DNA from: a virus
Strand: one strand, 5' to 3'
IMG/VR virus record: IMGVR_UViG_3300011997_000001
Location: 1 to 49,579 of that record
DNA: 49,579 bases
Within the stretch, counting starts at the first letter, position 1, and each line of letters begins with the position of its first letter. Below the pieces are notes generated by a model. The model searched no databases, had not been told where the DNA came from, and saw only the letters and a program-made list of their open reading frames with translations. The position numbers and the translations under genes were made by a program. Shown piece after piece: positions 1 through 49,579 of the stretch.

Positions 1-177
1 GCCATCAGAGGGCTCGAACGTCGCAGCCAGGGCCACGGCGGCCGCGTTGGCCAGGGACGCATGGACCTCAGCGAAGCGAAGCTCGCGCTCGACTCGCACA
101 AAGTCCCCGTTGTCCTCCGCCTTCTCTGCCCTTTGCAGGTAGGTCTCAGCGGTGCGGTAGTGCTGCGAGCCGATCAC
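1..177 (-). CDS. Hypothetical protein, 5' part of the gene spanning the circle junction
   Basis: GTG at 177-175 overlaps the TGA of recT as GTGA. The frame is open to base 1 (59 codons) and continues at 49480 to TGA at 49420, giving 78 residues. The protein is charged and alpha-helical, starting with VIGSQHYRTAETY and followed by an alanine-rich stretch. It has the look of a short coiled-coil or helical-hairpin protein with no membrane segment. It sits between the 49423-48935 gene and recT in the leftward early operon. I do not recognise a family; such small proteins next to recT/exonuclease are common in actinophages, but a recombination role is only a guess. Confidence 0.75.
   Translation of the reverse strand, partial: MIGSQHYRTAETYLQRAEKAEDNGDFVRVERELRFAEVHASLANAAAVALAATFEPSDG
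2..99. repeat. Terminal direct repeat, left copy (circular closure)
   Basis: These 98 bases are identical to 49481-49578. The flanking bases differ: base 1 is g and 49480 is a; base 100 is a and 49579 is c. Joining the two copies restores one open reading frame, so the unit circle is about 49,479 bp. The exact length and single-base mismatches suit an assembly overlap at a variant site better than a true phage terminal repeat. Circularly permuted or cos-ended packaging cannot be told apart from the sequence. Confidence 0.9.
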
Positions 178-1031
178 GACTTCCCCGCAACCCACGCCTC
201 GTCAGCCTCGGACGGCATGTAGGACTCTTCGCCGCCGACGACCTCACCTGTGGTCATGTTCACGCGTTGTGCAGGCGTAGGTGCCGACGGAGGCGCCGGG
301 GCTTCGATCTGGCGGCGCTGCGCGATGAGCTCGGCCTGCAGCTCTCGTCCGGCCTTCTCGTCGACGGCCAACGCCTGGACGAGCTGCGTGGACTTGGGCA
401 GCAGCTTGACCAGCTGGCGCAGCGCGGTCTTGCGTTCCATCCACCGCTGCGGGTCAGGGATCCGACCGGACGGGCCGACGTTGCCGTTACGGAGCTTCTT
501 GACCTCTGCGGGAGACAGAACGACGAACGCCGACGCGCCGGTGGTGAGCTTGGCAACGGCGTAGTAAGCGGTGATCGAGCCACGCTCCTCACCGAGGAAC
601 GGCTTGTGGCGCAGGAACGGGTCGAGCCCGTAGGCGTAGTCGAACTCGTCGTTCGCATAGACAACCTGGGTGTCCAGGTACTGCGCCATGGGGTGCTGGT
701 AGAACAGCTTGGCCATGCCCTGGTATCCGACGATCAGGGTGCATTCCTTCTTGTACGCGACGAGGTAGGCCTCCCCGCTGACGCCGACCTCGAGGCCGAG
801 AGCTGCCGCGGTCAGCAGTGCCCCAGCGAATGACTCCGGGGAGCATTCGGCCAGTGCGAGGTCCTTGCGGATGCAGGTCAGGGCGAGCCGGGCCATCCGG
901 TCAGCGTTCAGGTGCACAGGCAGGGCCCGGGCGAGCTCGGGCTGAAGCCGGGCGATGACCTGGGCCATCGTGGGGGCTTCCTGCTGCGCGACGGCGTTGT
1001 TGGCCACGCGTTGGGCGAGGCTGGTTCCCAT
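174..1031 (-). CDS. recT: RecT-family single-strand annealing protein
   Basis: The 285-residue protein matches the RecT family. The N-terminal part carries the LTCIRKDLALAECSPESF and LTAAALGLEVG segments. The core reads AYLVAYKKECTLIVGYQGMAKL, then the VVYANDEFDYAYGLDP strand, followed by a helical C-terminus. RecT proteins anneal complementary single strands at 3' overhangs made by a partner exonuclease, here the YqaJ-type enzyme encoded one base upstream (stop at 1033, ATG at 1031). The pair would drive phage recombination and formation of concatemers or repaired ends. It overlaps the next small gene by GTGA. It belongs to the leftward early operon that probably starts near 3362. Identification is by family pattern; no catalytic residues are expected. 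Confidence 0.93.
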   Translation of the reverse strand: MGTSLAQRVANNAVAQQEAPTMAQVIARLQPELARALPVHLNADRMARLALTCIRKDLALAECSPESFAGALLTAAALGLEVGVSGEAYLVAYKKECTLIVGYQGMAKLFYQHPMAQYLDTQVVYANDEFDYAYGLDPFLRHKPFLGEERGSITAYYAVAKLTTGASAFVVLSPAEVKKLRNGNVGPSGRIPDPQRWMERKTALRQLVKLLPKSTQLVQALAVDEKAGRELQAELIAQRRQIEAPAPPSAPTPAQRVNMTTGEVVGGEESYMPSEADEAWVAGKS

Positions 1032-1032
1032 G

Positions 1033-2058
1033 TCAGATTTCCTTCGGTGTGGCTGAGAGACGCAGTACGCGGGCGCGGTACTGGGCGTAGAGCTCCGGGT
1101 GTTCGGTCTTGACCCGGTCGAGGTCGAACGTGGACCTGGTCGACAGTGCGTCGGCCAGGTCGGGGTGGTCGGAAGCGAAGCGCTTGAGCGAGAACGTGCC
1201 GTTCTGGGCTGCGGTGGCGTAGAGCAGGCCGCCGGCGATCAGGGCTTCCCCGGATCCGAGGAGCTCACGCAGCTGGGCCTCGAGGAAGTCCTCGACGGTC
1301 TGGGCTTCCTTAGTGGTGGCCTTCGCGGCTTTGATCGCGGCATACAGGGGTGCGATGACCTCGGGGTCACCGACGGTGAGGTCGGTCTCGACGGTCAGCC
1401 AGCGGGCTTTGATCGCGGGCAGTGCGGGCGCGTCGACCGGGGGAGCGGTGTTGCCCAGGACGTACTTGTCCCAGAACTCCTGCTCCATCTCGGTCAGCAG
1501 GGCGATGAACTTCTCGTCGCGTTCGACGCGGCGGACCTGGAAGTCGTTGCCGTCGATCAGGGCCACGACGTGCGCGTGGCTGCGGCCGGTCACTGCGAGG
1601 CCGTGCTGGACCTGCACTTCGGCGTGGTCAGCGATCTGGTCGTTGTCCCAGTCGTCAGCCATCCGCCAGTTGGTGCACTTGGACTCGAAGATCCCGCCGT
1701 CGCCGACGTTGCCGTCGAGGCTGACCTGCATGAACGGGTGCGACTTGGAGCGCATCAGACCGGCGCGGTGCACGACCAGGCCGGTGTCCTCGACGAACGC
1801 CTGACGCAGCGACGGTTCGAGCAGGGTGCCCCAGCGCATCGCGGGCGTCTGGTGCTTCTCGGGCAGTTGACCGGTCTTGTCCAGCCACAGCTCGTAGCGG
1901 GACGAGAACCGGTTGACGCCGGCGATGGTCGACGCGTCCGACCCGCCGATGCCCTTGCGACGCTCGGCAAGCCAACGCTCACGGGGTGCGTCACAAGGCA
2001 ACACCTGGGTGGCGTTCGGGTTGGACCAGGGGTTGGCCACGGGCGCGGTGCTCACCAC
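1033..2058 (-). CDS. YqaJ-type viral recombinase exonuclease
   Basis: A 341-residue nuclease of the YqaJ/lambda-exonuclease fold. RRKGIGGSDAS lies at about residues 34-43, the conserved glutamate of WGTLLEPSL near 81, and the acid pair plus lysine as SLDG (D115) and FESKC (E125, K127), which form the PD-(D/E)XK centre. QVQHGLAVTG follows, as in the family. It should degrade one strand of duplex ends to feed RecT. Two GTG codons compete for the start: 2058 and 2055, the latter overlapping the upstream TGA as GTGA. The C-terminal 120 residues (after VDAPALPAI) resemble the helical extension of phage YqaJ proteins. Confidence 0.92.
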   Translation of the reverse strand: MVSTAPVANPWSNPNATQVLPCDAPRERWLAERRKGIGGSDASTIAGVNRFSSRYELWLDKTGQLPEKHQTPAMRWGTLLEPSLRQAFVEDTGLVVHRAGLMRSKSHPFMQVSLDGNVGDGGIFESKCTNWRMADDWDNDQIADHAEVQVQHGLAVTGRSHAHVVALIDGNDFQVRRVERDEKFIALLTEMEQEFWDKYVLGNTAPPVDAPALPAIKARWLTVETDLTVGDPEVIAPLYAAIKAAKATTKEAQTVEDFLEAQLRELLGSGEALIAGGLLYATAAQNGTFSLKRFASDHPDLADALSTRSTFDLDRVKTEHPELYAQYRARVLRLSATPKEI

Positions 2059-2303
2059 GACACCGGGTCAATGTCTAGCAGCGGGTCGTCGCCCAGCAGT
2101 GCTGCGACGTGCTGGTTGCAGGAGTGGGTGTAGTCGTCCGGCGCGGGCCCGGTGTAGAGCACCCATGTGGCGTTCTCTTGGCAGCCCAAGGCGCGAGCCT
2201 CGTTTTCGGACGTGGCCTTGATCGCAGCCTCTTGCTGGTCGTCGGGGATGAAGCAGCAGTGCGCCGCGAGCCCGCTCGAGAGGGCGGCCGTGACGCTCTT
2301 CAT
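2052..2303 (-). CDS. Hypothetical protein, 83 aa
   Basis: ATG at 2303 overlaps the previous stop as ATGA, and the end overlaps the YqaJ gene. It contains CCFIPDDQQEAAI near the start and a C-terminal THSCNQHVAALL segment, so three or four cysteines and histidines could bind a metal. No family is recognised. Its place directly before the exonuclease suggests an early accessory role, which is inference only. Confidence 0.7.
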   Translation of the reverse strand: MKSVTAALSSGLAAHCCFIPDDQQEAAIKATSENEARALGCQENATWVLYTGPAPDDYTHSCNQHVAALLGDDPLLDIDPVSW

Positions 2304-2593
2304 GCCGACACCGGGGCGACGGCGTGGAGCCCGGACCAGATGGTCTCTTCGTCGCGCTGGAGGCGAGTGTTGCGTTCGACGCGGTTGACCAGGTTGGTCT
2401 GGACTGCAGTGGCTGCGCCGCTGAGGGTGGTGTGGCGGCCGAGGTTCATGCCGTCCCAGCTGGTGGCGGTGAAGCCGATCTCGAGGTCACCGAAGACGGC
2501 GCCGATGGGCGCGCCGTCCAGGTACAGGGTGTATTGGCCGAGGACGGTCCGGCGGATCTGAACGCCGGTGTCGGTCGTGGAGTGGAGGAACAT
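2300..2593 (-). CDS. Hypothetical protein, 97 aa
   Basis: ATG at 2593, preceded by AAAGG about 7 bases upstream. The first 60 residues alternate as beta strands (YTLYLDGAPIGAVFGDLEIGF) and the end is helical (NLVNRVERNTRLQRDEETIW). It is the first gene after a GC-rich hairpin that separates it from the excisionase-like gene. No family is recognised. Confidence 0.7.
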   Translation of the reverse strand: MFLHSTTDTGVQIRRTVLGQYTLYLDGAPIGAVFGDLEIGFTATSWDGMNLGRHTTLSGAATAVQTNLVNRVERNTRLQRDEETIWSGLHAVAPVSA

Positions 2594-2615
2594 GTGGGAA
2601 CCTTTCTGTGTGTTA

Positions 2616-2661
2616 CGGGCCCCGGTCCGGCTGCTGTGTAGGCGGGCCGGTCCGGGGCCCG
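2616..2661 (-). terminator. GC-rich hairpin between the xis-like gene and the recombination genes
   Basis: Two 16-base arms (2616-2631 and 2646-2661) pair with a single mismatch around a 14-base loop; the core of each arm is CCGGGGCCCG. In leftward transcripts the hairpin follows the excisionase-like gene and precedes the gene at 2593. There is no clear run of U after it, so it could be an attenuator or partial terminator rather than a strong intrinsic one. Confidence 0.6.
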
Positions 2662-2677
2662 GTTTCGTGCTCGGGGG

Positions 2678-2866
2678 TTAAGCGGCTGCGCGGTCGGCGA
2701 GGTATGCGTCGATCGCGGCACGTGTGACGCGGCGGCACCGGCGGATCTTGATCGCAGGCAGTTCGCCGGTCCTGATGAGCTCGTAGACCGTGGACCGGCC
2801 GACGCCCAGGAGTGCGGCGGCGGCGAGTGCGGTGTAGGCGAGCTGTTCGTCGTTGCTGGTGGTCAT
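2678..2866 (-). CDS. Excisionase-like helix-turn-helix protein
   Basis: This 62-residue protein is a single HTH_17/MerR-like excisionase domain. AALLGVGRSTVYELIRTG is the helix-turn-helix, followed by LPAIKIRRCRRVTRAAIDAYL, the usual wing and C-terminal helix. Proteins of this size and fold act as recombination directionality factors or small regulators. ATG at 2866 overlaps the previous gene's stop and has AAGGAG about 8 bases upstream. A copy of the palindromic operator (2885-2921) lies just upstream, inside the preceding gene, so transcription from an internal promoter controlled by the repressor is likely. Xis function is inferred. Confidence 0.8.
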   Translation of the reverse strand: MTTSNDEQLAYTALAAAALLGVGRSTVYELIRTGELPAIKIRRCRRVTRAAIDAYLADRAAA

Positions 2867-3195
2867 GCGGCCGTGGTCTCCTTGGTGCGGACATCTGCGC
2901 TACGTAGCGCACTTGCGACACGACGAAGCAGTGCCCGCGGGTCGATGTTGAGGACTTCAGAGATGGACAGGAGGGTTCTCTCCGACGGTTGCCGGCGGCC
3001 ACTGACGATGTCGGACACCATCTGCTTGGACAGGTTGGCGTCGTTGGCGACGTCGACCTGGCGCTTGCCGGCCCGGATCATGGCCTGACGCAGGATCAGC
3101 GGGTCGACCTGGTAGGCGACCCGGCCGAAGCTGGTGTGGATCCACAGGATTTGGCGCGTCGACAGGTGGGGAGTCGCTGCGTTGGGGGTGGTCAC
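2863..3195 (-). CDS. XRE-family regulator, Cro-like candidate
   Basis: A 110-residue protein with an XRE helix-turn-helix at about residues 35-95: LILRQAMIRAGKRQVDVA, then NLSKQMVSDIVSGRRQPS as the recognition helix region, then LLSISEVLNIDPRALL. GTG at 3195 overlaps the TGA of the upstream 56-aa gene. It is transcribed away from the repressor candidate at 3631 across a shared control region, the classic position of Cro. Its 3' end encodes operator site C (2885-2921). The Cro role is inferred from position. Confidence 0.8.
   Translation of the reverse strand: MTTPNAATPHLSTRQILWIHTSFGRVAYQVDPLILRQAMIRAGKRQVDVANDANLSKQMVSDIVSGRRQPSERTLLSISEVLNIDPRALLRRVASALRSADVRTKETTAA
2885..2921. promoter_or_regulatory. 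Operator-like element, site C (upstream of xis-like gene)
   Basis: It contains TGCGCTACGTAGCGCA, a perfect 16-base palindrome, flanked on one side by a GCGGACAT variant of the AGCGGATAA box and on the other by GCGACAC. The same layout recurs at 3443, 6066, 36190 and 39096. Although it lies in codons for the last residues of the Cro-like protein, it is only about 20-50 bases upstream of the xis-like ATG. Unlike sites A, D and E it has no TAnnnT box just downstream. Confidence 0.65.
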
Positions 3196-3362
3196 CGGTT
3201 GCCTTCGAGGGTCTTCTCGACGGCGGCTTTGAGCGCCTCAACCGTGTCGTAGGGCCGGTTGATGCACTCGGTGACAGCGTCGATCAGAGACAGGCGGGTT
3301 CGGCGTTCACGTTCGGCGCGCTGGTTAGCGGCATTCAGCTCTTCCTTGCCGTAGTTGCTCAT
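3192..3362 (-). CDS. Hypothetical protein, 56 aa, first gene of the leftward early operon
   Basis: ATG at 3362 to TGA at 3192; the stop overlaps the GTG of the Cro-like gene. The protein is charged and helical: MSNYGKEELNAANQRAERER, then LSLIDAVTECINRP, then VEALKAAVEKTLEGN. GGTAGAC lies about 5-6 bases ahead of the start. It is the gene nearest the divergent control region, so it is probably the first translated from the leftward early promoter. No family is recognised. Confidence 0.7.
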   Translation of the reverse strand: MSNYGKEELNAANQRAERERRTRLSLIDAVTECINRPYDTVEALKAAVEKTLEGNR

Positions 3363-3442
3363 GTCGGTCTACCTTTCAGTTGCGCCGGGAACCTGGACTA
3401 GGCCCCTGTTTGTTCGTTGGGCTGTGGCGCTGGTCCGAACTG

Positions 3443-3481
3443 TAGCGGATAAATGCGTACCGTAGCGGATTATTTCGAAAC
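3443..3481. promoter_or_regulatory. Operator-like element, site A (immunity control region)
   Basis: It reads TAGCGGATAAATGCGTACCG followed by TAGCGGATTATTTCGAAAC, so the TAGCGGAT box occurs twice as a direct repeat 19 bases apart. It is the degenerate relative of the GCGCTACGTAGCGC palindrome. It sits between the leftward early gene start (3362) and the rightward repressor start (3631). On the leftward strand TACAGT (TAnnnT, a -10-like box) lies immediately downstream, at the same place as TATGCT at site D and TACCAT at site E. Repressor binding here would block the early promoter. Confidence 0.65.
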
Positions 3482-3574
3482 TTTACTTCCTCTTGACCAA
3501 AAACGGACCTGATCTGCATAAATACACGCTTGTGATTCCCCCTCTTTAAGCGCAAATCTGACCAAAATACGCTG

Positions 3575-3596
3575 CGTTGCGGACTTGTTCGCAACG
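3575..3596. promoter_or_regulatory. Inverted repeat CGTTGCG-N8-CGCAACG ahead of the repressor
   Basis: Perfect 7-base arms (3575-3581, 3590-3596) with an 8-base spacer lie 35 bases upstream of the repressor ATG at 3631. The half-site differs from the GTAGCG boxes of the operator family. This could be the site for autoregulation or for the second XRE regulator. The rest of the gap 3363-3630 is AT-richer than the genome and must hold the divergent promoters; I cannot place a convincing -35. Confidence 0.45.
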
Positions 3597-3630
3597 ATTC
3601 CCTCGCACGTTGCACCCTCAAGGCGCAATC

Positions 3631-4089
3631 ATGGGTGCCATGACTGACACACCCCGCCCACCAGAGCAGCCCGCCTGGGCCAAGCTCCTGCAGGAACAGC
3701 GCCAGTCGCGCGGCTACTCGGCGCGCAAAGCCGCGATGCTCGCAGGGCTCTCCGACTCGTTCTGGGGGATGGCCGAACGCGGATACAAGCCGGTGCGAGG
3801 CAAACCTTCGCGGCCGATGCTGCCCAGCCGGCGGACCCTCATCCAGATGACCGAAGCGCTGCGACTCTCACCCGCATCGACGAACGCGATCCTGACCGCT
3901 GCCGGCTACAAGGCCGTCCCGGCCATCGGTGAGCAGCCCGACCCACGCTCCGAGGTCGACCTACGCGGGCTGACGACAGGCGACATAGTCCTTCTGAACG
4001 CTATTTCTCGCCATCTGCGTGACAACAGACGTTCTGGTACTGCACAATCCATGCACCGGACCGCCTCAAACGGGGAGGGCGTCGAATAA
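3631..4089 (+). CDS. XRE-family immunity repressor candidate
   Basis: The helix-turn-helix lies in the first half (EQRQSRGYSARKAAMLAGLS, then SFWGMAERG) with a basic loop between helices (YKPVRGKPSRPMLPSRRTL), and a helical segment LIQMTEALRLSPASTNAIL follows. The C-terminal third is low in structure. I chose ATG 3631, with AAGGCG five bases before it, giving 152 residues; ATG 3640 is also possible and a TTG at 3577 would fall in an inverted repeat. It is the first gene of the rightward lysogeny operon and is divergent from the Cro-like gene. Its repressor role is inferred from position and family; there is no LexA-like peptidase domain. Confidence 0.78.
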   Translation: MGAMTDTPRPPEQPAWAKLLQEQRQSRGYSARKAAMLAGLSDSFWGMAERGYKPVRGKPSRPMLPSRRTLIQMTEALRLSPASTNAILTAAGYKAVPAIGEQPDPRSEVDLRGLTTGDIVLLNAISRHLRDNRRSGTAQSMHRTASNGEGVE

Positions 4090-4113
4090 TGACCAGCAGG
4101 GGACCCCAACTTC

Positions 4114-4362
4114 ATGACTCAGACCAGCTCGCTCCTCACCCAAAGTTCGCCCGCTTTGACTGTGGTGGCAGGGACGTCGGTGGGGCTCATCCCGTGGGTC
4201 AAGCTCTTACAGACGGCGGTGTTCTGCGCCAACGTGAACGAGCTGGCCGACGAGCTGCAGGCCAGCAGGGCGACCGTCCTGGAGTCCATCGAGGCCCTGA
4301 CCCTGGTGGAGACCGACACTCTTGGCGAGGTGTTCCGGCTGCGCGAGCTCGCGTCGGCCTGA
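4114..4362 (+). CDS. Small winged-helix-like protein, 82 aa
   Basis: An 82-residue protein with a hydrophobic N-terminal half (LTVVAGTSVGLIPWVKLLQT). The C-terminal half looks like a helix-turn-helix: VNELADELQASRATVLESIEAL, then an EVFRLREL strand-like wing. It could regulate DNA or, less likely, be membrane associated. It lies 24 bases after the repressor and its stop overlaps the region where the lipoprotein frame becomes coding. A competing frame starts at ATG 4089 (TAATG overlap with the repressor stop) but looks like a shadow until about 4345. Confidence 0.6.
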   Translation: MTQTSSLLTQSSPALTVVAGTSVGLIPWVKLLQTAVFCANVNELADELQASRATVLESIEALTLVETDTLGEVFRLRELASA

Positions 4363-4790
4363 TCGTTGCCGGGCTGGCTCTGGCCGTGACCGGGTGCGCT
4401 ACTGCACCCGAGCCGGTCGCGGCCGCTCCGAGCGTGAAGACCACCTCGGTTCGTGTGTGGGGCACGATCGAACGCCCAGGTGGTCTGGCGACACCGCGTG
4501 AGGCAGGCGCGGTCTGCACATCCAAAGCGGGTGATGACGTCCACGCAACGGTTATCTGGTCGATCACAGCAGGAACCCAGTCCCTGGGTGGCGGACGCCT
4601 CGGACAGGGGCATGTGCGCGACGATGTGAACACTGCAGGGGTCGGCCCCGGCCCCTGCTCGTTCCCGTTCGACGACACCGTCGACATGCCCCCAGGCGGT
4701 GACGTGATCCTCAACTTCGGCGCCGGGCCCGTACCGGTGAACCGTGTCGACATCCTCGCCGGGCCGCTGACCATCAAGGCTGGAGGGTGA
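4359..4790 (+). CDS. Putative lipoprotein with unclear start (lysogeny module)
   Basis: The frame encodes VGLIVAGLALAVTGCATAPE, a signal peptide with lipobox (V-T-G-C), followed by about 130 residues predicted as beta-rich (TTSVRVWGTIERPGG, then CTSKAGDDVHATVIW, then PGPCSFPFDDTVDMPPGG with two more cysteines). The mature protein should be lipid-anchored on the outer face of the membrane. No ATG, GTG or TTG lies close before the signal. CTG at 4359 overlaps the previous TGA, or the N-terminus may be read from GTG 4330 in the other frame through a -1 shift (MFRLREL then VGLIV). The stop overlaps the integrase start region. Placed among lysogeny genes, it is a candidate lysogenic-conversion or superinfection-exclusion protein. 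Confidence 0.65.
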   Translation: MIVAGLALAVTGCATAPEPVAAAPSVKTTSVRVWGTIERPGGLATPREAGAVCTSKAGDDVHATVIWSITAGTQSLGGGRLGQGHVRDDVNTAGVGPGPCSFPFDDTVDMPPGGDVILNFGAGPVPVNRVDILAGPLTIKAGG

Positions 4791-4792
4791 CG

Positions 4793-6034
4793 ATGGCCGC
4801 ACGCAAGCAGCTGCGCCGATCCAACGGCGAAGGGACCGTCTTCCAGCGCGCCAGTGACCACAGGTGGATCGCCCGGGTCACCTACGTCGACGAAGCCACC
4901 GGGGCGCAACGTCACAAGGAACAGTCAGCCCGGACCGAAGGTGAAGCCCACGAGAGACTCACCACGCTCAAGGCTGACCTGCGCTCCGCCGGCGGCCTGC
5001 CCGAGGGGCGAACCCCGACGGTCGGGGAGTGGCTGACGCACTGGCTGGCCACGTCAGCGAAGAGCCGCACCAGTGAGAACACCTACGACGCGTACCGGTC
5101 GATCGTGACCCACCACCTGATCCCGCTGCTCGGCAAGCGCAAGCTGGACACGTCGCTGCGGGCACACCACGTCGAGGCGGCCTATGCGCGGATGGCTGCC
5201 GGGCGGCCGTGCGGGCGCGCTGACTGCCCCACGGCCGACGGCAAGTACTGCTCTGCGTGCCGGCCACCGTTGGCGCCGAGCTCGGTCCTGAAGGCGCATC
5301 GCATCCTGTGCCGGGCCCTACGGGTCGCAGCCCGGGACTACGCCACCCTGGACCCGAACGTGGTCGACGCACCATCGGTGCGCCGAGCCCGCGGTGACTC
5401 CTACACCATGGCTGAGGTCACCAAGATCGTGGCCGAGCTGACGACGCGTCGCTCCGGCGTGCGGTGGCTGATCGCGCTGGTGCTGGGCATGCGCCAGGGT
5501 GAGGTCCTCGGCTTGTGGTGGTCCGACATCGACCTGGTCACCGGGGTTGTGACCGTCCAGGCCAGGAACCACCGGCGCAAGGGTGGCGGGGTGGTCCGTC
5601 GCCCGGTCAAGAACGACGACTCGATCCGTGACATCGCCCTGCCGCCCGAGCTCGTGGCCGCGCTGAAGGAACACCGCAAAGCCCAGATCACCGAACGCCT
5701 GGCGGCCGGCCCGAAGTGGGTCGACGACGGCGGGTGGGTGTTCACCAATGAGCTCGGCCTTGGCATGCGACCGGAGGCTGACCTGAAGGACTGGTATGCC
5801 ATGTGCGAGGCGGCCGGGGTGCGCCGGGTACGGCAGCACTCCGGGACCAGGCACACGGTCGCGACGCTGCTGCTCGAGGCGGGGATCAACCCGAGGATCG
5901 TGATGGAGCTCTTCGGTCACTCGCAGATCGCGGTCACGTTGAACACCTACTCCCACGTCAAGGCCAACGTTGTGCGGTCGGCTGTCGACGGGCTCGCGGC
6001 GTCGGTGTTCGGGTCGGGCAAGGCCACGAAATGA
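4793..6034 (+). CDS. int: Tyrosine recombinase, phage integrase
   Basis: A 413-residue integrase. An N-terminal arm-binding segment (GTVFQRASDHRWIARVTY) precedes a core-binding domain beginning TVGEWLTHWLAT and a catalytic domain with Arg in GMRQGEV (R234), the HSGTRHT box (H349, R353), LFGHS (H376) and the nucleophile Tyr in LNTYSHV (Y386). The box-II histidine is four residues before the arginine instead of the usual three. The core-binding domain carries an insertion with four cysteines (CGRADC and CSAC, about residues 140-161) that could bind zinc. ATG 4793 is preferred over GTG 4787 because GGAGG is well spaced. attP lies 120 bases downstream. It should integrate the phage into a host tRNA-Thr gene. 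Confidence 0.95.
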   Translation: MAARKQLRRSNGEGTVFQRASDHRWIARVTYVDEATGAQRHKEQSARTEGEAHERLTTLKADLRSAGGLPEGRTPTVGEWLTHWLATSAKSRTSENTYDAYRSIVTHHLIPLLGKRKLDTSLRAHHVEAAYARMAAGRPCGRADCPTADGKYCSACRPPLAPSSVLKAHRILCRALRVAARDYATLDPNVVDAPSVRRARGDSYTMAEVTKIVAELTTRRSGVRWLIALVLGMRQGEVLGLWWSDIDLVTGVVTVQARNHRRKGGGVVRRPVKNDDSIRDIALPPELVAALKEHRKAQITERLAAGPKWVDDGGWVFTNELGLGMRPEADLKDWYAMCEAAGVRRVRQHSGTRHTVATLLLEAGINPRIVMELFGHSQIAVTLNTYSHVKANVVRSAVDGLAASVFGSGKATK

Positions 6035-6065
6035 CACTAGTTTCTGCACTATCGCGGGTACACGG

Positions 6066-6095
6066 GAGCGGATAAGCGCGCACCGTCACGGATTG
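6066..6095. promoter_or_regulatory. Operator-like element, site B (integrase to regulator gap)
   Basis: It reads GAGCGGATAAGCGCGCACCG followed by TCACGGATTGA. This matches the AGCGGATAA box and the ACCGT(A/C) half-site of site A but lacks the perfect palindrome. It lies 32 bases after the integrase stop and about 60 bases before the attP core. The rest of the gap 6035-6270 holds attP and a hairpin; two AATAAC boxes (near 6106 and 6114) could be integrase arm sites, but this is not supported further. Confidence 0.5.
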
Positions 6096-6153
6096 ATGTT
6101 GTGCTCAATAACTGAATAACCGCAGGTCAGAGTGCGCTACGAAAGTCGTTTCT

Positions 6154-6203
6154 ATTCACTCGTAATGAATAGGTCATCGGTTCGATTCCGATAGGCGGCT
6201 CCA
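6154..6203 (+). other. attP: attP core: 3' half of a tRNA-Thr(CGU) gene
   Basis: The sequence folds as a tRNA from the anticodon arm to CCA: stem ATTCA (6154-6158), loop CTCGTAA with anticodon CGT, stem TGAAT (6166-6170), T-arm ATCGG-TTCGATT-CCGAT (6176-6192), acceptor strand AGGCGGC, then T and CCA at 6201-6203. No matching 5' acceptor or D-arm is found upstream, so this is not a whole tRNA. Phage integrases commonly carry such a half so that a host tRNA gene is rebuilt on integration. Host attB is therefore predicted to be the 3' end of tRNA-Thr(CGU). Confidence 0.88.
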
Positions 6204-6207
6204 CGGA

Positions 6208-6247
6208 AAAGGCTCCTGACCAGCGGAAACACCGCCCAGGAGCCTTT
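6208..6247 (+). terminator. Intrinsic terminator-like hairpin after attP
   Basis: Perfect 11-base arms AAAGGCTCCTG (6208-6218) and CAGGAGCCTTT (6237-6247) with an 18-base loop, followed by TCTCG. It lies five bases after the tRNA CCA. It can end rightward integrase transcripts. In the lysogen it may act as the terminator of the restored tRNA-Thr gene. It may extend the attP identity with the host. Confidence 0.75.
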
Positions 6248-6270
6248 CTCGTACCGACCAGGAGGACCCA

Positions 6271-6639
6271 ATGCCACTACCAGCACCACTAGTTGAGGAT
6301 GTACCGACCGTCCCGGACCTGGTCCGTGCGGCGATGACCCGCAAGGGCATGTCGACCCGTGAGGTTGCCGAACGCGCCGACGGCCGGCTGTCCCATTCCC
6401 AGATCGCCCGGATCTGCCGGGGTGAGACTGCGCAGATTCAGGCTGACTCGCTGCGCGCCCTGTCCGAGGCGTTGAGCATTCCGATCACGAAGCTGCGGAA
6501 GGCCAACGGCCACCAGCCTCGGGTGCCCACCCCGTTCATCCTTCCTGAACGCGCCAACGAATTGAACATCGCCGAACGCCGGGTGGTTGTGAACATGATC
6601 GGTGCGCTGCTCGCAGCCCACGACAGTGCCCGCACGTGA
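6271..6639 (+). CDS. Second XRE-family regulator
   Basis: A 122-residue protein with a clear XRE domain: VRAAMTRKGMSTREVAERAD, then RLSHSQIARICRGETAQI as recognition helix, then LRALSEALSIPITKL. The C-terminal 45 residues are helical (LNIAERRVVVNMIGALLAA). CAGGAGG precedes ATG 6271 with good spacing. It is separated from the integrase by attP, so in the prophage it would sit at the opposite end from the integrase. It overlaps the next gene by GTGA. It may control prophage-end genes or excision; that is inference. Confidence 0.82.
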   Translation: MPLPAPLVEDVPTVPDLVRAAMTRKGMSTREVAERADGRLSHSQIARICRGETAQIQADSLRALSEALSIPITKLRKANGHQPRVPTPFILPERANELNIAERRVVVNMIGALLAAHDSART

Positions 6640-6911
6640 CTGCTCTCGGCGAGAGCAGTCACCCGGCCATCCCCGGTCGGCCAGCGCACCAGGTCATCGA
6701 AGCGGCCGCGCAAGCCGACAGGGCACGCGGTCACGGTCTCGCAGATGAGCACCTGGTCACGTTGATGCTGGCCCGCAGAGCCCTCATGGGTCAGTCCGGT
6801 ATGCCGCCCCGGGCGGACCTGGTTGCGGCCATCATGGACCCGGCAGCGGACGCCTACGACCAGATGCTGATTGCCAGGATCAATGCGCACCTGGGGCGAG
6901 GACCACGCTGA
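6636..6911 (+). CDS. Hypothetical protein, 91 aa, partner of the XRE regulator
   Basis: GTG at 6636 overlaps the regulator stop (GTGA). The protein is helical: HQVIEAAAQADRARGHGLA, then HLVTLMLARRALMGQSGM, then DAYDQMLIARINAHLGRG. No membrane segment and no recognised family. Its 3' end overlaps the leftward small membrane protein by 32 bases, so the lysogeny and lysis transcripts converge here without an obvious shared terminator. The XRE-plus-small-partner layout recalls a toxin-antitoxin or regulator pair, but no toxin motif is seen. Confidence 0.65.
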   Translation: MTALGESSHPAIPGRPAHQVIEAAAQADRARGHGLADEHLVTLMLARRALMGQSGMPPRADLVAAIMDPAADAYDQMLIARINAHLGRGPR

Positions 6912-7062
6912 GCAGGAGCAGGACGATGCCGGCAGCGAGGATCTGCAGACCACGCCGAACGATGGGGTCGATACGGACCCGGATCCGCGGCTGGTCGGAG
7001 CGGACGTAGCGTGCGGCGATCAGACGCTGGCGGGCCTCGGCGTAACCCGGAGACCGAGGCAT
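6880..7062 (-). CDS. Small single-span membrane protein, 60 aa, lysis cassette
   Basis: A basic N-terminal half (ARQRLIAARYVRSDQPRIRV) is followed by one C-terminal transmembrane helix (GLQILAAGIVLLLLSVVLA). It is the last gene of the leftward operon, four bases after the holin-like gene. The size and topology suit a second holin, antiholin or spanin-like accessory; the exact role is not shown. Confidence 0.7.
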   Translation of the reverse strand: MPRSPGYAEARQRLIAARYVRSDQPRIRVRIDPIVRRGLQILAAGIVLLLLSVVLAPGAH

Positions 7063-7066
7063 GTCA

Positions 7067-7333
7067 CTAGCCCTCTGTGACGGACGCGGGCTGCGTCGCC
7101 AGGAACGGCAGGAACCGGGCGAGGAACCGGTCCACTACAGGCAGGGCCATGACGCGGGTGACACCAGCTGCGACAGCGAGGCCGGTCGCGGCCCACCCTG
7201 TTGCGGCGGCGGCGTCCTGATGCACGGCAGCCTCGTAGACCGGTGCGGCCACGGCTGCGGCTGCCACGATGCCTTGGAAGAGCGTGCGGGCGGTGGTGCG
7301 CCACGGGCGGACGATCTGGGTGGGTGCAGTCAT
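7067..7333 (-). CDS. Putative holin, 88 aa
   Basis: It has two candidate transmembrane segments: LFQGIVAAAAVAAPVYEAAV and ATGWAATGLAVAAGVTRVMA, with a positively charged start (RPWRTTART) and a short charged tail. The size, two-span pattern and position directly after the endolysin fit actinophage holins. It would permeabilise the membrane and release or activate the amidase. ATG 7333, 9 bases from the endolysin stop. Confidence 0.75.
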   Translation of the reverse strand: MTAPTQIVRPWRTTARTLFQGIVAAAAVAAPVYEAAVHQDAAAATGWAATGLAVAAGVTRVMALPVVDRFLARFLPFLATQPASVTEG

Positions 7334-7342
7334 GACGGTCTC

Positions 7343-8200
7343 CTAGTGGGTGTTGAGGTAGCGCTGCAGGGCTGTGATCGTTTGTGGGCCGGGGTCGCCG
7401 TCGCGTGTGGCGCCGACCATGCGCTGGATGGCCTTCCACGTGTTCGGGCCTTCGAGTCCGTCTGCCGGCGAACCGACCTTGCGTTGGATCGCCCGCCAGG
7501 AGACCGGCCCAAGGTTGCCGTCCTGGGTCACACCGGCCCACTGCTGCAGGCGGCGCTTCGTTACAGGTCCGAAGTCGCCGTCGACGACGAGCTTGCGCGT
7601 GGTGATCCTGGTGACTGCCCGCGATGGCGCCTTCCACACAGCCTTGGCTGCGGTGATGACAGCGACCTTGATGGGGATGGCCACACCGACCGGCATACCG
7701 GCGTGAGCCCAAGCTTTGAGTTCTGGGCCGGGGCAGGCGGTGGGGAAGCCGTCGCTATGGACCTTCTTGGCCAGGGCGTGCTTAGCGTCGGCGGTGAAGG
7801 TGTCGTGGAGCCAGCGGACTGACGCCTTGGTTTTGGGCGAGGAGACCTGGTCGCCACCGGTGGCGACCTGTATGCCGATCCACGGGGTGTTCCATCCGGC
7901 GCAGTGGGCGCCCAACGTGTCTCGGCCGCGGCCCTCGAAGATGAGGCCGTCGATGTCGGGGTAGCCGGGCGCGCTCACGACCAAGTAGTTGTAGCCGATG
8001 TCGTTCCAATGCTGGCCGTCCATGTGGTAGTTCTGGTCGGCTCGGACCCGCGCACAGGCCTCCGCGAAGGTGCGCAGGATGACCGGCTTGGCGCCGTCGT
8101 GGTGGGTGCACGTCGCGGTGCGGGCGCCGATGGCAACCTTGACCGGCGCGGCCTTCGGCCCTCGAGCGGACCACTCGGCGCGGGTCACGATTGTTGGCAT
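7343..8200 (-). CDS. Endolysin: N-acetylmuramoyl-L-alanine amidase with peptidoglycan-binding repeats
   Basis: A 285-residue endolysin. The N-terminal amidase_2/PGRP-type domain begins at EWSARGP; its zinc site is ATCTHHDG (H33/H34) with a later histidine and cysteine in KVHSDGFPTACPG, and YHMDGQHWNDIGYNYLV is the family's central motif. The C-terminal 90 residues are tandem peptidoglycan-binding units, each ending like DGDFGPVTKRRLQ, DGNLGPVSWRAIQ, DGLEGPNTWKAIQ and DGDPGPQTITALQ, so about four short repeats. It would cut the amide bond between MurNAc and the stem peptide. No signal peptide; export depends on the holin. Confidence 0.93.
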   Translation of the reverse strand: MPTIVTRAEWSARGPKAAPVKVAIGARTATCTHHDGAKPVILRTFAEACARVRADQNYHMDGQHWNDIGYNYLVVSAPGYPDIDGLIFEGRGRDTLGAHCAGWNTPWIGIQVATGGDQVSSPKTKASVRWLHDTFTADAKHALAKKVHSDGFPTACPGPELKAWAHAGMPVGVAIPIKVAVITAAKAVWKAPSRAVTRITTRKLVVDGDFGPVTKRRLQQWAGVTQDGNLGPVSWRAIQRKVGSPADGLEGPNTWKAIQRMVGATRDGDPGPQTITALQRYLNTH

Positions 8201-8201
8201 G

Positions 8202-8633
8202 TCAGCCCTTCCCTGTTGCTTTTTGGTAGGCGAGCCACGTCACCACGACGCCCTCGACTGCGGCGAGGATGCCCAGGCCTTTGGTGACTGGCAGGAACTT
8301 CCGCGCCGCCTTCTTGGCCCGGTCCTCGTCAGCAACATCAAGGGCCACGCGGGTTTCGTCGGCACGTTTTCGCCGTTGCGCGTCGGACTCTTCGAGATCC
8401 TTGCGTCGCCGCTCATCGGACTTCTCGAGCGCCTTCGCGGTGTCGTCACGGCCTCGCAGGTCTGACCGGAGATCCTGGATGGAGATCGTCAGATTGGCTA
8501 TCTCGGGGCCGATCCGTGCGAGGAGGCTGTCGACCGTGTTCAGTCGCGCCTCGTGGGTGTTGAGCCTCGCGTTGACCTCGCCTTGTGTTTGGCCTCGGGC
8601 GAATGCCTCATCGGCGGTCTCTGCCATGGTCAT
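8202..8633 (-). CDS. Coiled-coil protein with C-terminal membrane helix (lysis cassette)
   Basis: A long heptad-like coiled coil (NARLNTHEARLNTVDSLLAR, then highly charged EKSDERRRKDLEESDAQRR) leads to one C-terminal membrane helix (KGLGILAAVEGVVVTWLAY). It resembles DUF2746-type proteins found beside actinophage endolysins and might be a holin or spanin-like component. ATG 8627 has GAGG eight bases upstream and may be the true start; ATG 8633 is too close to it. It heads the lysis cassette and follows palindromic element R1. Confidence 0.75.
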   Translation of the reverse strand: MTMAETADEAFARGQTQGEVNARLNTHEARLNTVDSLLARIGPEIANLTISIQDLRSDLRGRDDTAKALEKSDERRRKDLEESDAQRRKRADETRVALDVADEDRAKKAARKFLPVTKGLGILAAVEGVVVTWLAYQKATGKG

Positions 8634-8670
8634 CGCCTCGGCTCGTTAGGGTCGGTCACTGTCAGCCCCT

Positions 8671-8715
8671 CATCGTGTGTCGTGGGGCGTGCTACACGCC
8701 ACGCCATCACGCTAA
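8671..8715 (-). promoter_or_regulatory. Late-gap palindromic element R1
   Basis: In the leftward direction it reads TTTAGCGTGATGG then CGTGGCGTGTAGCACGCCCCACG then ACACACG. CGTGGCGTG and CACGCC(CC)ACG form an imperfect inverted repeat. It is one of six related elements in the rare gaps between leftward genes and lies in the 120-base gap 8634-8753 before the lysis cassette. Confidence 0.55.
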
Positions 8716-8753
8716 AGGTGGGCGGCGCTGATCGCTTCAGGGCACGCCGTGGG

Positions 8754-9758
8754 TCAGCGGTAGCCGCGTTGGCGGATCGACTTCTGCACGGAATGAGTAC
8801 CCCGAGCGCGGACCACGGAGCGGCCCAGGCCGTCGTCACGTTGGACCTGACGCAAAGGAGGGCTGGCCAGTTTCCAGTAGCGGAAGCGCGGCAACCGGAA
8901 GGCGTAACGGATCGGGGCTGTGTGATCGAGGATTGAGGTGACATCCCAGGGTCCGCCTGCAGGTCCACCACCGACGTCCACCACGCCCGGCACAGACCCG
9001 CCCCCGAGGTGGGTGGGCTGCATGAACAGGGAGACCGCTGCCGCATTGCCCATCACAGACAAGGGGATCGTGACGTCGGTCGTGGTGTCTCGGGTGAGGA
9101 CACCGCCGGTGTTGACGTAGTCGCCGGGCGCGCCGACCGCCGTGGTCAAAGTGGTCAGCGACGTGCCCACCCCGTATGCCTGCCATGGCGGGATGGTGGC
9201 CCAGTCGGTGATGGGCGGGTCACAGTAGGCAACACGCGAGGTCGCCGCTTGTGGCGCAATGTCAGTGTTGAAGGTCTCCACGTACCGCAGGGGCACGATC
9301 CAGTCCTGCCAGCCAATGAGGGTGGTTGGCAGCGCCTCGTACTCGACGTAGTCGGTGGTAGAGGGGATGACAGAGAAGTCGACGCCCTCGACCAGGGATC
9401 CCAGCAGCGCGGGGTAGGTGTCCCGGTAGTCGAGGATGTCGGCGGTTGGGATGCTGATGTTGGCGACGGTCTGAGTGAAGCTGGCCTCACAGTTGTGGTG
9501 GTAGCCGCCAGTGTCAGGGTTCTGTTGTGTGGTTCCAGACACGTTGGCTTCAATGTTCGTGTTGCCTCCGGGGTCCCTCAGGCTCGAGCCAGCAGTCGCG
9601 GTGCTCTGCAACCCTGCCACCACGGTCGCGGTGTTGACCGGGCTACCCGAGAAGCCGCTGTCGACTGCGGACGACTGCACGACCCCGTAGTAGGGGAAGT
9701 TGAGGGAGTTGGGCGAGGTGGTGTAGTCCGGTGCTTGGATCCACTCAGACCAGCCCAT
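8754..9758 (-). CDS. Minor tail protein, 334 aa
   Basis: A beta-rich protein with aromatic-rich motifs (MGWSEWIQAPDYTTS, then WQDWIVPLRYVETF) and an Ala/Ser/Thr/Gly-rich body, without membrane segments. Position after the tail-tip genes and before lysis suggests a tail-tip, baseplate or fibre component. No enzymatic motif is seen. ATG 9758, nine bases from the upstream stop. Function is inferred mostly from position. Confidence 0.7.
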   Translation of the reverse strand: MGWSEWIQAPDYTTSPNSLNFPYYGVVQSSAVDSGFSGSPVNTATVVAGLQSTATAGSSLRDPGGNTNIEANVSGTTQQNPDTGGYHHNCEASFTQTVANISIPTADILDYRDTYPALLGSLVEGVDFSVIPSTTDYVEYEALPTTLIGWQDWIVPLRYVETFNTDIAPQAATSRVAYCDPPITDWATIPPWQAYGVGTSLTTLTTAVGAPGDYVNTGGVLTRDTTTDVTIPLSVMGNAAAVSLFMQPTHLGGGSVPGVVDVGGGPAGGPWDVTSILDHTAPIRYAFRLPRFRYWKLASPPLRQVQRDDGLGRSVVRARGTHSVQKSIRQRGYR

Positions 9759-9767
9759 GACGCACTC

Positions 9768-12107
9768 TCACTGGATCGGGCTCGGGTAGATCCGCCCCGA
9801 GATGAACGTCGAGGTCGGGGACCACTCAGCGACCCAGATCCAGCCGCCCTTGACTGAGTTGTACGTGAAGCCGCCCGTGTCCTTCAGTCGGCCGGTGAGC
9901 GTGCCGGAACCTTCCTGTCCGGGCCAGTACCCGGAAGCCGAGCCAGGACCGCCGAACGCCTCAATCAGGCCAAGGTCGTCCAGCGCGTCAGCCTTGGCCT
10001 CGGTGCGCCCAAACGGGTTGGTCCCCGACAGCGGGTCGCCCACGAGGTTGACGAGGTGCGCGGGTGTGACTGGTCCGGCGAAGAACGCCATGCAGAACGG
10101 TGCCGCAGGTGACTGGCTGCGAACGTCGAGCTTGGCGACCTGGCCGGCCGTGGACAGGGGGATGTGCAGGACGGTCCAGAGCCCGCCGTAGATGGCGTGC
10201 CTTGGGAGGATCCCGCCGTCGGACTCGCCGTCGAAGGGGACGATCTGGTCCTGGTCCATCCGGGAGCGCCGGTTGGTGCGGCCGGGCCTGCGGGCAGGGT
10301 CGACCATCGCCTCTTTGTTGCGCTGACGGATCGCAGCCAGGGTGATCGCATCGCGGGCGTGCTCGTCCACGGTGAGGGTGACGGACAGGTTGACCCAGTC
10401 ACGGTCCACGGCAGCGATATACAGCAACGGGTCGCCGCCGCCGTACCCAAGAGGCTTGATGTTCTGATCGGGCGTGATCAGGAACCGCGAGCCCTCGCGG
10501 GGGTCCGTGAGGAGCGTGACCGTCCCAGTCAGACCGGGGTCCTTGTCGCGGGCCAGCTCGAGTTTCGCGGAGGCTGTCGCGTCAGCCTTGGTGACGCCGG
10601 GGCCGTAGTCGGTGTCCCGCTCGTAGCGCATCGTGGACGTGTAACTGGGATTCGGCCCCTTGATCGCGCCGGAGGCGGTATAGAGGTACGGCTCGGTCTC
10701 TGTCGCGATAGCCAGCGGGCGACGGTACGCGCCCGTCAGGTCCCCGCCACCAGAGCCGACAGCGAACGTGGCATCCCAGGTTTGCGGGCCCACAATGCCG
10801 TCCACGAGCAGGCCGTAGTCAGCCTGGATCTGCCCGCAAATGCTGGCATCGGACGCGTTGAACACGCCGTCGAGCGGGACGTTGCCGGTCAGGTTCAGGT
10901 CGTTGACCCTGCGCTGCCAGTCAGTGACACCATGACCGGTGAGCGTGCCCGCATCGGTGTCGCCAATGCTCATCACAGTGGCACCGCTGGCGTAGGGGTA
11001 TGCCGGGGCGGTGTCGGCCATGAAGTTCGGGTAGCACCAGCCGGCCCAGGCGTAACCGTTCGGGGCGATGCCGCGACCGAACAGGGCGTTGGCTGTGGAG
11101 GTCATGTCGCGGCTGATGTTGATGTCCACGCCGCGAGCACCCACGGTCACCGTGTGGTGAACCGTCGTCGTGTCCTTGAGCTTGATGTCATACGTGCGAG
11201 CGGTGTTGGCGCGCTTGGCGACAGTCCACTGCGTTGTGGAGGTCCACGCGGTTGCGAGCAGGGACTGGACGTAGGCCATCTCGGAGTCGCCCGAGGACCC
11301 GCGGGCCATCGTGTTGATGCCCGTGTGGGGTGCGGCGATGGTTGGGTAACGGTGTGCCACGACGCCATTGAGGGCTTTGGCGATGACCGTGCCGATGTCG
11401 GTGGGGTCCATGATTGTCGGAACCCGATGGCCGAACGTGCTGGCCTGCCACGTGGTGCCGGACGCCCACCACGCGGTGCGAGACGAGCTGGCGTCGTTGC
11501 CACCGTCATCGGAGACCAGGTGCCCAGCCCACAGGCGTTTGATGGTGCCAGCGTTGAGCATGACGAGCTCGACCGTCGCGCCGGGGTGAAGCCAGGACAA
11601 CGAGCCCGTGCCAGAGGTGTCCTGCGGGGTGATCTGCGGGAAGTCGATGCTGAACTTCACGTCACCGAAGGGGCCTTCCTGGCGGTCGGACCCGATCGTG
11701 GTGGGCGCACCGCGCAGGTAGGTGACATCCACGCCGCCGATGATGACGTGAGGGACGCCCACGGTTTCGACGGTGCGGGCGTAGGAGTCGTAGACAGCAT
11801 CGCCGACCCGTACCCGGTGGTCGGTGCCGGGGGTCATTGCGGGCACGGTGATGGACTCGCGCATGATGGTGCGCTCGGTCAGCCCGACAGGTGGCAACGC
11901 CAGCGCGCCCACGGGCGGCAGGGACTCGGTGCCGGTGCCGATAATGGCGGGCGGGGTGTAGTCGAGGTCGCCTGTGTCGCTGGTGATTTCAAGGAAGGAC
12001 TGCTGGGAGAGGTCCGCAGACCAGCCGGCCAAAGCTGGCGTCATATAGCCGGGGACAACGTTCCCGGGCCTGCTAAGTACGGTGCCGAGTTGGCCGGTGA
12101 ACGCCAC
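9768..12107 (-). CDS. Tail-tip/minor tail protein with embedded peptidoglycan-binding unit
   Basis: A 779-residue structural protein. The middle (about residues 395-445) holds a peptidoglycan-binding-like unit: SICGQIQADYGLLVDGIVGP followed by QTWDATF, the same DGIxGPxTW signature as in the endolysin. The N-terminal part is beta-rich. The last 100 residues (HIPLSTAGQVAKLDVRSQ, then GGWIWVAEW) look like a separate jelly-roll or binding domain. GTG 12107 has AAGGGG upstream. It may contact the cell wall during entry. The upstream gene in the same strand is 1 kb away because a rightward gene intervenes. Confidence 0.78.
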   Translation of the reverse strand: MAFTGQLGTVLSRPGNVVPGYMTPALAGWSADLSQQSFLEITSDTGDLDYTPPAIIGTGTESLPPVGALALPPVGLTERTIMRESITVPAMTPGTDHRVRVGDAVYDSYARTVETVGVPHVIIGGVDVTYLRGAPTTIGSDRQEGPFGDVKFSIDFPQITPQDTSGTGSLSWLHPGATVELVMLNAGTIKRLWAGHLVSDDGGNDASSSRTAWWASGTTWQASTFGHRVPTIMDPTDIGTVIAKALNGVVAHRYPTIAAPHTGINTMARGSSGDSEMAYVQSLLATAWTSTTQWTVAKRANTARTYDIKLKDTTTVHHTVTVGARGVDINISRDMTSTANALFGRGIAPNGYAWAGWCYPNFMADTAPAYPYASGATVMSIGDTDAGTLTGHGVTDWQRRVNDLNLTGNVPLDGVFNASDASICGQIQADYGLLVDGIVGPQTWDATFAVGSGGGDLTGAYRRPLAIATETEPYLYTASGAIKGPNPSYTSTMRYERDTDYGPGVTKADATASAKLELARDKDPGLTGTVTLLTDPREGSRFLITPDQNIKPLGYGGGDPLLYIAAVDRDWVNLSVTLTVDEHARDAITLAAIRQRNKEAMVDPARRPGRTNRRSRMDQDQIVPFDGESDGGILPRHAIYGGLWTVLHIPLSTAGQVAKLDVRSQSPAAPFCMAFFAGPVTPAHLVNLVGDPLSGTNPFGRTEAKADALDDLGLIEAFGGPGSASGYWPGQEGSGTLTGRLKDTGGFTYNSVKGGWIWVAEWSPTSTFISGRIYPSPIQ

Positions 12108-12262
12108 GAGTCAGCCCCTTACGTCGTTGTTGGAGTGGGCGGCCACATCATGAGGTTAGGGCTGCAGGTTCAGGGTGTCGCTTGACCCGCCGGGGTGCTC
12201 AGGTGCCTGTCCCAGAGCCGGGACTTATGGGCGGGGGTCAGTAGGCGTCAGTCCCAAGCCCG

Positions 12263-12268
12263 TACTCT
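12263..12268 (+). promoter_or_regulatory. Predicted -10 box for a leaderless transcript
   Basis: TACTCT (TAnnnT) ends six bases before the ATG at 12275, and there is no Shine-Dalgarno match in the 20 bases upstream. In actinobacteria that spacing places the transcription start on the ATG itself, giving a leaderless mRNA. No good -35 is seen. The remainder of the gap 12108-12274 shows no gene. Confidence 0.45.
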
Positions 12269-12274
12269 CAGCAC

Positions 12275-13096
12275 ATGGCCAACAACCGGGGACGTCAGAG
12301 TGGAAACAGCGCGGCCAACGTCGGCCTCGCCGTAGGTGCGGTCATCGTCATCGCGATGGTTGGCTATGTCCTGACCAGGAGCACGGACACTGCAGCCGTT
12401 CCATCGGGATTGCCGACATCCGCCACAACGACGAGCAGCGCGCCAACGAAGGCGTCCATCGCCGCGCCGACGGTGCCCCTGTTGATCGAGGACGACTTCA
12501 CGAAGGCGCCGGATGGGAAGCCCACGAAGGCGGCAACCGGCCAGACCTACAGCATCGTGGAAACCGGCCTGAACACCTCGGGCATGACCGTCAGCGGCGG
12601 GCTTCTGCGTCACGGCGCTCCAACGGCCCGCAACGGCGCCAGCTACCTTGAAGCGCGCCTACCCGGTGACGTGCAGCGGATCGGGGCCGACGCAGTGTTC
12701 TCGAAGAACTCCGCGTTCATCGCACTGGTCGTCTGGCAAACGTCGCTCGCCGAAGCTCGCAACAAGACCGCGCCAGGACCCATACCTCGCGCTGGCATCC
12801 ACTTCGTGGCGGGCCCCCACGGCTGGCACCTCGGTATCTACACCGGCAAGGGTGAGGACATCCTGAAGACGGTGAACTTTCCGTCTGCACTGGTCGCCGA
12901 TGGGCAGACTGCTCACACGTTCGAGGTGACCCGCAAAGGCGATGAGGCTTGGGTCACCGCCCCCGACGGGACGGTCACCGGCCCGATCACCGACCCGCGG
13001 ATCTCTGACTGGGCCGGCCGATGGCCATGCTGGGAGCTGTACGAGTTCACGCCGGATATGAAGCCTGCCGCGTTCGCGAAGATCTGGGCAGGATAG
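12275..13096 (+). CDS. Membrane-anchored homolog of the tail receptor-binding domain (lysogenic moron candidate)
   Basis: A 273-residue protein read against the direction of the tail operon. Basic N-terminus (NNRGRQ), one membrane helix (about residues 14-34, ANVGLAVGAVIVIAMVGYVL), a Thr/Ser/Ala/Pro linker to about 68, then a globular domain to the end. Topology should be N-in, C-out. The domain (about 120-273) is homologous to residues 250-400 of the neighbouring tail protein: ASYLEARLPGDVQRIGA against AGYLQASLGARVRRIGA (10 of 17 identical), CWELYEF against IWELFEN, and the end FAKIWAG against FGAIWAD. Own promoter and opposite strand mark it as a moron. I infer display of the phage's binding domain on lysogens, probably for superinfection exclusion. 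Confidence 0.8.
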   Translation: MANNRGRQSGNSAANVGLAVGAVIVIAMVGYVLTRSTDTAAVPSGLPTSATTTSSAPTKASIAAPTVPLLIEDDFTKAPDGKPTKAATGQTYSIVETGLNTSGMTVSGGLLRHGAPTARNGASYLEARLPGDVQRIGADAVFSKNSAFIALVVWQTSLAEARNKTAPGPIPRAGIHFVAGPHGWHLGIYTGKGEDILKTVNFPSALVADGQTAHTFEVTRKGDEAWVTAPDGTVTGPITDPRISDWAGRWPCWELYEFTPDMKPAAFAKIWAG

Positions 13097-13125
13097 ACCG
13101 GGCTGCTTATGTCCCGAGGGCGGGG

Positions 13126-14712
13126 TCAGAAGATGTTGACGTTCATCGAGCGACCGATCTCCACGAACACCGCGCCCAAGTAGCGGAACCGGAACACGTC
13201 GCGGCGGTTCGCCCCAGTGGACAGAACCGGCGCGACCCCACCAGCCCACTTGATCGCGGCAGCAGCCCCGGCCAGAGTTCGGCTACCAGTGCCGTCCTGC
13301 ATGAAGTGAATCTCGAACTCTTGCTGCCCACCCTTGGGGTTGGTGAACGTCAGTGCAGTGATGTTGCCGTTGAGCGTCAACTGGTGTATCTGCGCCAGGG
13401 ACAGATCAAGAGTCACCGCACCGTTGGCCGTTAGCGCGCCAGGTGGAGCATTCGGGGAGTCCACTGCGGCCCGATATGGCGACGGCCCAGCGTCAGGGCC
13501 AAGTGGTCCGCTGTCGGCCCATATCGCCCCGAACGTCACTGGGACGTCGGTCACGCCGTCGTTCTCGAACAACTCCCAGATTCCGTAGTTCGCGGTCTCA
13601 GTATTGAAGTAGGCGCTGGTCACAATCGACCTGGAGCCGTCCGGCCAGCACAGCACAGCACGGCTGTTGTCGGTGTCGATCCAGAAGTCGAACGGTTGCG
13701 GGCCGGCCCCCCAGACGGTAGCGAACCTGCCGTGGGTGACGTAAGACGCCAGTGTTGTTGCTGCCCCCCCTGCCCACCGGGAGAGGGTCCATATGCCGTT
13801 GCCGTTGATAGTCAGGTGGAACCCCGCGTTTGGCAGGGTGCCGCTGGCCCACGGCGCGGACGGAATGACGAACGCGGCTACCCCGAGGGCGTTTAGAGGC
13901 CAGGAGATCATGGCCCCGATCCGACGTACTCGCGCCCCGAGGCTGGCTTGCAGGTATCCGGCCGAGACTGCCCCGGCGTAGGGGGTGTGCGCGATGACCC
14001 CGGCTGCGATCACCGGGAGTTCGGTGTGCCCAGGCGCGGTGAAGGTCGTGAACGGCTGCCCGGTGTCGGCGGTGCCGCCAATCGCGCCGTCTGCCTTCCC
14101 TGCCGGGTCGTATCGCAGGGACGCGCGATGCGGCACATAGGTGGAACTAAGGGTCCAGTTCGCGGGGGTGAATGTCGACCCGGACGTGTGCCCCGCGATC
14201 GCACTGACGACGTCGTTGCCAGGAGACACGACCTGCTGGCCGAGGGTGTACGCCATGGTCGGTGCCCAGCGAGGGACCATCGGAGCGACGGCGGCAGTAG
14301 CAGCCCCAGCGGCGTCGTAGTCGGTCGTGGCATGGGTGGCAGCCGTGCCGAGCCCGAGGTTCGTCCGGGCCGTGGTCGCGCTGGCTAGGTTGGAAAGGTT
14401 CGCGGCACTGTCGGTCGCCGCTTGGGCAGCGATCTTCGTGTCGACGTGGTTGCCCAACGCTGCCGCTGTGATGACGTGGGTCACTGGCACCGCAGCCGAG
14501 TGGGCCGCAGCCAGCGCCGCACACGTCCACGTCGTGCCCGACACGTTGGTGACCGTGACGATCTCCGTGTCGATGATGACCCGGAACTGTGACACGCCCG
14601 TCACCGCGGCAGGGAACCCCGACGACGACGCCACAGTGAACGACGTCGCACCAATCGCGGGAGACGACGACAGGGAAGTGACCGCGTTGTCGGCAAACAG
14701 TTCAGACGGCAT
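13126..14712 (-). CDS. Tail fibre/receptor-binding protein candidate, 528 aa
   Basis: The N-terminal 100 residues are Ala/Thr/Ser-rich repeats typical of tail-attachment regions (VTSLSSSPAIGATSFTVASS, then RVIIDTEIVTVTNVSGTTWT). Residues 100-140 carry a NLASATTARTNLGLG segment common in phage fibres. Residues 250-400 form the domain shared with the membrane protein at 12275 (RRIGAMISW, GFHLTINGNGIWTLSRW, FDFWIDTDNSRAVLCWPDGS, FGAIWAD). The last 110 residues repeat a TLDLSLAQIHQLTLNGNITA fibre-tip motif known from many phage tail proteins. Receptor binding is inferred from domain layout and position. Confidence 0.78.
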   Translation of the reverse strand: MPSELFADNAVTSLSSSPAIGATSFTVASSSGFPAAVTGVSQFRVIIDTEIVTVTNVSGTTWTCAALAAAHSAAVPVTHVITAAALGNHVDTKIAAQAATDSAANLSNLASATTARTNLGLGTAATHATTDYDAAGAATAAVAPMVPRWAPTMAYTLGQQVVSPGNDVVSAIAGHTSGSTFTPANWTLSSTYVPHRASLRYDPAGKADGAIGGTADTGQPFTTFTAPGHTELPVIAAGVIAHTPYAGAVSAGYLQASLGARVRRIGAMISWPLNALGVAAFVIPSAPWASGTLPNAGFHLTINGNGIWTLSRWAGGAATTLASYVTHGRFATVWGAGPQPFDFWIDTDNSRAVLCWPDGSRSIVTSAYFNTETANYGIWELFENDGVTDVPVTFGAIWADSGPLGPDAGPSPYRAAVDSPNAPPGALTANGAVTLDLSLAQIHQLTLNGNITALTFTNPKGGQQEFEIHFMQDGTGSRTLAGAAAAIKWAGGVAPVLSTGANRRDVFRFRYLGAVFVEIGRSMNVNIF

Positions 14713-14733
14713 GATGCTCCTTGTGTGCGGGGG

Positions 14734-15135
14734 TCATGGCGCCACAAACCTGATAACGCCTACGGGGATCACGGGTGCGGACCCGCCGGCGAGAATGTTG
14801 ACGCCGGTCGACAGCCGGACAGCGCCAACAGGGACACCCGTCGCCTTCGTCGTGGTCGACCACAGGACGACCGCCAGCACGGTGCCCCAGTCCTCAGCAG
14901 GCGCAGCGAACGAGCTGGACACGATGGTCTGGATGGCACGATCCACGGCAGCGGCGAAGCCAGCCGCAGTCGTGGCCAACGACACCCGGTCATACGACGC
15001 CGCGACCACCTCAGTGACGCTGGCAGGGCTCACAACGTCGTCAGGAACCGTCAGGGACAAACCCACGCCGACCGTGCCACCAGAACGCCACAAGGCTTCG
15101 AGGGCGGCGTGGGCATGGACGTCAGGAAGGTGCAT
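14734..15135 (-). CDS. Minor tail protein, 133 aa
   Basis: It contains LEALWRSGGTVGVGLSLTVP near the start, and WGTVLAVVLWSTTTKATGVP, then VGAVRLSTGVNILAGG near the end. The W-G-T-V...LW pattern is seen in small tail/fibre-associated proteins that bear a beta-sandwich. It lies between the 147-aa gene and the receptor-binding candidate. The exact place in the virion is unknown. Confidence 0.65.
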   Translation of the reverse strand: MHLPDVHAHAALEALWRSGGTVGVGLSLTVPDDVVSPASVTEVVAASYDRVSLATTAAGFAAAVDRAIQTIVSSSFAAPAEDWGTVLAVVLWSTTTKATGVPVGAVRLSTGVNILAGGSAPVIPVGVIRFVAP

Positions 15136-15149
15136 GCGGTTCCCCTCTG

Positions 15150-15593
15150 CTAGACGGTGGTGACGGCTGCTGTGGGCTGGACAGGGATCTTGGCGATGAA
15201 CGTGGACTGCCCAGCCATCGCCTGATACTTGTCTAACGGAAAACTCGAATCAGCGCGTGTGGCACGCCACAGGGAACGACTGTTGCCGACGGTGACCTCG
15301 AGCAGCCACGCCCAGGCCTCGACCGCGTCGACCAGGGTTTGGCGGCGGGTGTTGATCTGCGCCTGGGTGGAGCCGTCGATCCGGCAGATGAAGCCGTGCA
15401 TGCCACCTTCGAGGACCGCGGCGACCAGGTGCTCACCGTCGACGAACGGGGAGGTCGTGGTGATGCGCCGCCAGGTGCGGTCTGGGGTGGAGATCTCGAT
15501 GAGGTAGTAGCCGTTGGCCTCGGTCAGGTCCAACACCAGAGCCCCGGCGGAGTCGAGGATCCGCACGGAGGCGTCAAGGTCTGGTGTGCTCAT
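15150..15593 (-). CDS. Distal tail-like protein, 147 aa
   Basis: ATG 15593 is one base after the tape-measure stop, the usual place for a distal tail protein. The sequence is beta-rich: SVRILDSAGALVLDLTEANG, then IEISTPDRTWRRITTTSPFV, then EAWAWLLEVTVGNSRSLWRA. It is shorter than typical Dit proteins, so it may be only the N-terminal-domain type. Function inferred from position and fold pattern. Confidence 0.65.
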   Translation of the reverse strand: MSTPDLDASVRILDSAGALVLDLTEANGYYLIEISTPDRTWRRITTTSPFVDGEHLVAAVLEGGMHGFICRIDGSTQAQINTRRQTLVDAVEAWAWLLEVTVGNSRSLWRATRADSSFPLDKYQAMAGQSTFIAKIPVQPTAAVTTV

Positions 15594-15594
15594 G

Positions 15595-18500
15595 TCACTG
15601 ACTCCCAAGGTTGCGGGCACGAAGCTGCTCGTCGTAGGCCTGGCGGGCGTCCTGTTGGTCACGGAAGTGGGCGTGCTCGATGTGCAGCGGGAACTCCGAC
15701 GTGCGGGTTTCGTGGACGGGGACCTTGACGACCTGCACCGCTCCCCCACCCCACGGCGAAGCCACCCGCGACCCCAGGGGCCCACCGTCGGCGTACCGGG
15801 GCAGGCGGCGCTTGTTGATCGCGTCCATGAAGTCGGTGCCGTAGAAGTCGTGCGCGGCCACGGACTGGATGTACTCGCGCGGGTTGGCCCGGATCGTCAC
15901 GTTGTCGACCTTCGGACCCAAGAACATGCCCGGGACCACGCCACCATCAGCGCCGCCCCACTTGGGCTTCTTCGGTGCGAACGGCCCCAGCGGGTTAGGC
16001 ACGAGCACGTTGTCCGCAGCCTTGCCCGGGTACCCCTCCAGGCCCTTACCGAAGGACGCCACCACGTTGACCCTCGCCGTCGCCACGGAACCGTCGATGC
16101 CCCCCAGCGCATACATGACCCCATCAATGACCGGGGTAGCGGCCGAGGCGTCCACCGTGACGCGGCCGTTGATCCCAGCCTCCAGCTGGTTCTTCAACGC
16201 CTGAGCCTTGCCCGCCGTCACATCGATGGCCTTCGCTCCGGGCTTCAAACCCGTATCGATGTCGATACCGAAGTCCGCAGCGACCCGTCGGACGTCAGCA
16301 GCTGACACGCCCAGCTTCTTCGCGAGCTCGTCGATCGTGAGCTTGCCCTTGGTTGCCAGGGTTGCCTGCTGGACCTGCATCGCGACAGGGAGGTCCTTCA
16401 CGGCCTGGTCGGTGGCCGAGCCCACCGCGATCGCCGTCAGCCGGGCTTGGGCCACCACGATCAGGTTCAGGCGAGCGAGCTGGGTTTCGGAGTCGTTGAC
16501 CATCTTGATCAACTTCCCGGAGTGATCCGAGAGGATCGTCTGCAGGATCGGCCCAGCCTGCTTCGGGCCCTGCTCGAGGAGCCGGGAGATGACGCTCACA
16601 TCCAGGCCCTTGGCGGTGGCTGTGGTGATGTCCCTGGAGAACTGGCTGGCTTGGGCGATGGTCGCCTTGTACGTGGCTTTCAGACCGGTGGACGCGGCCG
16701 CGGCGTGCGCGTCACCGACACCCTTCTGCGCTTCGGCCACGCCACGCTGAGCCCGGGCCAAGGCCTGCGTATCGGACAGGGTCCGCTTCTTCTTCGCCGC
16801 AACCCGGGCCTCGACGTCAGCCAGGGACTGCTGGGACTTCTTCAGCTTCTCGTTGGACTTGGTGACCTTGTCCGCGCCCGCGGTGGGGTCGAACTGGCCC
16901 AACACGTCAGTGCCACCCTTGAACGCGCTCGAGGCCTTGTCCTGCGCGTCCTGCAACGCCTTGGCGTAGGCCTCCATAGCGTCAATGTCGGTGCCGATAT
17001 GCCCAGCCATGGCCTTGGTCGACAGCCCGGTCTGCTTCTCGAGGTCGACGACGTAGGCGCGCAGCTTCAGCATCTCGTCGCCGGCGTCTTTGGGTGCCTT
17101 GGACAGGTCGACGTTCTGGGACTTGGCGAGCTTGATCAGGGCTGCGTCGGTCAGCCCGGTGGTGGCTCGTAGCCCTCCGAGGTTCGCTGCCGCGTTGCCG
17201 GCACGTTCCTTGAGCACTTCGAGGGACTTGGCGGCCGCGGCGCCGTCGTTGGCGACCTTCGCGAGCTCCTCGTTGTGGAACAGCAGGGAGAACCCGCCCT
17301 TGATCACACCCAGGGTCCCCTGGTACTGCTTGCCGAGCTCGTTCGCCGCCATCGCGGTCTTGGTCAGCTCGTCGACCCCGCCCTGCAGCTTCGCCGGATC
17401 CAGCACGTCCGTGGAGGAGCCCATGCCCTCGAACGTGGTCTTGGCCTTCTGGGCGGCGTCGTCCATCATCATGAACGCGCTGGCGGCCAGGAACAGCGCA
17501 GCGCCAATACCCAGCGTGGCGATGGTCTGCACGGACAGCATGGACGCGGCCAGGGCCCGCAGGGCCACCGTGCCACCCTCAGCGGCCGTCATCAGGCCCA
17601 CCAGGCCCATAATGACCGGAGTCAGGATCATCTTGTTGAACATCACCTGCACCGCGGCCAGGCTGGGGAGCAGGGACGCGGCATACACGGCAGCCAACAG
17701 CAGAACAATGTCCTTGTGGTCGGCGGCGAACCCGGTCGCCGCAGCCAACGCTTGGGCGATCGCGGTCAGACCCGCGACCACAGCCCCACCAGCCAGCGCG
17801 GCCAAGGCACCCACAGCTGGTGCGGCGACCTGCGCGATGGCCTTGAGCATGGTGACCACGTCCACGCCGATAGCCCACAACGCGGCGAACAGGGGGGTCA
17901 GGGCGCGGACCCCGGCCTGCAGGTCGGGTGCTGCACCCTTGGCCAGGTCCATCATCGACTTCATCAGCGTGGTCAGCACCGGCAGCAGCTTCAGGCCGAC
18001 CTCGATCGTGCCCGCCTTGATCGCGTTCACGACCAGCTGCCACTGCGCGGACGCGGACTTCATCTGCTCGGCCAACGCCACCGCGGTGGCCCCGGCACCG
18101 GCATGCGCGGCAGACCACCCGGCGATGACGCCGGTGTACAGCTTGCCCTGGTCTGAAGTCAGCGCCAGCGCGCCCTTGAGCGAGCGGATGTCGGTGAACA
18201 ACGAGGACATGGTCGTGACGTTGCCGCCGGTGACCTTCTGCAGGTCGGCCATCACCCCGGACAGGCCCTTGCTCCCCAGTGCCGCAGCGCCGGACTCATA
18301 CCCCAGGGACTTGAACACCGCGGTCAGGGCGTCGCCGGGGGTGATTAGCTGGGCCATCAGCTGGTTCAGGGCAGTGAACGCCTCAGCCGGTTTGATCCCG
18401 GCCTTGGTCATCGTGGCGATCGCCTGGCCGACGCCGTCGATGCTGATCCCGGCGGCCGAGGCGGTGCCGATGACGTCGCCGATGCCCTGCCCGAGCTGGT

Positions 18501-19275
18501 CGAACGTCAGCACGCCCAGGTTCACGGTCTGGAACAAGGTGTCCGAGACGTCCTTGGCGCTGGCCGCGGACAGGCCGTAAGCGTTCAACACCCCAGAGAT
18601 GGCCTGGGCGGCCACCGCGGTCGTGCTGATGCCGGCGGAGGCGGCCTTGGCGGACGCGTCCAGGACCTGCAGGCCGGCCGCGCCCTGGAACCCGGAGGAC
18701 GCGATGTCGTACAGGCCCGCAGCCAGCACAGTGGCTTCCTGCGGCAACGTCTTGGACAGGTCCAGCACACTCTGGCTGAGCCCACCCAGGGCGATCTCGC
18801 TCATCCCTGTGATGGAGTTGACGTTGCGCATCTGCGCCTCGAACTGCGCACTCAGCTGGATGCCGCCGGCGAACGCGGTGAGCAACTGACGCCCCAGCAT
18901 GAAGGCCGCGGCCGAGGCCAACCCAAGCCCGGCTGCGACCCGCAACCCACCTACCGAGTAGTACTCAGACAGGCGCAGGGCGATCTTGGCATGCCGATCG
19001 GCCTGGTCGGCGGCCTTGCCCGTCGCGATCCCCACAGCCTGCATGCCAGAGGCGGTGGTCTTCGACGACGTGCGGGTCCGCTGCGCGGTCTTCTCGGCGG
19101 TCGCCCCGAGCTTGGCGGTGGCGGCCTCGGTGGCCCCCATGGACTTGGTTGCGCCGCGCTGCCCGGTCTCGACCTCTTTGGCGAACGAGCGGATCGACGC
19201 CTTGGCTTCGGCTAGGCGCTTGTCCAGGGATGCGTTGGATCCGGTGATCTTGACGCCGATAACGCGCACACCCAT
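15595..19275 (-). CDS. Tape measure protein (TP901 type)
   Basis: A 1,226-residue protein, the longest in the genome. The N-terminal 120 residues are coiled coil (ASLDKRLAEAKASIRSFAKE). The TP901-type core follows: LSAQFEAQMRNVNSITGMSE, LDLSKTLPQEATVLAAGLYD, NAYGLSAASAKDVSDTLFQT. Hydrophobic helices come in the middle (VVTMLKAIAQVAAPAVGALA, LASMLSVQTIATLGIGAALF). Near residue 800 there is a charged coiled coil. At about 0.15 nm per residue, a tail of roughly 180 nm is predicted. There is no lysozyme-like motif that I can see. It directly follows the tail chaperone pair. Confidence 0.95.
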   Translation of the reverse strand: MGVRVIGVKITGSNASLDKRLAEAKASIRSFAKEVETGQRGATKSMGATEAATAKLGATAEKTAQRTRTSSKTTASGMQAVGIATGKAADQADRHAKIALRLSEYYSVGGLRVAAGLGLASAAAFMLGRQLLTAFAGGIQLSAQFEAQMRNVNSITGMSEIALGGLSQSVLDLSKTLPQEATVLAAGLYDIASSGFQGAAGLQVLDASAKAASAGISTTAVAAQAISGVLNAYGLSAASAKDVSDTLFQTVNLGVLTFDQLGQGIGDVIGTASAAGISIDGVGQAIATMTKAGIKPAEAFTALNQLMAQLITPGDALTAVFKSLGYESGAAALGSKGLSGVMADLQKVTGGNVTTMSSLFTDIRSLKGALALTSDQGKLYTGVIAGWSAAHAGAGATAVALAEQMKSASAQWQLVVNAIKAGTIEVGLKLLPVLTTLMKSMMDLAKGAAPDLQAGVRALTPLFAALWAIGVDVVTMLKAIAQVAAPAVGALAALAGGAVVAGLTAIAQALAAATGFAADHKDIVLLLAAVYAASLLPSLAAVQVMFNKMILTPVIMGLVGLMTAAEGGTVALRALAASMLSVQTIATLGIGAALFLAASAFMMMDDAAQKAKTTFEGMGSSTDVLDPAKLQGGVDELTKTAMAANELGKQYQGTLGVIKGGFSLLFHNEELAKVANDGAAAAKSLEVLKERAGNAAANLGGLRATTGLTDAALIKLAKSQNVDLSKAPKDAGDEMLKLRAYVVDLEKQTGLSTKAMAGHIGTDIDAMEAYAKALQDAQDKASSAFKGGTDVLGQFDPTAGADKVTKSNEKLKKSQQSLADVEARVAAKKKRTLSDTQALARAQRGVAEAQKGVGDAHAAAASTGLKATYKATIAQASQFSRDITTATAKGLDVSVISRLLEQGPKQAGPILQTILSDHSGKLIKMVNDSETQLARLNLIVVAQARLTAIAVGSATDQAVKDLPVAMQVQQATLATKGKLTIDELAKKLGVSAADVRRVAADFGIDIDTGLKPGAKAIDVTAGKAQALKNQLEAGINGRVTVDASAATPVIDGVMYALGGIDGSVATARVNVVASFGKGLEGYPGKAADNVLVPNPLGPFAPKKPKWGGADGGVVPGMFLGPKVDNVTIRANPREYIQSVAAHDFYGTDFMDAINKRRLPRYADGGPLGSRVASPWGGGAVQVVKVPVHETRTSEFPLHIEHAHFRDQQDARQAYDEQLRARNLGSQ

Positions 19276-19276
19276 G

Positions 19277-20041
19277 TCAGGCCTCCTGCTCGGGGATTAC
19301 GGCCTGGAGGTGGTGGTGGTACCGGTGGGCTTGGTCGGGCGGGATGGTCGCCTCGACCTGGGCTTTGAGCTCGCACTGCACACACCCGCGGGAGACGACG
19401 GTGAACGCCCCGGCCACACCCATCAGGTGGGCGGGCACACCACAGCCGGGGCACCGGTCAGCGGCGCGCACCTCATGGGCCAGGGCGAGGTCCTGATCCC
19501 GCTCCGACCACGACAAGAACGCCGAGTGGGGCAGGCCATGGTCGGCGCAGTACCCGACCTCAGCGGCCAGGCGCGGGTCACGGTCGAGGCGCCGGCGGGC
19601 CCATTCGATGCTGGAGATGTTCAGGGCCACACACCGACCGAAGAGGTCCTCAGCGGCGTCGGTGGGCCACTCGTCCCACCAGTCGGTGGCGGTGCCCACG
19701 TCGACCCCGTCGTAGGTGCCCTGGGAGTAGGTGCCCTGAACGTCGCCGGCACACTCCTGCGACCACGACGTGACCGACGCCGCGATCAAGGCCGGGGCGA
19801 ACGTGTCCTCAAGCCACAGGTCCCGGTCCTTGACCGGCGGGTGCGCCTCTACGAGCTCGTCAAAGGGCGCGCGGCCCATCGCGGCGAGACGGACCGTGAC
19901 GGTCCCGTCGTCGCCGTGGTAGGTCGCCTCGTCCCTGCGCACTCCGGTCAGGCCCGGCGCCGCTTCGGGTCGGCCACGGGCGCCTGGGCTTGGGCGAGCT
20001 GGGCATGCACGACCAGGGCGTTGATCTCGACTTCGTTCCAC
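19277..20041 (-). CDS. Tail assembly chaperone, frameshift extension with second domain and zinc ribbon
   Basis: The open frame overlaps the end of the first chaperone and lies in the -1 frame relative to it. No ribosome-binding site fits an independent start, so it is most likely made as a -1 frameshift extension. The unique part begins about GVRRDEATYHGDDG. It repeats the chaperone domain: MGRAPFDELVEAHP and EDTFAPALIAAS match LGRTPFRDLLLAHP and MDTFPPALVQAS in the upstream protein. It ends with CPGCGVP and CVQC, a possible zinc ribbon. The slip site could not be fixed; it must lie upstream of the first frame's stop at 19948. Confidence 0.75.
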   Translation of the reverse strand: MERSRDQRPGRACPARPSPGARGRPEAAPGLTGVRRDEATYHGDDGTVTVRLAAMGRAPFDELVEAHPPVKDRDLWLEDTFAPALIAASVTSWSQECAGDVQGTYSQGTYDGVDVGTATDWWDEWPTDAAEDLFGRCVALNISSIEWARRRLDRDPRLAAEVGYCADHGLPHSAFLSWSERDQDLALAHEVRAADRCPGCGVPAHLMGVAGAFTVVSRGCVQCELKAQVEATIPPDQAHRYHHHLQAVIPEQEA

Positions 20042-20583
20042 GCGTCGCCCTCGAAGATGTCCTCGATGTCGTCGTCGGTCAGGACCGGGTCAACACAGGA
20101 CGCCTGCACGAGGGCGGGGGGGAAGGTGTCCATGTTGTATGGCGCCTTCGAGCCTTCGCTCTGCGCGGACACGGCCTCGTGGTCCTCGTCGCGGGCCGGG
20201 TGCGCCAGCAACAGGTCACGGAAAGGCGTGCGACCCAGGCTGCGGAACGTGAACCACAACGTGGCGGCGTCCATCGCGTCCAGGGCTTCGGTCGCGGCCC
20301 GCTCCAACGGTTCGAGCTCGGGGCGCTCCGAGGCGTCGACCTTGGCGCGGATGGCCTCAGGGTCGATCACGTCGACGGCTTCAGCGGTGGACCTGCACTC
20401 GGCCAGTCGGCGGGGGCGGGATGCGTCCAGGCGCTCCCGTGCGGCGGTCAGGTCACGCTCGGCGGCGTCGACTGCTGCGACCGTGGTGTCGTCCAGGTAG
20501 ATGCCGACGGTGACGCGGCGGGGCAGCTTCCCGAGCCGGTCCTGTGGGGACTTCGGCTGGATCTTGGTCTTGGGTGCGGTCAT
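19948..20583 (-). CDS. Tail assembly chaperone (gpG-like)
   Basis: A 211-residue protein directly upstream of the tape measure pair, as in most siphoviruses. The N-terminal half is charged helices (AVDAAERDLTAARERLDASR); the C-terminal half is the chaperone domain (LWFTFRSLGRTPFRDLLLAH, DTFPPALVQASCVDP, WNEVEINALVVHAQLAQAQA) ending in PKRRRA. It should coat the tape measure protein during tail assembly. ATG 20583. It is read alone or as a fusion with the overlapping downstream frame. Confidence 0.85.
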   Translation of the reverse strand: MTAPKTKIQPKSPQDRLGKLPRRVTVGIYLDDTTVAAVDAAERDLTAARERLDASRPRRLAECRSTAEAVDVIDPEAIRAKVDASERPELEPLERAATEALDAMDAATLWFTFRSLGRTPFRDLLLAHPARDEDHEAVSAQSEGSKAPYNMDTFPPALVQASCVDPVLTDDDIEDIFEGDAWNEVEINALVVHAQLAQAQAPVADPKRRRA

Positions 20584-20616
20584 GCGCGGGGCTCCTTGGT
20601 ATGGGCGGGAGGGGTG

Positions 20617-20742
20617 CTACTTGCCGTACTTGGCACGCCAGGCTGGTGAGCCGAACTTCAGGCCGGCAGCCTTCTTGGGCTGGTTGGCCTTGAGGCGCAT
20701 GTCTTTGGGGGTTCCCTTGCTGGGTTTTCCTTTGCCTGCCAT
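20617..20742 (-). CDS. Very small basic protein, 41 aa
   Basis: ATG 20742 with AAGGAG seven bases upstream, TAG at 20617. The sequence is lysine/glycine/proline-rich (MAGKGKPSKGTPKDMRLKAN, ending SPAWRAKYGK). It lies between tail tube and chaperone genes. Strong start signals and a plausible composition support it as real. It may be a small virion or nucleic-acid-binding protein; no family is recognised. Confidence 0.65.
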   Translation of the reverse strand: MAGKGKPSKGTPKDMRLKANQPKKAAGLKFGSPAWRAKYGK

Positions 20743-20795
20743 GGCGATCTCCTTGAGTGGTGGGTTGCCGGTCAGGGACGGGCAGTGGTGGTGCT

Positions 20796-20951
20796 TCCCG
20801 GCCCCACCCCAGCGGCGTCAGGCCACGGGCTGCGTGTGCCCGCACGCGGTGCCTGCGGCGCTCCCCGCGCCCCTGCTGGCGTCCCGATGACCGACGGACG
20901 AGCGACTGCAGGGGTGCGGGTTGACGCGCACTGAACGGAGTGGGGCCGGGA
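20796..20951. repeat. Long-range inverted repeat in the tail tube to chaperone gap
   Basis: TCCCGGCCCCAC (20796-20807) and GTGGGGCCGGGA (20940-20951) are perfect 12-base complements 132 bases apart. They bracket most of the 218-base gap 20743-20960, which holds no convincing gene. In RNA they could close a large structured loop that also contains GCGTGTGCCCGCACGC-type local stems. Possible roles are transcription attenuation or an RNA element after the tail tube gene. Confidence 0.45.
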
Positions 20952-20960
20952 GTTGGTGGG

Positions 20961-21455
20961 TTATACGGTGACGACGGCGTTCTTCTCCTGCGCCCCGGTG
21001 ATCGCCAGCTCGCAGATGTAGCGGCCCGGCTCGGTACCCAGGGAGAAGTCCCGGTTCTTGGAACCGATGCGCACCGGCCAGACCTCGACCTTGGTCGTGG
21101 CCACGAAGGTCTGGCCGGTCGAGTTGATGACGATGAACCCGGTGGCCTGCTCCGGCAGGGCCGTGTAGATGGTCTTGCGGGCCAGGTCGTCACCGGTCGC
21201 GCCGGTGCCGTCGTCCTCGATCAGCGTCAGCTTGGCGTCGCCGAACTGTTGCGGGCCGTCGATCTGGACCTCCTGCTTGTACTTCAGGAGGGGCTGGTTG
21301 ATCCGGTTGAGCTTGGTTTCGAAGCCCTCAAACGCCGCGAGTGCGGGGCCGAGGTCCGTGCCGGCGGTGATCTCCGCAGCGGTGGGTGCGGTGATGTCGA
21401 CGATGGTGGGGACGAAGCGGACGCCGGTGGTGCCGCGGCGGAAGAACATGCCCAT
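20961..21455 (-). CDS. Major tail (tube) protein
   Basis: A 164-residue beta-rich protein: GVRFVPTIVDITAPTAAEIT, then ETKLNRINQPLLKYKQEVQI, then GRYICELAITGAQEKNAVVTV. Acidic-Gly-Thr loop LIEDDGTGATGDD and strands TGFIVINSTGQTFVATTKVE are as in tube proteins. Its order (after connector genes, before chaperones and tape measure) is that of the tail tube gene. ATG 21455, one base from the upstream stop. Confidence 0.85.
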   Translation of the reverse strand: MGMFFRRGTTGVRFVPTIVDITAPTAAEITAGTDLGPALAAFEGFETKLNRINQPLLKYKQEVQIDGPQQFGDAKLTLIEDDGTGATGDDLARKTIYTALPEQATGFIVINSTGQTFVATTKVEVWPVRIGSKNRDFSLGTEPGRYICELAITGAQEKNAVVTV

Positions 21456-21456
21456 G

Positions 21457-21669
21457 TCAGGCTCCGATCTTGGAGTCGGTCACGGGTGCCTGGGCGGGCT
21501 TGGTCTTCGGTGCCTCGACGGCAGGCTCGACGGCAGGCTCGACGACTGCGGGCTTGTCCTCGACGAGGACCCAGCCCTTGCCGGACCAGACCTGCTCGAA
21601 GGCTTCGATGGTGGTGACGGCACGCTCTTCGCCGTCCAGCTCTGGGTGCGTCATGACGACGGTGCTCAT
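21457..21669 (-). CDS. Small protein with Pro/Ala/Glu repeats, 70 aa
   Basis: ATG 21669 with GGGAG upstream. The N-terminal half is folded (LDGEERAVTTIEAFEQVWSG, then GWVLVEDKPA); the C-terminal half is low complexity (VEPAVEPAVEAPKTKPAQAP) made by a 12-base tandem repeat near 21515-21545. It resembles the small head or tail-associated protein with a W-G-W-x-L motif found before tail tubes, and it parallels the gene at 26712 (also charged and low-complexity after the capsid). Confidence 0.65.
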   Translation of the reverse strand: MSTVVMTHPELDGEERAVTTIEAFEQVWSGKGWVLVEDKPAVVEPAVEPAVEAPKTKPAQAPVTDSKIGA

Positions 21670-21768
21670 GCGGTGTACTCCCGTGGGTGGGCCAGTCTCA
21701 GCCACGGCCCCGATGGGTGCGCCGTCGTCCGCGTGGTTCTGGTGGGAGGGCGCGGTCCGCTCCCAATG

Positions 21769-21815
21769 CCTCACGCTAGAGGCCGGTCGTGGCGCGTGGG
21801 GTGTGACACGCCACG
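21769..21815 (-). promoter_or_regulatory. Late-gap palindromic element R2
   Basis: Leftward it reads CGTGGCGTGTCACACCCCAC then GCGCCACGACC and, 6 bases on, CTCTAGCGTGAGG. CGTGGCGTG pairs with CGCGCCACG. Element R3 is nearly identical over about 50 bases. TAGCGT fits a TAnnnT -10 box. It fills the 159-base gap 21670-21828 ahead of the tail tube genes. Confidence 0.6.
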
Positions 21816-21828
21816 ACTACCGGACGGG

Positions 21829-22182
21829 TCAGGCGTCCGCTGCTTCGTAGGTCGCCTCGAAGATGTCCGGCTTGCAGGGGTAAAACTCGCCTTGCACTCC
21901 CCGGATGACGTAGTCGAAGAGGTTGACCCAATGGCCGCCCTCCAGCGTGGCGATGATCATGCGGCCGTCCCGCGGATCAATAGTCACACCGGACTCGGGC
22001 CACGGCTTACGGCCCTCGATCACGTCGAGTGGCTCGAACGACCCGAGCGTGTTCTTCTCAATCCACTGGTAGATCGCGTGGGTTGCGCTGGTTACAGATG
22101 CGCCGGTCGGGTGGGGTCCGGCGCCGCCCCCGCAGAACTGCCGAGCCTCGATGACGACGGGCTTCTTGCGGAACATGGGCAT
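21829..22182 (-). CDS. Conserved phage protein (MFRKKPVVIEA family), 117 aa
   Basis: It begins MPMFRKKPVVIEARQF and ends ANLF-like strands into GVQGEFYPCKPDIFEATYE. That N- and C-terminal signature belongs to a small protein widespread in tailed phages whose function is not known to me. The true start may be the second ATG (22176). It is unusual to find it inside the tail cluster; it overlaps the next upstream gene by one base. Confidence 0.75.
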   Translation of the reverse strand: MPMFRKKPVVIEARQFCGGGAGPHPTGASVTSATHAIYQWIEKNTLGSFEPLDVIEGRKPWPESGVTIDPRDGRMIIATLEGGHWVNLFDYVIRGVQGEFYPCKPDIFEATYEAADA

Positions 22183-22400
22183 CAGGCGCGCTCAGGGGTG
22201 AAGGTCAGAGTGAACGGCTGCCCGACTTCGAAGTGCTCAGCGACGGAGTCGAGTACGACCATTGTGAGGTTCAGAATGGGGGTCCACTTGGCCCATTCCT
22301 TGTTGCGGTCATCCGAGTAGTCGGCACCGAAGTTGAGATTGGTCTGTCCATCGGTGTTCTGGGTCTTGCTGGTGACCTTGATCTTGGCGGTGATGCTCAT
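22182..22400 (-). CDS. Hypothetical protein, 72 aa
   Basis: A beta-rich small protein: MSITAKIKVTSKTQNTDG, then ILNLTMVVLDSVAEHFEVG, then PFTLTFTPE. GGAGCAACCC precedes ATG 22400. No membrane segment. It resembles small single-domain proteins that bind a larger structural partner. It is encoded with the MFRKK-family gene, apparently as a two-gene insert between the tail terminator and tail tube units. Confidence 0.65.
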   Translation of the reverse strand: MSITAKIKVTSKTQNTDGQTNLNFGADYSDDRNKEWAKWTPILNLTMVVLDSVAEHFEVGQPFTLTFTPERA

Positions 22401-22415
22401 GGTGGGTTGCTCCTT

Positions 22416-22862
22416 CTATGGGCGTTGGTAGGTGATCTCGAACGTCTCGAACTGCTGCCACAGGCCACCGACGAGATCAGGGAACCCGTCGTAGTTGGCC
22501 TCACGGGTCATGACCTTCGCCGCGGTCAGGGTCATGGGGGTGACGTACCCGGTGCGGGTGCGGGCGGCGACCCGGGCGCGGATCAGGTCGAACAAGGTGC
22601 GGGTCTCAGTCTCGGTGGCGCACACGGCGCGGATGCCCAGCTGCAGGTGCAGGATGTCGTGGAACCCCGACTGTTCCGCGGCCGCGACAGGGGTGGACCC
22701 GGGCAGCATCGAGATGATGACGAACGGCACGAGCGTCTCCGGAGGCGGGACCTCCTGGTGCATGGTCAACGGTTTGCCGCCCATCGAAGCCGGCAGGACC
22801 GCGCCCAGCCACGTCTTGAGCGCGGCGACAACAGGGCTGGGTTGCCAGATCGGGTCAACCAT
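22416..22862 (-). CDS. Tail terminator/minor tail completion protein
   Basis: A 148-residue protein with the usual order of a tail terminator: DPIWQPSPVVAALKTWLGAV, then VPPPETLVPFVIISMLPGST, then HLQLGIRAVCATETETRTLF, and ending QFETFEITYQRP. ATG 22862 is better spaced from AGGAAG than GTG 22871. It overlaps the upstream gp10-like gene by 8 bases. It probably caps the tail tube and joins it to the head. Confidence 0.75.
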   Translation of the reverse strand: MVDPIWQPSPVVAALKTWLGAVLPASMGGKPLTMHQEVPPPETLVPFVIISMLPGSTPVAAAEQSGFHDILHLQLGIRAVCATETETRTLFDLIRARVAARTRTGYVTPMTLTAAKVMTREANYDGFPDLVGGLWQQFETFEITYQRP

Positions 22863-23343
22863 CAGTGGCACTTCCTCTCACACGGCCAAGGACGCCCTCA
22901 ACGGCGGTGACGGCCGCGGCCTGGAACAACGGTTCGATGGTGTCCCCAGCGGGTTTCCAGTGCGGGAACGCCGACTGCTTGTACACGCGACCAATGGAGT
23001 CGACCCCGACAAATCCGTACTCGAGGCGGTTGCCCTGCAACGAGTTGGTGTAGACGTCGCCCTCCACTGAGCGTTCCCCGTCCAACGTGCCTGAGCTGAA
23101 CGACAGGCTGATGGAGCGGCGGTAGTCACCGGTGGCGACGTTCGGGCCCGGACCGGTGCCCTCAATGTGCGGGCGGCCGGGCTTGTGGAACCCGGTGGAC
23201 ACGTTGACCCGGACCTCGTTCTGCAAGCGCATGCCGTACTCGCGGATCGTGTCCTCCATGGCCTGCCCGACCTGGTGGCCGACGTCTTCGAGGTCGATCA
23301 GGGTCCCGGTGAAGGACACCTCAACGGCCAGTTCGTTGCTCAT
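22855..23343 (-). CDS. HK97 gp10-like head-tail connector protein
   Basis: 162 residues: NELAVEVSFTGTLIDLEDVG, then IREYGMRLQNEVRVNVSTGF, then GDYRRSISLSFSSG and LEYGFVGVDSIGRVYKQSAFPHW, ending with a helical segment. This is the pattern of the HK97 gp10 (head-tail joining/tail completion) family. ATG 23343 is inside the end of the 51-aa gene upstream. The stop overlaps the tail terminator start. Confidence 0.8.
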   Translation of the reverse strand: MSNELAVEVSFTGTLIDLEDVGHQVGQAMEDTIREYGMRLQNEVRVNVSTGFHKPGRPHIEGTGPGPNVATGDYRRSISLSFSSGTLDGERSVEGDVYTNSLQGNRLEYGFVGVDSIGRVYKQSAFPHWKPAGDTIEPLFQAAAVTAVEGVLGRVRGSATDG

Positions 23344-23476
23344 CGGCTTCCCTCCCGTCCAGGGAGTGGTGCACGAGCAGGAAGTTGCCGTTGATCTCTT
23401 CGACGCGGGGCCCGCACACGCAGGCGTCATCAGGGTGCTCGATCAGGTCGCCAAGAGGTCGCACGTGCAGTTCCAT
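23321..23476 (-). CDS. Small CxC protein, 51 aa
   Basis: ATG 23476 overlaps the metallopeptidase stop (ATGA) and the end overlaps the connector gene. It contains HPDDACVCGPRVEEI and FLLVHHSLDGRE. This CxC plus HHSLDGRE layout recurs as a tiny gene in actinophage connector regions; function unknown. Two cysteines and two histidines could bind one metal. Confidence 0.75.
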   Translation of the reverse strand: MELHVRPLGDLIEHPDDACVCGPRVEEINGNFLLVHHSLDGREADEQRTGR

Positions 23477-23862
23477 CAGTCAGCCAGCAGGTACGCGGTC
23501 AGTGCGGGGTTGTCGCGCAACACGAGGACGATGGGCGATTCAAACATTGAGACGACGGCTTCCTCGCGGTCGTCCTTCTTCTTGCCCAAGTCGCGCCAGT
23601 CGGGGCTGCCCATGACGGCCGTGCACAGGGCGTGCATGACCTCGTGCCAGAGCGTCACGCGTTGAACGTCGGGCGTGGCTTCGGGGTTGACGTAGATCGT
23701 GGCTTCGAGATTCAGGGTGTGGCCGTAGTCGCCTTTGGTCTGGACCTTGTGTTCGACTCGCACCCAGTCGTCAGGGTCGATGGTCACCCGGTAGGTGACT
23801 GGGCCGACGCGGACCGTGGCTGGCATATTTTCTGGCATATTTTCATGCCGTTTCTTCGCCAT
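23476..23862 (-). CDS. Putative zinc metallopeptidase (HEVMH motif), 128 aa
   Basis: The motif LWHEVMHALCTA at residues 71-82 is a HExxH zinc site as in SprT/ImmA-type small peptidases, followed by a possible third ligand in EEAVVSMFESP (Glu or Asp). The N-terminal half is beta-rich. The start carries a duplicated ENMPENMP segment from a 12-base tandem repeat (23818-23842). It is embedded in the head-tail connector operon, so it could mature a structural protein or attack a host target after injection. Activity is inferred from the motif. Confidence 0.75.
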   Translation of the reverse strand: MAKKRHENMPENMPATVRVGPVTYRVTIDPDDWVRVEHKVQTKGDYGHTLNLEATIYVNPEATPDVQRVTLWHEVMHALCTAVMGSPDWRDLGKKKDDREEAVVSMFESPIVLVLRDNPALTAYLLAD

Positions 23863-24166
23863 CAGACCTGCCCTTCACCACGCCGCGGAGCCGGGCGCTG
23901 AACTCGCGCTCCAGGCTGTTGATGATCCGGGCCGCCTCGACCAGCCGCTGCTCGGCGGGCAGGTCGTTCCACTGCCGGATGAACTGCGCCGGCGTCGGCC
24001 AGCAGTCAGGAGCCTGGACGTCGTCGGGTGCGCACTCACCAACCCGAAGGCGGGCAACCTCAGCCACAGCCCTGTCGCGCATATCCTCTAGCGCCAAACA
24101 CGTGGTAATCGCCTGCTTGCGACTCATCTGGTCGAAGCGCACGGCCGGGTAGGTGGTGACGCTCAT
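23843..24166 (-). CDS. Hypothetical protein, 107 aa
   Basis: Helical protein: MSRKQAITTCLALEDMRDRA, then WPTPAQFIRQWNDLPAEQRL, then LEREFSARLRGVVKG. It overlaps the metallopeptidase gene by 20 bases at its 3' end and the connector gene by 4 at its 5' end. LPAEQRL-type segments occur in small actinophage proteins; no function is known to me. Confidence 0.65.
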   Translation of the reverse strand: MSVTTYPAVRFDQMSRKQAITTCLALEDMRDRAVAEVARLRVGECAPDDVQAPDCWPTPAQFIRQWNDLPAEQRLVEAARIINSLEREFSARLRGVVKGRSDGEETA

Positions 24167-24594
24167 ACCTGCCCGGTTTCGGGGTAGGCCACGACGGTCA
24201 GGTCACGGATCGCGCCCGCGCTGCTGTCGGGGATGGCTTTGACGATGAACTGGCGGGCCACAGCAAGCCGGGGGTCGCGGCAGGTCAGCACAGTCCACAC
24301 GTCGCCGATCAGGACGTTGGTGACCGCGACAGGGAGCAGGAGACGCCAGTTGGTGTCGGAGCGCACCGTGCCCGGGTAGGGCTGCCCGTTCGACCCACCG
24401 GCTTGGGGGACGAGCAAGGCCACCTCGTCCGCGTAAGTCACCTCGGCGAGCACAATGACCTCTTCGAGGGTGTCAGGGTCCACAGTGACCAGGTCCTTGC
24501 CCCTTTGGCCCTTGACCGTGGTCCCGGACGTGGTCATGGCCTGCTCGGCCAGGGACTGGGCCCGGGCGAAGACCGACGTCAGGTCGAGGTTCAT
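24163..24594 (-). CDS. DUF6093-like connector protein, 143 aa
   Basis: Starts MNLDLTSVFARAQSLAEQA, continues VTVDPDTLEEVIVLAEVTY and LLVPVAVTNVLIGDVWTVLT. It has the look of the DUF6093 family, a neck or head-tail component in actinophages. ATG 24594 overlaps the upstream stop (ATGA). Earlier in-frame codons to 24681 lie inside the upstream gene and are less likely. Confidence 0.7.
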   Translation of the reverse strand: MNLDLTSVFARAQSLAEQAMTTSGTTVKGQRGKDLVTVDPDTLEEVIVLAEVTYADEVALLVPQAGGSNGQPYPGTVRSDTNWRLLLPVAVTNVLIGDVWTVLTCRDPRLAVARQFIVKAIPDSSAGAIRDLTVVAYPETGQV

Positions 24595-24845
24595 CGTCGT
24601 GCCTTTCGCTTCCGGGCGTACCAGGCGATGGGTCGCACCGTGTCGCCAGGTTCGGGGTGATCCTCGGGCACAACGACGCACCGGAGCATCTGGCGGATCC
24701 CAGCGTTCGGGCCGCGCAGGACGGTGCGCACGGCCGTGATGAGGTACGTGCGGCCAGTGGACACGCTCCGCAGGTACTCCCCTTGGAGGACTCGGGCGGA
24801 CGAGTCGTAGAACAGACCTACCTCAGCTCCGAGCGGGGCACTCAC
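24591..24845 (-). CDS. Hypothetical connector-region protein, 84 aa
   Basis: GTG 24845 overlaps the upstream stop (GTGA). Beta-rich start (LFYDSSARVLQGEYLRSVST, TYLITAVRTVLRG), then CVVVPEDHPEPGDTVRPIAW and a basic tail KRKARR. It is probably a small neck or stopper protein by position. No firm family match. Confidence 0.65.
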   Translation of the reverse strand: MSAPLGAEVGLFYDSSARVLQGEYLRSVSTGRTYLITAVRTVLRGPNAGIRQMLRCVVVPEDHPEPGDTVRPIAWYARKRKARR

Positions 24846-25258
24846 TCCGGGGCCTGCCCGGTCTCGATGGCCTGGGCCATCTCAATGAGGACCTCGAGCG
24901 CGGCATAGATCGGGTTGCGGTTAAACCCGCGCTTCAAGGCAGCCTGGGTCAGAGTGTCAGGGTTGACCGACTGGAGGAACTCCACGGCGTGCGCACCCTG
25001 AACGATGGTGACCTCAGCGGGCCCGTCATAGGTCACGCCGCCCATCAACTCGACGTAGACCTTGGTCGAGCGTCGCCGATCGCCAGCCTGGATCGTGACA
25101 CCACCGTAGGCAACGCGGTTGCTCAGGTCGTGGCCATCGACAGTGATGGTGCCTGCGCCGAGTTGGTCGATCTCGACATGGACGGGGTGCAGCACTGGAG
25201 CGGGGTCGTTGTGCTCGGTCTCGATGAGCGTTTCGTTTGTGGGCATGCCTGCCATCAT
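24842..25258 (-). CDS. Hypothetical protein, 138 aa
   Basis: Three in-frame ATGs (25258, 25255, 25246) begin MMAGMPTNET. Beta-rich: HPVHVEIDQLGAGTITVDGH, then VAYGGVTIQAGDRRRSTKVY, then a helical end (YAALEVLIEMAQAIETG). It lies directly after palindromic element R4 and before the connector genes. I see no family. It may be a small structural or regulatory protein. Confidence 0.65.
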   Translation of the reverse strand: MMAGMPTNETLIETEHNDPAPVLHPVHVEIDQLGAGTITVDGHDLSNRVAYGGVTIQAGDRRRSTKVYVELMGGVTYDGPAEVTIVQGAHAVEFLQSVNPDTLTQAALKRGFNRNPIYAALEVLIEMAQAIETGQAPE

Positions 25259-25260
25259 GC

Positions 25261-25292
25261 CAGTGTGGTCCGTGGTTTGCGACACTCCACGC
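25261..25292 (-). promoter_or_regulatory. Late-gap palindromic element R4
   Basis: Leftward it reads GGCGTGGAGTGTCGCAAACC then ACGGACCACACTGG. It is the most diverged copy: GTGGaGTGTCgCAaaCCACG aligns with GTGGCGTGTCACAtcCCACG of R3. It fills the only gap in the connector cluster, immediately before the three ATGs of the next gene. Confidence 0.45.
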
Positions 25293-26276
25293 CTAAGCGG
25301 AACGCCTTGCTTGCAGGGCTGCGAGGCGCTTTGCTGCTGGCCCACGAGCCACCGACGCGACCGGCGCCAACGTCCCATTACCCCGACGGTCGACAACCTT
25401 GCGGAACCCCACGTCGGAGCCGTTGGCCGCGTCGACCAGCTGCTGCGCGGTGAACTGCGGGCCCATCGGCTTCGCCCCGATCAACGACTTGACGTCCGGG
25501 CGGGGGATCGTCACGCGTCGACAGTTGGGATGTGAGATGGGGACCGAGCGCGCCTCAGCGATGGGCAGGATCAGACCGTTGGCCTGGGTCGTGTCGTCGT
25601 GAGAAAGCCACCCACAGTTGGGCCCGTCCATGACCTCCATGAACTTCACCTGGTGGGACTCGGCCTGGTTGAACCCGCCCACCTGGTACGCCTCGGCTGT
25701 CTTGGTGCGCACCACCATGTCGGCGTAGGAGGCCAGGCCGTGGCGTGAGCCGTCCTTGTAGACGATCGCAGCCACCGACTGCTCCCGCAGGGCCTTGGCC
25801 AGGTCCCGGCCCGCCTGGGTGGCTGGGGTGCCCGTGTAGAGCCGGTCCGAGACGTGGTCCCGGGCCAGGGTGCGGATCAGGTCCTTGGTGGTTTGCCGCA
25901 TGTGGGTGGTCGCGTGCAGCAGGTCCGCGTGGGTGTCGGTCGCAAGGTGGGTGATGGCGTCCAGGTCGACCCCGGTCGACGCGACAGCACCACCGACGGT
26001 CAGCGCGGTGGCGTGGGCGCCCAACAGGTACGCGTCGCGGACCCCGGACAGGACGTGCCGGGCGGCGATCTCATCGGCAGCGTCCGCCAAGGCTGCGATG
26101 TGGTTCTGGAGCTCCAGGAGGCGACGCCTACGGGCCGCAGCACCCATGGTCGGCCAGTCGGCCTCCAGCTGCTCGACCTGGGCGGAGATGCGGGCCCACA
26201 CGGCTTCCAGGTCCCGACGCAGAATGATGGTCAGGGCTTCGATCGCGTCGGCGATCGCCGACGGGTTGTCAGCCAC
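25293..26276 (-). CDS. Minor capsid protein (phage_min_cap2/MuF-like)
   Basis: A 327-residue protein. The N-terminal half is helical. The C-terminal half carries the family motifs: YADMVVRTKTAEAYQVGGFN, then FMEVMDGPNCGWLSHDD, then ANGLILPIAEARSVPISHP, NCRRVTIPR. This matches Minor capsid protein 2/MuF-type head proteins, which sit at the portal vertex. GTG 26276 overlaps the previous gene by 8 bases. In this phage it follows the major capsid protein rather than the portal. Confidence 0.87.
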   Translation of the reverse strand: MADNPSAIADAIEALTIILRRDLEAVWARISAQVEQLEADWPTMGAAARRRRLLELQNHIAALADAADEIAARHVLSGVRDAYLLGAHATALTVGGAVASTGVDLDAITHLATDTHADLLHATTHMRQTTKDLIRTLARDHVSDRLYTGTPATQAGRDLAKALREQSVAAIVYKDGSRHGLASYADMVVRTKTAEAYQVGGFNQAESHQVKFMEVMDGPNCGWLSHDDTTQANGLILPIAEARSVPISHPNCRRVTIPRPDVKSLIGAKPMGPQFTAQQLVDAANGSDVGFRKVVDRRGNGTLAPVASVARGPAAKRLAALQARRSA

Positions 26277-26604
26277 GGGCGGTGACCCGACGCAGGTGCG
26301 TCGAGAACGCCGAGCCCCCGGTCACCTCAGCGGTCTCAGCCTGCTCGAGGCGGAGGATCTGCGCGTCGAGCGCGACCAGGTCCGTCTTGGAGCTCGACAC
26401 GGACAGGACCCCGGTCAGGGTGAACGATGATGCTTCGGACCCGCCGGCACCAGATGCACGCCGGCGCTTCAGCACCCGGAGTGCGACCAGGCGCCACCTG
26501 TCGGCCAACGCGGCCGCGTACAGGCCCAGGGTGACATCCGTGGGTGGGGTGGAGTCGCCGATCTCGTCACGGATCAGGTCAAGGTCGGTCGAGGTCAGCG
26601 CCAT
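26269..26604 (-). CDS. Head-tail adaptor-like protein, 111 aa
   Basis: Starts MALTSTDLDLIRDEIGDSTP, continues LGLYAAALADRWRLVALRVL and ends in a helix with LVALDAQILRLEQAE. Helical proteins of this size after the capsid gene are usually gp6-like adaptors that dock on the portal. ATG 26604. Family assignment is tentative. Confidence 0.65.
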   Translation of the reverse strand: MALTSTDLDLIRDEIGDSTPPTDVTLGLYAAALADRWRLVALRVLKRRRASGAGGSEASSFTLTGVLSVSSSKTDLVALDAQILRLEQAETAEVTGGSAFSTHLRRVTARG

Positions 26605-26650
26605 TATTCGTATCCTCCGGTGCGAGCGGAACTTGCTGATATGTGGTGAC

Positions 26651-26690
26651 GGCCCCGCGCCCACGACTCGTGGTCAGTGGGTGCGGGGCC
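26651..26690 (-). terminator. Hairpin after the capsid gene cluster
   Basis: Arms GGCCCCGCGCCCAC (26651-26664) and GTGGGTGCGGGGCC (26677-26690) pair over 14 bases with one G-T, 12-base loop. It lies in the 107-base gap between the gene ending at 26712 and the adaptor gene (26604). It could lower expression of connector genes relative to capsid, which is made in hundreds of copies. Confidence 0.7.
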
Positions 26691-26711
26691 GCGTCAAACA
26701 GCGAGCAGTGG

Positions 26712-27071
26712 TCAGGCTTTCGCCGGACCGCGCGTCCGCTTGGGGCGTGGACCGCGCACCCGCTTCGGGCGTGCCGGCTTGGGCGCTGGAGCACCCGCAC
26801 CGTCGTCCGCTGGCTCCGGCCCAACCACGGGCTCGGGGCCCTCTGAGGGGTCGGGGTCGCCGGATTCGTCGGCGGCACCGCCCTCAGTGGTGAAGTCGTC
26901 TTCCCAGACGAGAAGCTCCTCAGCCTCGTCGGGCTCGGTGTCGGCGAGCAGGTGCGCACCCACCTCGAAACCCTCCGGAACCTCGTCGCCAGCGAAGAGG
27001 ACGACCGGACCGTCCGGCCCACCCACGTGCAGGTAGACCGAACCGTCCAGGTCCTCGCGGATCCGAGCCAT
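26712..27071 (-). CDS. Small head-region protein with acidic middle and basic tail, 119 aa
   Basis: Starts MARIREDLDGSVYLHVGGPD, with an acidic stretch TEPDEAEELLVWEDDFTTEG and a Pro/Lys/Arg end (PARPKRVRGPRPKRTRG). ATG 27071 is two bases from the capsid stop. The basic tail could touch DNA or capsid. No family is recognised. A DUF-type small head protein is commonly found here. Confidence 0.7.
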   Translation of the reverse strand: MARIREDLDGSVYLHVGGPDGPVVLFAGDEVPEGFEVGAHLLADTEPDEAEELLVWEDDFTTEGGAADESGDPDPSEGPEPVVGPEPADDGAGAPAPKPARPKRVRGPRPKRTRGPAKA

Positions 27072-27073
27072 GA

Positions 27074-28102
27074 TCAGGCGACCGTCGCCGAGAAGAGGCC
27101 GTTGATGTCGGCTGCGACCGGCATGAACGTCGCGTTGGTCTTCGTCCAGCCCGTGACCGGGTCCGGGCTCTTCCACGCACTGGCGACAAGGCCCGGTGCG
27201 TCGTGGAGCACGAAGTCCACAGCCGCCGTGGTGGCGAAGTCCAGGGCCTCAGCGGTCAGGCCCCACTGGGACTCGCCGACACCGTCGGTGACCAGGATGA
27301 ACCGGTTCACCGGGATGACGCGGGCGTTGGCGCCGTTGACGTACAGCTGGTGGTCGTACTCGTGGATCAGCGGCAGGCCGTTGTCGGAGCGGACCTGGGC
27401 CAGCTGGGACCGGTTCAGGTTCGGCTGCGCGCCAGCGTTGCCGCCCCAGTACGCGGCGCGGTACTCCGCGTTGCGCAGCAGGTAGCCGACGACCGTCGAG
27501 GACGTGATCGCCGCGACCGGTGCCTTGCCCGAGTCGTTCTTGACTACCAGCACCCACGCCTGCTCATCGCTGAGCGGCGTCGAGGTCGCGACAACACTCC
27601 ACAGGACCGCGGCGGTCACCACGTGCGTCCCAGGCAGACCGAAGTCAGCCTCGATGGTCAGACCGTTCTCGGCGACCAGGGAGAACTTGCCGTCGGTGAG
27701 GAAGTCACCACGGGCCAGCTCGGCACGGTTCCGGACGGCGCGGACACTGTTCTCCACGTCGTCGTAGACGGTGGCGACCATGTCGTCCAGGGCGGTGCCA
27801 CCGTTGCGGGCGGCCTCAAGGGACAGGCGCTCCCACTCGGTGAGCATCAGTTTCTGGCCCACAGGGGGCAGGAGCACCTCGGTGACGGCGATGCTGAGCG
27901 GACGGGACCCGATCGGGGTCTCAGCGTTGTACGCCCGGTACTGGGCGACGACGTTGGTCCGGGTCTTGCGTGCGACCCTGGACTTGATGCCGTTGATGAT
28001 CCGGTCGGGAAGGAACCGGTTGAGGCTGTCGGGGAACTCGTCGGGGACCGTCCGTGCGAACACGGTGAGGTTGGCCGGCGAGACAATGTCCCAAAGCTGC
28101 AT
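27074..28102 (-). CDS. Major capsid protein (lambda gpE family)
   Basis: 342 residues. It starts MQLWDIVSPANLTVFARTVP and contains RFLPDRIINGIKSRVARKTR, AQYRAYNAETPIGSRP, VLLPPVGQKLMLTEWE, GEFL-like scaffold strands and LIHEYDHQLYVNG. These match the phage major capsid protein E family, in which no N-terminal delta domain is cleaved. The upstream lambda D-like decoration gene supports the assignment. ATG 28102. Confidence 0.93.
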   Translation of the reverse strand: MQLWDIVSPANLTVFARTVPDEFPDSLNRFLPDRIINGIKSRVARKTRTNVVAQYRAYNAETPIGSRPLSIAVTEVLLPPVGQKLMLTEWERLSLEAARNGGTALDDMVATVYDDVENSVRAVRNRAELARGDFLTDGKFSLVAENGLTIEADFGLPGTHVVTAAVLWSVVATSTPLSDEQAWVLVVKNDSGKAPVAAITSSTVVGYLLRNAEYRAAYWGGNAGAQPNLNRSQLAQVRSDNGLPLIHEYDHQLYVNGANARVIPVNRFILVTDGVGESQWGLTAEALDFATTAAVDFVLHDAPGLVASAWKSPDPVTGWTKTNATFMPVAADINGLFSATVA

Positions 28103-28126
28103 GGCTGTTTCTCCTTATCTGCCGGG

Positions 28127-28510
28127 TCAGACGAACCGGATGGTGGGGTTGTCGACCTTGGCCGAGGCGTCGACCGCGAAGGGCAGACGAGACTCGTCAA
28201 CCTTGCCGTGGGTCAGGATGGCTGCGCCGACGGACTTGGTCGCGCTGATGGCGACGTTGCCGACAGTGAAGCCGACGAAGACGGTGCGCCCGTCAACTGC
28301 GGCGTTGTCGAACAGGCCGTACTTGCCGGTCGCGGTGACCTTGGCCACGGCGGTGCCGGACGGCAGGACACCGGTCGGGAAGTGCGTGGCGGGAACGAAG
28401 CCGACCGCGCCGTCAAGGGTGACGGTCTCGGTGGCGTCCGTACCGTGGGCCGATGCGATCCAGGAGTTGTCCTCCGGGGTGTAGCTGGTGGTGACGGGGC
28501 TGATGTCCAC
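28127..28510 (-). CDS. Head decoration protein (lambda gpD-like)
   Basis: 127 residues, rich in Val/Thr/Gly: TLDGAVGFVPATHFPTGVLP, SGTAVAKVTATGKYGLFDN, VFVGFTVGNVAIS. This is the head decoration protein D family pattern (trimeric cement on the capsid surface). GTG 28510 has GAGGAG six bases upstream. Located directly before the E-type capsid gene, as in lambda. Confidence 0.88.
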   Translation of the reverse strand: MDISPVTTSYTPEDNSWIASAHGTDATETVTLDGAVGFVPATHFPTGVLPSGTAVAKVTATGKYGLFDNAAVDGRTVFVGFTVGNVAISATKSVGAAILTHGKVDESRLPFAVDASAKVDNPTIRFV

Positions 28511-28649
28511 GTCTTGCTCCTCACGTGCGAAAGGGAACTGGTTGTGCTCGCACGTGCGGGCTCAGGTGCCGCCGTCGTCCACCGTTGCGGGCGGTGGTGC
28601 CCGTTCCCCGTATTACGGCTGCGGGGTGGCCGTGGTGCGTGCGTGGGGT

Positions 28650-29417
28650 CTAGGCGACCTTGGCGGGTGGGAAGCGTTTGAGGGCTTCCGCTGCGCCTTT
28701 GGCACCGAACGTGGTGCCCGCGGGGCGGGTCTGGAGGGGTCCCGTACCTGGGACGGTGTCGGCCTTGGGGACGACTGGTGCGAAGAATGTCGGGGCGGCA
28801 ACCTTCACGGCCTCGATCGCCGCGGTGATCGCCGCGTCGTCGGCGTCAGCTGGCACGTCGACCAGGCGGGCCGCAAGAGCCAGCTGCGGGTTGTCCTTGC
28901 CGTCGACCTGCGGGGCGATACCGGCGATCAGCAGCGCCCGGGTGACCTTGGACGCCAGGATCGTGGCCGCGGCGGTCACGCCCAGCGCGTCGGAGGCGGT
29001 CTTGGCTGCGGCCGCGAGGTCGGTGGCCTTCTGGGCCTCAGTCTTGGCTGCCTCTTGGGCGGCGGTGGCGGTGGCGATCAGGGCCTTGGCCTCAGCGACA
29101 GTCATGCCGAGCTCGGCGGCAACCTCAGCAGCCCCGGCCCTCTTGCCCTTGGCGGACTCTGCGGTGGCGATGCGAGTCAGGTCGTCCTGGGTGAACTTCT
29201 TGTCGGCGGCGGCGGCCTGTGCAGCAGCAGCAGCAGCAGCTTGGGCGGCCGCGTCGCCGCCTCCACCACCAGCGCCGCCGTCATCTTCGGGCGCGTTGCA
29301 GAGCATGCCAAAGGCCAGCCCGGCATACGGGTGGTACTTGCCGCGGTTCCGCTTCATGCCCTTGAGCACGTTGCCTCCAAGATCGTTGTCGGTCTGCCCT
29401 TGCACGCCGGTGCGCAT
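28650..29417 (-). CDS. Scaffold protein candidate with alanine tract
   Basis: 255 residues. A Gly/Ala-rich segment (DDGGAGGGGGDAAAQ then an alanine run encoded by the GCA/CAG triplet tract 29221-29240) precedes a long helical region (RIATAESAKGKRAGAAEVAA, KTEAQKATDLAAAAKTASDA). Composition, helix content and position between portal and decoration protein fit a scaffold. No ClpP, S49 or U35 protease motif is present in it. ATG 29417; later ATGs (KGMKRNRG) are possible. The gap 28511-28649 downstream shows only a short CCACCG/CGGTGG hairpin. Confidence 0.75.
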   Translation of the reverse strand: MRTGVQGQTDNDLGGNVLKGMKRNRGKYHPYAGLAFGMLCNAPEDDGGAGGGGGDAAAQAAAAAAAQAAAADKKFTQDDLTRIATAESAKGKRAGAAEVAAELGMTVAEAKALIATATAAQEAAKTEAQKATDLAAAAKTASDALGVTAAATILASKVTRALLIAGIAPQVDGKDNPQLALAARLVDVPADADDAAITAAIEAVKVAAPTFFAPVVPKADTVPGTGPLQTRPAGTTFGAKGAAEALKRFPPAKVA

Positions 29418-29429
29418 GCGGGGCTGTTC

Positions 29430-29481
29430 ATTGGCTCACGCTAGAGGGTGCGTGTGTCGCGTGGGATGTGACACGCCACGA
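29430..29481 (-). promoter_or_regulatory. Late-gap palindromic element R3
   Basis: Leftward: GTCGTGGCGTGTCACATCCC then ACGCGACACACGCACC then CTCTAGCGTGAGCCAAT. It is almost the same as R2. GTGGCGTGT pairs with GCGACAC; TAGCGT fits a -10 box. It fills the gap 29418-29489 ahead of scaffold, decoration and capsid, where a strong promoter would be expected. Confidence 0.6.
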
Positions 29482-29489
29482 CGCGCCGA

Positions 29490-31145
29490 TCACGCGGCCG
29501 GTGGGACGACCACAGGAGGCACCACAGGAGGCACCACAGGAGGTGGCGGCAGGATGTGACCGCCGGCCAACGCCTCAGCCGCGATCGCGTCGACCTCAGC
29601 GGTCGCGTCCTCGATCGGCAGACCGGCGCGCATCAGCATCCGCACCGCGGTGGGGGTGGAGATGGCCCGGATCGGCAGCAGGCCCGTCACGGCGGCGATC
29701 GCCGCAGGTAGGTCTGCCGGCAGTGCCGCACCCAGGTCGATGGACAGCACCGGTGTGAGCCCGGCCGGGATCTGGGTGGAGTCGTTGACCTGGGTCAGGC
29801 GCAGGGCGAACTTCAGGATCAGCGGGTACTTCACCCCGCGGACGTTCCGCAGCTCGCGGACCAAAGCCGAGGTGGGTGCGAAGCCGAGCTCGAGGGCGTA
29901 ACCGGAGGGTGCGGCGGCCACGTCGACCCGGCCGAGCAGGACCAGGGCCAGGCGGGTGTTCTGGGCCAACGTCTCCATCAGGTGGGTGGAGTACTTCAGC
30001 TGCGCATCCAGGGACTTGCTGGTGTCGACCTGGTCAGCGGAGGCACCCACGGGCAGGTTCCACTGCGCGCCCGGCCCACCATCGAGGACCGGGGAACCGG
30101 CACCCTTGACCACCGTCGCCGTGGGGGCACTGAGCTCGGAGGAGATGGACAGGTCCGTGTCGGCACCCATCAGGTCGTCCAGGATCATCGCGACCCGCAT
30201 CAGCGTGGACCGCCCGAAGTGCCGCCCGCCGGGTTCGTCGTTGGGCACGTGCACGACGGGCATGAAGTCGACCTGCAGGTCCGTGGCCGCCTTGACGACG
30301 GTGACGGCGGCCGCATCGGCCGGCAGGTTGTAGATCGTCCACCCCTGCTGGAGGCGGTCGGTGGGGATCTCGATGACCTCCATGACACACGTCCACTCGC
30401 GGGTCCCACCCCACGGCGCGGACACCGGGTGGTTGAGCTTGACCATGCGCCAGGTGGTGCGGCGCAGGATGGACCGGCCGTCGGGCTGCTCGGTCTCCCA
30501 CGCCAGGTGCACGACGGGCGGGAAGTCGTCGTCATCCCAGTCGGCGTACTCCGCGGTGTCAGCTGCGAGGAGGTCAGGAAAATAGAAGCCGGGATCGTAA
30601 ACCTTCAGCCGGGGGCGGCCTGCACCTGCTGACCATCCCAGGACGTACACGCCGTCACCGTCGGTGATCGTCGACTCTTCACCGGTGAGGAGCTTGCCGA
30701 CGAGGCGTTCCTTGGCGGCCCAGGCCTCGAGCCAGTCCCGCACCTCGACGGTCGCTGGGTTCTCGACGTCGCCCTCCTGTGTCGGGTCGGTGACCACGAT
30801 GGTCTGGTCCTCACCCAACACCAGGGCCCGGGTCGCGTCACAGATCAGCCCGGCGTGGCCGTACTCGCGCATCTTCGCCGCCTCAGACGGGTCCGAGGTC
30901 GATGGGAGCCGGCCGAGCGCGTCGAGTTCCAAACCTGCTGGGGTGCCCCACATCGCGGCGGACATGTAGTACCGGCGCACGTTGTCCACGTAGGCGGACA
31001 GGATCCGGTAGGCGGTCAGCCGGCGGGCGTCGACGTCGTCAACCCACTGAGCGACGTACAGCGGGCGGCCGATGCCGTCGTGGCCGTCACCGAGGTCGGC
31101 GATGTGCGAGAGCGGGGACCAGTGGTCGTGTAGGAACGTGCGCAA
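29490..31145 (-). CDS. Portal protein
   Basis: About 551 residues. Contains WVDDVDARRLTAYRILSAYV, YMSAAMWGTPAGLELDALGR, VIEIPTDRLQQGWTIYNLPA, and DLSISSELSAPTATVVKGAG, then SLDAQLKYSTHLMETLAQNT. These fit SPP1-type portal proteins of actinophages. A TTG at 31145 has GGAGG five bases upstream and is preferred over GTG 31178, which has no ribosome-binding site and falls in palindrome R5. The C-terminus is a PPVVPPVV repeat from a 12-base tandem repeat (29509-29544, three units). Confidence 0.87.
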   Translation of the reverse strand: MRTFLHDHWSPLSHIADLGDGHDGIGRPLYVAQWVDDVDARRLTAYRILSAYVDNVRRYYMSAAMWGTPAGLELDALGRLPSTSDPSEAAKMREYGHAGLICDATRALVLGEDQTIVVTDPTQEGDVENPATVEVRDWLEAWAAKERLVGKLLTGEESTITDGDGVYVLGWSAGAGRPRLKVYDPGFYFPDLLAADTAEYADWDDDDFPPVVHLAWETEQPDGRSILRRTTWRMVKLNHPVSAPWGGTREWTCVMEVIEIPTDRLQQGWTIYNLPADAAAVTVVKAATDLQVDFMPVVHVPNDEPGGRHFGRSTLMRVAMILDDLMGADTDLSISSELSAPTATVVKGAGSPVLDGGPGAQWNLPVGASADQVDTSKSLDAQLKYSTHLMETLAQNTRLALVLLGRVDVAAAPSGYALELGFAPTSALVRELRNVRGVKYPLILKFALRLTQVNDSTQIPAGLTPVLSIDLGAALPADLPAAIAAVTGLLPIRAISTPTAVRMLMRAGLPIEDATAEVDAIAAEALAGGHILPPPPVVPPVVPPVVVPPAA

Positions 31146-31163
31146 GAGGGCCTCCGTCGTCGT

Positions 31164-31200
31164 TGTGCCGTGTGGCACGCCACAAGGGACACCGTAGCGG
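31164..31200 (-). promoter_or_regulatory. Late-gap palindromic element R5
   Basis: Leftward: CCGCTACGGTGTCCC then TTGTGGCGTGCCACACGGC then ACAACGACG. TGTGGCGTGCCACA is a compact palindrome related to GTGGCGTGTCACA of R2/R3. CCGCTACGG also resembles the half-site of operator A. It lies just before the portal TTG start. Confidence 0.5.
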
Positions 31201-31286
31201 GCTACTCAGCGCAGAGGATTCGGGCACGCGGTAGGAGATAACCCAGCCTTGATGCCGCGAGGGCTTCAGCGGACTGGGTGTTCACG

Positions 31287-31361
31287 TGGCAGGAGTGGGA
31301 TTCGAACCCACGACCTCCGGCTTATGGGGCCGGCGAGCTGACCGAACTGCTCTACCCTGCT
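31287..31361 (-). tRNA. tRNA-Met(CAU), initiator-like
   Basis: A 75-nt cloverleaf: acceptor AGCAGGG/TCCTGCC, D-arm GAGC/GCTC, anticodon stem CCGGC/GCCGG with loop CCCATAA (anticodon CAT), variable AGGTC, T-arm GTGGG-TTCGAAT-CCCAC, discriminator A. CCA is not encoded. Initiator hallmarks: A1-C72 mismatch, A11:T24 pair, G-C-only pairs at 29-31/39-41. C33 replaces the universal U33. A GCTGGT/ACCAGC inverted repeat lies at the 5' end (31359-31380). It is in the gap between terminase and portal and is transcribed with them. Confidence 0.85.
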
Positions 31362-31407
31362 GGTCACCAACGTAACCAGCAGTCCCGATAGTGGCGCCCG
31401 GACACGC

Positions 31408-32889
31408 CTAGCGTCGACCAGCTGCCCGACGACGCGTCGCAGCCTGCTGGCGGGCCGCACCGACCCCAGCATCAGCATGCTTGGGCAAGAACAGGGCGGT
31501 GAGCACGTGAACAGCAGCGTCGATGCGGTCTGGACTGTCACCCACCCCGGTCCATGCCGTCATCTGACCCTCGAGCGCAGCCAGGCGAGTAGTGCCGTCA
31601 GCTGCGTGACGCACCCGGCCCACCTCGTACAGTGCAGCCACAGATTCGGCGCGGATCCGCTTCGACCGCGACGCGTGCACCCGAGTGACCGGTGGGGCGA
31701 TGATCGGCCGCCACGACGGGTGCAGACGCAGGTAGGACGCCACTGCGGTGGGCCACGACGTCTGTAGGACGGTCAGGACCATCTCTCCACCCTGGTTGTC
31801 CTCGATGACGACCCCAGTCGCGTTCCAGTCGAACACCGCGTGCCAGACGGCGACACCCCACTCGGTCGGCGTGCCTCGTAGGGTGCGGTCGTCGACAATC
31901 CAGCCGGTGCCTTCGGTGTCCATCGCGCCGACGACGATCCCGGTCTCGTCTGACGTCGCCTTGGACGTGACTGCGGGGTCGACACCGACCAGCACGGAAC
32001 TCCACTTGTGCATGCTGTCGCCGGTGCGGCCGCGGAATGCGCTGATCCACGACTCCTGCCACACAGTGCCCTCAGCGGGGGTGGGTCGTTGCTGGTAGAG
32101 CGCAGCCCACGTCCGGGCTGGCAGTGCGGCTTTGATCTTCTCCCACTGCGTGACAGTGCGCCGGCGCGCGGAGGCCATGAACTCACCCAGCTGGCGTCCG
32201 AGCGGGTCATCTGCGGGGTCCAGGGCTTCAGCCTGGGCGGGGATGCTGATGAGCTTCCACCGGGCTGCGTCCTCCTGCTGCAGGAGCCACCCGGCCAGGT
32301 CGTCCGGGTGCCAGCGCGTCTGGATCAGCACCACCGGGGCGCCGGGGGCGAGACGGGTGGATCCGGTGTCGGTCCACCAGTCGATGACGTTGCCGCGGAT
32401 CGTGGGGGAGTCCGCGTCGGCCCGGTCCTTGATCGGGTCGTCGATGATCAGCAGATCCACGGGCCGGCCGGTCAGTGCGCCACCGATACCGGCGGTGTAC
32501 ACCCCGCCTTCGTGGCCGTCGAGCTGCCACTCGTGCTGGGCGGCGAGGTCGTCGCGGATCCGCAGACCGAGGGCTTTGCCGTGCTGGGTGATGGTGTCCC
32601 GGACGGCGCGGCCCCAACGCCGGGCGATGTTGGACTCGTAGGAGATGATCGCGATGCGGGTGTCTGGGTTGCGGTGCAGCAGCCACAGCGGGAACCACTT
32701 CGAGCAGCGAAAACTTTTGCCCTCCTGGGGAGCGACGCAGATGATCAGCCGCGCATCAGGGGTGGTGGCGGCTTCGACGAGTGCGGCGTCGATCAGGTCC
32801 AAGGCGGGGGTTTGGATGGTGCGGGGGTCGAGCTTGACGGCGAGGTCTCCGGGGGTTGCGTAGGCGGCGCGCCAGTTCGGGTCGAACAT
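31408..32889 (-). CDS. terL: Terminase large subunit
   Basis: 493 residues. ATPase: Walker-A-like APQEGKS at residues 53-59, Walker B DLLIIDDP near 145-152, coupling motif APGAPVVLIQTRWHPDD. Nuclease (RNase H fold): VGVDPAV (D304), VIEDNQGG (E363/D364) and DRIDAAVH (D457). It pumps DNA into the prohead through the portal and cuts the concatemer. ATG 32889. Walker A lacks the usual G/A-x4-GK[ST] second glycine spacing but fits viral terminases. Confidence 0.95.
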   Translation of the reverse strand: MFDPNWRAAYATPGDLAVKLDPRTIQTPALDLIDAALVEAATTPDARLIICVAPQEGKSFRCSKWFPLWLLHRNPDTRIAIISYESNIARRWGRAVRDTITQHGKALGLRIRDDLAAQHEWQLDGHEGGVYTAGIGGALTGRPVDLLIIDDPIKDRADADSPTIRGNVIDWWTDTGSTRLAPGAPVVLIQTRWHPDDLAGWLLQQEDAARWKLISIPAQAEALDPADDPLGRQLGEFMASARRRTVTQWEKIKAALPARTWAALYQQRPTPAEGTVWQESWISAFRGRTGDSMHKWSSVLVGVDPAVTSKATSDETGIVVGAMDTEGTGWIVDDRTLRGTPTEWGVAVWHAVFDWNATGVVIEDNQGGEMVLTVLQTSWPTAVASYLRLHPSWRPIIAPPVTRVHASRSKRIRAESVAALYEVGRVRHAADGTTRLAALEGQMTAWTGVGDSPDRIDAAVHVLTALFLPKHADAGVGAARQQAATRRRAAGRR

Positions 32890-32956
32890 GCGCGCTGCTT
32901 GCTCGAGGAACCCGGTGGTCAGGGCTACTCCAGCCGGGACGGTGCGATGAGGGTGG

Positions 32957-33040
32957 TCACGAGGAGAAGGCGATCGCGAATGCGTATCCGAGGAGGAAGA
33001 GGATCAGTATCCAACAGCCGATGAACAGTAGAGATCTCAT
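32957..33040 (-). CDS. Tiny single-span membrane peptide, 27 aa
   Basis: ATG 33040 overlaps the upstream stop (ATGA) and TGA is at 32957. Sequence MRSLLFIGCWILILFLLGYA then FAIAFSS is almost wholly one hydrophobic helix. The overlap and composition argue for a real gene. A similar micro-membrane protein is at 47976. Function unknown. Confidence 0.6.
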   Translation of the reverse strand: MRSLLFIGCWILILFLLGYAFAIAFSS

Positions 33041-33345
33041 GGCTTCCACTCCTCGCCACGTGCCCGGCGAGCCAGCGACTCTCGGACCGCGACCCAGTCA
33101 ACAGGGAAGGGGGTCGACCGGTAGTAGAGCTCCCACGCCTTGATGACCTCCTGAACCTGCCCCTCTGTCAGGCCCATGGCTTGGCCGTGGCGGTGGGTTT
33201 GGCCGATTTGCATACGGATGCGGCGGCTCTCGTGCGTCTCGAACATCTCCGCTACTGACATGCCACCACTTAGGAGTGTGAGGTTCTTCCTGATGAGCTC
33301 GGAGGCCTGCGCGATAGACAAGCCAGTGATCTTCATGCCGCTCAT
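33037..33345 (-). CDS. Hypothetical protein, 102 aa
   Basis: Helical DNA-binding look: ITGLSIAQASELIRKNLTLL, then SVAEMFETHESRRIRMQIGQ, then GLTEGQVQEVIKAWELYYRS. ATG 33345 overlaps the small terminase stop. Placed between the two terminase subunits, it may assist packaging; this is inference. Confidence 0.65.
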   Translation of the reverse strand: MSGMKITGLSIAQASELIRKNLTLLSGGMSVAEMFETHESRRIRMQIGQTHRHGQAMGLTEGQVQEVIKAWELYYRSTPFPVDWVAVRESLARRARGEEWKP

Positions 33346-34091
33346 GCTGCACCACCAGCGATCGCACGGAGGTGTCTCGGGACGATGTCGCCGACCCGGG
33401 CGGTCTGCTCCGGGGTCAGGTTCAGATCATCCAGGATCCGCCTGATCGCCTCAGCGACCAGGGCGCCCTGTTGCTCGGCGAGCTGGACGCGGCGTTCTTC
33501 GATGCCGGCGCGGATCGCCTCGGAGCAGACTTTGATGAGGCGGTCGCGTTCGCGGGAGTACAGCTCGTACCAGGCGTTGGGTCCGGCGCGGTCGACGGTG
33601 GTTTTGCCCCAGTCGTCGCCGCCGGTCTTGGACTTGAACTCGACTTGGCCCCAGATGAGGGCGTGGCCGCCGGGTCGTTCGATGGTGACCGGCTCACCGT
33701 CCTCATCTCCGGTGATGACTGTGTCCTGGGAGGCGCGGTCTTCGAGCTCCTGGACCTTGGACCTGAGCCATTGGACGTGGACATACGTCCAGGTGACCTC
33801 TTCGAGGAGCGCTTCGGTGGGGGAGATGTTCAGGCCGTCGAAGCGGACCCCGAGGGTCTTGCAGGCGCGGATCTTCGCGGCGTCGGCCTCTTGCTGGGCG
33901 ATGACCTTGGCGGCTTTCCTCTTGGCGTCGGTCGCTCGTCCACCATGGGTTGCGCACACTTTCTGGCCGCGCATCGCGGGTCGACCGCAGGGCAGGGCGC
34001 GGTTGTTGTGCGCGACGCATTTGGGGTGGATGAGGTCGCACTTGGTGCAGGTGCCGTCGGGGCGGAGTTTCGCGCGGGGTTTGGAGGGCAT
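33342..34091 (-). CDS. Small terminase subunit candidate
   Basis: 249 residues. N-terminal cysteine/histidine part (CTKCDLIHPKCVAHN, CGRPAMRGQKVCATHGG) resembles a zinc knuckle seen in terminase-associated proteins. The rest is helical with a coiled coil (LEEVTWTYVHVQWLRSKVQE, RAGIEERRVQLAEQQGALVA) and a C-terminal LNLTPEQTARVGDIVPRHLR. ATG 34091 overlaps the previous stop. It is two small genes upstream of TerL. I call it TerS by position and pattern; an alternative is a DNA-binding accessory. Confidence 0.7.
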   Translation of the reverse strand: MPSKPRAKLRPDGTCTKCDLIHPKCVAHNNRALPCGRPAMRGQKVCATHGGRATDAKRKAAKVIAQQEADAAKIRACKTLGVRFDGLNISPTEALLEEVTWTYVHVQWLRSKVQELEDRASQDTVITGDEDGEPVTIERPGGHALIWGQVEFKSKTGGDDWGKTTVDRAGPNAWYELYSRERDRLIKVCSEAIRAGIEERRVQLAEQQGALVAEAIRRILDDLNLTPEQTARVGDIVPRHLRAIAGGAA

Positions 34092-34252
34092 CAGCGGGCC
34101 TTCGTGGTGGCGTGTTCGCGGTTGAAATGCGTGTAGAAAGCGGCCTGTCCGCCTCGCTCGTGGACGTTGGGCACGCACACCATGCAGGTCCACCAGCCCA
34201 GCGGCAGCACGCCCCGGTACGCGTCTTGCGGGGTGCTCGTGGACGGGCTCAT
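34091..34252 (-). CDS. C2H2 zinc-finger-like small protein, 53 aa
   Basis: ATG 34252 overlaps the upstream stop (ATGA). WWTCMVCVPNVHERGGQAAF then YTHFNREHATTK gives C-x2-C-x15-H-x4-H, a classic C2H2 finger. It overlaps the small terminase start. Likely nucleic-acid or protein binding. Confidence 0.7.
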   Translation of the reverse strand: MSPSTSTPQDAYRGVLPLGWWTCMVCVPNVHERGGQAAFYTHFNREHATTKAR

Positions 34253-34521
34253 GTGGTGGCTCTGCGGTGGTGTGGTCCGGCTTGGTTGATTGAGCACGGG
34301 CATCGGGCGGGGACATCATGCTCGTTACACCACGCTTCGCCGGTGCAGTTCTGATGCTTGCCTTGCTCGCAGTCAGGGCAGTCGCGGATGCTCGACAGGT
34401 GCTTGGCTGCCCGGACGATGACGGCCAGGGCGTCGATCTCTTCGGGGCCCATCGCACAACCGCCGTGGACGCGGATGATCTCGCCGTCGACCTCGACGGG
34501 TCGGCACGTGTCGGCGCTCAT
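34249..34521 (-). CDS. Cysteine-rich small protein, 90 aa
   Basis: VHGGCAMGPEEIDALAVIVR is followed by CPDCEQGKHQNCTGEAWCNE then HDVPARCPCS: eight cysteines/histidines in 40 residues that could bind two zinc ions. ATG 34521 abuts the previous stop by one base. No family name. Confidence 0.7.
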   Translation of the reverse strand: MSADTCRPVEVDGEIIRVHGGCAMGPEEIDALAVIVRAAKHLSSIRDCPDCEQGKHQNCTGEAWCNEHDVPARCPCSINQAGPHHRRATT

Positions 34522-34811
34522 TAGTCGTCGCCCCGTTCGAGGAGCGCGTCATCGCGGCGGTCTTGTTCGCAACCCAGGTTGGCGCACCCTTGCTGGTGGC
34601 ATGCCTCGTGGGCGGGGCCGTCTCCGCAGTCGGCGACAGCGTCGTGTTCGGTGCAGACCACGCCGTCGCAGAGGTGGCAGACCAACCGGCCATCGCACTC
34701 GTAGGCGAGGTCGGTGTCGGTCTGCTCGTAGAAACCGAGGCAGGAGGTGCCGGGGTCGTCGCCCAGCTCACGAACCAGCGGCGGTTCCAGAGACAGGTCG
34801 TAGAGGCTCAT
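34521..34811 (-). CDS. Cysteine-rich small protein, 96 aa
   Basis: SLEPPLVRELGDDPGTSCLG, then CDGRLVCHLCDGVVCTEHD and HEACHQQGCANLGCEQDRRD. Ten cysteines and three histidines suggest two zinc sites (treble-clef-like). ATG 34811. Part of the zinc micro-protein series. Confidence 0.7.
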   Translation of the reverse strand: MSLYDLSLEPPLVRELGDDPGTSCLGFYEQTDTDLAYECDGRLVCHLCDGVVCTEHDAVADCGDGPAHEACHQQGCANLGCEQDRRDDALLERGDD

Positions 34812-34996
34812 GCTGCGTCACCGCGTCGGGTGCCGTGGGTCCACGCCCCGGTCTGGGCGATGGCGGCGCCGCATTTGCAACGCAACCAGTCACAGACCTG
34901 GTTGGTGTCGGGGCAGTGGGGTTTGCTGGTGTCGGCCAGGAGGTGTTGGCAGTCGGGGCAGCGCGACGGGAACTGACGCTCCGGAGGGGTGGTCAT
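34808..34996 (-). CDS. Zinc-ribbon small protein, 62 aa
   Basis: ATG 34996 overlaps the upstream stop. FPSRCPDCQHLLADTSKPHC, then CDWLRCKCGAAIAQTG gives CxxC...C...CxC, a zinc ribbon. No further function visible. Confidence 0.68.
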   Translation of the reverse strand: MTTPPERQFPSRCPDCQHLLADTSKPHCPDTNQVCDWLRCKCGAAIAQTGAWTHGTRRGDAA

Positions 34997-35202
34997 GGCA
35001 GGCATCTCTTGCAGGTGGGGAGGGCGATCGCGCGGTCGGTCTCGTCCTGGGTGCCAGTGCCGCGCCATGAGCAGCACCAGGACGCGCTCAGTCCGCACAG
35101 GGCGGCGCTGGGGTCGTTCGGGCTTTTCAGCGGGTCCAGGATGTGTGCGACACGGCCTCTGGGCAGGTAGACGCGCGTGCCATCCAGCTGGGGGGTGGTC
35201 AT
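34993..35202 (-). CDS. Small protein with C-terminal cysteines, 69 aa
   Basis: ATG 35202 overlaps the upstream stop. MTTPQLDGTRVYLPRGRVAH, then AALCGLSASWCCSW and ALPTCKRCLP. CKRC at the end with earlier CC may bind zinc. This resembles small actinophage proteins ending in PTCKRCL. Confidence 0.68.
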   Translation of the reverse strand: MTTPQLDGTRVYLPRGRVAHILDPLKSPNDPSAALCGLSASWCCSWRGTGTQDETDRAIALPTCKRCLP

Positions 35203-35588
35203 GCTGGCCTCTTGGTGGTGACTGCGCCGGACCCGTGCTGGGTGCGGTGCTTGGCCATGTACTCGCCCAGGGCGGCGGCGTGCCAGGCCTTGAGTAGGCC
35301 CCAGAGGCGCCTCATGATGCACCGTCGCGGCGTGTGAGTCGGGCCAACGTCGCGGCGTGGAATAGTAAGGCTGTCCAGTGCAGCGTGAGTGCCAGGGAAC
35401 ATCTCAGGCGGTTCCGGCTCCACCTTTCTCATCTCTCCGTCCCAACCGGAGAGCGCGTTGAGCCATGCTGCGAACGCGGCCGGCTCCTCGCCGGGCTTGA
35501 TGCCGGCGCTGTCGCAGTAGTGGTCGAAGTCAGCGAATCTGCCTTGGTGGCAATCGCCTGCGCATCTCGGCTCGAACGCGGTAATCAT
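35199..35588 (-). CDS. Hypothetical protein, 129 aa
   Basis: ATG 35588 overlaps the upstream stop (ATGA). N-terminal CAGDCHQGRFADFDHYCDSA, then AFAAWLNALSGWDGEMRK; the last 40 residues are basic (RRLWGLLKAWHAAALGEYMA, KHRTQHG) and could be a separate small gene from ATG near 35316. Function unknown. Confidence 0.55.
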   Translation of the reverse strand: MITAFEPRCAGDCHQGRFADFDHYCDSAGIKPGEEPAAFAAWLNALSGWDGEMRKVEPEPPEMFPGTHAALDSLTIPRRDVGPTHTPRRCIMRRLWGLLKAWHAAALGEYMAKHRTQHGSGAVTTKRPA

Positions 35589-35740
35589 GCGGCACGTTCC
35601 GTCTCGGTGCGAGGGCGGACGACCAGGACATGGAAGCCACGGGACGTCATCTCGTCGGCGTAGACGGCAGCCTGGGTCGCGGACAGGCCGGAGCGGGCCT
35701 TGACCTGCACGCCGTGCTCGTAGACCTCGACGCGGGTCAT
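35585..35740 (-). CDS. Hypothetical protein, 51 aa
   Basis: ATG 35740 and TGA at 35585, both overlapping neighbours by four bases. MTRVEVYEHGVQVKARSGLS, then VYADEMTSRGFHVLVVRP: a small alpha/beta fold. Unknown function. Confidence 0.65.
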   Translation of the reverse strand: MTRVEVYEHGVQVKARSGLSATQAAVYADEMTSRGFHVLVVRPRTETERAA

Positions 35741-35892
35741 TCCGCGTGCCTTGCTGCGTCTGCGATGTCACCGAGGGTTTCGTCGATCTCGCCGAGCTCC
35801 GTGGCAAACCTGGAGATGTCGCCAGCCTTCTGCAACTGGGCGATGCTCGCCAGGATGGACTGGAGGTAGGCCTCGGCGCTGTCGCTGCTCAT
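35737..35892 (-). CDS. Hypothetical helical protein, 51 aa
   Basis: ATG 35892, TGA 35737, ATGA overlaps at both ends. Acidic amphipathic helices: SAEAYLQSILASIAQLQKAG, then ELGEIDETLGDIADAARHAE. Could be a helical bundle or small inhibitor; no family. Confidence 0.65.
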   Translation of the reverse strand: MSSDSAEAYLQSILASIAQLQKAGDISRFATELGEIDETLGDIADAARHAE

Positions 35893-36107
35893 GCTGCGAC
35901 CTCGTCGAGCACGCGCCGCAGGGACTCGACAGCGCGAGGAGTGAAGTTGATGCCGAGCTGGTTGCCGGTGTCCGCGTCGAACAGGGACACGTAGAAGGTG
36001 TCCTTGTCGACGCCGATGGCGCCTGCGTAGGTGCCGCTGGCGGTGATGCGGTGAATCTCACGTTGGTGGGCGGACGTCTTGCGGTGTCGGCCTGCGTAAG
36101 CGGTCAT
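35889..36107 (-). CDS. Hypothetical protein, 72 aa, first gene after operator D
   Basis: ATG 36107 with AAGAGG upstream. HQREIHRITASGTYAGAIGV, then DTFYVSLFDADTGNQLGINF, then TPRAVESLRRVLDEVAA. A small alpha/beta protein. It heads a tightly overlapping run of genes that continues to the terminase and is preceded by operator D. Confidence 0.7.
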   Translation of the reverse strand: MTAYAGRHRKTSAHQREIHRITASGTYAGAIGVDKDTFYVSLFDADTGNQLGINFTPRAVESLRRVLDEVAA

Positions 36108-36189
36108 AGTGTGCCTCTTTCCATGGGCCTCACCTGTCGGGCGGACAATGTGGGGCGGTGGTCCCAGACGCCTGGGTGCCTGCCCAGCA

Positions 36190-36226
36190 TAGCGGACAAG
36201 TGCGCTACGTAGCGGGTTTTCGACAC
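36190..36226. promoter_or_regulatory. Operator-like element, site D
   Basis: TAGCGGACAAGTGCGCTACG then TAGCGGGTTTTCGACAC. Shares TAGCGGA(C/T)AAGTGCGCTACGTAGCG with site E. On the leftward strand TATGCT, a TAnnnT -10-like box, follows directly. Sits in the gap 36108-36231 before the operon starting at 36107. Confidence 0.7.
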
Positions 36227-36231
36227 GGGCA

Positions 36232-36471
36232 TTATTGCCTGCTGAACAACACGTTCTTAAGGCAGTCCACCCCGAACTGCAACAAGCCCAGATCACACCA
36301 CCTCGGGGTGTGGTTCGACGCGTACATCCGCACGTAAGGCGCCCCGTCGATGCCCACAGACTCGACAACGAGGACCCACCCGGTGATCAGGCCCTTCTCC
36401 GCCGGTTCGTCAGCGTGGTCTTGCAGGGTCTTGGCGATCGCCGCTTCAAGGGCCGCGGCCTGCCCGCTCAC
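36232..36471 (-). CDS. Hypothetical protein, 79 aa
   Basis: GTG 36471 overlaps the upstream stop (GTGA). ALEAAIAKTLQDHADEPAEK, then GWVLVVESVGIDGAPYVRMY, then WCDLGLLQFGVDCLKNVLF. Looks like a small phage protein with an N-terminal helix and a sheet; no function. Confidence 0.68.
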   Translation of the reverse strand: MSGQAAALEAAIAKTLQDHADEPAEKGLITGWVLVVESVGIDGAPYVRMYASNHTPRWCDLGLLQFGVDCLKNVLFSRQ

Positions 36472-36788
36472 AGCTGGACCTGGTCGTCGTCGTCCTCTTC
36501 AGTGTCGGTGGGGGAGCTGGCGTACTCGTCGTGCAGGTCCTGGTCAGCTAGTGCCTCAATGCCGTGCTGGGCGAGGCCACGGGCTCGGTAGTCGGGCATG
36601 TACCCGTCTCGGAGCAGGACCCCTTCGTCGCTGGTGGTGTCGCCTGCGGTGTCCCACGTTTGGGCGGACAGGATGACGATGTAGTCGGTGACGATGGCGT
36701 CCGGCGCGAAGCCGTATTGGATGGCGGCGGCTTGGACGGCGACGGTCAGTGCCGCGTCCGCCTGTACCTGCTCGGGCGTCCTCCCCAT
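36468..36788 (-). CDS. Hypothetical acidic protein, 106 aa
   Basis: ATG 36788. ALTVAVQAAAIQYGFAPDAI, VTDYIVILSAQTWDTAGDTT, LAQHGIEALADQDLHDEYAS and an acidic tail TEEDDDDQVQL. It follows palindromic element R6. The acidic tail might mimic nucleic acid, but it is short. Confidence 0.68.
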   Translation of the reverse strand: MGRTPEQVQADAALTVAVQAAAIQYGFAPDAIVTDYIVILSAQTWDTAGDTTSDEGVLLRDGYMPDYRARGLAQHGIEALADQDLHDEYASSPTDTEEDDDDQVQL

Positions 36789-36799
36789 GGGCTCAGTCT

Positions 36800-36835
36800 C
36801 TGACTGTGGCGTGTGGGGTGCGTGGTGCCACACCG
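36800..36835 (-). promoter_or_regulatory. Palindromic element R6 (early region)
   Basis: Leftward: GGTGTGGCACCACGCACCCC then ACACGCCACAGTC. GTGGC..CACGC..CCCCAC..GCCAC follows the R2 pattern. It is the only R element in the early region and lies in the 51-base gap before the gene at 36788. Confidence 0.45.
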
Positions 36836-36839
36836 GAGG

Positions 36840-37139
36840 TCAGCAGCATGGGTGGGTGGTCTGTCCGGGCTCGATCGGGTCCATGACGAGCCCGCACGTC
36901 GTGCACGTGGGCTTGCTGGGGGCCAGGGTCAGGGTGCGTTTGCGGGTGCACGTGTCCAGGTGGCACGTGTAGGCGTCCTGATCCTCGATCGGCAGCTGAT
37001 GGGCGGGGATCTTGTGGGCCACCGTCCCGTACAGGATCACGTTGCCGGTCAGGGATGGTTCCCGGTCCAGGGGCATCGCGACACCGTTACCGGTTTTGAC
37101 CCAGCGGATCGGGGCCGCGCACTCCCGGCACACGTTCAC
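36840..37139 (-). CDS. Zinc-ribbon protein, 99 aa
   Basis: GTG 37139 overlaps the upstream stop (GTGA). N-terminal CRECAAPIRWVKTGNGVAMP and C-terminal CTTCGLVMDPIEPGQ. The CxxC-APIRWVKT-x-NG-x2-MPLD block recurs in actinophage small proteins and is shared in style with the gene at 39536 (CRDCGATILFARTPKGALMP). Probably zinc binding; role unknown. Confidence 0.72.
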   Translation of the reverse strand: MNVCRECAAPIRWVKTGNGVAMPLDREPSLTGNVILYGTVAHKIPAHQLPIEDQDAYTCHLDTCTRKRTLTLAPSKPTCTTCGLVMDPIEPGQTTHPCC

Positions 37140-37402
37140 GAGACGTCCTTGACCAGGTATAGGCCGACCGGTTCCCGGCCTCGGCGGCTCTCTTTGAGCC
37201 ACGCGGCGACCTGCTGCACCTTGGGATCCGTTTCGGCCTTTTGGATCGCAGCCAGGACGATGTCGGCAACCAGTTGATGTTCCCTCCGGCCGGTGCATGC
37301 GAGCATCGCTTCGAACGTCTCGATCTGCTTCTCGCCGAGGATCATGCAGGAGGTCCGAACGAACGGGACGCCGGTGCGTTTGTGGATCCCAGGTGGCCTC
37401 AT
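37136..37402 (-). CDS. Hypothetical protein, 88 aa
   Basis: KQIETFEAMLACTGRREHQL, then VADIVLAAIQKAETDPKVQQ, then VAAWLKESRRGREPVGLYLV. Helical with a pattern like ribbon-helix or small HTH proteins. ATG 37402 overlaps the previous stop. Confidence 0.68.
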   Translation of the reverse strand: MRPPGIHKRTGVPFVRTSCMILGEKQIETFEAMLACTGRREHQLVADIVLAAIQKAETDPKVQQVAAWLKESRRGREPVGLYLVKDVS

Positions 37403-37614
37403 GGCCGGCGTCCGCCGAGCGCGTCGAGGAAGTCGGCCCAGCCGAGCTCGAGGGAGCCGATGAGGGCGACCTGGTCGGGCGGGTAGCCGTCGCGCAGGGC
37501 TTGGGCGCGGGTGAGGTCGACGTTGAAGCGCAGCTCGTCGGCCCGCTCACGCAGGTACCGGGGTACGGAACGCACCACGGCCGGGACCAGGGTCACACTC
37601 TCGGGGAGTTTCAT
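37399..37614 (-). CDS. Hypothetical protein, 71 aa
   Basis: MKLPESVTLVPAVVRSVPRY, LRERADELRFNVDLTRAQAL, WADFLDALGG. Helical. ATG 37614 overlaps the upstream stop. Unknown function. Confidence 0.66.
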   Translation of the reverse strand: MKLPESVTLVPAVVRSVPRYLRERADELRFNVDLTRAQALRDGYPPDQVALIGSLELGWADFLDALGGRRP

Positions 37615-37799
37615 GCCACGACCAGAGCGAGGGTCTGCAGCGCACGGAACGTCCGGACCCTAATCGGGATGCCGGTGGCCAGGAACGCCTGGTGGGCGAT
37701 GAACTCCATGTCCTGGGCCAGCTGCGTCTCGGTTTGGAGGATGGACCCGTCGATGTGCTGCAGGAACCGGGTGATGGCTTGGCCTTCGAGGACGTTCAT
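37611..37799 (-). CDS. Hypothetical protein, 62 aa
   Basis: ATG 37799 overlaps the upstream stop (ATGA). MNVLEGQAITRFLQHIDGSI, LQTETQLAQDMEFIAHQAFL, then a hydrophobic end (LQTLALVVA). Unknown function. Confidence 0.65.
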   Translation of the reverse strand: MNVLEGQAITRFLQHIDGSILQTETQLAQDMEFIAHQAFLATGIPIRVRTFRALQTLALVVA

Positions 37800-38119
37800 G
37801 CGCGCACCTTCAGAATCTCGCGCTCCACGTAGATGCTCGATCTGTTCCACAGCCTCTCGCCTGGGGCTGCGACCTCCTCGAAGATGACCAGGGCCGCTGC
37901 GATCAGATCGTCCTTGCTGTTGAATCGGCCGGTCTCCATCCCCGCCTCCCATGGGTAGTCGTCATAGGCCGATAGTTCTTTGGCGCCGGCTGCGTCGAGC
38001 ACGTGCTCTACCTCGTGCCTCGGGCCCTCGAAGTCGTCGTCTCGCACACACCCGTAGTAGTGCGACGCCCCTGGCGTGATTCCGCGGTAGGACGAGACAT
38101 CCAGGTGCCAGTCGGTCAT
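37796..38119 (-). CDS. Hypothetical protein, 107 aa
   Basis: ATG 38119 overlaps the upstream stop. DWHLDVSSYRGITPGASHYY, then HEVEHVLDAAGAKELSAYDD, then IAAALVIFEEVAAPGERLW. Acidic alpha/beta protein. Unknown function. Confidence 0.66.
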   Translation of the reverse strand: MTDWHLDVSSYRGITPGASHYYGCVRDDDFEGPRHEVEHVLDAAGAKELSAYDDYPWEAGMETGRFNSKDDLIAAALVIFEEVAAPGERLWNRSSIYVEREILKVRA

Positions 38120-38406
38120 GACGCGGCTTCCTGGGTGCGCTGCGGTTCGGAGGTGAGGTGCCAGCAGGCGGGCCGGCACTGGACACACTTGTACGCCCGG
38201 ACCTCACGCCGGTTGGGGGACAGGCTGATGGTGTTGATGACCAAGGCCCGTTCGGCTTCAGGTTGGGTGGTGAAGCGTTTCTTGCCGCAGGGCTGGATGA
38301 GCTCGAGGAGGGTCTCGGCCAACACCAGGTGTGAGTGGGTTGTGAGGTGGGTGAGCATGGCTTCGGGGCCGTGCTGGGTGCGCCGGCAGACCGGGCAGCG
38401 GATCAT
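38116..38406 (-). CDS. C2H2 zinc-finger-like protein, 96 aa
   Basis: ATG 38406 overlaps the upstream stop. MIRCPVCRRTQHGPEAMLTH, then LTTHSHL forms a C2H2 finger; YKCVQCRPACWHLTSE near the end is a second C/H cluster. Likely nucleic-acid binding. Confidence 0.72.
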   Translation of the reverse strand: MIRCPVCRRTQHGPEAMLTHLTTHSHLVLAETLLELIQPCGKKRFTTQPEAERALVINTISLSPNRREVRAYKCVQCRPACWHLTSEPQRTQEAAS

Positions 38407-38861
38407 GATGGCACCTTGAGCGCGCGGATCGTCGAGCACGGCCAGTCTTGGTTGTCGTAGACACACCACTCGGCGTCGCGGTCGTTGTCCTCACTGACGT
38501 GCAGCGCCCGGACGCGAGCTTCGTCGCGTTCGCCGTCGGCGAGGTCGCCGACGGCCATGGGGTGGTAGGCAGCGGCGGTGTTGATCGTCTGGATGATCTG
38601 CACGCACATCTCGGCTCGCACGTCGCTGTTCGATGCGCTGTTCGCGCCCTTGCGAGCCGTCGCTGATGCTCGGTGCTCGATCAAGGCGTCCGTGACGATG
38701 CCCCACTGCTCACGGTCAAGCCAGAGCGGCCCGCCGCGCAGGTCCCACACACTCGACGTGGCTGTGTGTGCCCGCTGGCAGGACACGCAGGGGACGCTGG
38801 TGAGGACGTACCGGTCGGCGTCGTCCTGGTCGGCTTCGGCGCGCTCCTGAACGGTGCTCAT
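38403..38861 (-). CDS. Hypothetical protein, 152 aa, cysteine pair near N-terminus
   Basis: VPCVSCQRAHTATSSVWDLR opens the folded part, then LDREQWGIVTDALIEHRASA and DAEWCVYDNQDWPCSTIRAL. Mixed fold with several cysteines. ATG 38861. Unknown function. Confidence 0.68.
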   Translation of the reverse strand: MSTVQERAEADQDDADRYVLTSVPCVSCQRAHTATSSVWDLRGGPLWLDREQWGIVTDALIEHRASATARKGANSASNSDVRAEMCVQIIQTINTAAAYHPMAVGDLADGERDEARVRALHVSEDNDRDAEWCVYDNQDWPCSTIRALKVPS

Positions 38862-39055
38862 GCCGGGACCGTGACCGTCTGGAAGGTGAAGCCAACCCGG
38901 GTCTTGTCAGTCGCGGCGTCGTAGTCAGCGGTGACGGCAGTGAGCCGCTCACCAAGGAGGTTGGGGCCGTGGACTTCTCCCACAATGTGGGTGACATCTC
39001 CCGGGTAAGTGGCGAACCGGGTTGGCGCGGGGGACGTGGTCATGAGCGTTGCCAT
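38858..39055 (-). CDS. Hypothetical protein, 65 aa, after operator E
   Basis: ATG 39055 with AGGAG six bases upstream. PTRFATYPGDVTHIVGEVHG, then LLGERLTAVTADYDAATDKT, RVGFTFQTVTV. A small beta-barrel-like protein. It heads the transcription unit downstream of operator E. Confidence 0.7.
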   Translation of the reverse strand: MATLMTTSPAPTRFATYPGDVTHIVGEVHGPNLLGERLTAVTADYDAATDKTRVGFTFQTVTVPA

Positions 39056-39204
39056 GGTGTTCTCCTGGGCTTGGAGTGAGTCTGTTCTTGGATGGTAGCG
39101 GATAAGTGCGCTACGTAGCGCACAATTGACACAACAAAGTTGCGGGTGTCCCGGCGGACACACCGTGCGGCTTCGCGGGCGTGCGTGGACCAGGTGGGGA
39201 TCAT
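39040..39204 (-). CDS. Possible 54-aa gene containing operator E
   Basis: ATG 39204 overlaps the VRR-NUC stop (ATGA), as is usual here, and the frame ends at 39040 inside the next gene. It reads MIPTWSTHAREAARCVRRDT then a stretch encoded by operator E. The start context favours it; the operator inside and overlap with the next gene's start argue for caution. Confidence 0.4.
   Translation of the reverse strand: MIPTWSTHAREAARCVRRDTRNFVVSIVRYVAHLSATIQEQTHSKPRRTPWQRS
39096..39132. promoter_or_regulatory. Operator-like element, site E
   Basis: TAGCGGATAAGTGCGCTACG then TAGCGCACAATTGACAC. GTGCGCTACGTAGCGCAC is a perfect 18-base palindrome, the best copy in the genome. On the leftward strand TACCAT (TAnnnT) follows. 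It lies about 40 bases before the ATG at 39055. Confidence 0.75.
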
Positions 39205-39539
39205 TTCGGGCTCCTGAGGATGGTTTCGATGGTGCCGTCGAGCAGGTGGTCGGGGCGCAGCACGTGGACCTCAACGCCGGCAGCTTCCAGGTCGGTGATC
39301 CACTCGTGCTGCTTGGTGCTGGTCTTGCCCGTCATCGTCTTGAGCTCGACGAACAGCAGGCGCCGTTGGCGGGCGTGAACCAGGCAGGAGTCAGGGAAAC
39401 CGCCAGGGCTCCTGCGCGAGTCGTGGGTGTGGTACGAACGCCAGCCGAGGGCGGCGGCGAGGGCGTCGAACTGGTTCTGCAGCGCTTTCTCGGTCATGGT
39501 CTTGGCCATGGCCAGCTGGTACTCGGCCACGGTGGTCAT
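39201..39539 (-). CDS. VRR-NUC domain endonuclease
   Basis: 112 residues. LQNQFDALAAALGWRSYHTH, then GGFPDSCLVHARQRRLLFVE, then LKTMTGKTSTKQHEWITDLE, then VEVHVLRPDHLLDG. D in FPDS and E-x-K in VELKT form the PD-(D/E)XK site of the VRR-NUC family, found in many phages with a structure-specific nuclease role. ATG 39539 overlaps the previous stop. Confidence 0.9.
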   Translation of the reverse strand: MTTVAEYQLAMAKTMTEKALQNQFDALAAALGWRSYHTHDSRRSPGGFPDSCLVHARQRRLLFVELKTMTGKTSTKQHEWITDLEAAGVEVHVLRPDHLLDGTIETILRSPK

Positions 39540-39862
39540 TCGGTCACCGACAGCCGGCGGCGTCGGGCCCGCGCGGTTGGGAACGGGATCACACCATCGA
39601 TCGAACCCTTGCGGGCCTGGCGGTGCTGGACGGCTTTGGGGCAGACCGCGGCGTGGGCCACGGTGCGCCATTCGTTGCCGTCGGGTTGCTCGCCGTCTTT
39701 GAGGACCCTTGCGAAGGCGCCACCGGTCCCGGTGCGGTAGGCGGCGACGTTGGCTGTGGTGTCACCTGGTGGGCGGCGGGTGGGTTCGATGGGCATGAGG
39801 GCGCCTTTGGGGGTGCGGGCGAAGAGGATGGTGGCGCCGCAGTCCCGACACTTCCCAGTCAT
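39536..39862 (-). CDS. Zinc-ribbon protein, 108 aa
   Basis: ATG 39862 overlaps the upstream stop. CRDCGATILFARTPKGALMP opens like the protein at 36840; VAHAAVCPKAVQHRQARKGS follows. A metal site is likely at the N-terminus. Basic C-terminus (ARARRRRLS). Confidence 0.72.
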   Translation of the reverse strand: MTGKCRDCGATILFARTPKGALMPIEPTRRPPGDTTANVAAYRTGTGGAFARVLKDGEQPDGNEWRTVAHAAVCPKAVQHRQARKGSIDGVIPFPTARARRRRLSVTE

Positions 39863-40071
39863 CGGTAGACCTCGGCGCAGGTGTAGCACCAGCGGGCGTG
39901 CAGCCACTTGGTGTTGCTGACCATGTCGTCGTTGGGTGTGAGGGACAGCCGGACGTATGTCTCGCCGGGCTCGATGACACCTCTGGACCAGTCGTGGGCG
40001 TCGCGCTGGGGGTAGGCGTTCTCGCACTGGTGGGGTTTGTTGGCGCGCAACTCCTTGCGGATCTCGGTCAT
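39859..40071 (-). CDS. Small cysteine-containing protein, 70 aa
   Basis: RKELRANKPHQCENAYPQRD, then GVIEPGETYVRLSLTPNDD, ending WCYTCAEVY. C...C-x2-C layout and the I-x-P-G-E-x-Y segment match that of the gene at 40319 (RVIDVGETYTR): a small zinc-ribbon type repeated in this cluster. Confidence 0.72.
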   Translation of the reverse strand: MTEIRKELRANKPHQCENAYPQRDAHDWSRGVIEPGETYVRLSLTPNDDMVSNTKWLHARWCYTCAEVYR

Positions 40072-40322
40072 GATGCCCCCTCGTTGGCTTTGGCGGCGTG
40101 GTCTGCGTCGAACTGGCGCTGCCGGGTACCCCGCTCACGAGCCTCCGAAGTACGCAGGCCTTCCTCGAACCCGGCGGCGTAAATGTCTGCAGCCAGTTGG
40201 TGAAGGGTCCACGCGGACGAGGAGTCCAGCAGTGTGCGGTTGGAGTACTTGCGGGCGTCTTCGTGCTCGTCGTTGATGAAGGTCTCGACGAGGTCGGCTA
40301 TCGCCTTCGGCTCCACAGTCAC
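40068..40322 (-). CDS. Hypothetical protein, 84 aa
   Basis: GTG 40322 overlaps the upstream stop (GTGA). VEPKAIADLVETFINDEHED, then AWTLHQLAADIYAAGFEEGL, RTSEARERGTRQRQFDADHA. Helical and charged. Unknown function. Confidence 0.66.
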   Translation of the reverse strand: MTVEPKAIADLVETFINDEHEDARKYSNRTLLDSSSAWTLHQLAADIYAAGFEEGLRTSEARERGTRQRQFDADHAAKANEGAS

Positions 40323-40708
40323 GACGCACCACCCGAGGGCGTCCATGTGGTCCACGGCAGGGCGGGTAGGTGCCCGTGTGGGGTCGGCGCGGCCTTGGCC
40401 GGGACGGGGTGGAGCGTGCCATCCTTGCGGCGCCACCTCATCTGCCAGAGAGCCTTGAGCCGCAACTCCCAGAGGTTGCCGGGCTCCCACTCTTGGACGG
40501 TGTCTGCGCCGATCCCGTAGCCGTCCCAGTCCTCGATCAGGTTTAGGAACACGTCACACTGCTGGCAGTTGATCCACGCGTAGAAGCCGTCGTCGCCAAG
40601 GTTGGCCTGCCTGGTGTAGGTCTCGCCGACGTCGATGACGCGGCCGCACATCTCGCACCGGTGCGCCTTGCGCGCTTTGGGTGTGGACTGGCTGAGGGTT
40701 TGCGGCAT
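40319..40708 (-). CDS. Zinc-ribbon protein, 129 aa
   Basis: RKAHRCEMCGRVIDVGETYT, then YAWINCQQCDVFLNLIEDWD: CxxC...CxxC zinc ribbon, then a long Trp-rich end (LWELRLKALWQMRWRRKDGT). ATG 40708. Family relation to the 70-aa gene downstream is likely. Confidence 0.74.
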   Translation of the reverse strand: MPQTLSQSTPKARKAHRCEMCGRVIDVGETYTRQANLGDDGFYAWINCQQCDVFLNLIEDWDGYGIGADTVQEWEPGNLWELRLKALWQMRWRRKDGTLHPVPAKAAPTPHGHLPALPWTTWTPSGGAS

Positions 40709-41193
40709 CAGGCACGCTCCTGGTTGGCCAGTTCAAGGAGGACGTCGGCGTGGCACGGCTGATCAGCCCGGCACCAGCAGGCCAGATCCTTGCCCGCGAG
40801 ATCCACGCGGATCTGCTGAGGCGTGACCTTGGCGAAGTGGCCGGCTCGGGAGGGGTACGCCATCAGCATCCCGGGCGTTGGCGCGGTGAGAGTGAGTCGG
40901 AACAGCTCGACAACCTCGGTCCGTGTTGCCCAGCGGACGTGCGTCTCGATGATGTCGTCTCGTGAAAACCACATGTCATGGCGCGTGCCGTTCGCGCTGA
41001 TCCGGCCCTCGAAGTCCCACTCACGCCCGAAGCGCTCAAGGTGCTTGGGGCCGTAGCGGACGAGGCCACCCATCGGGCTACGGAGCCTGAACGGATTGCC
41101 CCACCTGGTCGGTCGCGCCACGTTCACGGCGTCGGGGTTGTCTGCCCTCCACGGGTGCTGGCGTGACATCTGGATCCGCACCGGGACGCTCAC
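40708..41193 (-). CDS. DUF4326 domain protein, 161 aa
   Basis: VNVARPTRWGNPFRLRSPMG, then VVELFRLTLTAPTPGMLMAY, then VDLAGKDLACWCRADQPCHA, DVLLELAN. This R-P-T-R-WGNPF ... L-x-CWC...CHADVLL pattern defines DUF4326. GTG 41193 overlaps the previous stop; ATG 41169 is an alternative. Function of the family is not established. Confidence 0.88.
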   Translation of the reverse strand: MSVPVRIQMSRQHPWRADNPDAVNVARPTRWGNPFRLRSPMGGLVRYGPKHLERFGREWDFEGRISANGTRHDMWFSRDDIIETHVRWATRTEVVELFRLTLTAPTPGMLMAYPSRAGHFAKVTPQQIRVDLAGKDLACWCRADQPCHADVLLELANQERA

Positions 41194-41606
41194 TTGGCGA
41201 ACCCCGAGACGAACTCCCACTCGAAACCGTCGCCATCCCACGACGTGTCGACCGGCACCAGAATTCGGGTGCCAGCCTTACCCTGATCGGTCGCGTAGAC
41301 GTCGGCGTTGATCCAGTTCGCGTGGTTGCACTCACCGCTGTCGACCATCCGCGACGGCGGTTCGCATGCGCAGTACTCCTCACAGGCGCAGTCGTGGACC
41401 ATCCGGCACGCGGCACCAGGGCGGGACTTGCAGACCAGGGTGGCCCGGATCCCGTCGTCGCCTTCGAGCTCGAGGTAGTGATCCACTGGAGGGGCAGGCT
41501 GTTCGGGCGGGAGGCCCTCTATCGGTAGTTGAGAATGGTTCTCATCTGGCTCAACTTGAGAATCGTTCTCATTACCAGAGGTCACCGGGCAGGTTGACAT
41601 AATCAT
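41190..41606 (-). CDS. Cysteine-cluster protein, 138 aa
   Basis: ATG 41606 overlaps the upstream stop (ATGA). Acidic N-terminus with duplicated ENDSQVEPDENHSQLP; centre VCKSRPGAACRMVHDCACEE then YCACEPPSR is a dense cysteine cluster; C-terminus ILVPVDTSWDGDGFEWEFV. Zinc or cluster binding is plausible. Two palindromes (41530-41571) fall in the N-terminal repeat. Confidence 0.7.
   Translation of the reverse strand: MIMSTCPVTSGNENDSQVEPDENHSQLPIEGLPPEQPAPPVDHYLELEGDDGIRATLVCKSRPGAACRMVHDCACEEYCACEPPSRMVDSGECNHANWINADVYATDQGKAGTRILVPVDTSWDGDGFEWEFVSGFAK
41530..41571. repeat. Twin palindromes TGAGAA-N3-TTCTCA
   Basis: TGAGAATGGTTCTCA (41530-41544) and TGAGAATCGTTCTCA (41557-41571) are perfect 6-base-arm palindromes 27 bases apart. 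They lie within the start of the gene at 41606 and the region is AT-richer than its surroundings. Could be a protein-binding site inside the gene. Confidence 0.5.
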
Positions 41607-41845
41607 GGGTTGCTCACCTTCGCTGGCTTGTAGTCCTTGGCGTGGATGGCCGGCCAGGCACCGACCAGGTTGCGGCCGAAGTCGTTGTTGTTGGCGTCGA
41701 CGGACAGGCCGCATGGCACGCAGCCGACGCTGATCCGGTCGCCGTGCTCGTTGACGACAGGCAGAGGGATGGCCAGCATGTGGGCGGCTTGGGCGGCGAG
41801 CAGGTTCAGGCGTCGGGCTTGGCTGGGACTGACTCTGGGTTTCAT
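41603..41845 (-). CDS. Hypothetical protein, 80 aa
   Basis: ATG 41845 overlaps the upstream stop. MKPRVSPSQARRLNLLAAQA, HMLAIPLPVVNEHGDRISVG, CVPCGLSVDANNNDFGRNLV. A CxxC pair within a small mixed fold. Unknown function. Confidence 0.68.
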   Translation of the reverse strand: MKPRVSPSQARRLNLLAAQAAHMLAIPLPVVNEHGDRISVGCVPCGLSVDANNNDFGRNLVGAWPAIHAKDYKPAKVSNP

Positions 41846-42351
41846 GCTGCGACCGTCCTGGTCTTGGGTGGGAGGGTGCGTGTGTGCGACTCGCAGGCGT
41901 GGTCGTCTGCCCATTCCTCGGCTGCTTGTTCGGTGCCGTCGAAGGCGGGGTTGTCGGTGGCCTCGACCATGCACGTGTCGCATTCGGCGTCCCAGCCGGT
42001 CTCGGGGGTTTCGCCGTCTGGGTCGTTGATCTGGGTCTTGCTGCTGTGGCTTGGGCAGTAGATGGCGGTGGATTCGGCGCCGTTTTGGGTGGTGCCTGCC
42101 CAGATCGTCCAGCCAGCGGTGCGGGCATTGCTGGCGGCTTCAGCTGGCGTGCTGCCGAGTTTGCTGATCCGCGCGGACCCGCAGCCTTGGGTCATGCAGC
42201 CGAAGCGGTGCAGGTCATCCGATTCGACAGGGGGGCGGATCTTGCCTGGGGGCGAAGTGCTGGTCCTTGGGCAGGGGCAGCCGATACAGATGTTGGCGAG
42301 TCGGAGGCTGGTGTGGGTGTGGTGGCAGTCGGGGCATGTGGTGTCGGTCAT
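41842..42351 (-). CDS. Multi-cysteine protein, 169 aa
   Basis: Three cysteine regions: CPDCHHTHTSLRLANICIGC, then RFGCMTQGCGSARI, then ECDTCMVEATDNPAF. The middle resembles a ClpX-like or DUF zinc ribbon followed by AEAASNARTAGWTIW, as in small phage proteins that modify signals. ATG 42351 overlaps the previous stop. Confidence 0.7.
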   Translation of the reverse strand: MTDTTCPDCHHTHTSLRLANICIGCPCPRTSTSPPGKIRPPVESDDLHRFGCMTQGCGSARISKLGSTPAEAASNARTAGWTIWAGTTQNGAESTAIYCPSHSSKTQINDPDGETPETGWDAECDTCMVEATDNPAFDGTEQAAEEWADDHACESHTRTLPPKTRTVAA

Positions 42352-43157
42352 GCGCGTTCTCTCCAGTCTGTGGGTGGATCGGTGAGTGCTTCAGCGAGGC
42401 AGGCTGGGCACTTGTCGGCGCGGAGGTCGGGGTGCTCTGCGCAGCGGGCGCCGCGTGTTCGTCGTTTCTCTGGTGAGGTTGTGTTACGTAGTTGAGTACC
42501 TGGGGGAGAGGGAGTAGGAGAGGGAGAAGGAGTGAGGCATGGGTCAGTCGATGGGTTTGCGGATCCCTTTTGCTTATCTGTTCCCGAAGGGTCAGGCGAA
42601 GGGTTACCGGAAGGGTTTGACGATGGTTCGGTGTGACCCCAGTCGGAGGGGAAACCGGCCATGTTCGGGGGGAGTACCTCAAGGGCTTGGTCGGGGGTCA
42701 TCGCCCGCTTCTTCAGGAGCCCTTTGACGTCGGTGCGAGTCCAGGCCTTCAGCGTCGGCTCGTCCTTGTAGAGACGCTTCAGCTCGTGCACGATGACCGC
42801 CTGCAGGGTCCTGGACGCGATCGCGCCGTAGGCCGTGGCCATCGCGGCAGCCACGTTGGGTTGCTCCATCAGTCCGTCGTTGCGGATGAACGAACGGACC
42901 AACACCTCCTCGGTGTCACGGTCGACGACGATGTAGTGGTTCTGCTCCAGCTCGACCGCTGCCGACTCGACCCGGGCCGGTGAGACGTCGACAGCCATCG
43001 GTGCGATGCGTGCCGGCCGCCAGTCCGCGACGCCGGCGTAGGACAGCCCTGACGACGTCATCAGGAGCATGTAGAGCCACTGCGACTCGCCTGGTAGGTC
43101 CCGGAAGTCCTCGTCGGCCCACATGGCGAGTTTGAGTCGGGCGTGGGTGCGAGCCAT
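42348..43157 (-). CDS. Replication-initiator-like helix-turn-helix protein
   Basis: 269 residues. N-terminal MARTHARLKLAMWADEDFRD, LPGESQWLYMLLMTSSGLSY, HYIVVDRDTEEVLVRSFIRN and GLMEQPNVAAAMATAYGAI: a winged-helix DnaD-like N domain seen in actinophage replication genes. A Ser/Pro-rich linker (about residues 180-220) leads to a C-terminal CAEHPDLRADKCPACL zinc motif. No polymerase or helicase is present, so this may recruit host replication. Role inferred. Confidence 0.78.
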   Translation of the reverse strand: MARTHARLKLAMWADEDFRDLPGESQWLYMLLMTSSGLSYAGVADWRPARIAPMAVDVSPARVESAAVELEQNHYIVVDRDTEEVLVRSFIRNDGLMEQPNVAAAMATAYGAIASRTLQAVIVHELKRLYKDEPTLKAWTRTDVKGLLKKRAMTPDQALEVLPPNMAGFPSDWGHTEPSSNPSGNPSPDPSGTDKQKGSANPSTDPCLTPSPSPTPSPPGTQLRNTTSPEKRRTRGARCAEHPDLRADKCPACLAEALTDPPTDWRERA

Positions 43158-43480
43158 CAGGCTGTCTCCTCATTGGTGTCGTCGGTGCCAGCTGGGTGGC
43201 GTTGGTGGTACCAGCGGGTGTCGCGTTCTTCTTCGGTCATGCCCGCCCAGAACCCGTCCGACTCGGTCGAGGACGCTTCTTCGCAGCGGCGCAGCACCGG
43301 GCAGGTGGCACAGTTCTTGCGGGCCGCGTCCAGTGCTCTGGCGCGCAACGTGACCCTCTTGGTGGATGCCAGGACGGGGAGTGCGGCGGCGGTGTCGTAC
43401 AGCTCGTACTGGCCAGCACAGGCAGCATCAGCGGTCCAGGCTGACTTCCCGTCGAGCAGGGACCTCAGGTTGGGTGTCAT
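43157..43480 (-). CDS. whiB: WhiB-family iron-sulfur transcription factor
   Basis: 107 residues with the WhiB signature: four cysteines C21, C57, C60 and C66 (CATCPVLRRC) for a [4Fe-4S] cluster, then the turn GFWAGMT at 76-82 and a basic end. WhiB proteins are found in actinobacteria and their phages and bind sigma factor region 4. It could redirect host transcription in early infection or lysogeny. ATG 43480 overlaps the upstream stop. Confidence 0.95.
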   Translation of the reverse strand: MTPNLRSLLDGKSAWTADAACAGQYELYDTAAALPVLASTKRVTLRARALDAARKNCATCPVLRRCEEASSTESDGFWAGMTEEERDTRWYHQRHPAGTDDTNEETA

Positions 43481-44271
43481 GCCGCTTGGCGCCTGTCGCG
43501 GGCGACGGTGCGCTCGGTGACGTGGAGGCGTTCAGCGACCTGGTCGGCGGACAGTCCTTGGTTGGTGAGGCGGGCGACTGCGACGGTCCGTTCGGCTTTG
43601 GTGAGGGTGACGTGGTCGCCGTAGGTGGCGCGCATGATCGCGACGTCGTCCATCTCGGTGTCGACGGTCAGACCGAGCTGGGGTTGCTCGGCGGGGTCGT
43701 CGATGTTGTCCCACGCCAAGGGTGGCGCCCAACCCCTGCTCTTCGCCCACGCAGCAGCCTTGCGACACGGCCCTGTGGTCATGCAGCGTTCCTCGTACAG
43801 GTCCCGGATGGTCTTGGCTGTGCCAACGCACACCTTCGCGCGCTTCGGTGTCCGGTACGACCCGACAGCCTGCACGCTCACCCCGAGCTGGTCGGCGATC
43901 CAATGCTGAGACCAGCCCATCGACGACAAGGCCTGGATGCGGCGGCGCGTCCCAATAGCGGAGACCCACCGCCCGTCCGGGACCAGGTCAAGGTCGAACC
44001 GAACCGCCAGGATCGCGGCCTCCCGGGCTGGGCGGATCAGCTGCTGGTACTGGTGGTTGTTGGGCTGGGTCAGGGTCGACAGGGATGACCAGTGCTCACC
44101 TGCCATGACCGCGATCGACGCCAACGACAGCCCGGACTCACGAAGTGCCGCGACGTGCGCCCTGGCTGGGGCTGGGTCGACGAACGGCGCCCACTGCTGG
44201 TACGCGTTCAACCGCCTGCGCCGGCGAGCCCACGCAGCGCGCAGCGCCCGCTCCTCGTCCGTGCGGATCAT
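43477..44271 (-). CDS. Helix-turn-helix DNA-binding protein, 264 aa
   Basis: Several helix-turn-helix segments: VAALRESGLSLASIAVMAGE, RIQALSSMGWSQHWIADQLG, and at the C-terminus ARLTNQGLSADQVAERLHVT. Middle part MTTGPCRKAAAWAKSRGWAP, LAWDNIDDP is a common actinophage motif. The C-terminal module is shared with the ParB-like protein upstream (RRLVTQGLSDQQIAVRLGVP). Regulator or replication accessory. Confidence 0.8.
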   Translation of the reverse strand: MIRTDEERALRAAWARRRRRLNAYQQWAPFVDPAPARAHVAALRESGLSLASIAVMAGEHWSSLSTLTQPNNHQYQQLIRPAREAAILAVRFDLDLVPDGRWVSAIGTRRRIQALSSMGWSQHWIADQLGVSVQAVGSYRTPKRAKVCVGTAKTIRDLYEERCMTTGPCRKAAAWAKSRGWAPPLAWDNIDDPAEQPQLGLTVDTEMDDVAIMRATYGDHVTLTKAERTVAVARLTNQGLSADQVAERLHVTERTVARDRRQAA

Positions 44272-45194
44272 GCCGCACTCTCCTTTTGTGATCCAGAGCG
44301 AGGGATTGCTGGCGCTACACCACAGTCCTGTCGGGAGCGCAGGACCGTGCGATCGGGAACGCCGAGGCGCACCGCGATCTGCTGGTCACTCAGCCCTTGC
44401 GTGACGAGGCGTCGGATCGCTTCATCACGCTCATTTGGTCGCAGGGTGATGGTGCGGTTGCCTTCGCTAGCAAGTTGGACTGCGACGTGGTCGATCAGGT
44501 CGTTCTGCTCGAGGTGCCCGCGTTCGTCGGCGCGGATCGTGTCTTCCCAGCACTGACCGCACGCGACCTGACCGATGATGACGCGAGTGTCCTGGTGGTC
44601 GCAGGCGTCGCCAGCTGCTCCGCCGAGGCGGTGATGCGGGCGTAACCACGCAGAGCGGAGAGGTGCGGTCGTCGCGGTCCCTGAGCGAGTCTCCTTGACC
44701 TGCTTGGCGAGTGTTGTGGCGGCGAAGATGGTCATCGTCTTGTTGGTGACCATGTCCTGCGCTTCGACCGGTAGCGCCAAGAGCAGGAGGCGGCCACGAA
44801 TAGTCGCGGCGCTGTAGCCCGTCTGAACCGAGACCTCTGCGACGGTGGCGCCTGCCTGTCGGAGAGCGTGAAACGCGTTGGCCTGTTCGATCGGTGCGAG
44901 CGCCTTGTGCATCGCGGCTGCGAGCATCACTGCCATCGTCTGCTGCCTGCCTTGGGGTGGAGTGATCAAAGCGGGCAACGCCGGCACGTGAGCCATGCGC
45001 GCTGCTCGGTAGCGGCGCTCACCGTCGACCAGCTGGTACCCACCAGGGGTCGGGGTGACAATGATCGGTTGCAGCAGCCCGTAGATCCTGATCGACGCGG
45101 CGAGTTCAGTGAGGTCGCCCAAGTCCTTGCGGACGTTGTCCCGTGAGGGCTTGATGGAATCGACTGGCAAAACGCGCATGCTGATCTGGGTCAT
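44268..45194 (-). CDS. ParB-like protein with C-terminal helix-turn-helix
   Basis: 308 residues. N-terminal ParB/Srx domain: VLPVDSIKPSRDNVRKDLGD, LAASIRIYGLLQPIIVTPTP, YQLVDGERRYRAARMA. A KorB/ParB-type HTH follows (TVAEVSVQTGYSAATIRGRL). C-terminal third: CDHQDTRVIIGQVACGQCWE and an HTH module homologous to that of the next gene. ATG 45194 overlaps the methyltransferase stop. It might mark or segregate phage DNA or act as a regulator. No ParA is nearby. Confidence 0.86.
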   Translation of the reverse strand: MTQISMRVLPVDSIKPSRDNVRKDLGDLTELAASIRIYGLLQPIIVTPTPGGYQLVDGERRYRAARMAHVPALPALITPPQGRQQTMAVMLAAAMHKALAPIEQANAFHALRQAGATVAEVSVQTGYSAATIRGRLLLLALPVEAQDMVTNKTMTIFAATTLAKQVKETRSGTATTAPLRSAWLRPHHRLGGAAGDACDHQDTRVIIGQVACGQCWEDTIRADERGHLEQNDLIDHVAVQLASEGNRTITLRPNERDEAIRRLVTQGLSDQQIAVRLGVPDRTVLRSRQDCGVAPAIPRSGSQKESAA

Positions 45195-46834
45195 GCCGCT
45201 TCGCCTGTGATGGCTGCGGAGACGGCGCCGATCAGGTCGCGTGCGGCTGGTGGGGTGACGGCGTTGCCAGCCATCCTGACCCGCTCACGGCGCGTGCCTT
45301 CCCAGATGTACGTCCCAGGGAACGCCATGCCTGCGGCGACCTCTGCCGGTTCGAGCATCCGGAACATGCAGTCGTCGACGGTGGCCTCGGCGGCGGCGAG
45401 CTCACCAGGGGTGATGACTGACTGCTGCGCCGTGGTCGTCAGCGTCCGCAACGCTTCCCATGCCGGTGTGGTCATCTCTGCGCCGTCACCCTGGCTGCTG
45501 TAGTGCCTGGTGATGAGCGCGTACCGGTCGACGGTGGTCAGTGTGCCCAGGGCTGCGTCCGTGGACTTAGCGGACTGGGTGGCCCCGAAGTAGGGGGTGA
45601 TCAGGCCGTGGTGTTGTCCGTTGGCGGCGAACGTGTCGAGCGGCTCGGCAGTGGATCGGTGCGAGCGCAGGACCTGGGCATCGCTGGTACCGCGCAGCAT
45701 CGCCATGAACGGTGGGAACACGACGCCTTCGCTCTCTCGGGCGGTGCGAGTGCGCATCACGTCGTTCGCTGAGGTCGCGGTCTCGTTCCACGTCCCGCCG
45801 GCCGGGGTCAACAGCGGTGGGATCGCCAAGCCCTTGGACTCGATGGTGTGCAACGTCTTCAGGACGTCATCGGTCGACCACGCCCGGTAGTAGCCGTTCG
45901 GGTCTCCGTAGGCCTGGTGCTTGGGGTCGGCCGCGTCGTAGGTGTGCCCGGCAGCTTCGAGGTGGACTGGGCCCCAGTAGCGGGCGATCCCAGCAGCGAT
46001 GCGGCGGCGGGTCTTGTCAGCGAGGGGCTTGTCCCTGTCGCCGATCTTGGAACCTTTGATGGTCCAGTCGATCGCGGCAGATGCTGGCAGCCAGCCGGGC
46101 TCGACGATCTGGTTGCGGCATGAGGTGTTGGGGCATCGATAGACGTACTGGGAGCGGTACCGGCCTCCAGGGGATTGCGGCTTCTTCCACGACTGGACCG
46201 CTGCCACGACGGTTTCGCAGACGGGGCAGTAGGCCTTGGGGCGCTGCATGGCATCGAGGTCGGGTGCGCGCTCACCTTTGCGCCAGAACACGACGTACAT
46301 CCGGTCTCGGGACTGCGGTGCGGGTAGACCACCAGCTTGGGCGTGCATCGAGTTCAGGAACACCAGGCGGTGCTCATACCCGAAGGCGTGCATAGCCATC
46401 AGCCACGCGTCGAACGGTTCCCAGCGCTGCACGTCGATGACGTTCTCGACGATGATCGCCCGGTACCTGTGCGCCTCAGTGAAGCGGGGCACGTCCCACA
46501 TGGTGGCCCTGGATCGTTCGGCGGCCTCATCGGGCAGGGTCTCCCCGAACAGGTCAGGTTGGCCGGTCTCACGTTTGCGACCTTTGGCCTGGGAGTGGTT
46601 CGTGCATTCCGGTGACGCCCACAGGATGTCCGTGCTGGGGAACAGTCGCGGGTTGTACTGGGAGATGTCAGCGCACACGTGGTCGGCGTTCGGGTGGTTG
46701 GCGTTGTGGACGTCGACGGCCTTCTGCCAGTGGTTCGCGGCGACCCGCACCTTCACGCCGGGGACGAACGTGCCACCGGTGGAGGATCCGCCCGCGCCAG
46801 CGAACAGGTCTGTCATGGTCAGGTTGTGACTCAC
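45191..46834 (-). CDS. C5 DNA cytosine methyltransferase
   Basis: 547 residues. Motif I TDLFAGAGGSSTG (residues 8-20), motif IV ILWASPECTNHS with catalytic C77, motif VI IIVENVID (E130-N131-V132), motif VIII SRDRMYVVFW, and motif X GNAVTPPAARDLIG near the end. A zinc ribbon (C203, C206, C234, C239) is inserted in the target-recognition region. PPC is replaced by SPEC as in some phage enzymes. GTG 46834 overlaps the ParB-like stop. It should methylate phage DNA against host restriction; specificity not predictable here. No cognate restriction enzyme is present. Confidence 0.93.
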   Translation of the reverse strand: MSHNLTMTDLFAGAGGSSTGGTFVPGVKVRVAANHWQKAVDVHNANHPNADHVCADISQYNPRLFPSTDILWASPECTNHSQAKGRKRETGQPDLFGETLPDEAAERSRATMWDVPRFTEAHRYRAIIVENVIDVQRWEPFDAWLMAMHAFGYEHRLVFLNSMHAQAGGLPAPQSRDRMYVVFWRKGERAPDLDAMQRPKAYCPVCETVVAAVQSWKKPQSPGGRYRSQYVYRCPNTSCRNQIVEPGWLPASAAIDWTIKGSKIGDRDKPLADKTRRRIAAGIARYWGPVHLEAAGHTYDAADPKHQAYGDPNGYYRAWSTDDVLKTLHTIESKGLAIPPLLTPAGGTWNETATSANDVMRTRTARESEGVVFPPFMAMLRGTSDAQVLRSHRSTAEPLDTFAANGQHHGLITPYFGATQSAKSTDAALGTLTTVDRYALITRHYSSQGDGAEMTTPAWEALRTLTTTAQQSVITPGELAAAEATVDDCMFRMLEPAEVAAGMAFPGTYIWEGTRRERVRMAGNAVTPPAARDLIGAVSAAITGEAA

Positions 46835-47958
46835 GACGCGTCGCCCATCAGCTCGAGCTCAGCGGGTGACCACTCGTACCCGTAGACCGTGCCCAAGGTG
46901 TGCCGCCACCCCTTGGTGTGGGACTGCCTCCACGCGGACGCGGACCGGGCCAGGTCCATGTCGCGTTGCAGGCCGCCAATGACATCCAGGGCGATCATGG
47001 CCTGGGGCAGGGTCATGGTGCGGATCCGGCGTTCGTACCCGGCGCCGAGGACCTTGGTCATGATGGCCGGGTCGTAGAACATGGCCTCCGCTGCCTGCCG
47101 GACGCGGGCCCGGGCGACGGACAGGGCGATGTCGATGTCGCCTTCGGTGATGACGCCGGCGAGGTAGTCGTGACGGCAGCGGGCTGCAGTGTCCAGGGTG
47201 CGGAGCAAGGTCGCGCGGGCTGTGCGGCCTTCGGGGATCTGGTTGACCTGCTCGGGGGTGGCCTCGGTCGGTGCGCTCTTGGCCACGGCCGGTTCCGCTG
47301 GGGGCGGGTTCTCGGCGGCTTCCTTGGCTCTCGCGATGTCGCCCTTGGCCTGGTTGAGCTTCCACGACCAGTCGCGGGTCCCGACAGACTTGGCGAGCTC
47401 TTCGACAACACCCAGGTCGGTGAACGCGGCGAGCTCCAGGGCGTCGCTGATGGTCAGCTGGCCACGGTCGACACCGTTGCGGGCCTGCTCGGGCAGGTGC
47501 GCCAGAGACAGTCGGCCTTCGACGTAGGTGCGGGTCCGGCCGAGCTTCTTCGCGATCAGGGTCGGGGTGTAGTTCGGGAACTCCATGAGCGCCTGGTACC
47601 CGTCGGCTTCTTCGGTGACGGTCAGGTCTTTGCGGTGCCCGTTCTCGATGAGCATCGTCTCGAGCTGCTTCTCGGGGGTGTCCAGGTCGTGGCGGATGAT
47701 GCACGGCACGGTGTCGAGTCCGGCGTCGACGGCGCCGGCGAGGCGGCGGTGGCCTGCGATGAGCGTGTACCGGTACGAGGCCTTCAGGGGTGCGGCGACG
47801 ACCAGCGGTTCGATGATCCCGGCCTCTTTGATGGACGCGGCGAGCTCTTCCATCTTGGCGGGGGTGCCGAGGTCGTGGCGGGCGTTGCGTGGGTGCGGGG
47901 CGATGGACGCGATGGCGATCTCGAGGAACGTGGTTTTGTGTAAGGCGGTCTTGGGCAT
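46831..47958 (-). CDS. ParB-like partition/regulatory protein
   Basis: 375 residues. FLEIAIASIAPHPRNARHDL, LAASIKEAGIIEPLVVAAPL, YTLIAGHRRLAGAVDAGLDT are the ParB N-domain; IENGHRKDLTVTEEADGYQA and PTLIAKKLGRTRTYVEGRLS the HTH. Long C-terminal helical part (ITEGDIDIALSVARARVRQA). ATG 47958. First of three genes in the ParB-methyltransferase-ParB cassette. No ParA or obvious parS array seen. Confidence 0.88.
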   Translation of the reverse strand: MPKTALHKTTFLEIAIASIAPHPRNARHDLGTPAKMEELAASIKEAGIIEPLVVAAPLKASYRYTLIAGHRRLAGAVDAGLDTVPCIIRHDLDTPEKQLETMLIENGHRKDLTVTEEADGYQALMEFPNYTPTLIAKKLGRTRTYVEGRLSLAHLPEQARNGVDRGQLTISDALELAAFTDLGVVEELAKSVGTRDWSWKLNQAKGDIARAKEAAENPPPAEPAVAKSAPTEATPEQVNQIPEGRTARATLLRTLDTAARCRHDYLAGVITEGDIDIALSVARARVRQAAEAMFYDPAIMTKVLGAGYERRIRTMTLPQAMIALDVIGGLQRDMDLARSASAWRQSHTKGWRHTLGTVYGYEWSPAELELMGDAS

Positions 47959-47975
47959 GGCAGGCTCCGGGTGGG

Positions 47976-48065
47976 TCAGTTGTTGGGGGTCTTGTAGGTC
48001 GCTGCGGAGGTGAGGGCTGCGTAGATCACGGCCACGGTCAGGGCCAGGATGTAGAGGCCGGTCAT
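47976..48065 (-). CDS. Tiny single-span membrane peptide, 29 aa
   Basis: ATG 48065 overlaps the upstream stop (ATGA); TGA 47976. MTGLYILALTVAVIYAALTS then AATYKTPNN: one hydrophobic helix with a short polar tail. It is followed 18 bases later by the ParB-like gene. Unknown function. Confidence 0.55.
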   Translation of the reverse strand: MTGLYILALTVAVIYAALTSAATYKTPNN

Positions 48066-48376
48066 GCGACGTGGCTGTTCTGCAACGAGCGCAGGTCTGC
48101 GGCCTTCTTGATCATCAGGAGTCCGAGGGCTTCGGCGGTGTCAGCGTCCATCCAGGTGGTGAACTGCTCCTCGACCGCGTCGGCGGCGTCGTCGAGGGCG
48201 TTCTCCAGCAGGGTCAGGTCGGCCCCAGACCCTGCGCGGGGGGAGACCCGGTCCAGGTTGTAGTTGAGCGCGGCGTCGGCAGACTCCCAGACGTGGAACG
48301 GGTCCACCAGCTCGGCGAGGTCGATGGTGTCTGGGACGAGTCCGAGGCCTGCGTTGCGGTCGAGCTTGATTCTCAT
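48062..48376 (-). CDS. Hypothetical protein, 104 aa
   Basis: MRIKLDRNAGLGLVPDTIDL, then ENALDDAADAVEEQFTTWMD, then ALGLLMIKKAADLRSLQNSH. Acidic helical protein. ATG 48376. Unknown function. Confidence 0.67.
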   Translation of the reverse strand: MRIKLDRNAGLGLVPDTIDLAELVDPFHVWESADAALNYNLDRVSPRAGSGADLTLLENALDDAADAVEEQFTTWMDADTAEALGLLMIKKAADLRSLQNSHVA

Positions 48377-48564
48377 GGGGTCTCCGATGTGAGGGTCGAA
48401 CGGAAGTTGCTGGGATGTGCCGCCCGGCAGGCGTTGATGCGGGCGGCGGTGGCGCAGTTCAGGAGCTCGTTGCCGAGGTTCTGCGCCTGGTCGGCGTCGA
48501 GCTCCTGGTCCCCTGTTGGCAGGGACAAGGTGACGCAGTCGGCACCGACGGACAGGCGGATCAT
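48373..48564 (-). CDS. Hypothetical protein, 63 aa
   Basis: ATG 48564 overlaps the upstream stop (ATGA). MIRLSVGADCVTLSLPTGDQ, then LDADQAQNLGNELLNCATAA. Small alpha/beta protein; looks like the VRL-type helper proteins common in actinophage early regions. Unknown function. Confidence 0.66.
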   Translation of the reverse strand: MIRLSVGADCVTLSLPTGDQELDADQAQNLGNELLNCATAARINACRAAHPSNFRSTLTSETP

Positions 48565-48938
48565 GCGGACGCGGCGAGCCGGTCGAGACGGATCAAGCGC
48601 CAAACGCGCTGGGGCTTGCCGTTGTTGCCGCCTTTGACCCGGGTGCATTCGGTCCACCCGGCGGCCTGCAGTGCGCCCTTGACTGCCAGGGACCGGATGA
48701 CCGCGCCGATGACCACGGGCGTCACGGTCAGCGCCCCGGTCTTCGGGTTGATCAGCCGCTCACGCAGGCTGTTCGGGTTGACCCGGCCAAGATGACTGTG
48801 GGCTTCGGCGACGATCGCGGCCACGATGACCTCACGGTCCCGGGCGTGGCACGGGTCGCCAGCGATCAGGGCCAGCAAGTCCGCGGTCTCCGCATCAACA
48901 GCGGAGGCAGGGACACCAGTCAGGACCCGGTCAGTCAC
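48561..48938 (-). CDS. Winged-helix-like protein, 125 aa
   Basis: GTG 48938 overlaps the upstream stop (GTGA). EVIVAAIVAEAHSHLGRVNP, then TVTPVVIGAVIRSLAVKGAL, then VKGGNNGKPQRVWRLIRLDR. The last segment resembles the N-x-GKPxRV-x-RL wing of actinophage winged-helix proteins. Probably DNA binding. Confidence 0.72.
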   Translation of the reverse strand: MTDRVLTGVPASAVDAETADLLALIAGDPCHARDREVIVAAIVAEAHSHLGRVNPNSLRERLINPKTGALTVTPVVIGAVIRSLAVKGALQAAGWTECTRVKGGNNGKPQRVWRLIRLDRLAASA

Positions 48939-49423
48939 GACTCCACGCCCTCTCGGATGAGGGTCGGGTCGATCAGGTCGGCCCACTCGACTCGGCGCTT
49001 TTCTGTCTCTGGGGGTCCATAGATCGAGACCCATCCGCTACCGACGTTCGTTTTGAGGTTGTCGCGGAGGAATGGCTGCCGGATGCGCTGGTCAGCACCG
49101 GCCTCGACCACGCCCCACAGTCCCGGCTCGGGGATGCGTGCAGGCGGGGTCTGCGCCTCGATCTGGTCAGCAGTGAAGTCCCAACCGTTCCTGCGAAGGA
49201 AGGCCACGAAGCGGGGGTAGTGATTGGCGGGCGCGGCCTCGGGGGCTTCGAGGACGATCAGCGGGCGGGCATCGGTGACTTCCACAGTCCCGTGCGTGCT
49301 ATAGCCGCCACAGATCTCGACGGAAGTCCAGGGGTGGCTGCTGCTGCTGTAGCTGAGCATCACAGTCTGGTCGGCCACGCCGCGCACGGTCGCCCGGTAC
49401 AGGCCCGGCTCCAAGGCGGTCAT
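48935..49423 (-). CDS. Hypothetical protein with internal duplication, 162 aa
   Basis: Two halves begin alike: LEPGLYRATVRGVADQTVML near the start and PEPGLWGVVEAGADQRIRQP near residue 96. Each is a small beta-barrel-like unit; the helical linker between reads PRFVAFLRRNGWDFTADQIE. ATG 49423 overlaps the upstream stop. Found in early regions of actinophages; unknown function. Confidence 0.7.
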   Translation of the reverse strand: MTALEPGLYRATVRGVADQTVMLSYSSSSHPWTSVEICGGYSTHGTVEVTDARPLIVLEAPEAAPANHYPRFVAFLRRNGWDFTADQIEAQTPPARIPEPGLWGVVEAGADQRIRQPFLRDNLKTNVGSGWVSIYGPPETEKRRVEWADLIDPTLIREGVES

Positions 49424-49579
49424 CCGTGCACCGAGTGCATAGGAACTTCGATGGTGCGACGCCAGGCCTGCGCGGTCTCACCATCAGAGGGCTCGAACGT
49501 CGCAGCCAGGGCCACGGCGGCCGCGTTGGCCAGGGACGCATGGACCTCAGCGAAGCGAAGCTCGCGCTCGACTCGCACC
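49420..49579 (-). CDS. 3' part of the gene spanning the circle junction
   Basis: TGA at 49420 overlaps the next ATG at 49423 (ATGA). The frame reads back through 49480 and, after closure, into position 2. Its last residues are DGETAQAWRRTIEVPMHSVH. See the entry at 1-177 for the full 78-residue product. Confidence 0.75.
   Translation of the reverse strand, partial: VRVERELRFAEVHASLANAAAVALAATFEPSDGETAQAWRRTIEVPMHSVHG
49481..49578. repeat. Terminal direct repeat, right copy
   Basis: Identical to 2-99. Base 49579 (c) differs from base 100 (a), and base 49480 (a) differs from base 1 (g). At the first position both bases give a glycine codon (GGT or GGC), as expected for a natural variant at the break rather than an error. 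Confidence 0.9.

What the first reader, a model, noticed from the sequence alone, without database searches (positions are those of the whole stretch)
12275..14712. A membrane-anchored copy of the phage's own tail receptor-binding domain, on the opposite strand inside the tail operon
Sequence shows: the rightward gene 12275-13096 encodes one N-terminal membrane helix, a Thr/Ser/Ala/Pro linker and a domain aligning with residues about 250-400 of the leftward tail protein next door (ASYLEARLPGDVQRIGA vs AGYLQASLGARVRRIGA, 10 of 17 identical; both end F-x-x-IWA). Known: rightward genes inside leftward late operons are usually prophage-expressed morons, and some phage lysogens mask receptors with surface proteins. 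Inference: the lysogen displays the phage's binding domain on its surface, occupying or competing for the receptor, and so excludes the same and related phages. A decoy made by duplicating the phage's own adhesin is, as far as I know, not a described class.
Basis: partly seen in the sequence, partly recalled or inferred. Interest (0 to 1): 0.82.

Follow-up and report, generated by a model that had tools for sequence, protein, structure and literature searches.

The report
Prophage-type gene for membrane-anchored lectin-like protein
A temperate phage of an actinobacterium-like host carries, backwards inside its tail operon, a gene for a membrane-anchored sugar-binding-type protein whose domain is a distant relative (not a copy) of a domain on the phage's own tail, so it may help the carrier cell shut out other phages, but that is untested.

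Summary
The anatomy is real. Gene 12275-13096 (+) codes 273 aa: one N-terminal membrane helix, a Thr/Ser/Ala/Pro linker and a ~205-aa domain homologous to residues ~199-402 of the adjacent leftward tail protein (BLASTP E 8e-8; 12.9 SD above shuffles). Both domains model as the same concanavalin-A-like lectin sandwich. The closest solved phage domain by TM-score is the mycobacteriophage Douge central fibre, domains of which bind host glycans. "A copy of the phage's own domain" is not supported: the tail domain is 62% identical to a domain in another phage's neck-region gene, while the membrane protein is only 28-32% identical to every known member, least of all to its neighbour. Three relatives (hub 75-84% identical) lack both genes and carry other adhesin genes in that slot; one has its own opposite-strand gene, an Acyl_transf_3 enzyme, nearby. 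The start has no Shine-Dalgarno sequence and a TANNNT box at exactly -12..-7, suggesting leaderless expression from its own promoter. Best reading: a surface-acting cargo gene of a temperate phage, likely for superinfection exclusion, possibly by saturating a membrane-proximal glycan. No function is shown. The occupancy principle is already known for filamentous-phage pIII, so this is a new variant of a known kind.

The parts
12275..13096 (+). gene of the membrane-anchored lectin-like protein (P0001, 273 aa)
   Evidence: open frame with coding GC pattern; antisense frames lack it
12263..12268 (+). TACTCT, TANNNT-type -10 box at exactly -12..-7 of the ATG; no Shine-Dalgarno; putative leaderless promoter
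   Evidence: 0.6% of shuffled upstream regions; 0.18% of all ATG/GTG in the window; motif and spacing as in PMC3898074. Post hoc, not experimental
12320..12376 (+). N-terminal transmembrane helix, residues 16-34
   Evidence: hydropathy 2.42
12377..12472 (+). Thr/Ser/Ala/Pro linker, residues 35-66 (78% T/S/A/P)
12470..13093 (+). ConA-like lectin-type domain X, residues 66-273
13126..14712 (-). tail fibre/adhesin gene (P0002, 528 aa), convergent with P0001
   Evidence: C-terminus matches PHROG tail fibre families, E 2.8e-10
13507..14118 (-). domain X in the tail protein, residues 199-402
14128..14280 (-). short repeat-type module of the tail protein (residues 145-195) shared with Arthrobacter phage tail proteins; resembles chitin-binding type CBM by eye
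   Evidence: phrog_11373 E 2.4e-8; tblastn hits; L004 holds several such repeats
9768..12107 (-). tail hub-type protein with a peptidoglycan-binding-type segment; divergent from P0001
   Evidence: phrog_1493 match at residues 348-456; 75-84% identical in three relatives
15595..19275 (-). tape measure protein by size and position; marks the tail operon
   Evidence: 70% identical in L010 and L011
4787..6034 (+). tyrosine integrase (temperate lifestyle)
   Evidence: phrog_1 E 1.2e-54
6271..6639 (+). Cro/C1-type HTH protein next to the integrase
   Evidence: Pfam HTH_3 E 2.8e-7

Best explanation
It is a cargo (moron-type) gene of a temperate, probably actinobacterial, siphophage. It encodes a single-pass, membrane-anchored protein whose outer domain is a concanavalin-A-like, glycan-binding-type sandwich from the same rare family that these phages use as modules on the virion (tail fibre here, neck-region protein in another phage). 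Shown: gene, anatomy, homology, predicted fold, opposite orientation, absence from relatives. Inferred: it is made from its own leaderless promoter in the lysogen, sits just outside the membrane, binds an envelope glycan, and by occupying a membrane-proximal glycan or by contacting an incoming tail it impedes superinfection after first adsorption. It was not made by copying the adjacent tail domain.
For: Homology and fold. Best TM-score to a solved phage protein is the Douge central fibre (0.68, rmsd 3.2 A); recombinant domains of that fibre bind mycobacterial arabinomannan and alpha-glucan (PMC13033339), although which fibre domain was matched was not resolved here. Integrase and HTH genes mark a temperate phage. 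Opposite strand, convergent with the tail gene and divergent from the hub. TACTCT exactly at -12..-7, no Shine-Dalgarno, while the tail, integrase and HTH genes have purine-rich SD-like stretches. Relatives with 70-84% identical neighbours lack it, so it is an accessory gene. One relative (L011) carries a different opposite-strand gene, an Acyl_transf_3 enzyme, a kind known from prophage seroconversion and superinfection exclusion (D3 Oac, PMC11436027).
Against: No expression, glycan-binding or exclusion data. No relative of the membrane protein with its helix and linker was found in phage records, plasmids, IMG/VR or the genome scans, so there is no independent conservation of the arrangement. 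The ConA-like fold is also used for non-sugar functions. G+C equals the genome's (65% against 67%), so composition does not mark it as recent cargo. No terminator was found. A cleaved signal peptide cannot be excluded.
Confidence: 0.45

Rival explanations
1. Decoy: a duplicate of this phage's own receptor-binding domain, displayed on the lysogen's surface, occupies the same receptor and excludes the same phage.
For: Same fold and detectable homology to the neighbouring tail domain; both genes lie in a slot that relatives fill with other genes; receptor saturation by a virion adsorption protein is known for filamentous phage pIII.
Against: The tail domain groups with another phage's neck-region protein (62% identity, bootstrap 99); the membrane protein is 28% identical to its neighbour but 32% to Gordonia phage Sadboi gp4, so shared ligand specificity is not implied. 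A membrane-tethered domain with a short linker probably cannot reach the outer wall surface, and envelope glycans are too abundant to be masked easily (inference).
Confidence: 0.15
2. Host-benefit cargo: a membrane-anchored lectin-like protein that alters envelope organisation, adhesion or glycan handling of the lysogen, with no role against phages.
For: ConA-like domains are common in bacterial surface adhesins (SraP and YwfG among fold matches); prophage-encoded surface adhesins are known (PblB, PMC4508584, found).
Against: All sequence-detectable relatives of the domain are virion or phage structural-region proteins; no host homologue was found, though host genomes could be searched only by sparse patterns.
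Confidence: 0.25
3. Ltp-like exclusion: the domain contacts a protein of the incoming virion (tail tip or tape measure) at the membrane and stalls DNA entry, without using its sugar site.
For: Same overall plan as Ltp of TP-J34 (membrane anchor, disordered linker, outer domain; target the tape measure protein) and the Ltp-like gp41 of Cutibacterium phages (PMC3952083, PMC11480721).
Against: No sequence or fold relation to Ltp was found; no lipobox; the domain has no strong net charge (19 K/R, 21 D/E), unlike the acidic Ltp patch.
Confidence: 0.1
4. A former tail-gene module inverted into the operon and now non-functional, or a protein whose signal peptide is cleaved so that it acts in solution.
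For: No relatives with the same architecture; the stretch after the helix has a weak cleavage-like TAA site (by eye in the sequence).
Against: Intact frame with normal codon-position bias, intact fold core and a well-placed promoter-like box argue for maintained function.
Confidence: 0.05

Closest known systems
Gordonia phage Sadboi/GretelLyn gp4 (annotated 'lipase')
   Same: Closest full-domain homologue of the membrane protein: 32% identity, best BFVD match, E 3e-17, TM 0.76.
   Different: Encoded right after the portal gene on the structural strand, no membrane helix.
Mycobacteriophage Douge central fibre gp20 (8zdp/8zdq)
   Same: Same ConA-like fold (TM 0.68 to the tail domain, 0.51 to the membrane domain); domains of this fibre bind host glycans experimentally (PMC13033339).
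   Different: Virion protein, 12% sequence identity, no membrane anchor; which fibre domain was matched was not established here.
Filamentous phage pIII superinfection immunity (Ff phages)
   Same: Principle: the phage's adsorption protein, made in the infected cell, saturates a receptor (TolA) and blocks superinfection (PMC7070036).
   Different: Uses the virion protein itself, Gram-negative host, no sequence relation; not a separate paralogue gene.
Ltp superinfection-exclusion lipoproteins (TP-J34) and Cutibacterium phage gp41
   Same: Temperate-phage or pseudolysogen membrane-anchored outer domain on a flexible linker.
   Different: Helical or cystatin-like domains, lipoprotein anchor for Ltp, target is the tape measure protein.
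Prophage acyltransferases (Oac type), as in relative L011
   Same: Surface-acting lysogenic-conversion cargo, on the opposite strand of the late operon in a related phage.
   Different: An integral membrane enzyme that modifies glycans, not a glycan-binding-type protein.

Membership tests
ConA-like lectin/glucanase fold (L-type lectin-like) | Two-sheet antiparallel beta sandwich | tested here: met
   AlphaFold2 models (pLDDT 76 and 84) and Foldseek matches to legume lectins, VIP36, GH16, galectins, E down to 2.5e-6
ConA-like lectin/glucanase fold (L-type lectin-like) | Carbohydrate binding | not testable with these tools
   Inferred only from fold and the Douge fibre data
Duplicate of the neighbouring tail receptor-binding domain | Nearest relative is the tail domain of the same phage | tested here: not met
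   Tail domain pairs with L006 (62%, bootstrap 99); membrane domain 28% to neighbour, 29% to L006, 32% to Sadboi
Prophage-expressed moron | Opposite strand to the surrounding late operon, accessory in relatives | tested here: met
Prophage-expressed moron | Own promoter | tested here: inconclusive
   TACTCT at -12..-7 and no SD; sigma-70 consensus scan found none
Prophage-expressed moron | Own terminator | tested here: not met
   No terminator-like site
Superinfection-exclusion protein | Blocks infection when expressed | not testable with these tools
   Needs expression and plating
Ltp family | Signal-peptidase II lipobox and HTH-repeat domain | tested here: not met
   No lipobox, only Cys is residue 252; beta sandwich
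DUF7257 (Pfam) phage domain | Match to the Pfam model | tested here: not met
   No Pfam match at E<=1 except a weak helix match, DUF5665, although DUF7257 proteins are among the fold matches
GH16 glucanase | E-x-D-x-x-E catalytic motif | tested here: not met
   Motif not seen in the printed sequence (by eye)

The most novel reading that the evidence does not exclude
Temperate tailed phages keep, beside their adhesin gene, a membrane-tethered paralogue of the virion's glycan-binding module that saturates the same class of envelope glycan near the membrane, so that lysogens exclude phages using that glycan: a pIII-like receptor-occupancy immunity in tailed phages by a dedicated paralogue.
Probability: 0.2. 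Interest if true: 0.75.

Novelty: new variant of a known kind. Interest (0 to 1): 0.42.

Why it matters
Receptors and entry steps of phages of actinobacteria are poorly known. If the protein binds the glycan that phages of this kind use close to the membrane, it would be a ready probe for that receptor and would extend receptor-occupancy immunity, known from filamentous phages, to tailed phages with a dedicated paralogous gene. If it only alters the lysogen's surface, it still documents a virion-type lectin module reused as a membrane protein.

Tried and rejected
Relatives of the membrane protein: none in 50,697 phage records even at E 10, 72,556 plasmids, IMG/VR pattern scans; both genome scans found nothing confirmed but rested on one or two peptide patterns, so they are weak negatives. 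Profile scans found only L006/L007/L017 (one contig) and Sadboi. PDB sequence search: nothing. Pfam and PHROG: no domain for the membrane protein. Considered and rejected: recent duplication of the neighbour; a catalytic GH16 enzyme (no motif); a spurious antisense frame. Literature: nothing found on a membrane-anchored paralogue of a tailed-phage adhesin domain, in an open-licence library only.

Full report
Observation. The rightward gene at 12275-13096 is a real coding sequence: its third-position GC is 0.80 in a genome where neighbouring genes show the same bias, and the antisense frames lack it. It encodes 273 residues: a basic N-terminus, one helix (16-34), a linker of which 78% is T/S/A/P, and a ~205-residue domain. 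That domain is homologous to residues ~199-402 of the 528-residue tail protein at 13126-14712 on the other strand (BLASTP E 8e-8; 12.9 SD above shuffles).

The domain. AlphaFold2 models of both domains, built from a four-sequence alignment, have the same order of strands (pLDDT 76 and 84). Because both predictions used the same four sequences, their agreement is not fully independent. Foldseek places them in the concanavalin-A-like lectin/glucanase fold. The best TM-score of the tail domain in the listed hits is to the central fibre of mycobacteriophage Douge (0.68 by query length, rmsd about 3.2 A). Recombinant domains of that fibre bind M. smegmatis and fragments of its arabinomannan and alpha-glucan (PMC13033339); which of its domains was matched here was not determined. 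Among predicted viral structures the membrane domain matches Gordonia phage GretelLyn 'lipase' (E 3e-17) and then many actinophage minor tail proteins. Glycan binding is therefore a reasonable inference for both domains, not a result.

Not a copy of its neighbour. Only four members of the sequence family could be found: the two here, gp4 of Gordonia phages Sadboi/GretelLyn, and a domain fused to a short N-terminus in a gene between the portal/capsid gene and the tail genes of an IMG/VR contig (L006, 5119-6126). The tail domain is 62% identical to L006 and groups with it (bootstrap 99 on a four-sequence tree); the membrane domain is 32% identical to Sadboi, 29% to L006 and 28% to its own neighbour. 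The two genes of this phage are remote paralogues. Either the membrane gene came from elsewhere or it diverged long ago, so shared receptor specificity cannot be assumed.

Setting. The window is a virus record of 49,579 bases. It has a tyrosine integrase and a Cro/C1-type HTH gene, hence a temperate phage; the terminase is nearest to phages of Arthrobacter, Brevibacterium and other mainly actinobacterial hosts. Three relatives share the hub protein at 75-84%, and two of them the tape measure protein at 70%. All three lack both the membrane gene and the tail protein; these records are fragments, but the slot itself is covered. The slot between the 133-residue gene and the hub holds other genes, some with F5/8-type C domains. 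So the gene is an accessory in or beside a variable adhesin cassette. One relative, L011, carries another opposite-strand gene further down the operon, an Acyl_transf_3 enzyme at about 11133-12094 with its own Shine-Dalgarno-like GGGAGGGG. That kind of gene is known from prophages that alter surface glycans, for example D3 Oac (PMC11436027).

Expression. A sigma-70 consensus scan found no promoter, but the ATG has no Shine-Dalgarno sequence and has TACTCT at exactly -12..-7. TANNNT is the -10 motif found 7-12 bases upstream of 73% of primary starts in M. tuberculosis, where a quarter of genes are leaderless (PMC3898074). Such a hexamer sits at exactly that place in 0.6% of shuffled upstream regions and before 0.18% of all ATG/GTG in the window. 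This is a post hoc sign of own, leaderless transcription. No terminator was found; the convergent stops are 29 bases apart.

Mechanism. The best reading is a membrane-anchored, glycan-binding-type cargo protein of the lysogen acting at the envelope, most likely in superinfection exclusion. With one helix, a ~32-residue linker (at most about 11 nm if fully stretched) and no wall-anchor motif, the domain should stay near the membrane under a Gram-positive wall (inference from general knowledge). That favours interference with a late, membrane-proximal step over masking of the outer surface. The principle of an adsorption protein saturating a receptor from within the infected cell is established for filamentous phages (pIII and TolA; PMC7070036); membrane-anchored exclusion proteins on linkers are established for Ltp (PMC3952083) and proposed for Cutibacterium phage gp41 (PMC11480721). 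No sequence relation to any of these was seen. The main rival is surface cargo with no antiphage role.

Verdict. Real and somewhat unusual anatomy; the 'own copy' premise is contradicted, the decoy function is untested, and the principle has a precedent. New variant of a known kind, moderate interest.

Noticed in passing
L011:11133-12094 (-): A related phage carries an Acyl_transf_3 (OafA-type) gene on the opposite strand between a tail gene and the lysis genes: a likely surface-modifying lysogenic-conversion gene.
   Followed up: partly
window 12108-14712; L009:317-2373; L010:5498-7187; L011:6372-8000: The stretch between the 133-residue gene and the conserved hub core is replaced by unrelated genes and domains (F5/8-type C and others) among four related phages: a variable adhesin cassette.
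   Followed up: partly
L006:5119-6126: Domain X is fused into a neck-region protein of another phage, and in Sadboi lies right after the portal gene, so this lectin-type module moves between tail, neck and head-proximal genes.
   Followed up: partly
L003:3410-4804: Sadboi/GretelLyn gp4 is annotated 'lipase', but its central part is this ConA-like domain; the annotation looks doubtful.
   Followed up: no
window 31286-31361 (-): A tRNA-Met gene (anticodon CAT) lies inside the late region, next to the terminase gene.
   Followed up: no
window 45191-47958 (-): A C5 cytosine methyltransferase gene directly beside a ParB-like gene.
   Followed up: no
window 9768-12107 (-): The tail hub-type protein contains a peptidoglycan-binding-type segment like that of the phage's endolysin (phrog_1493); its relatives match Pfam PG_binding_1 there, and have extended N-termini with extra domains or repeats.
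   Followed up: partly
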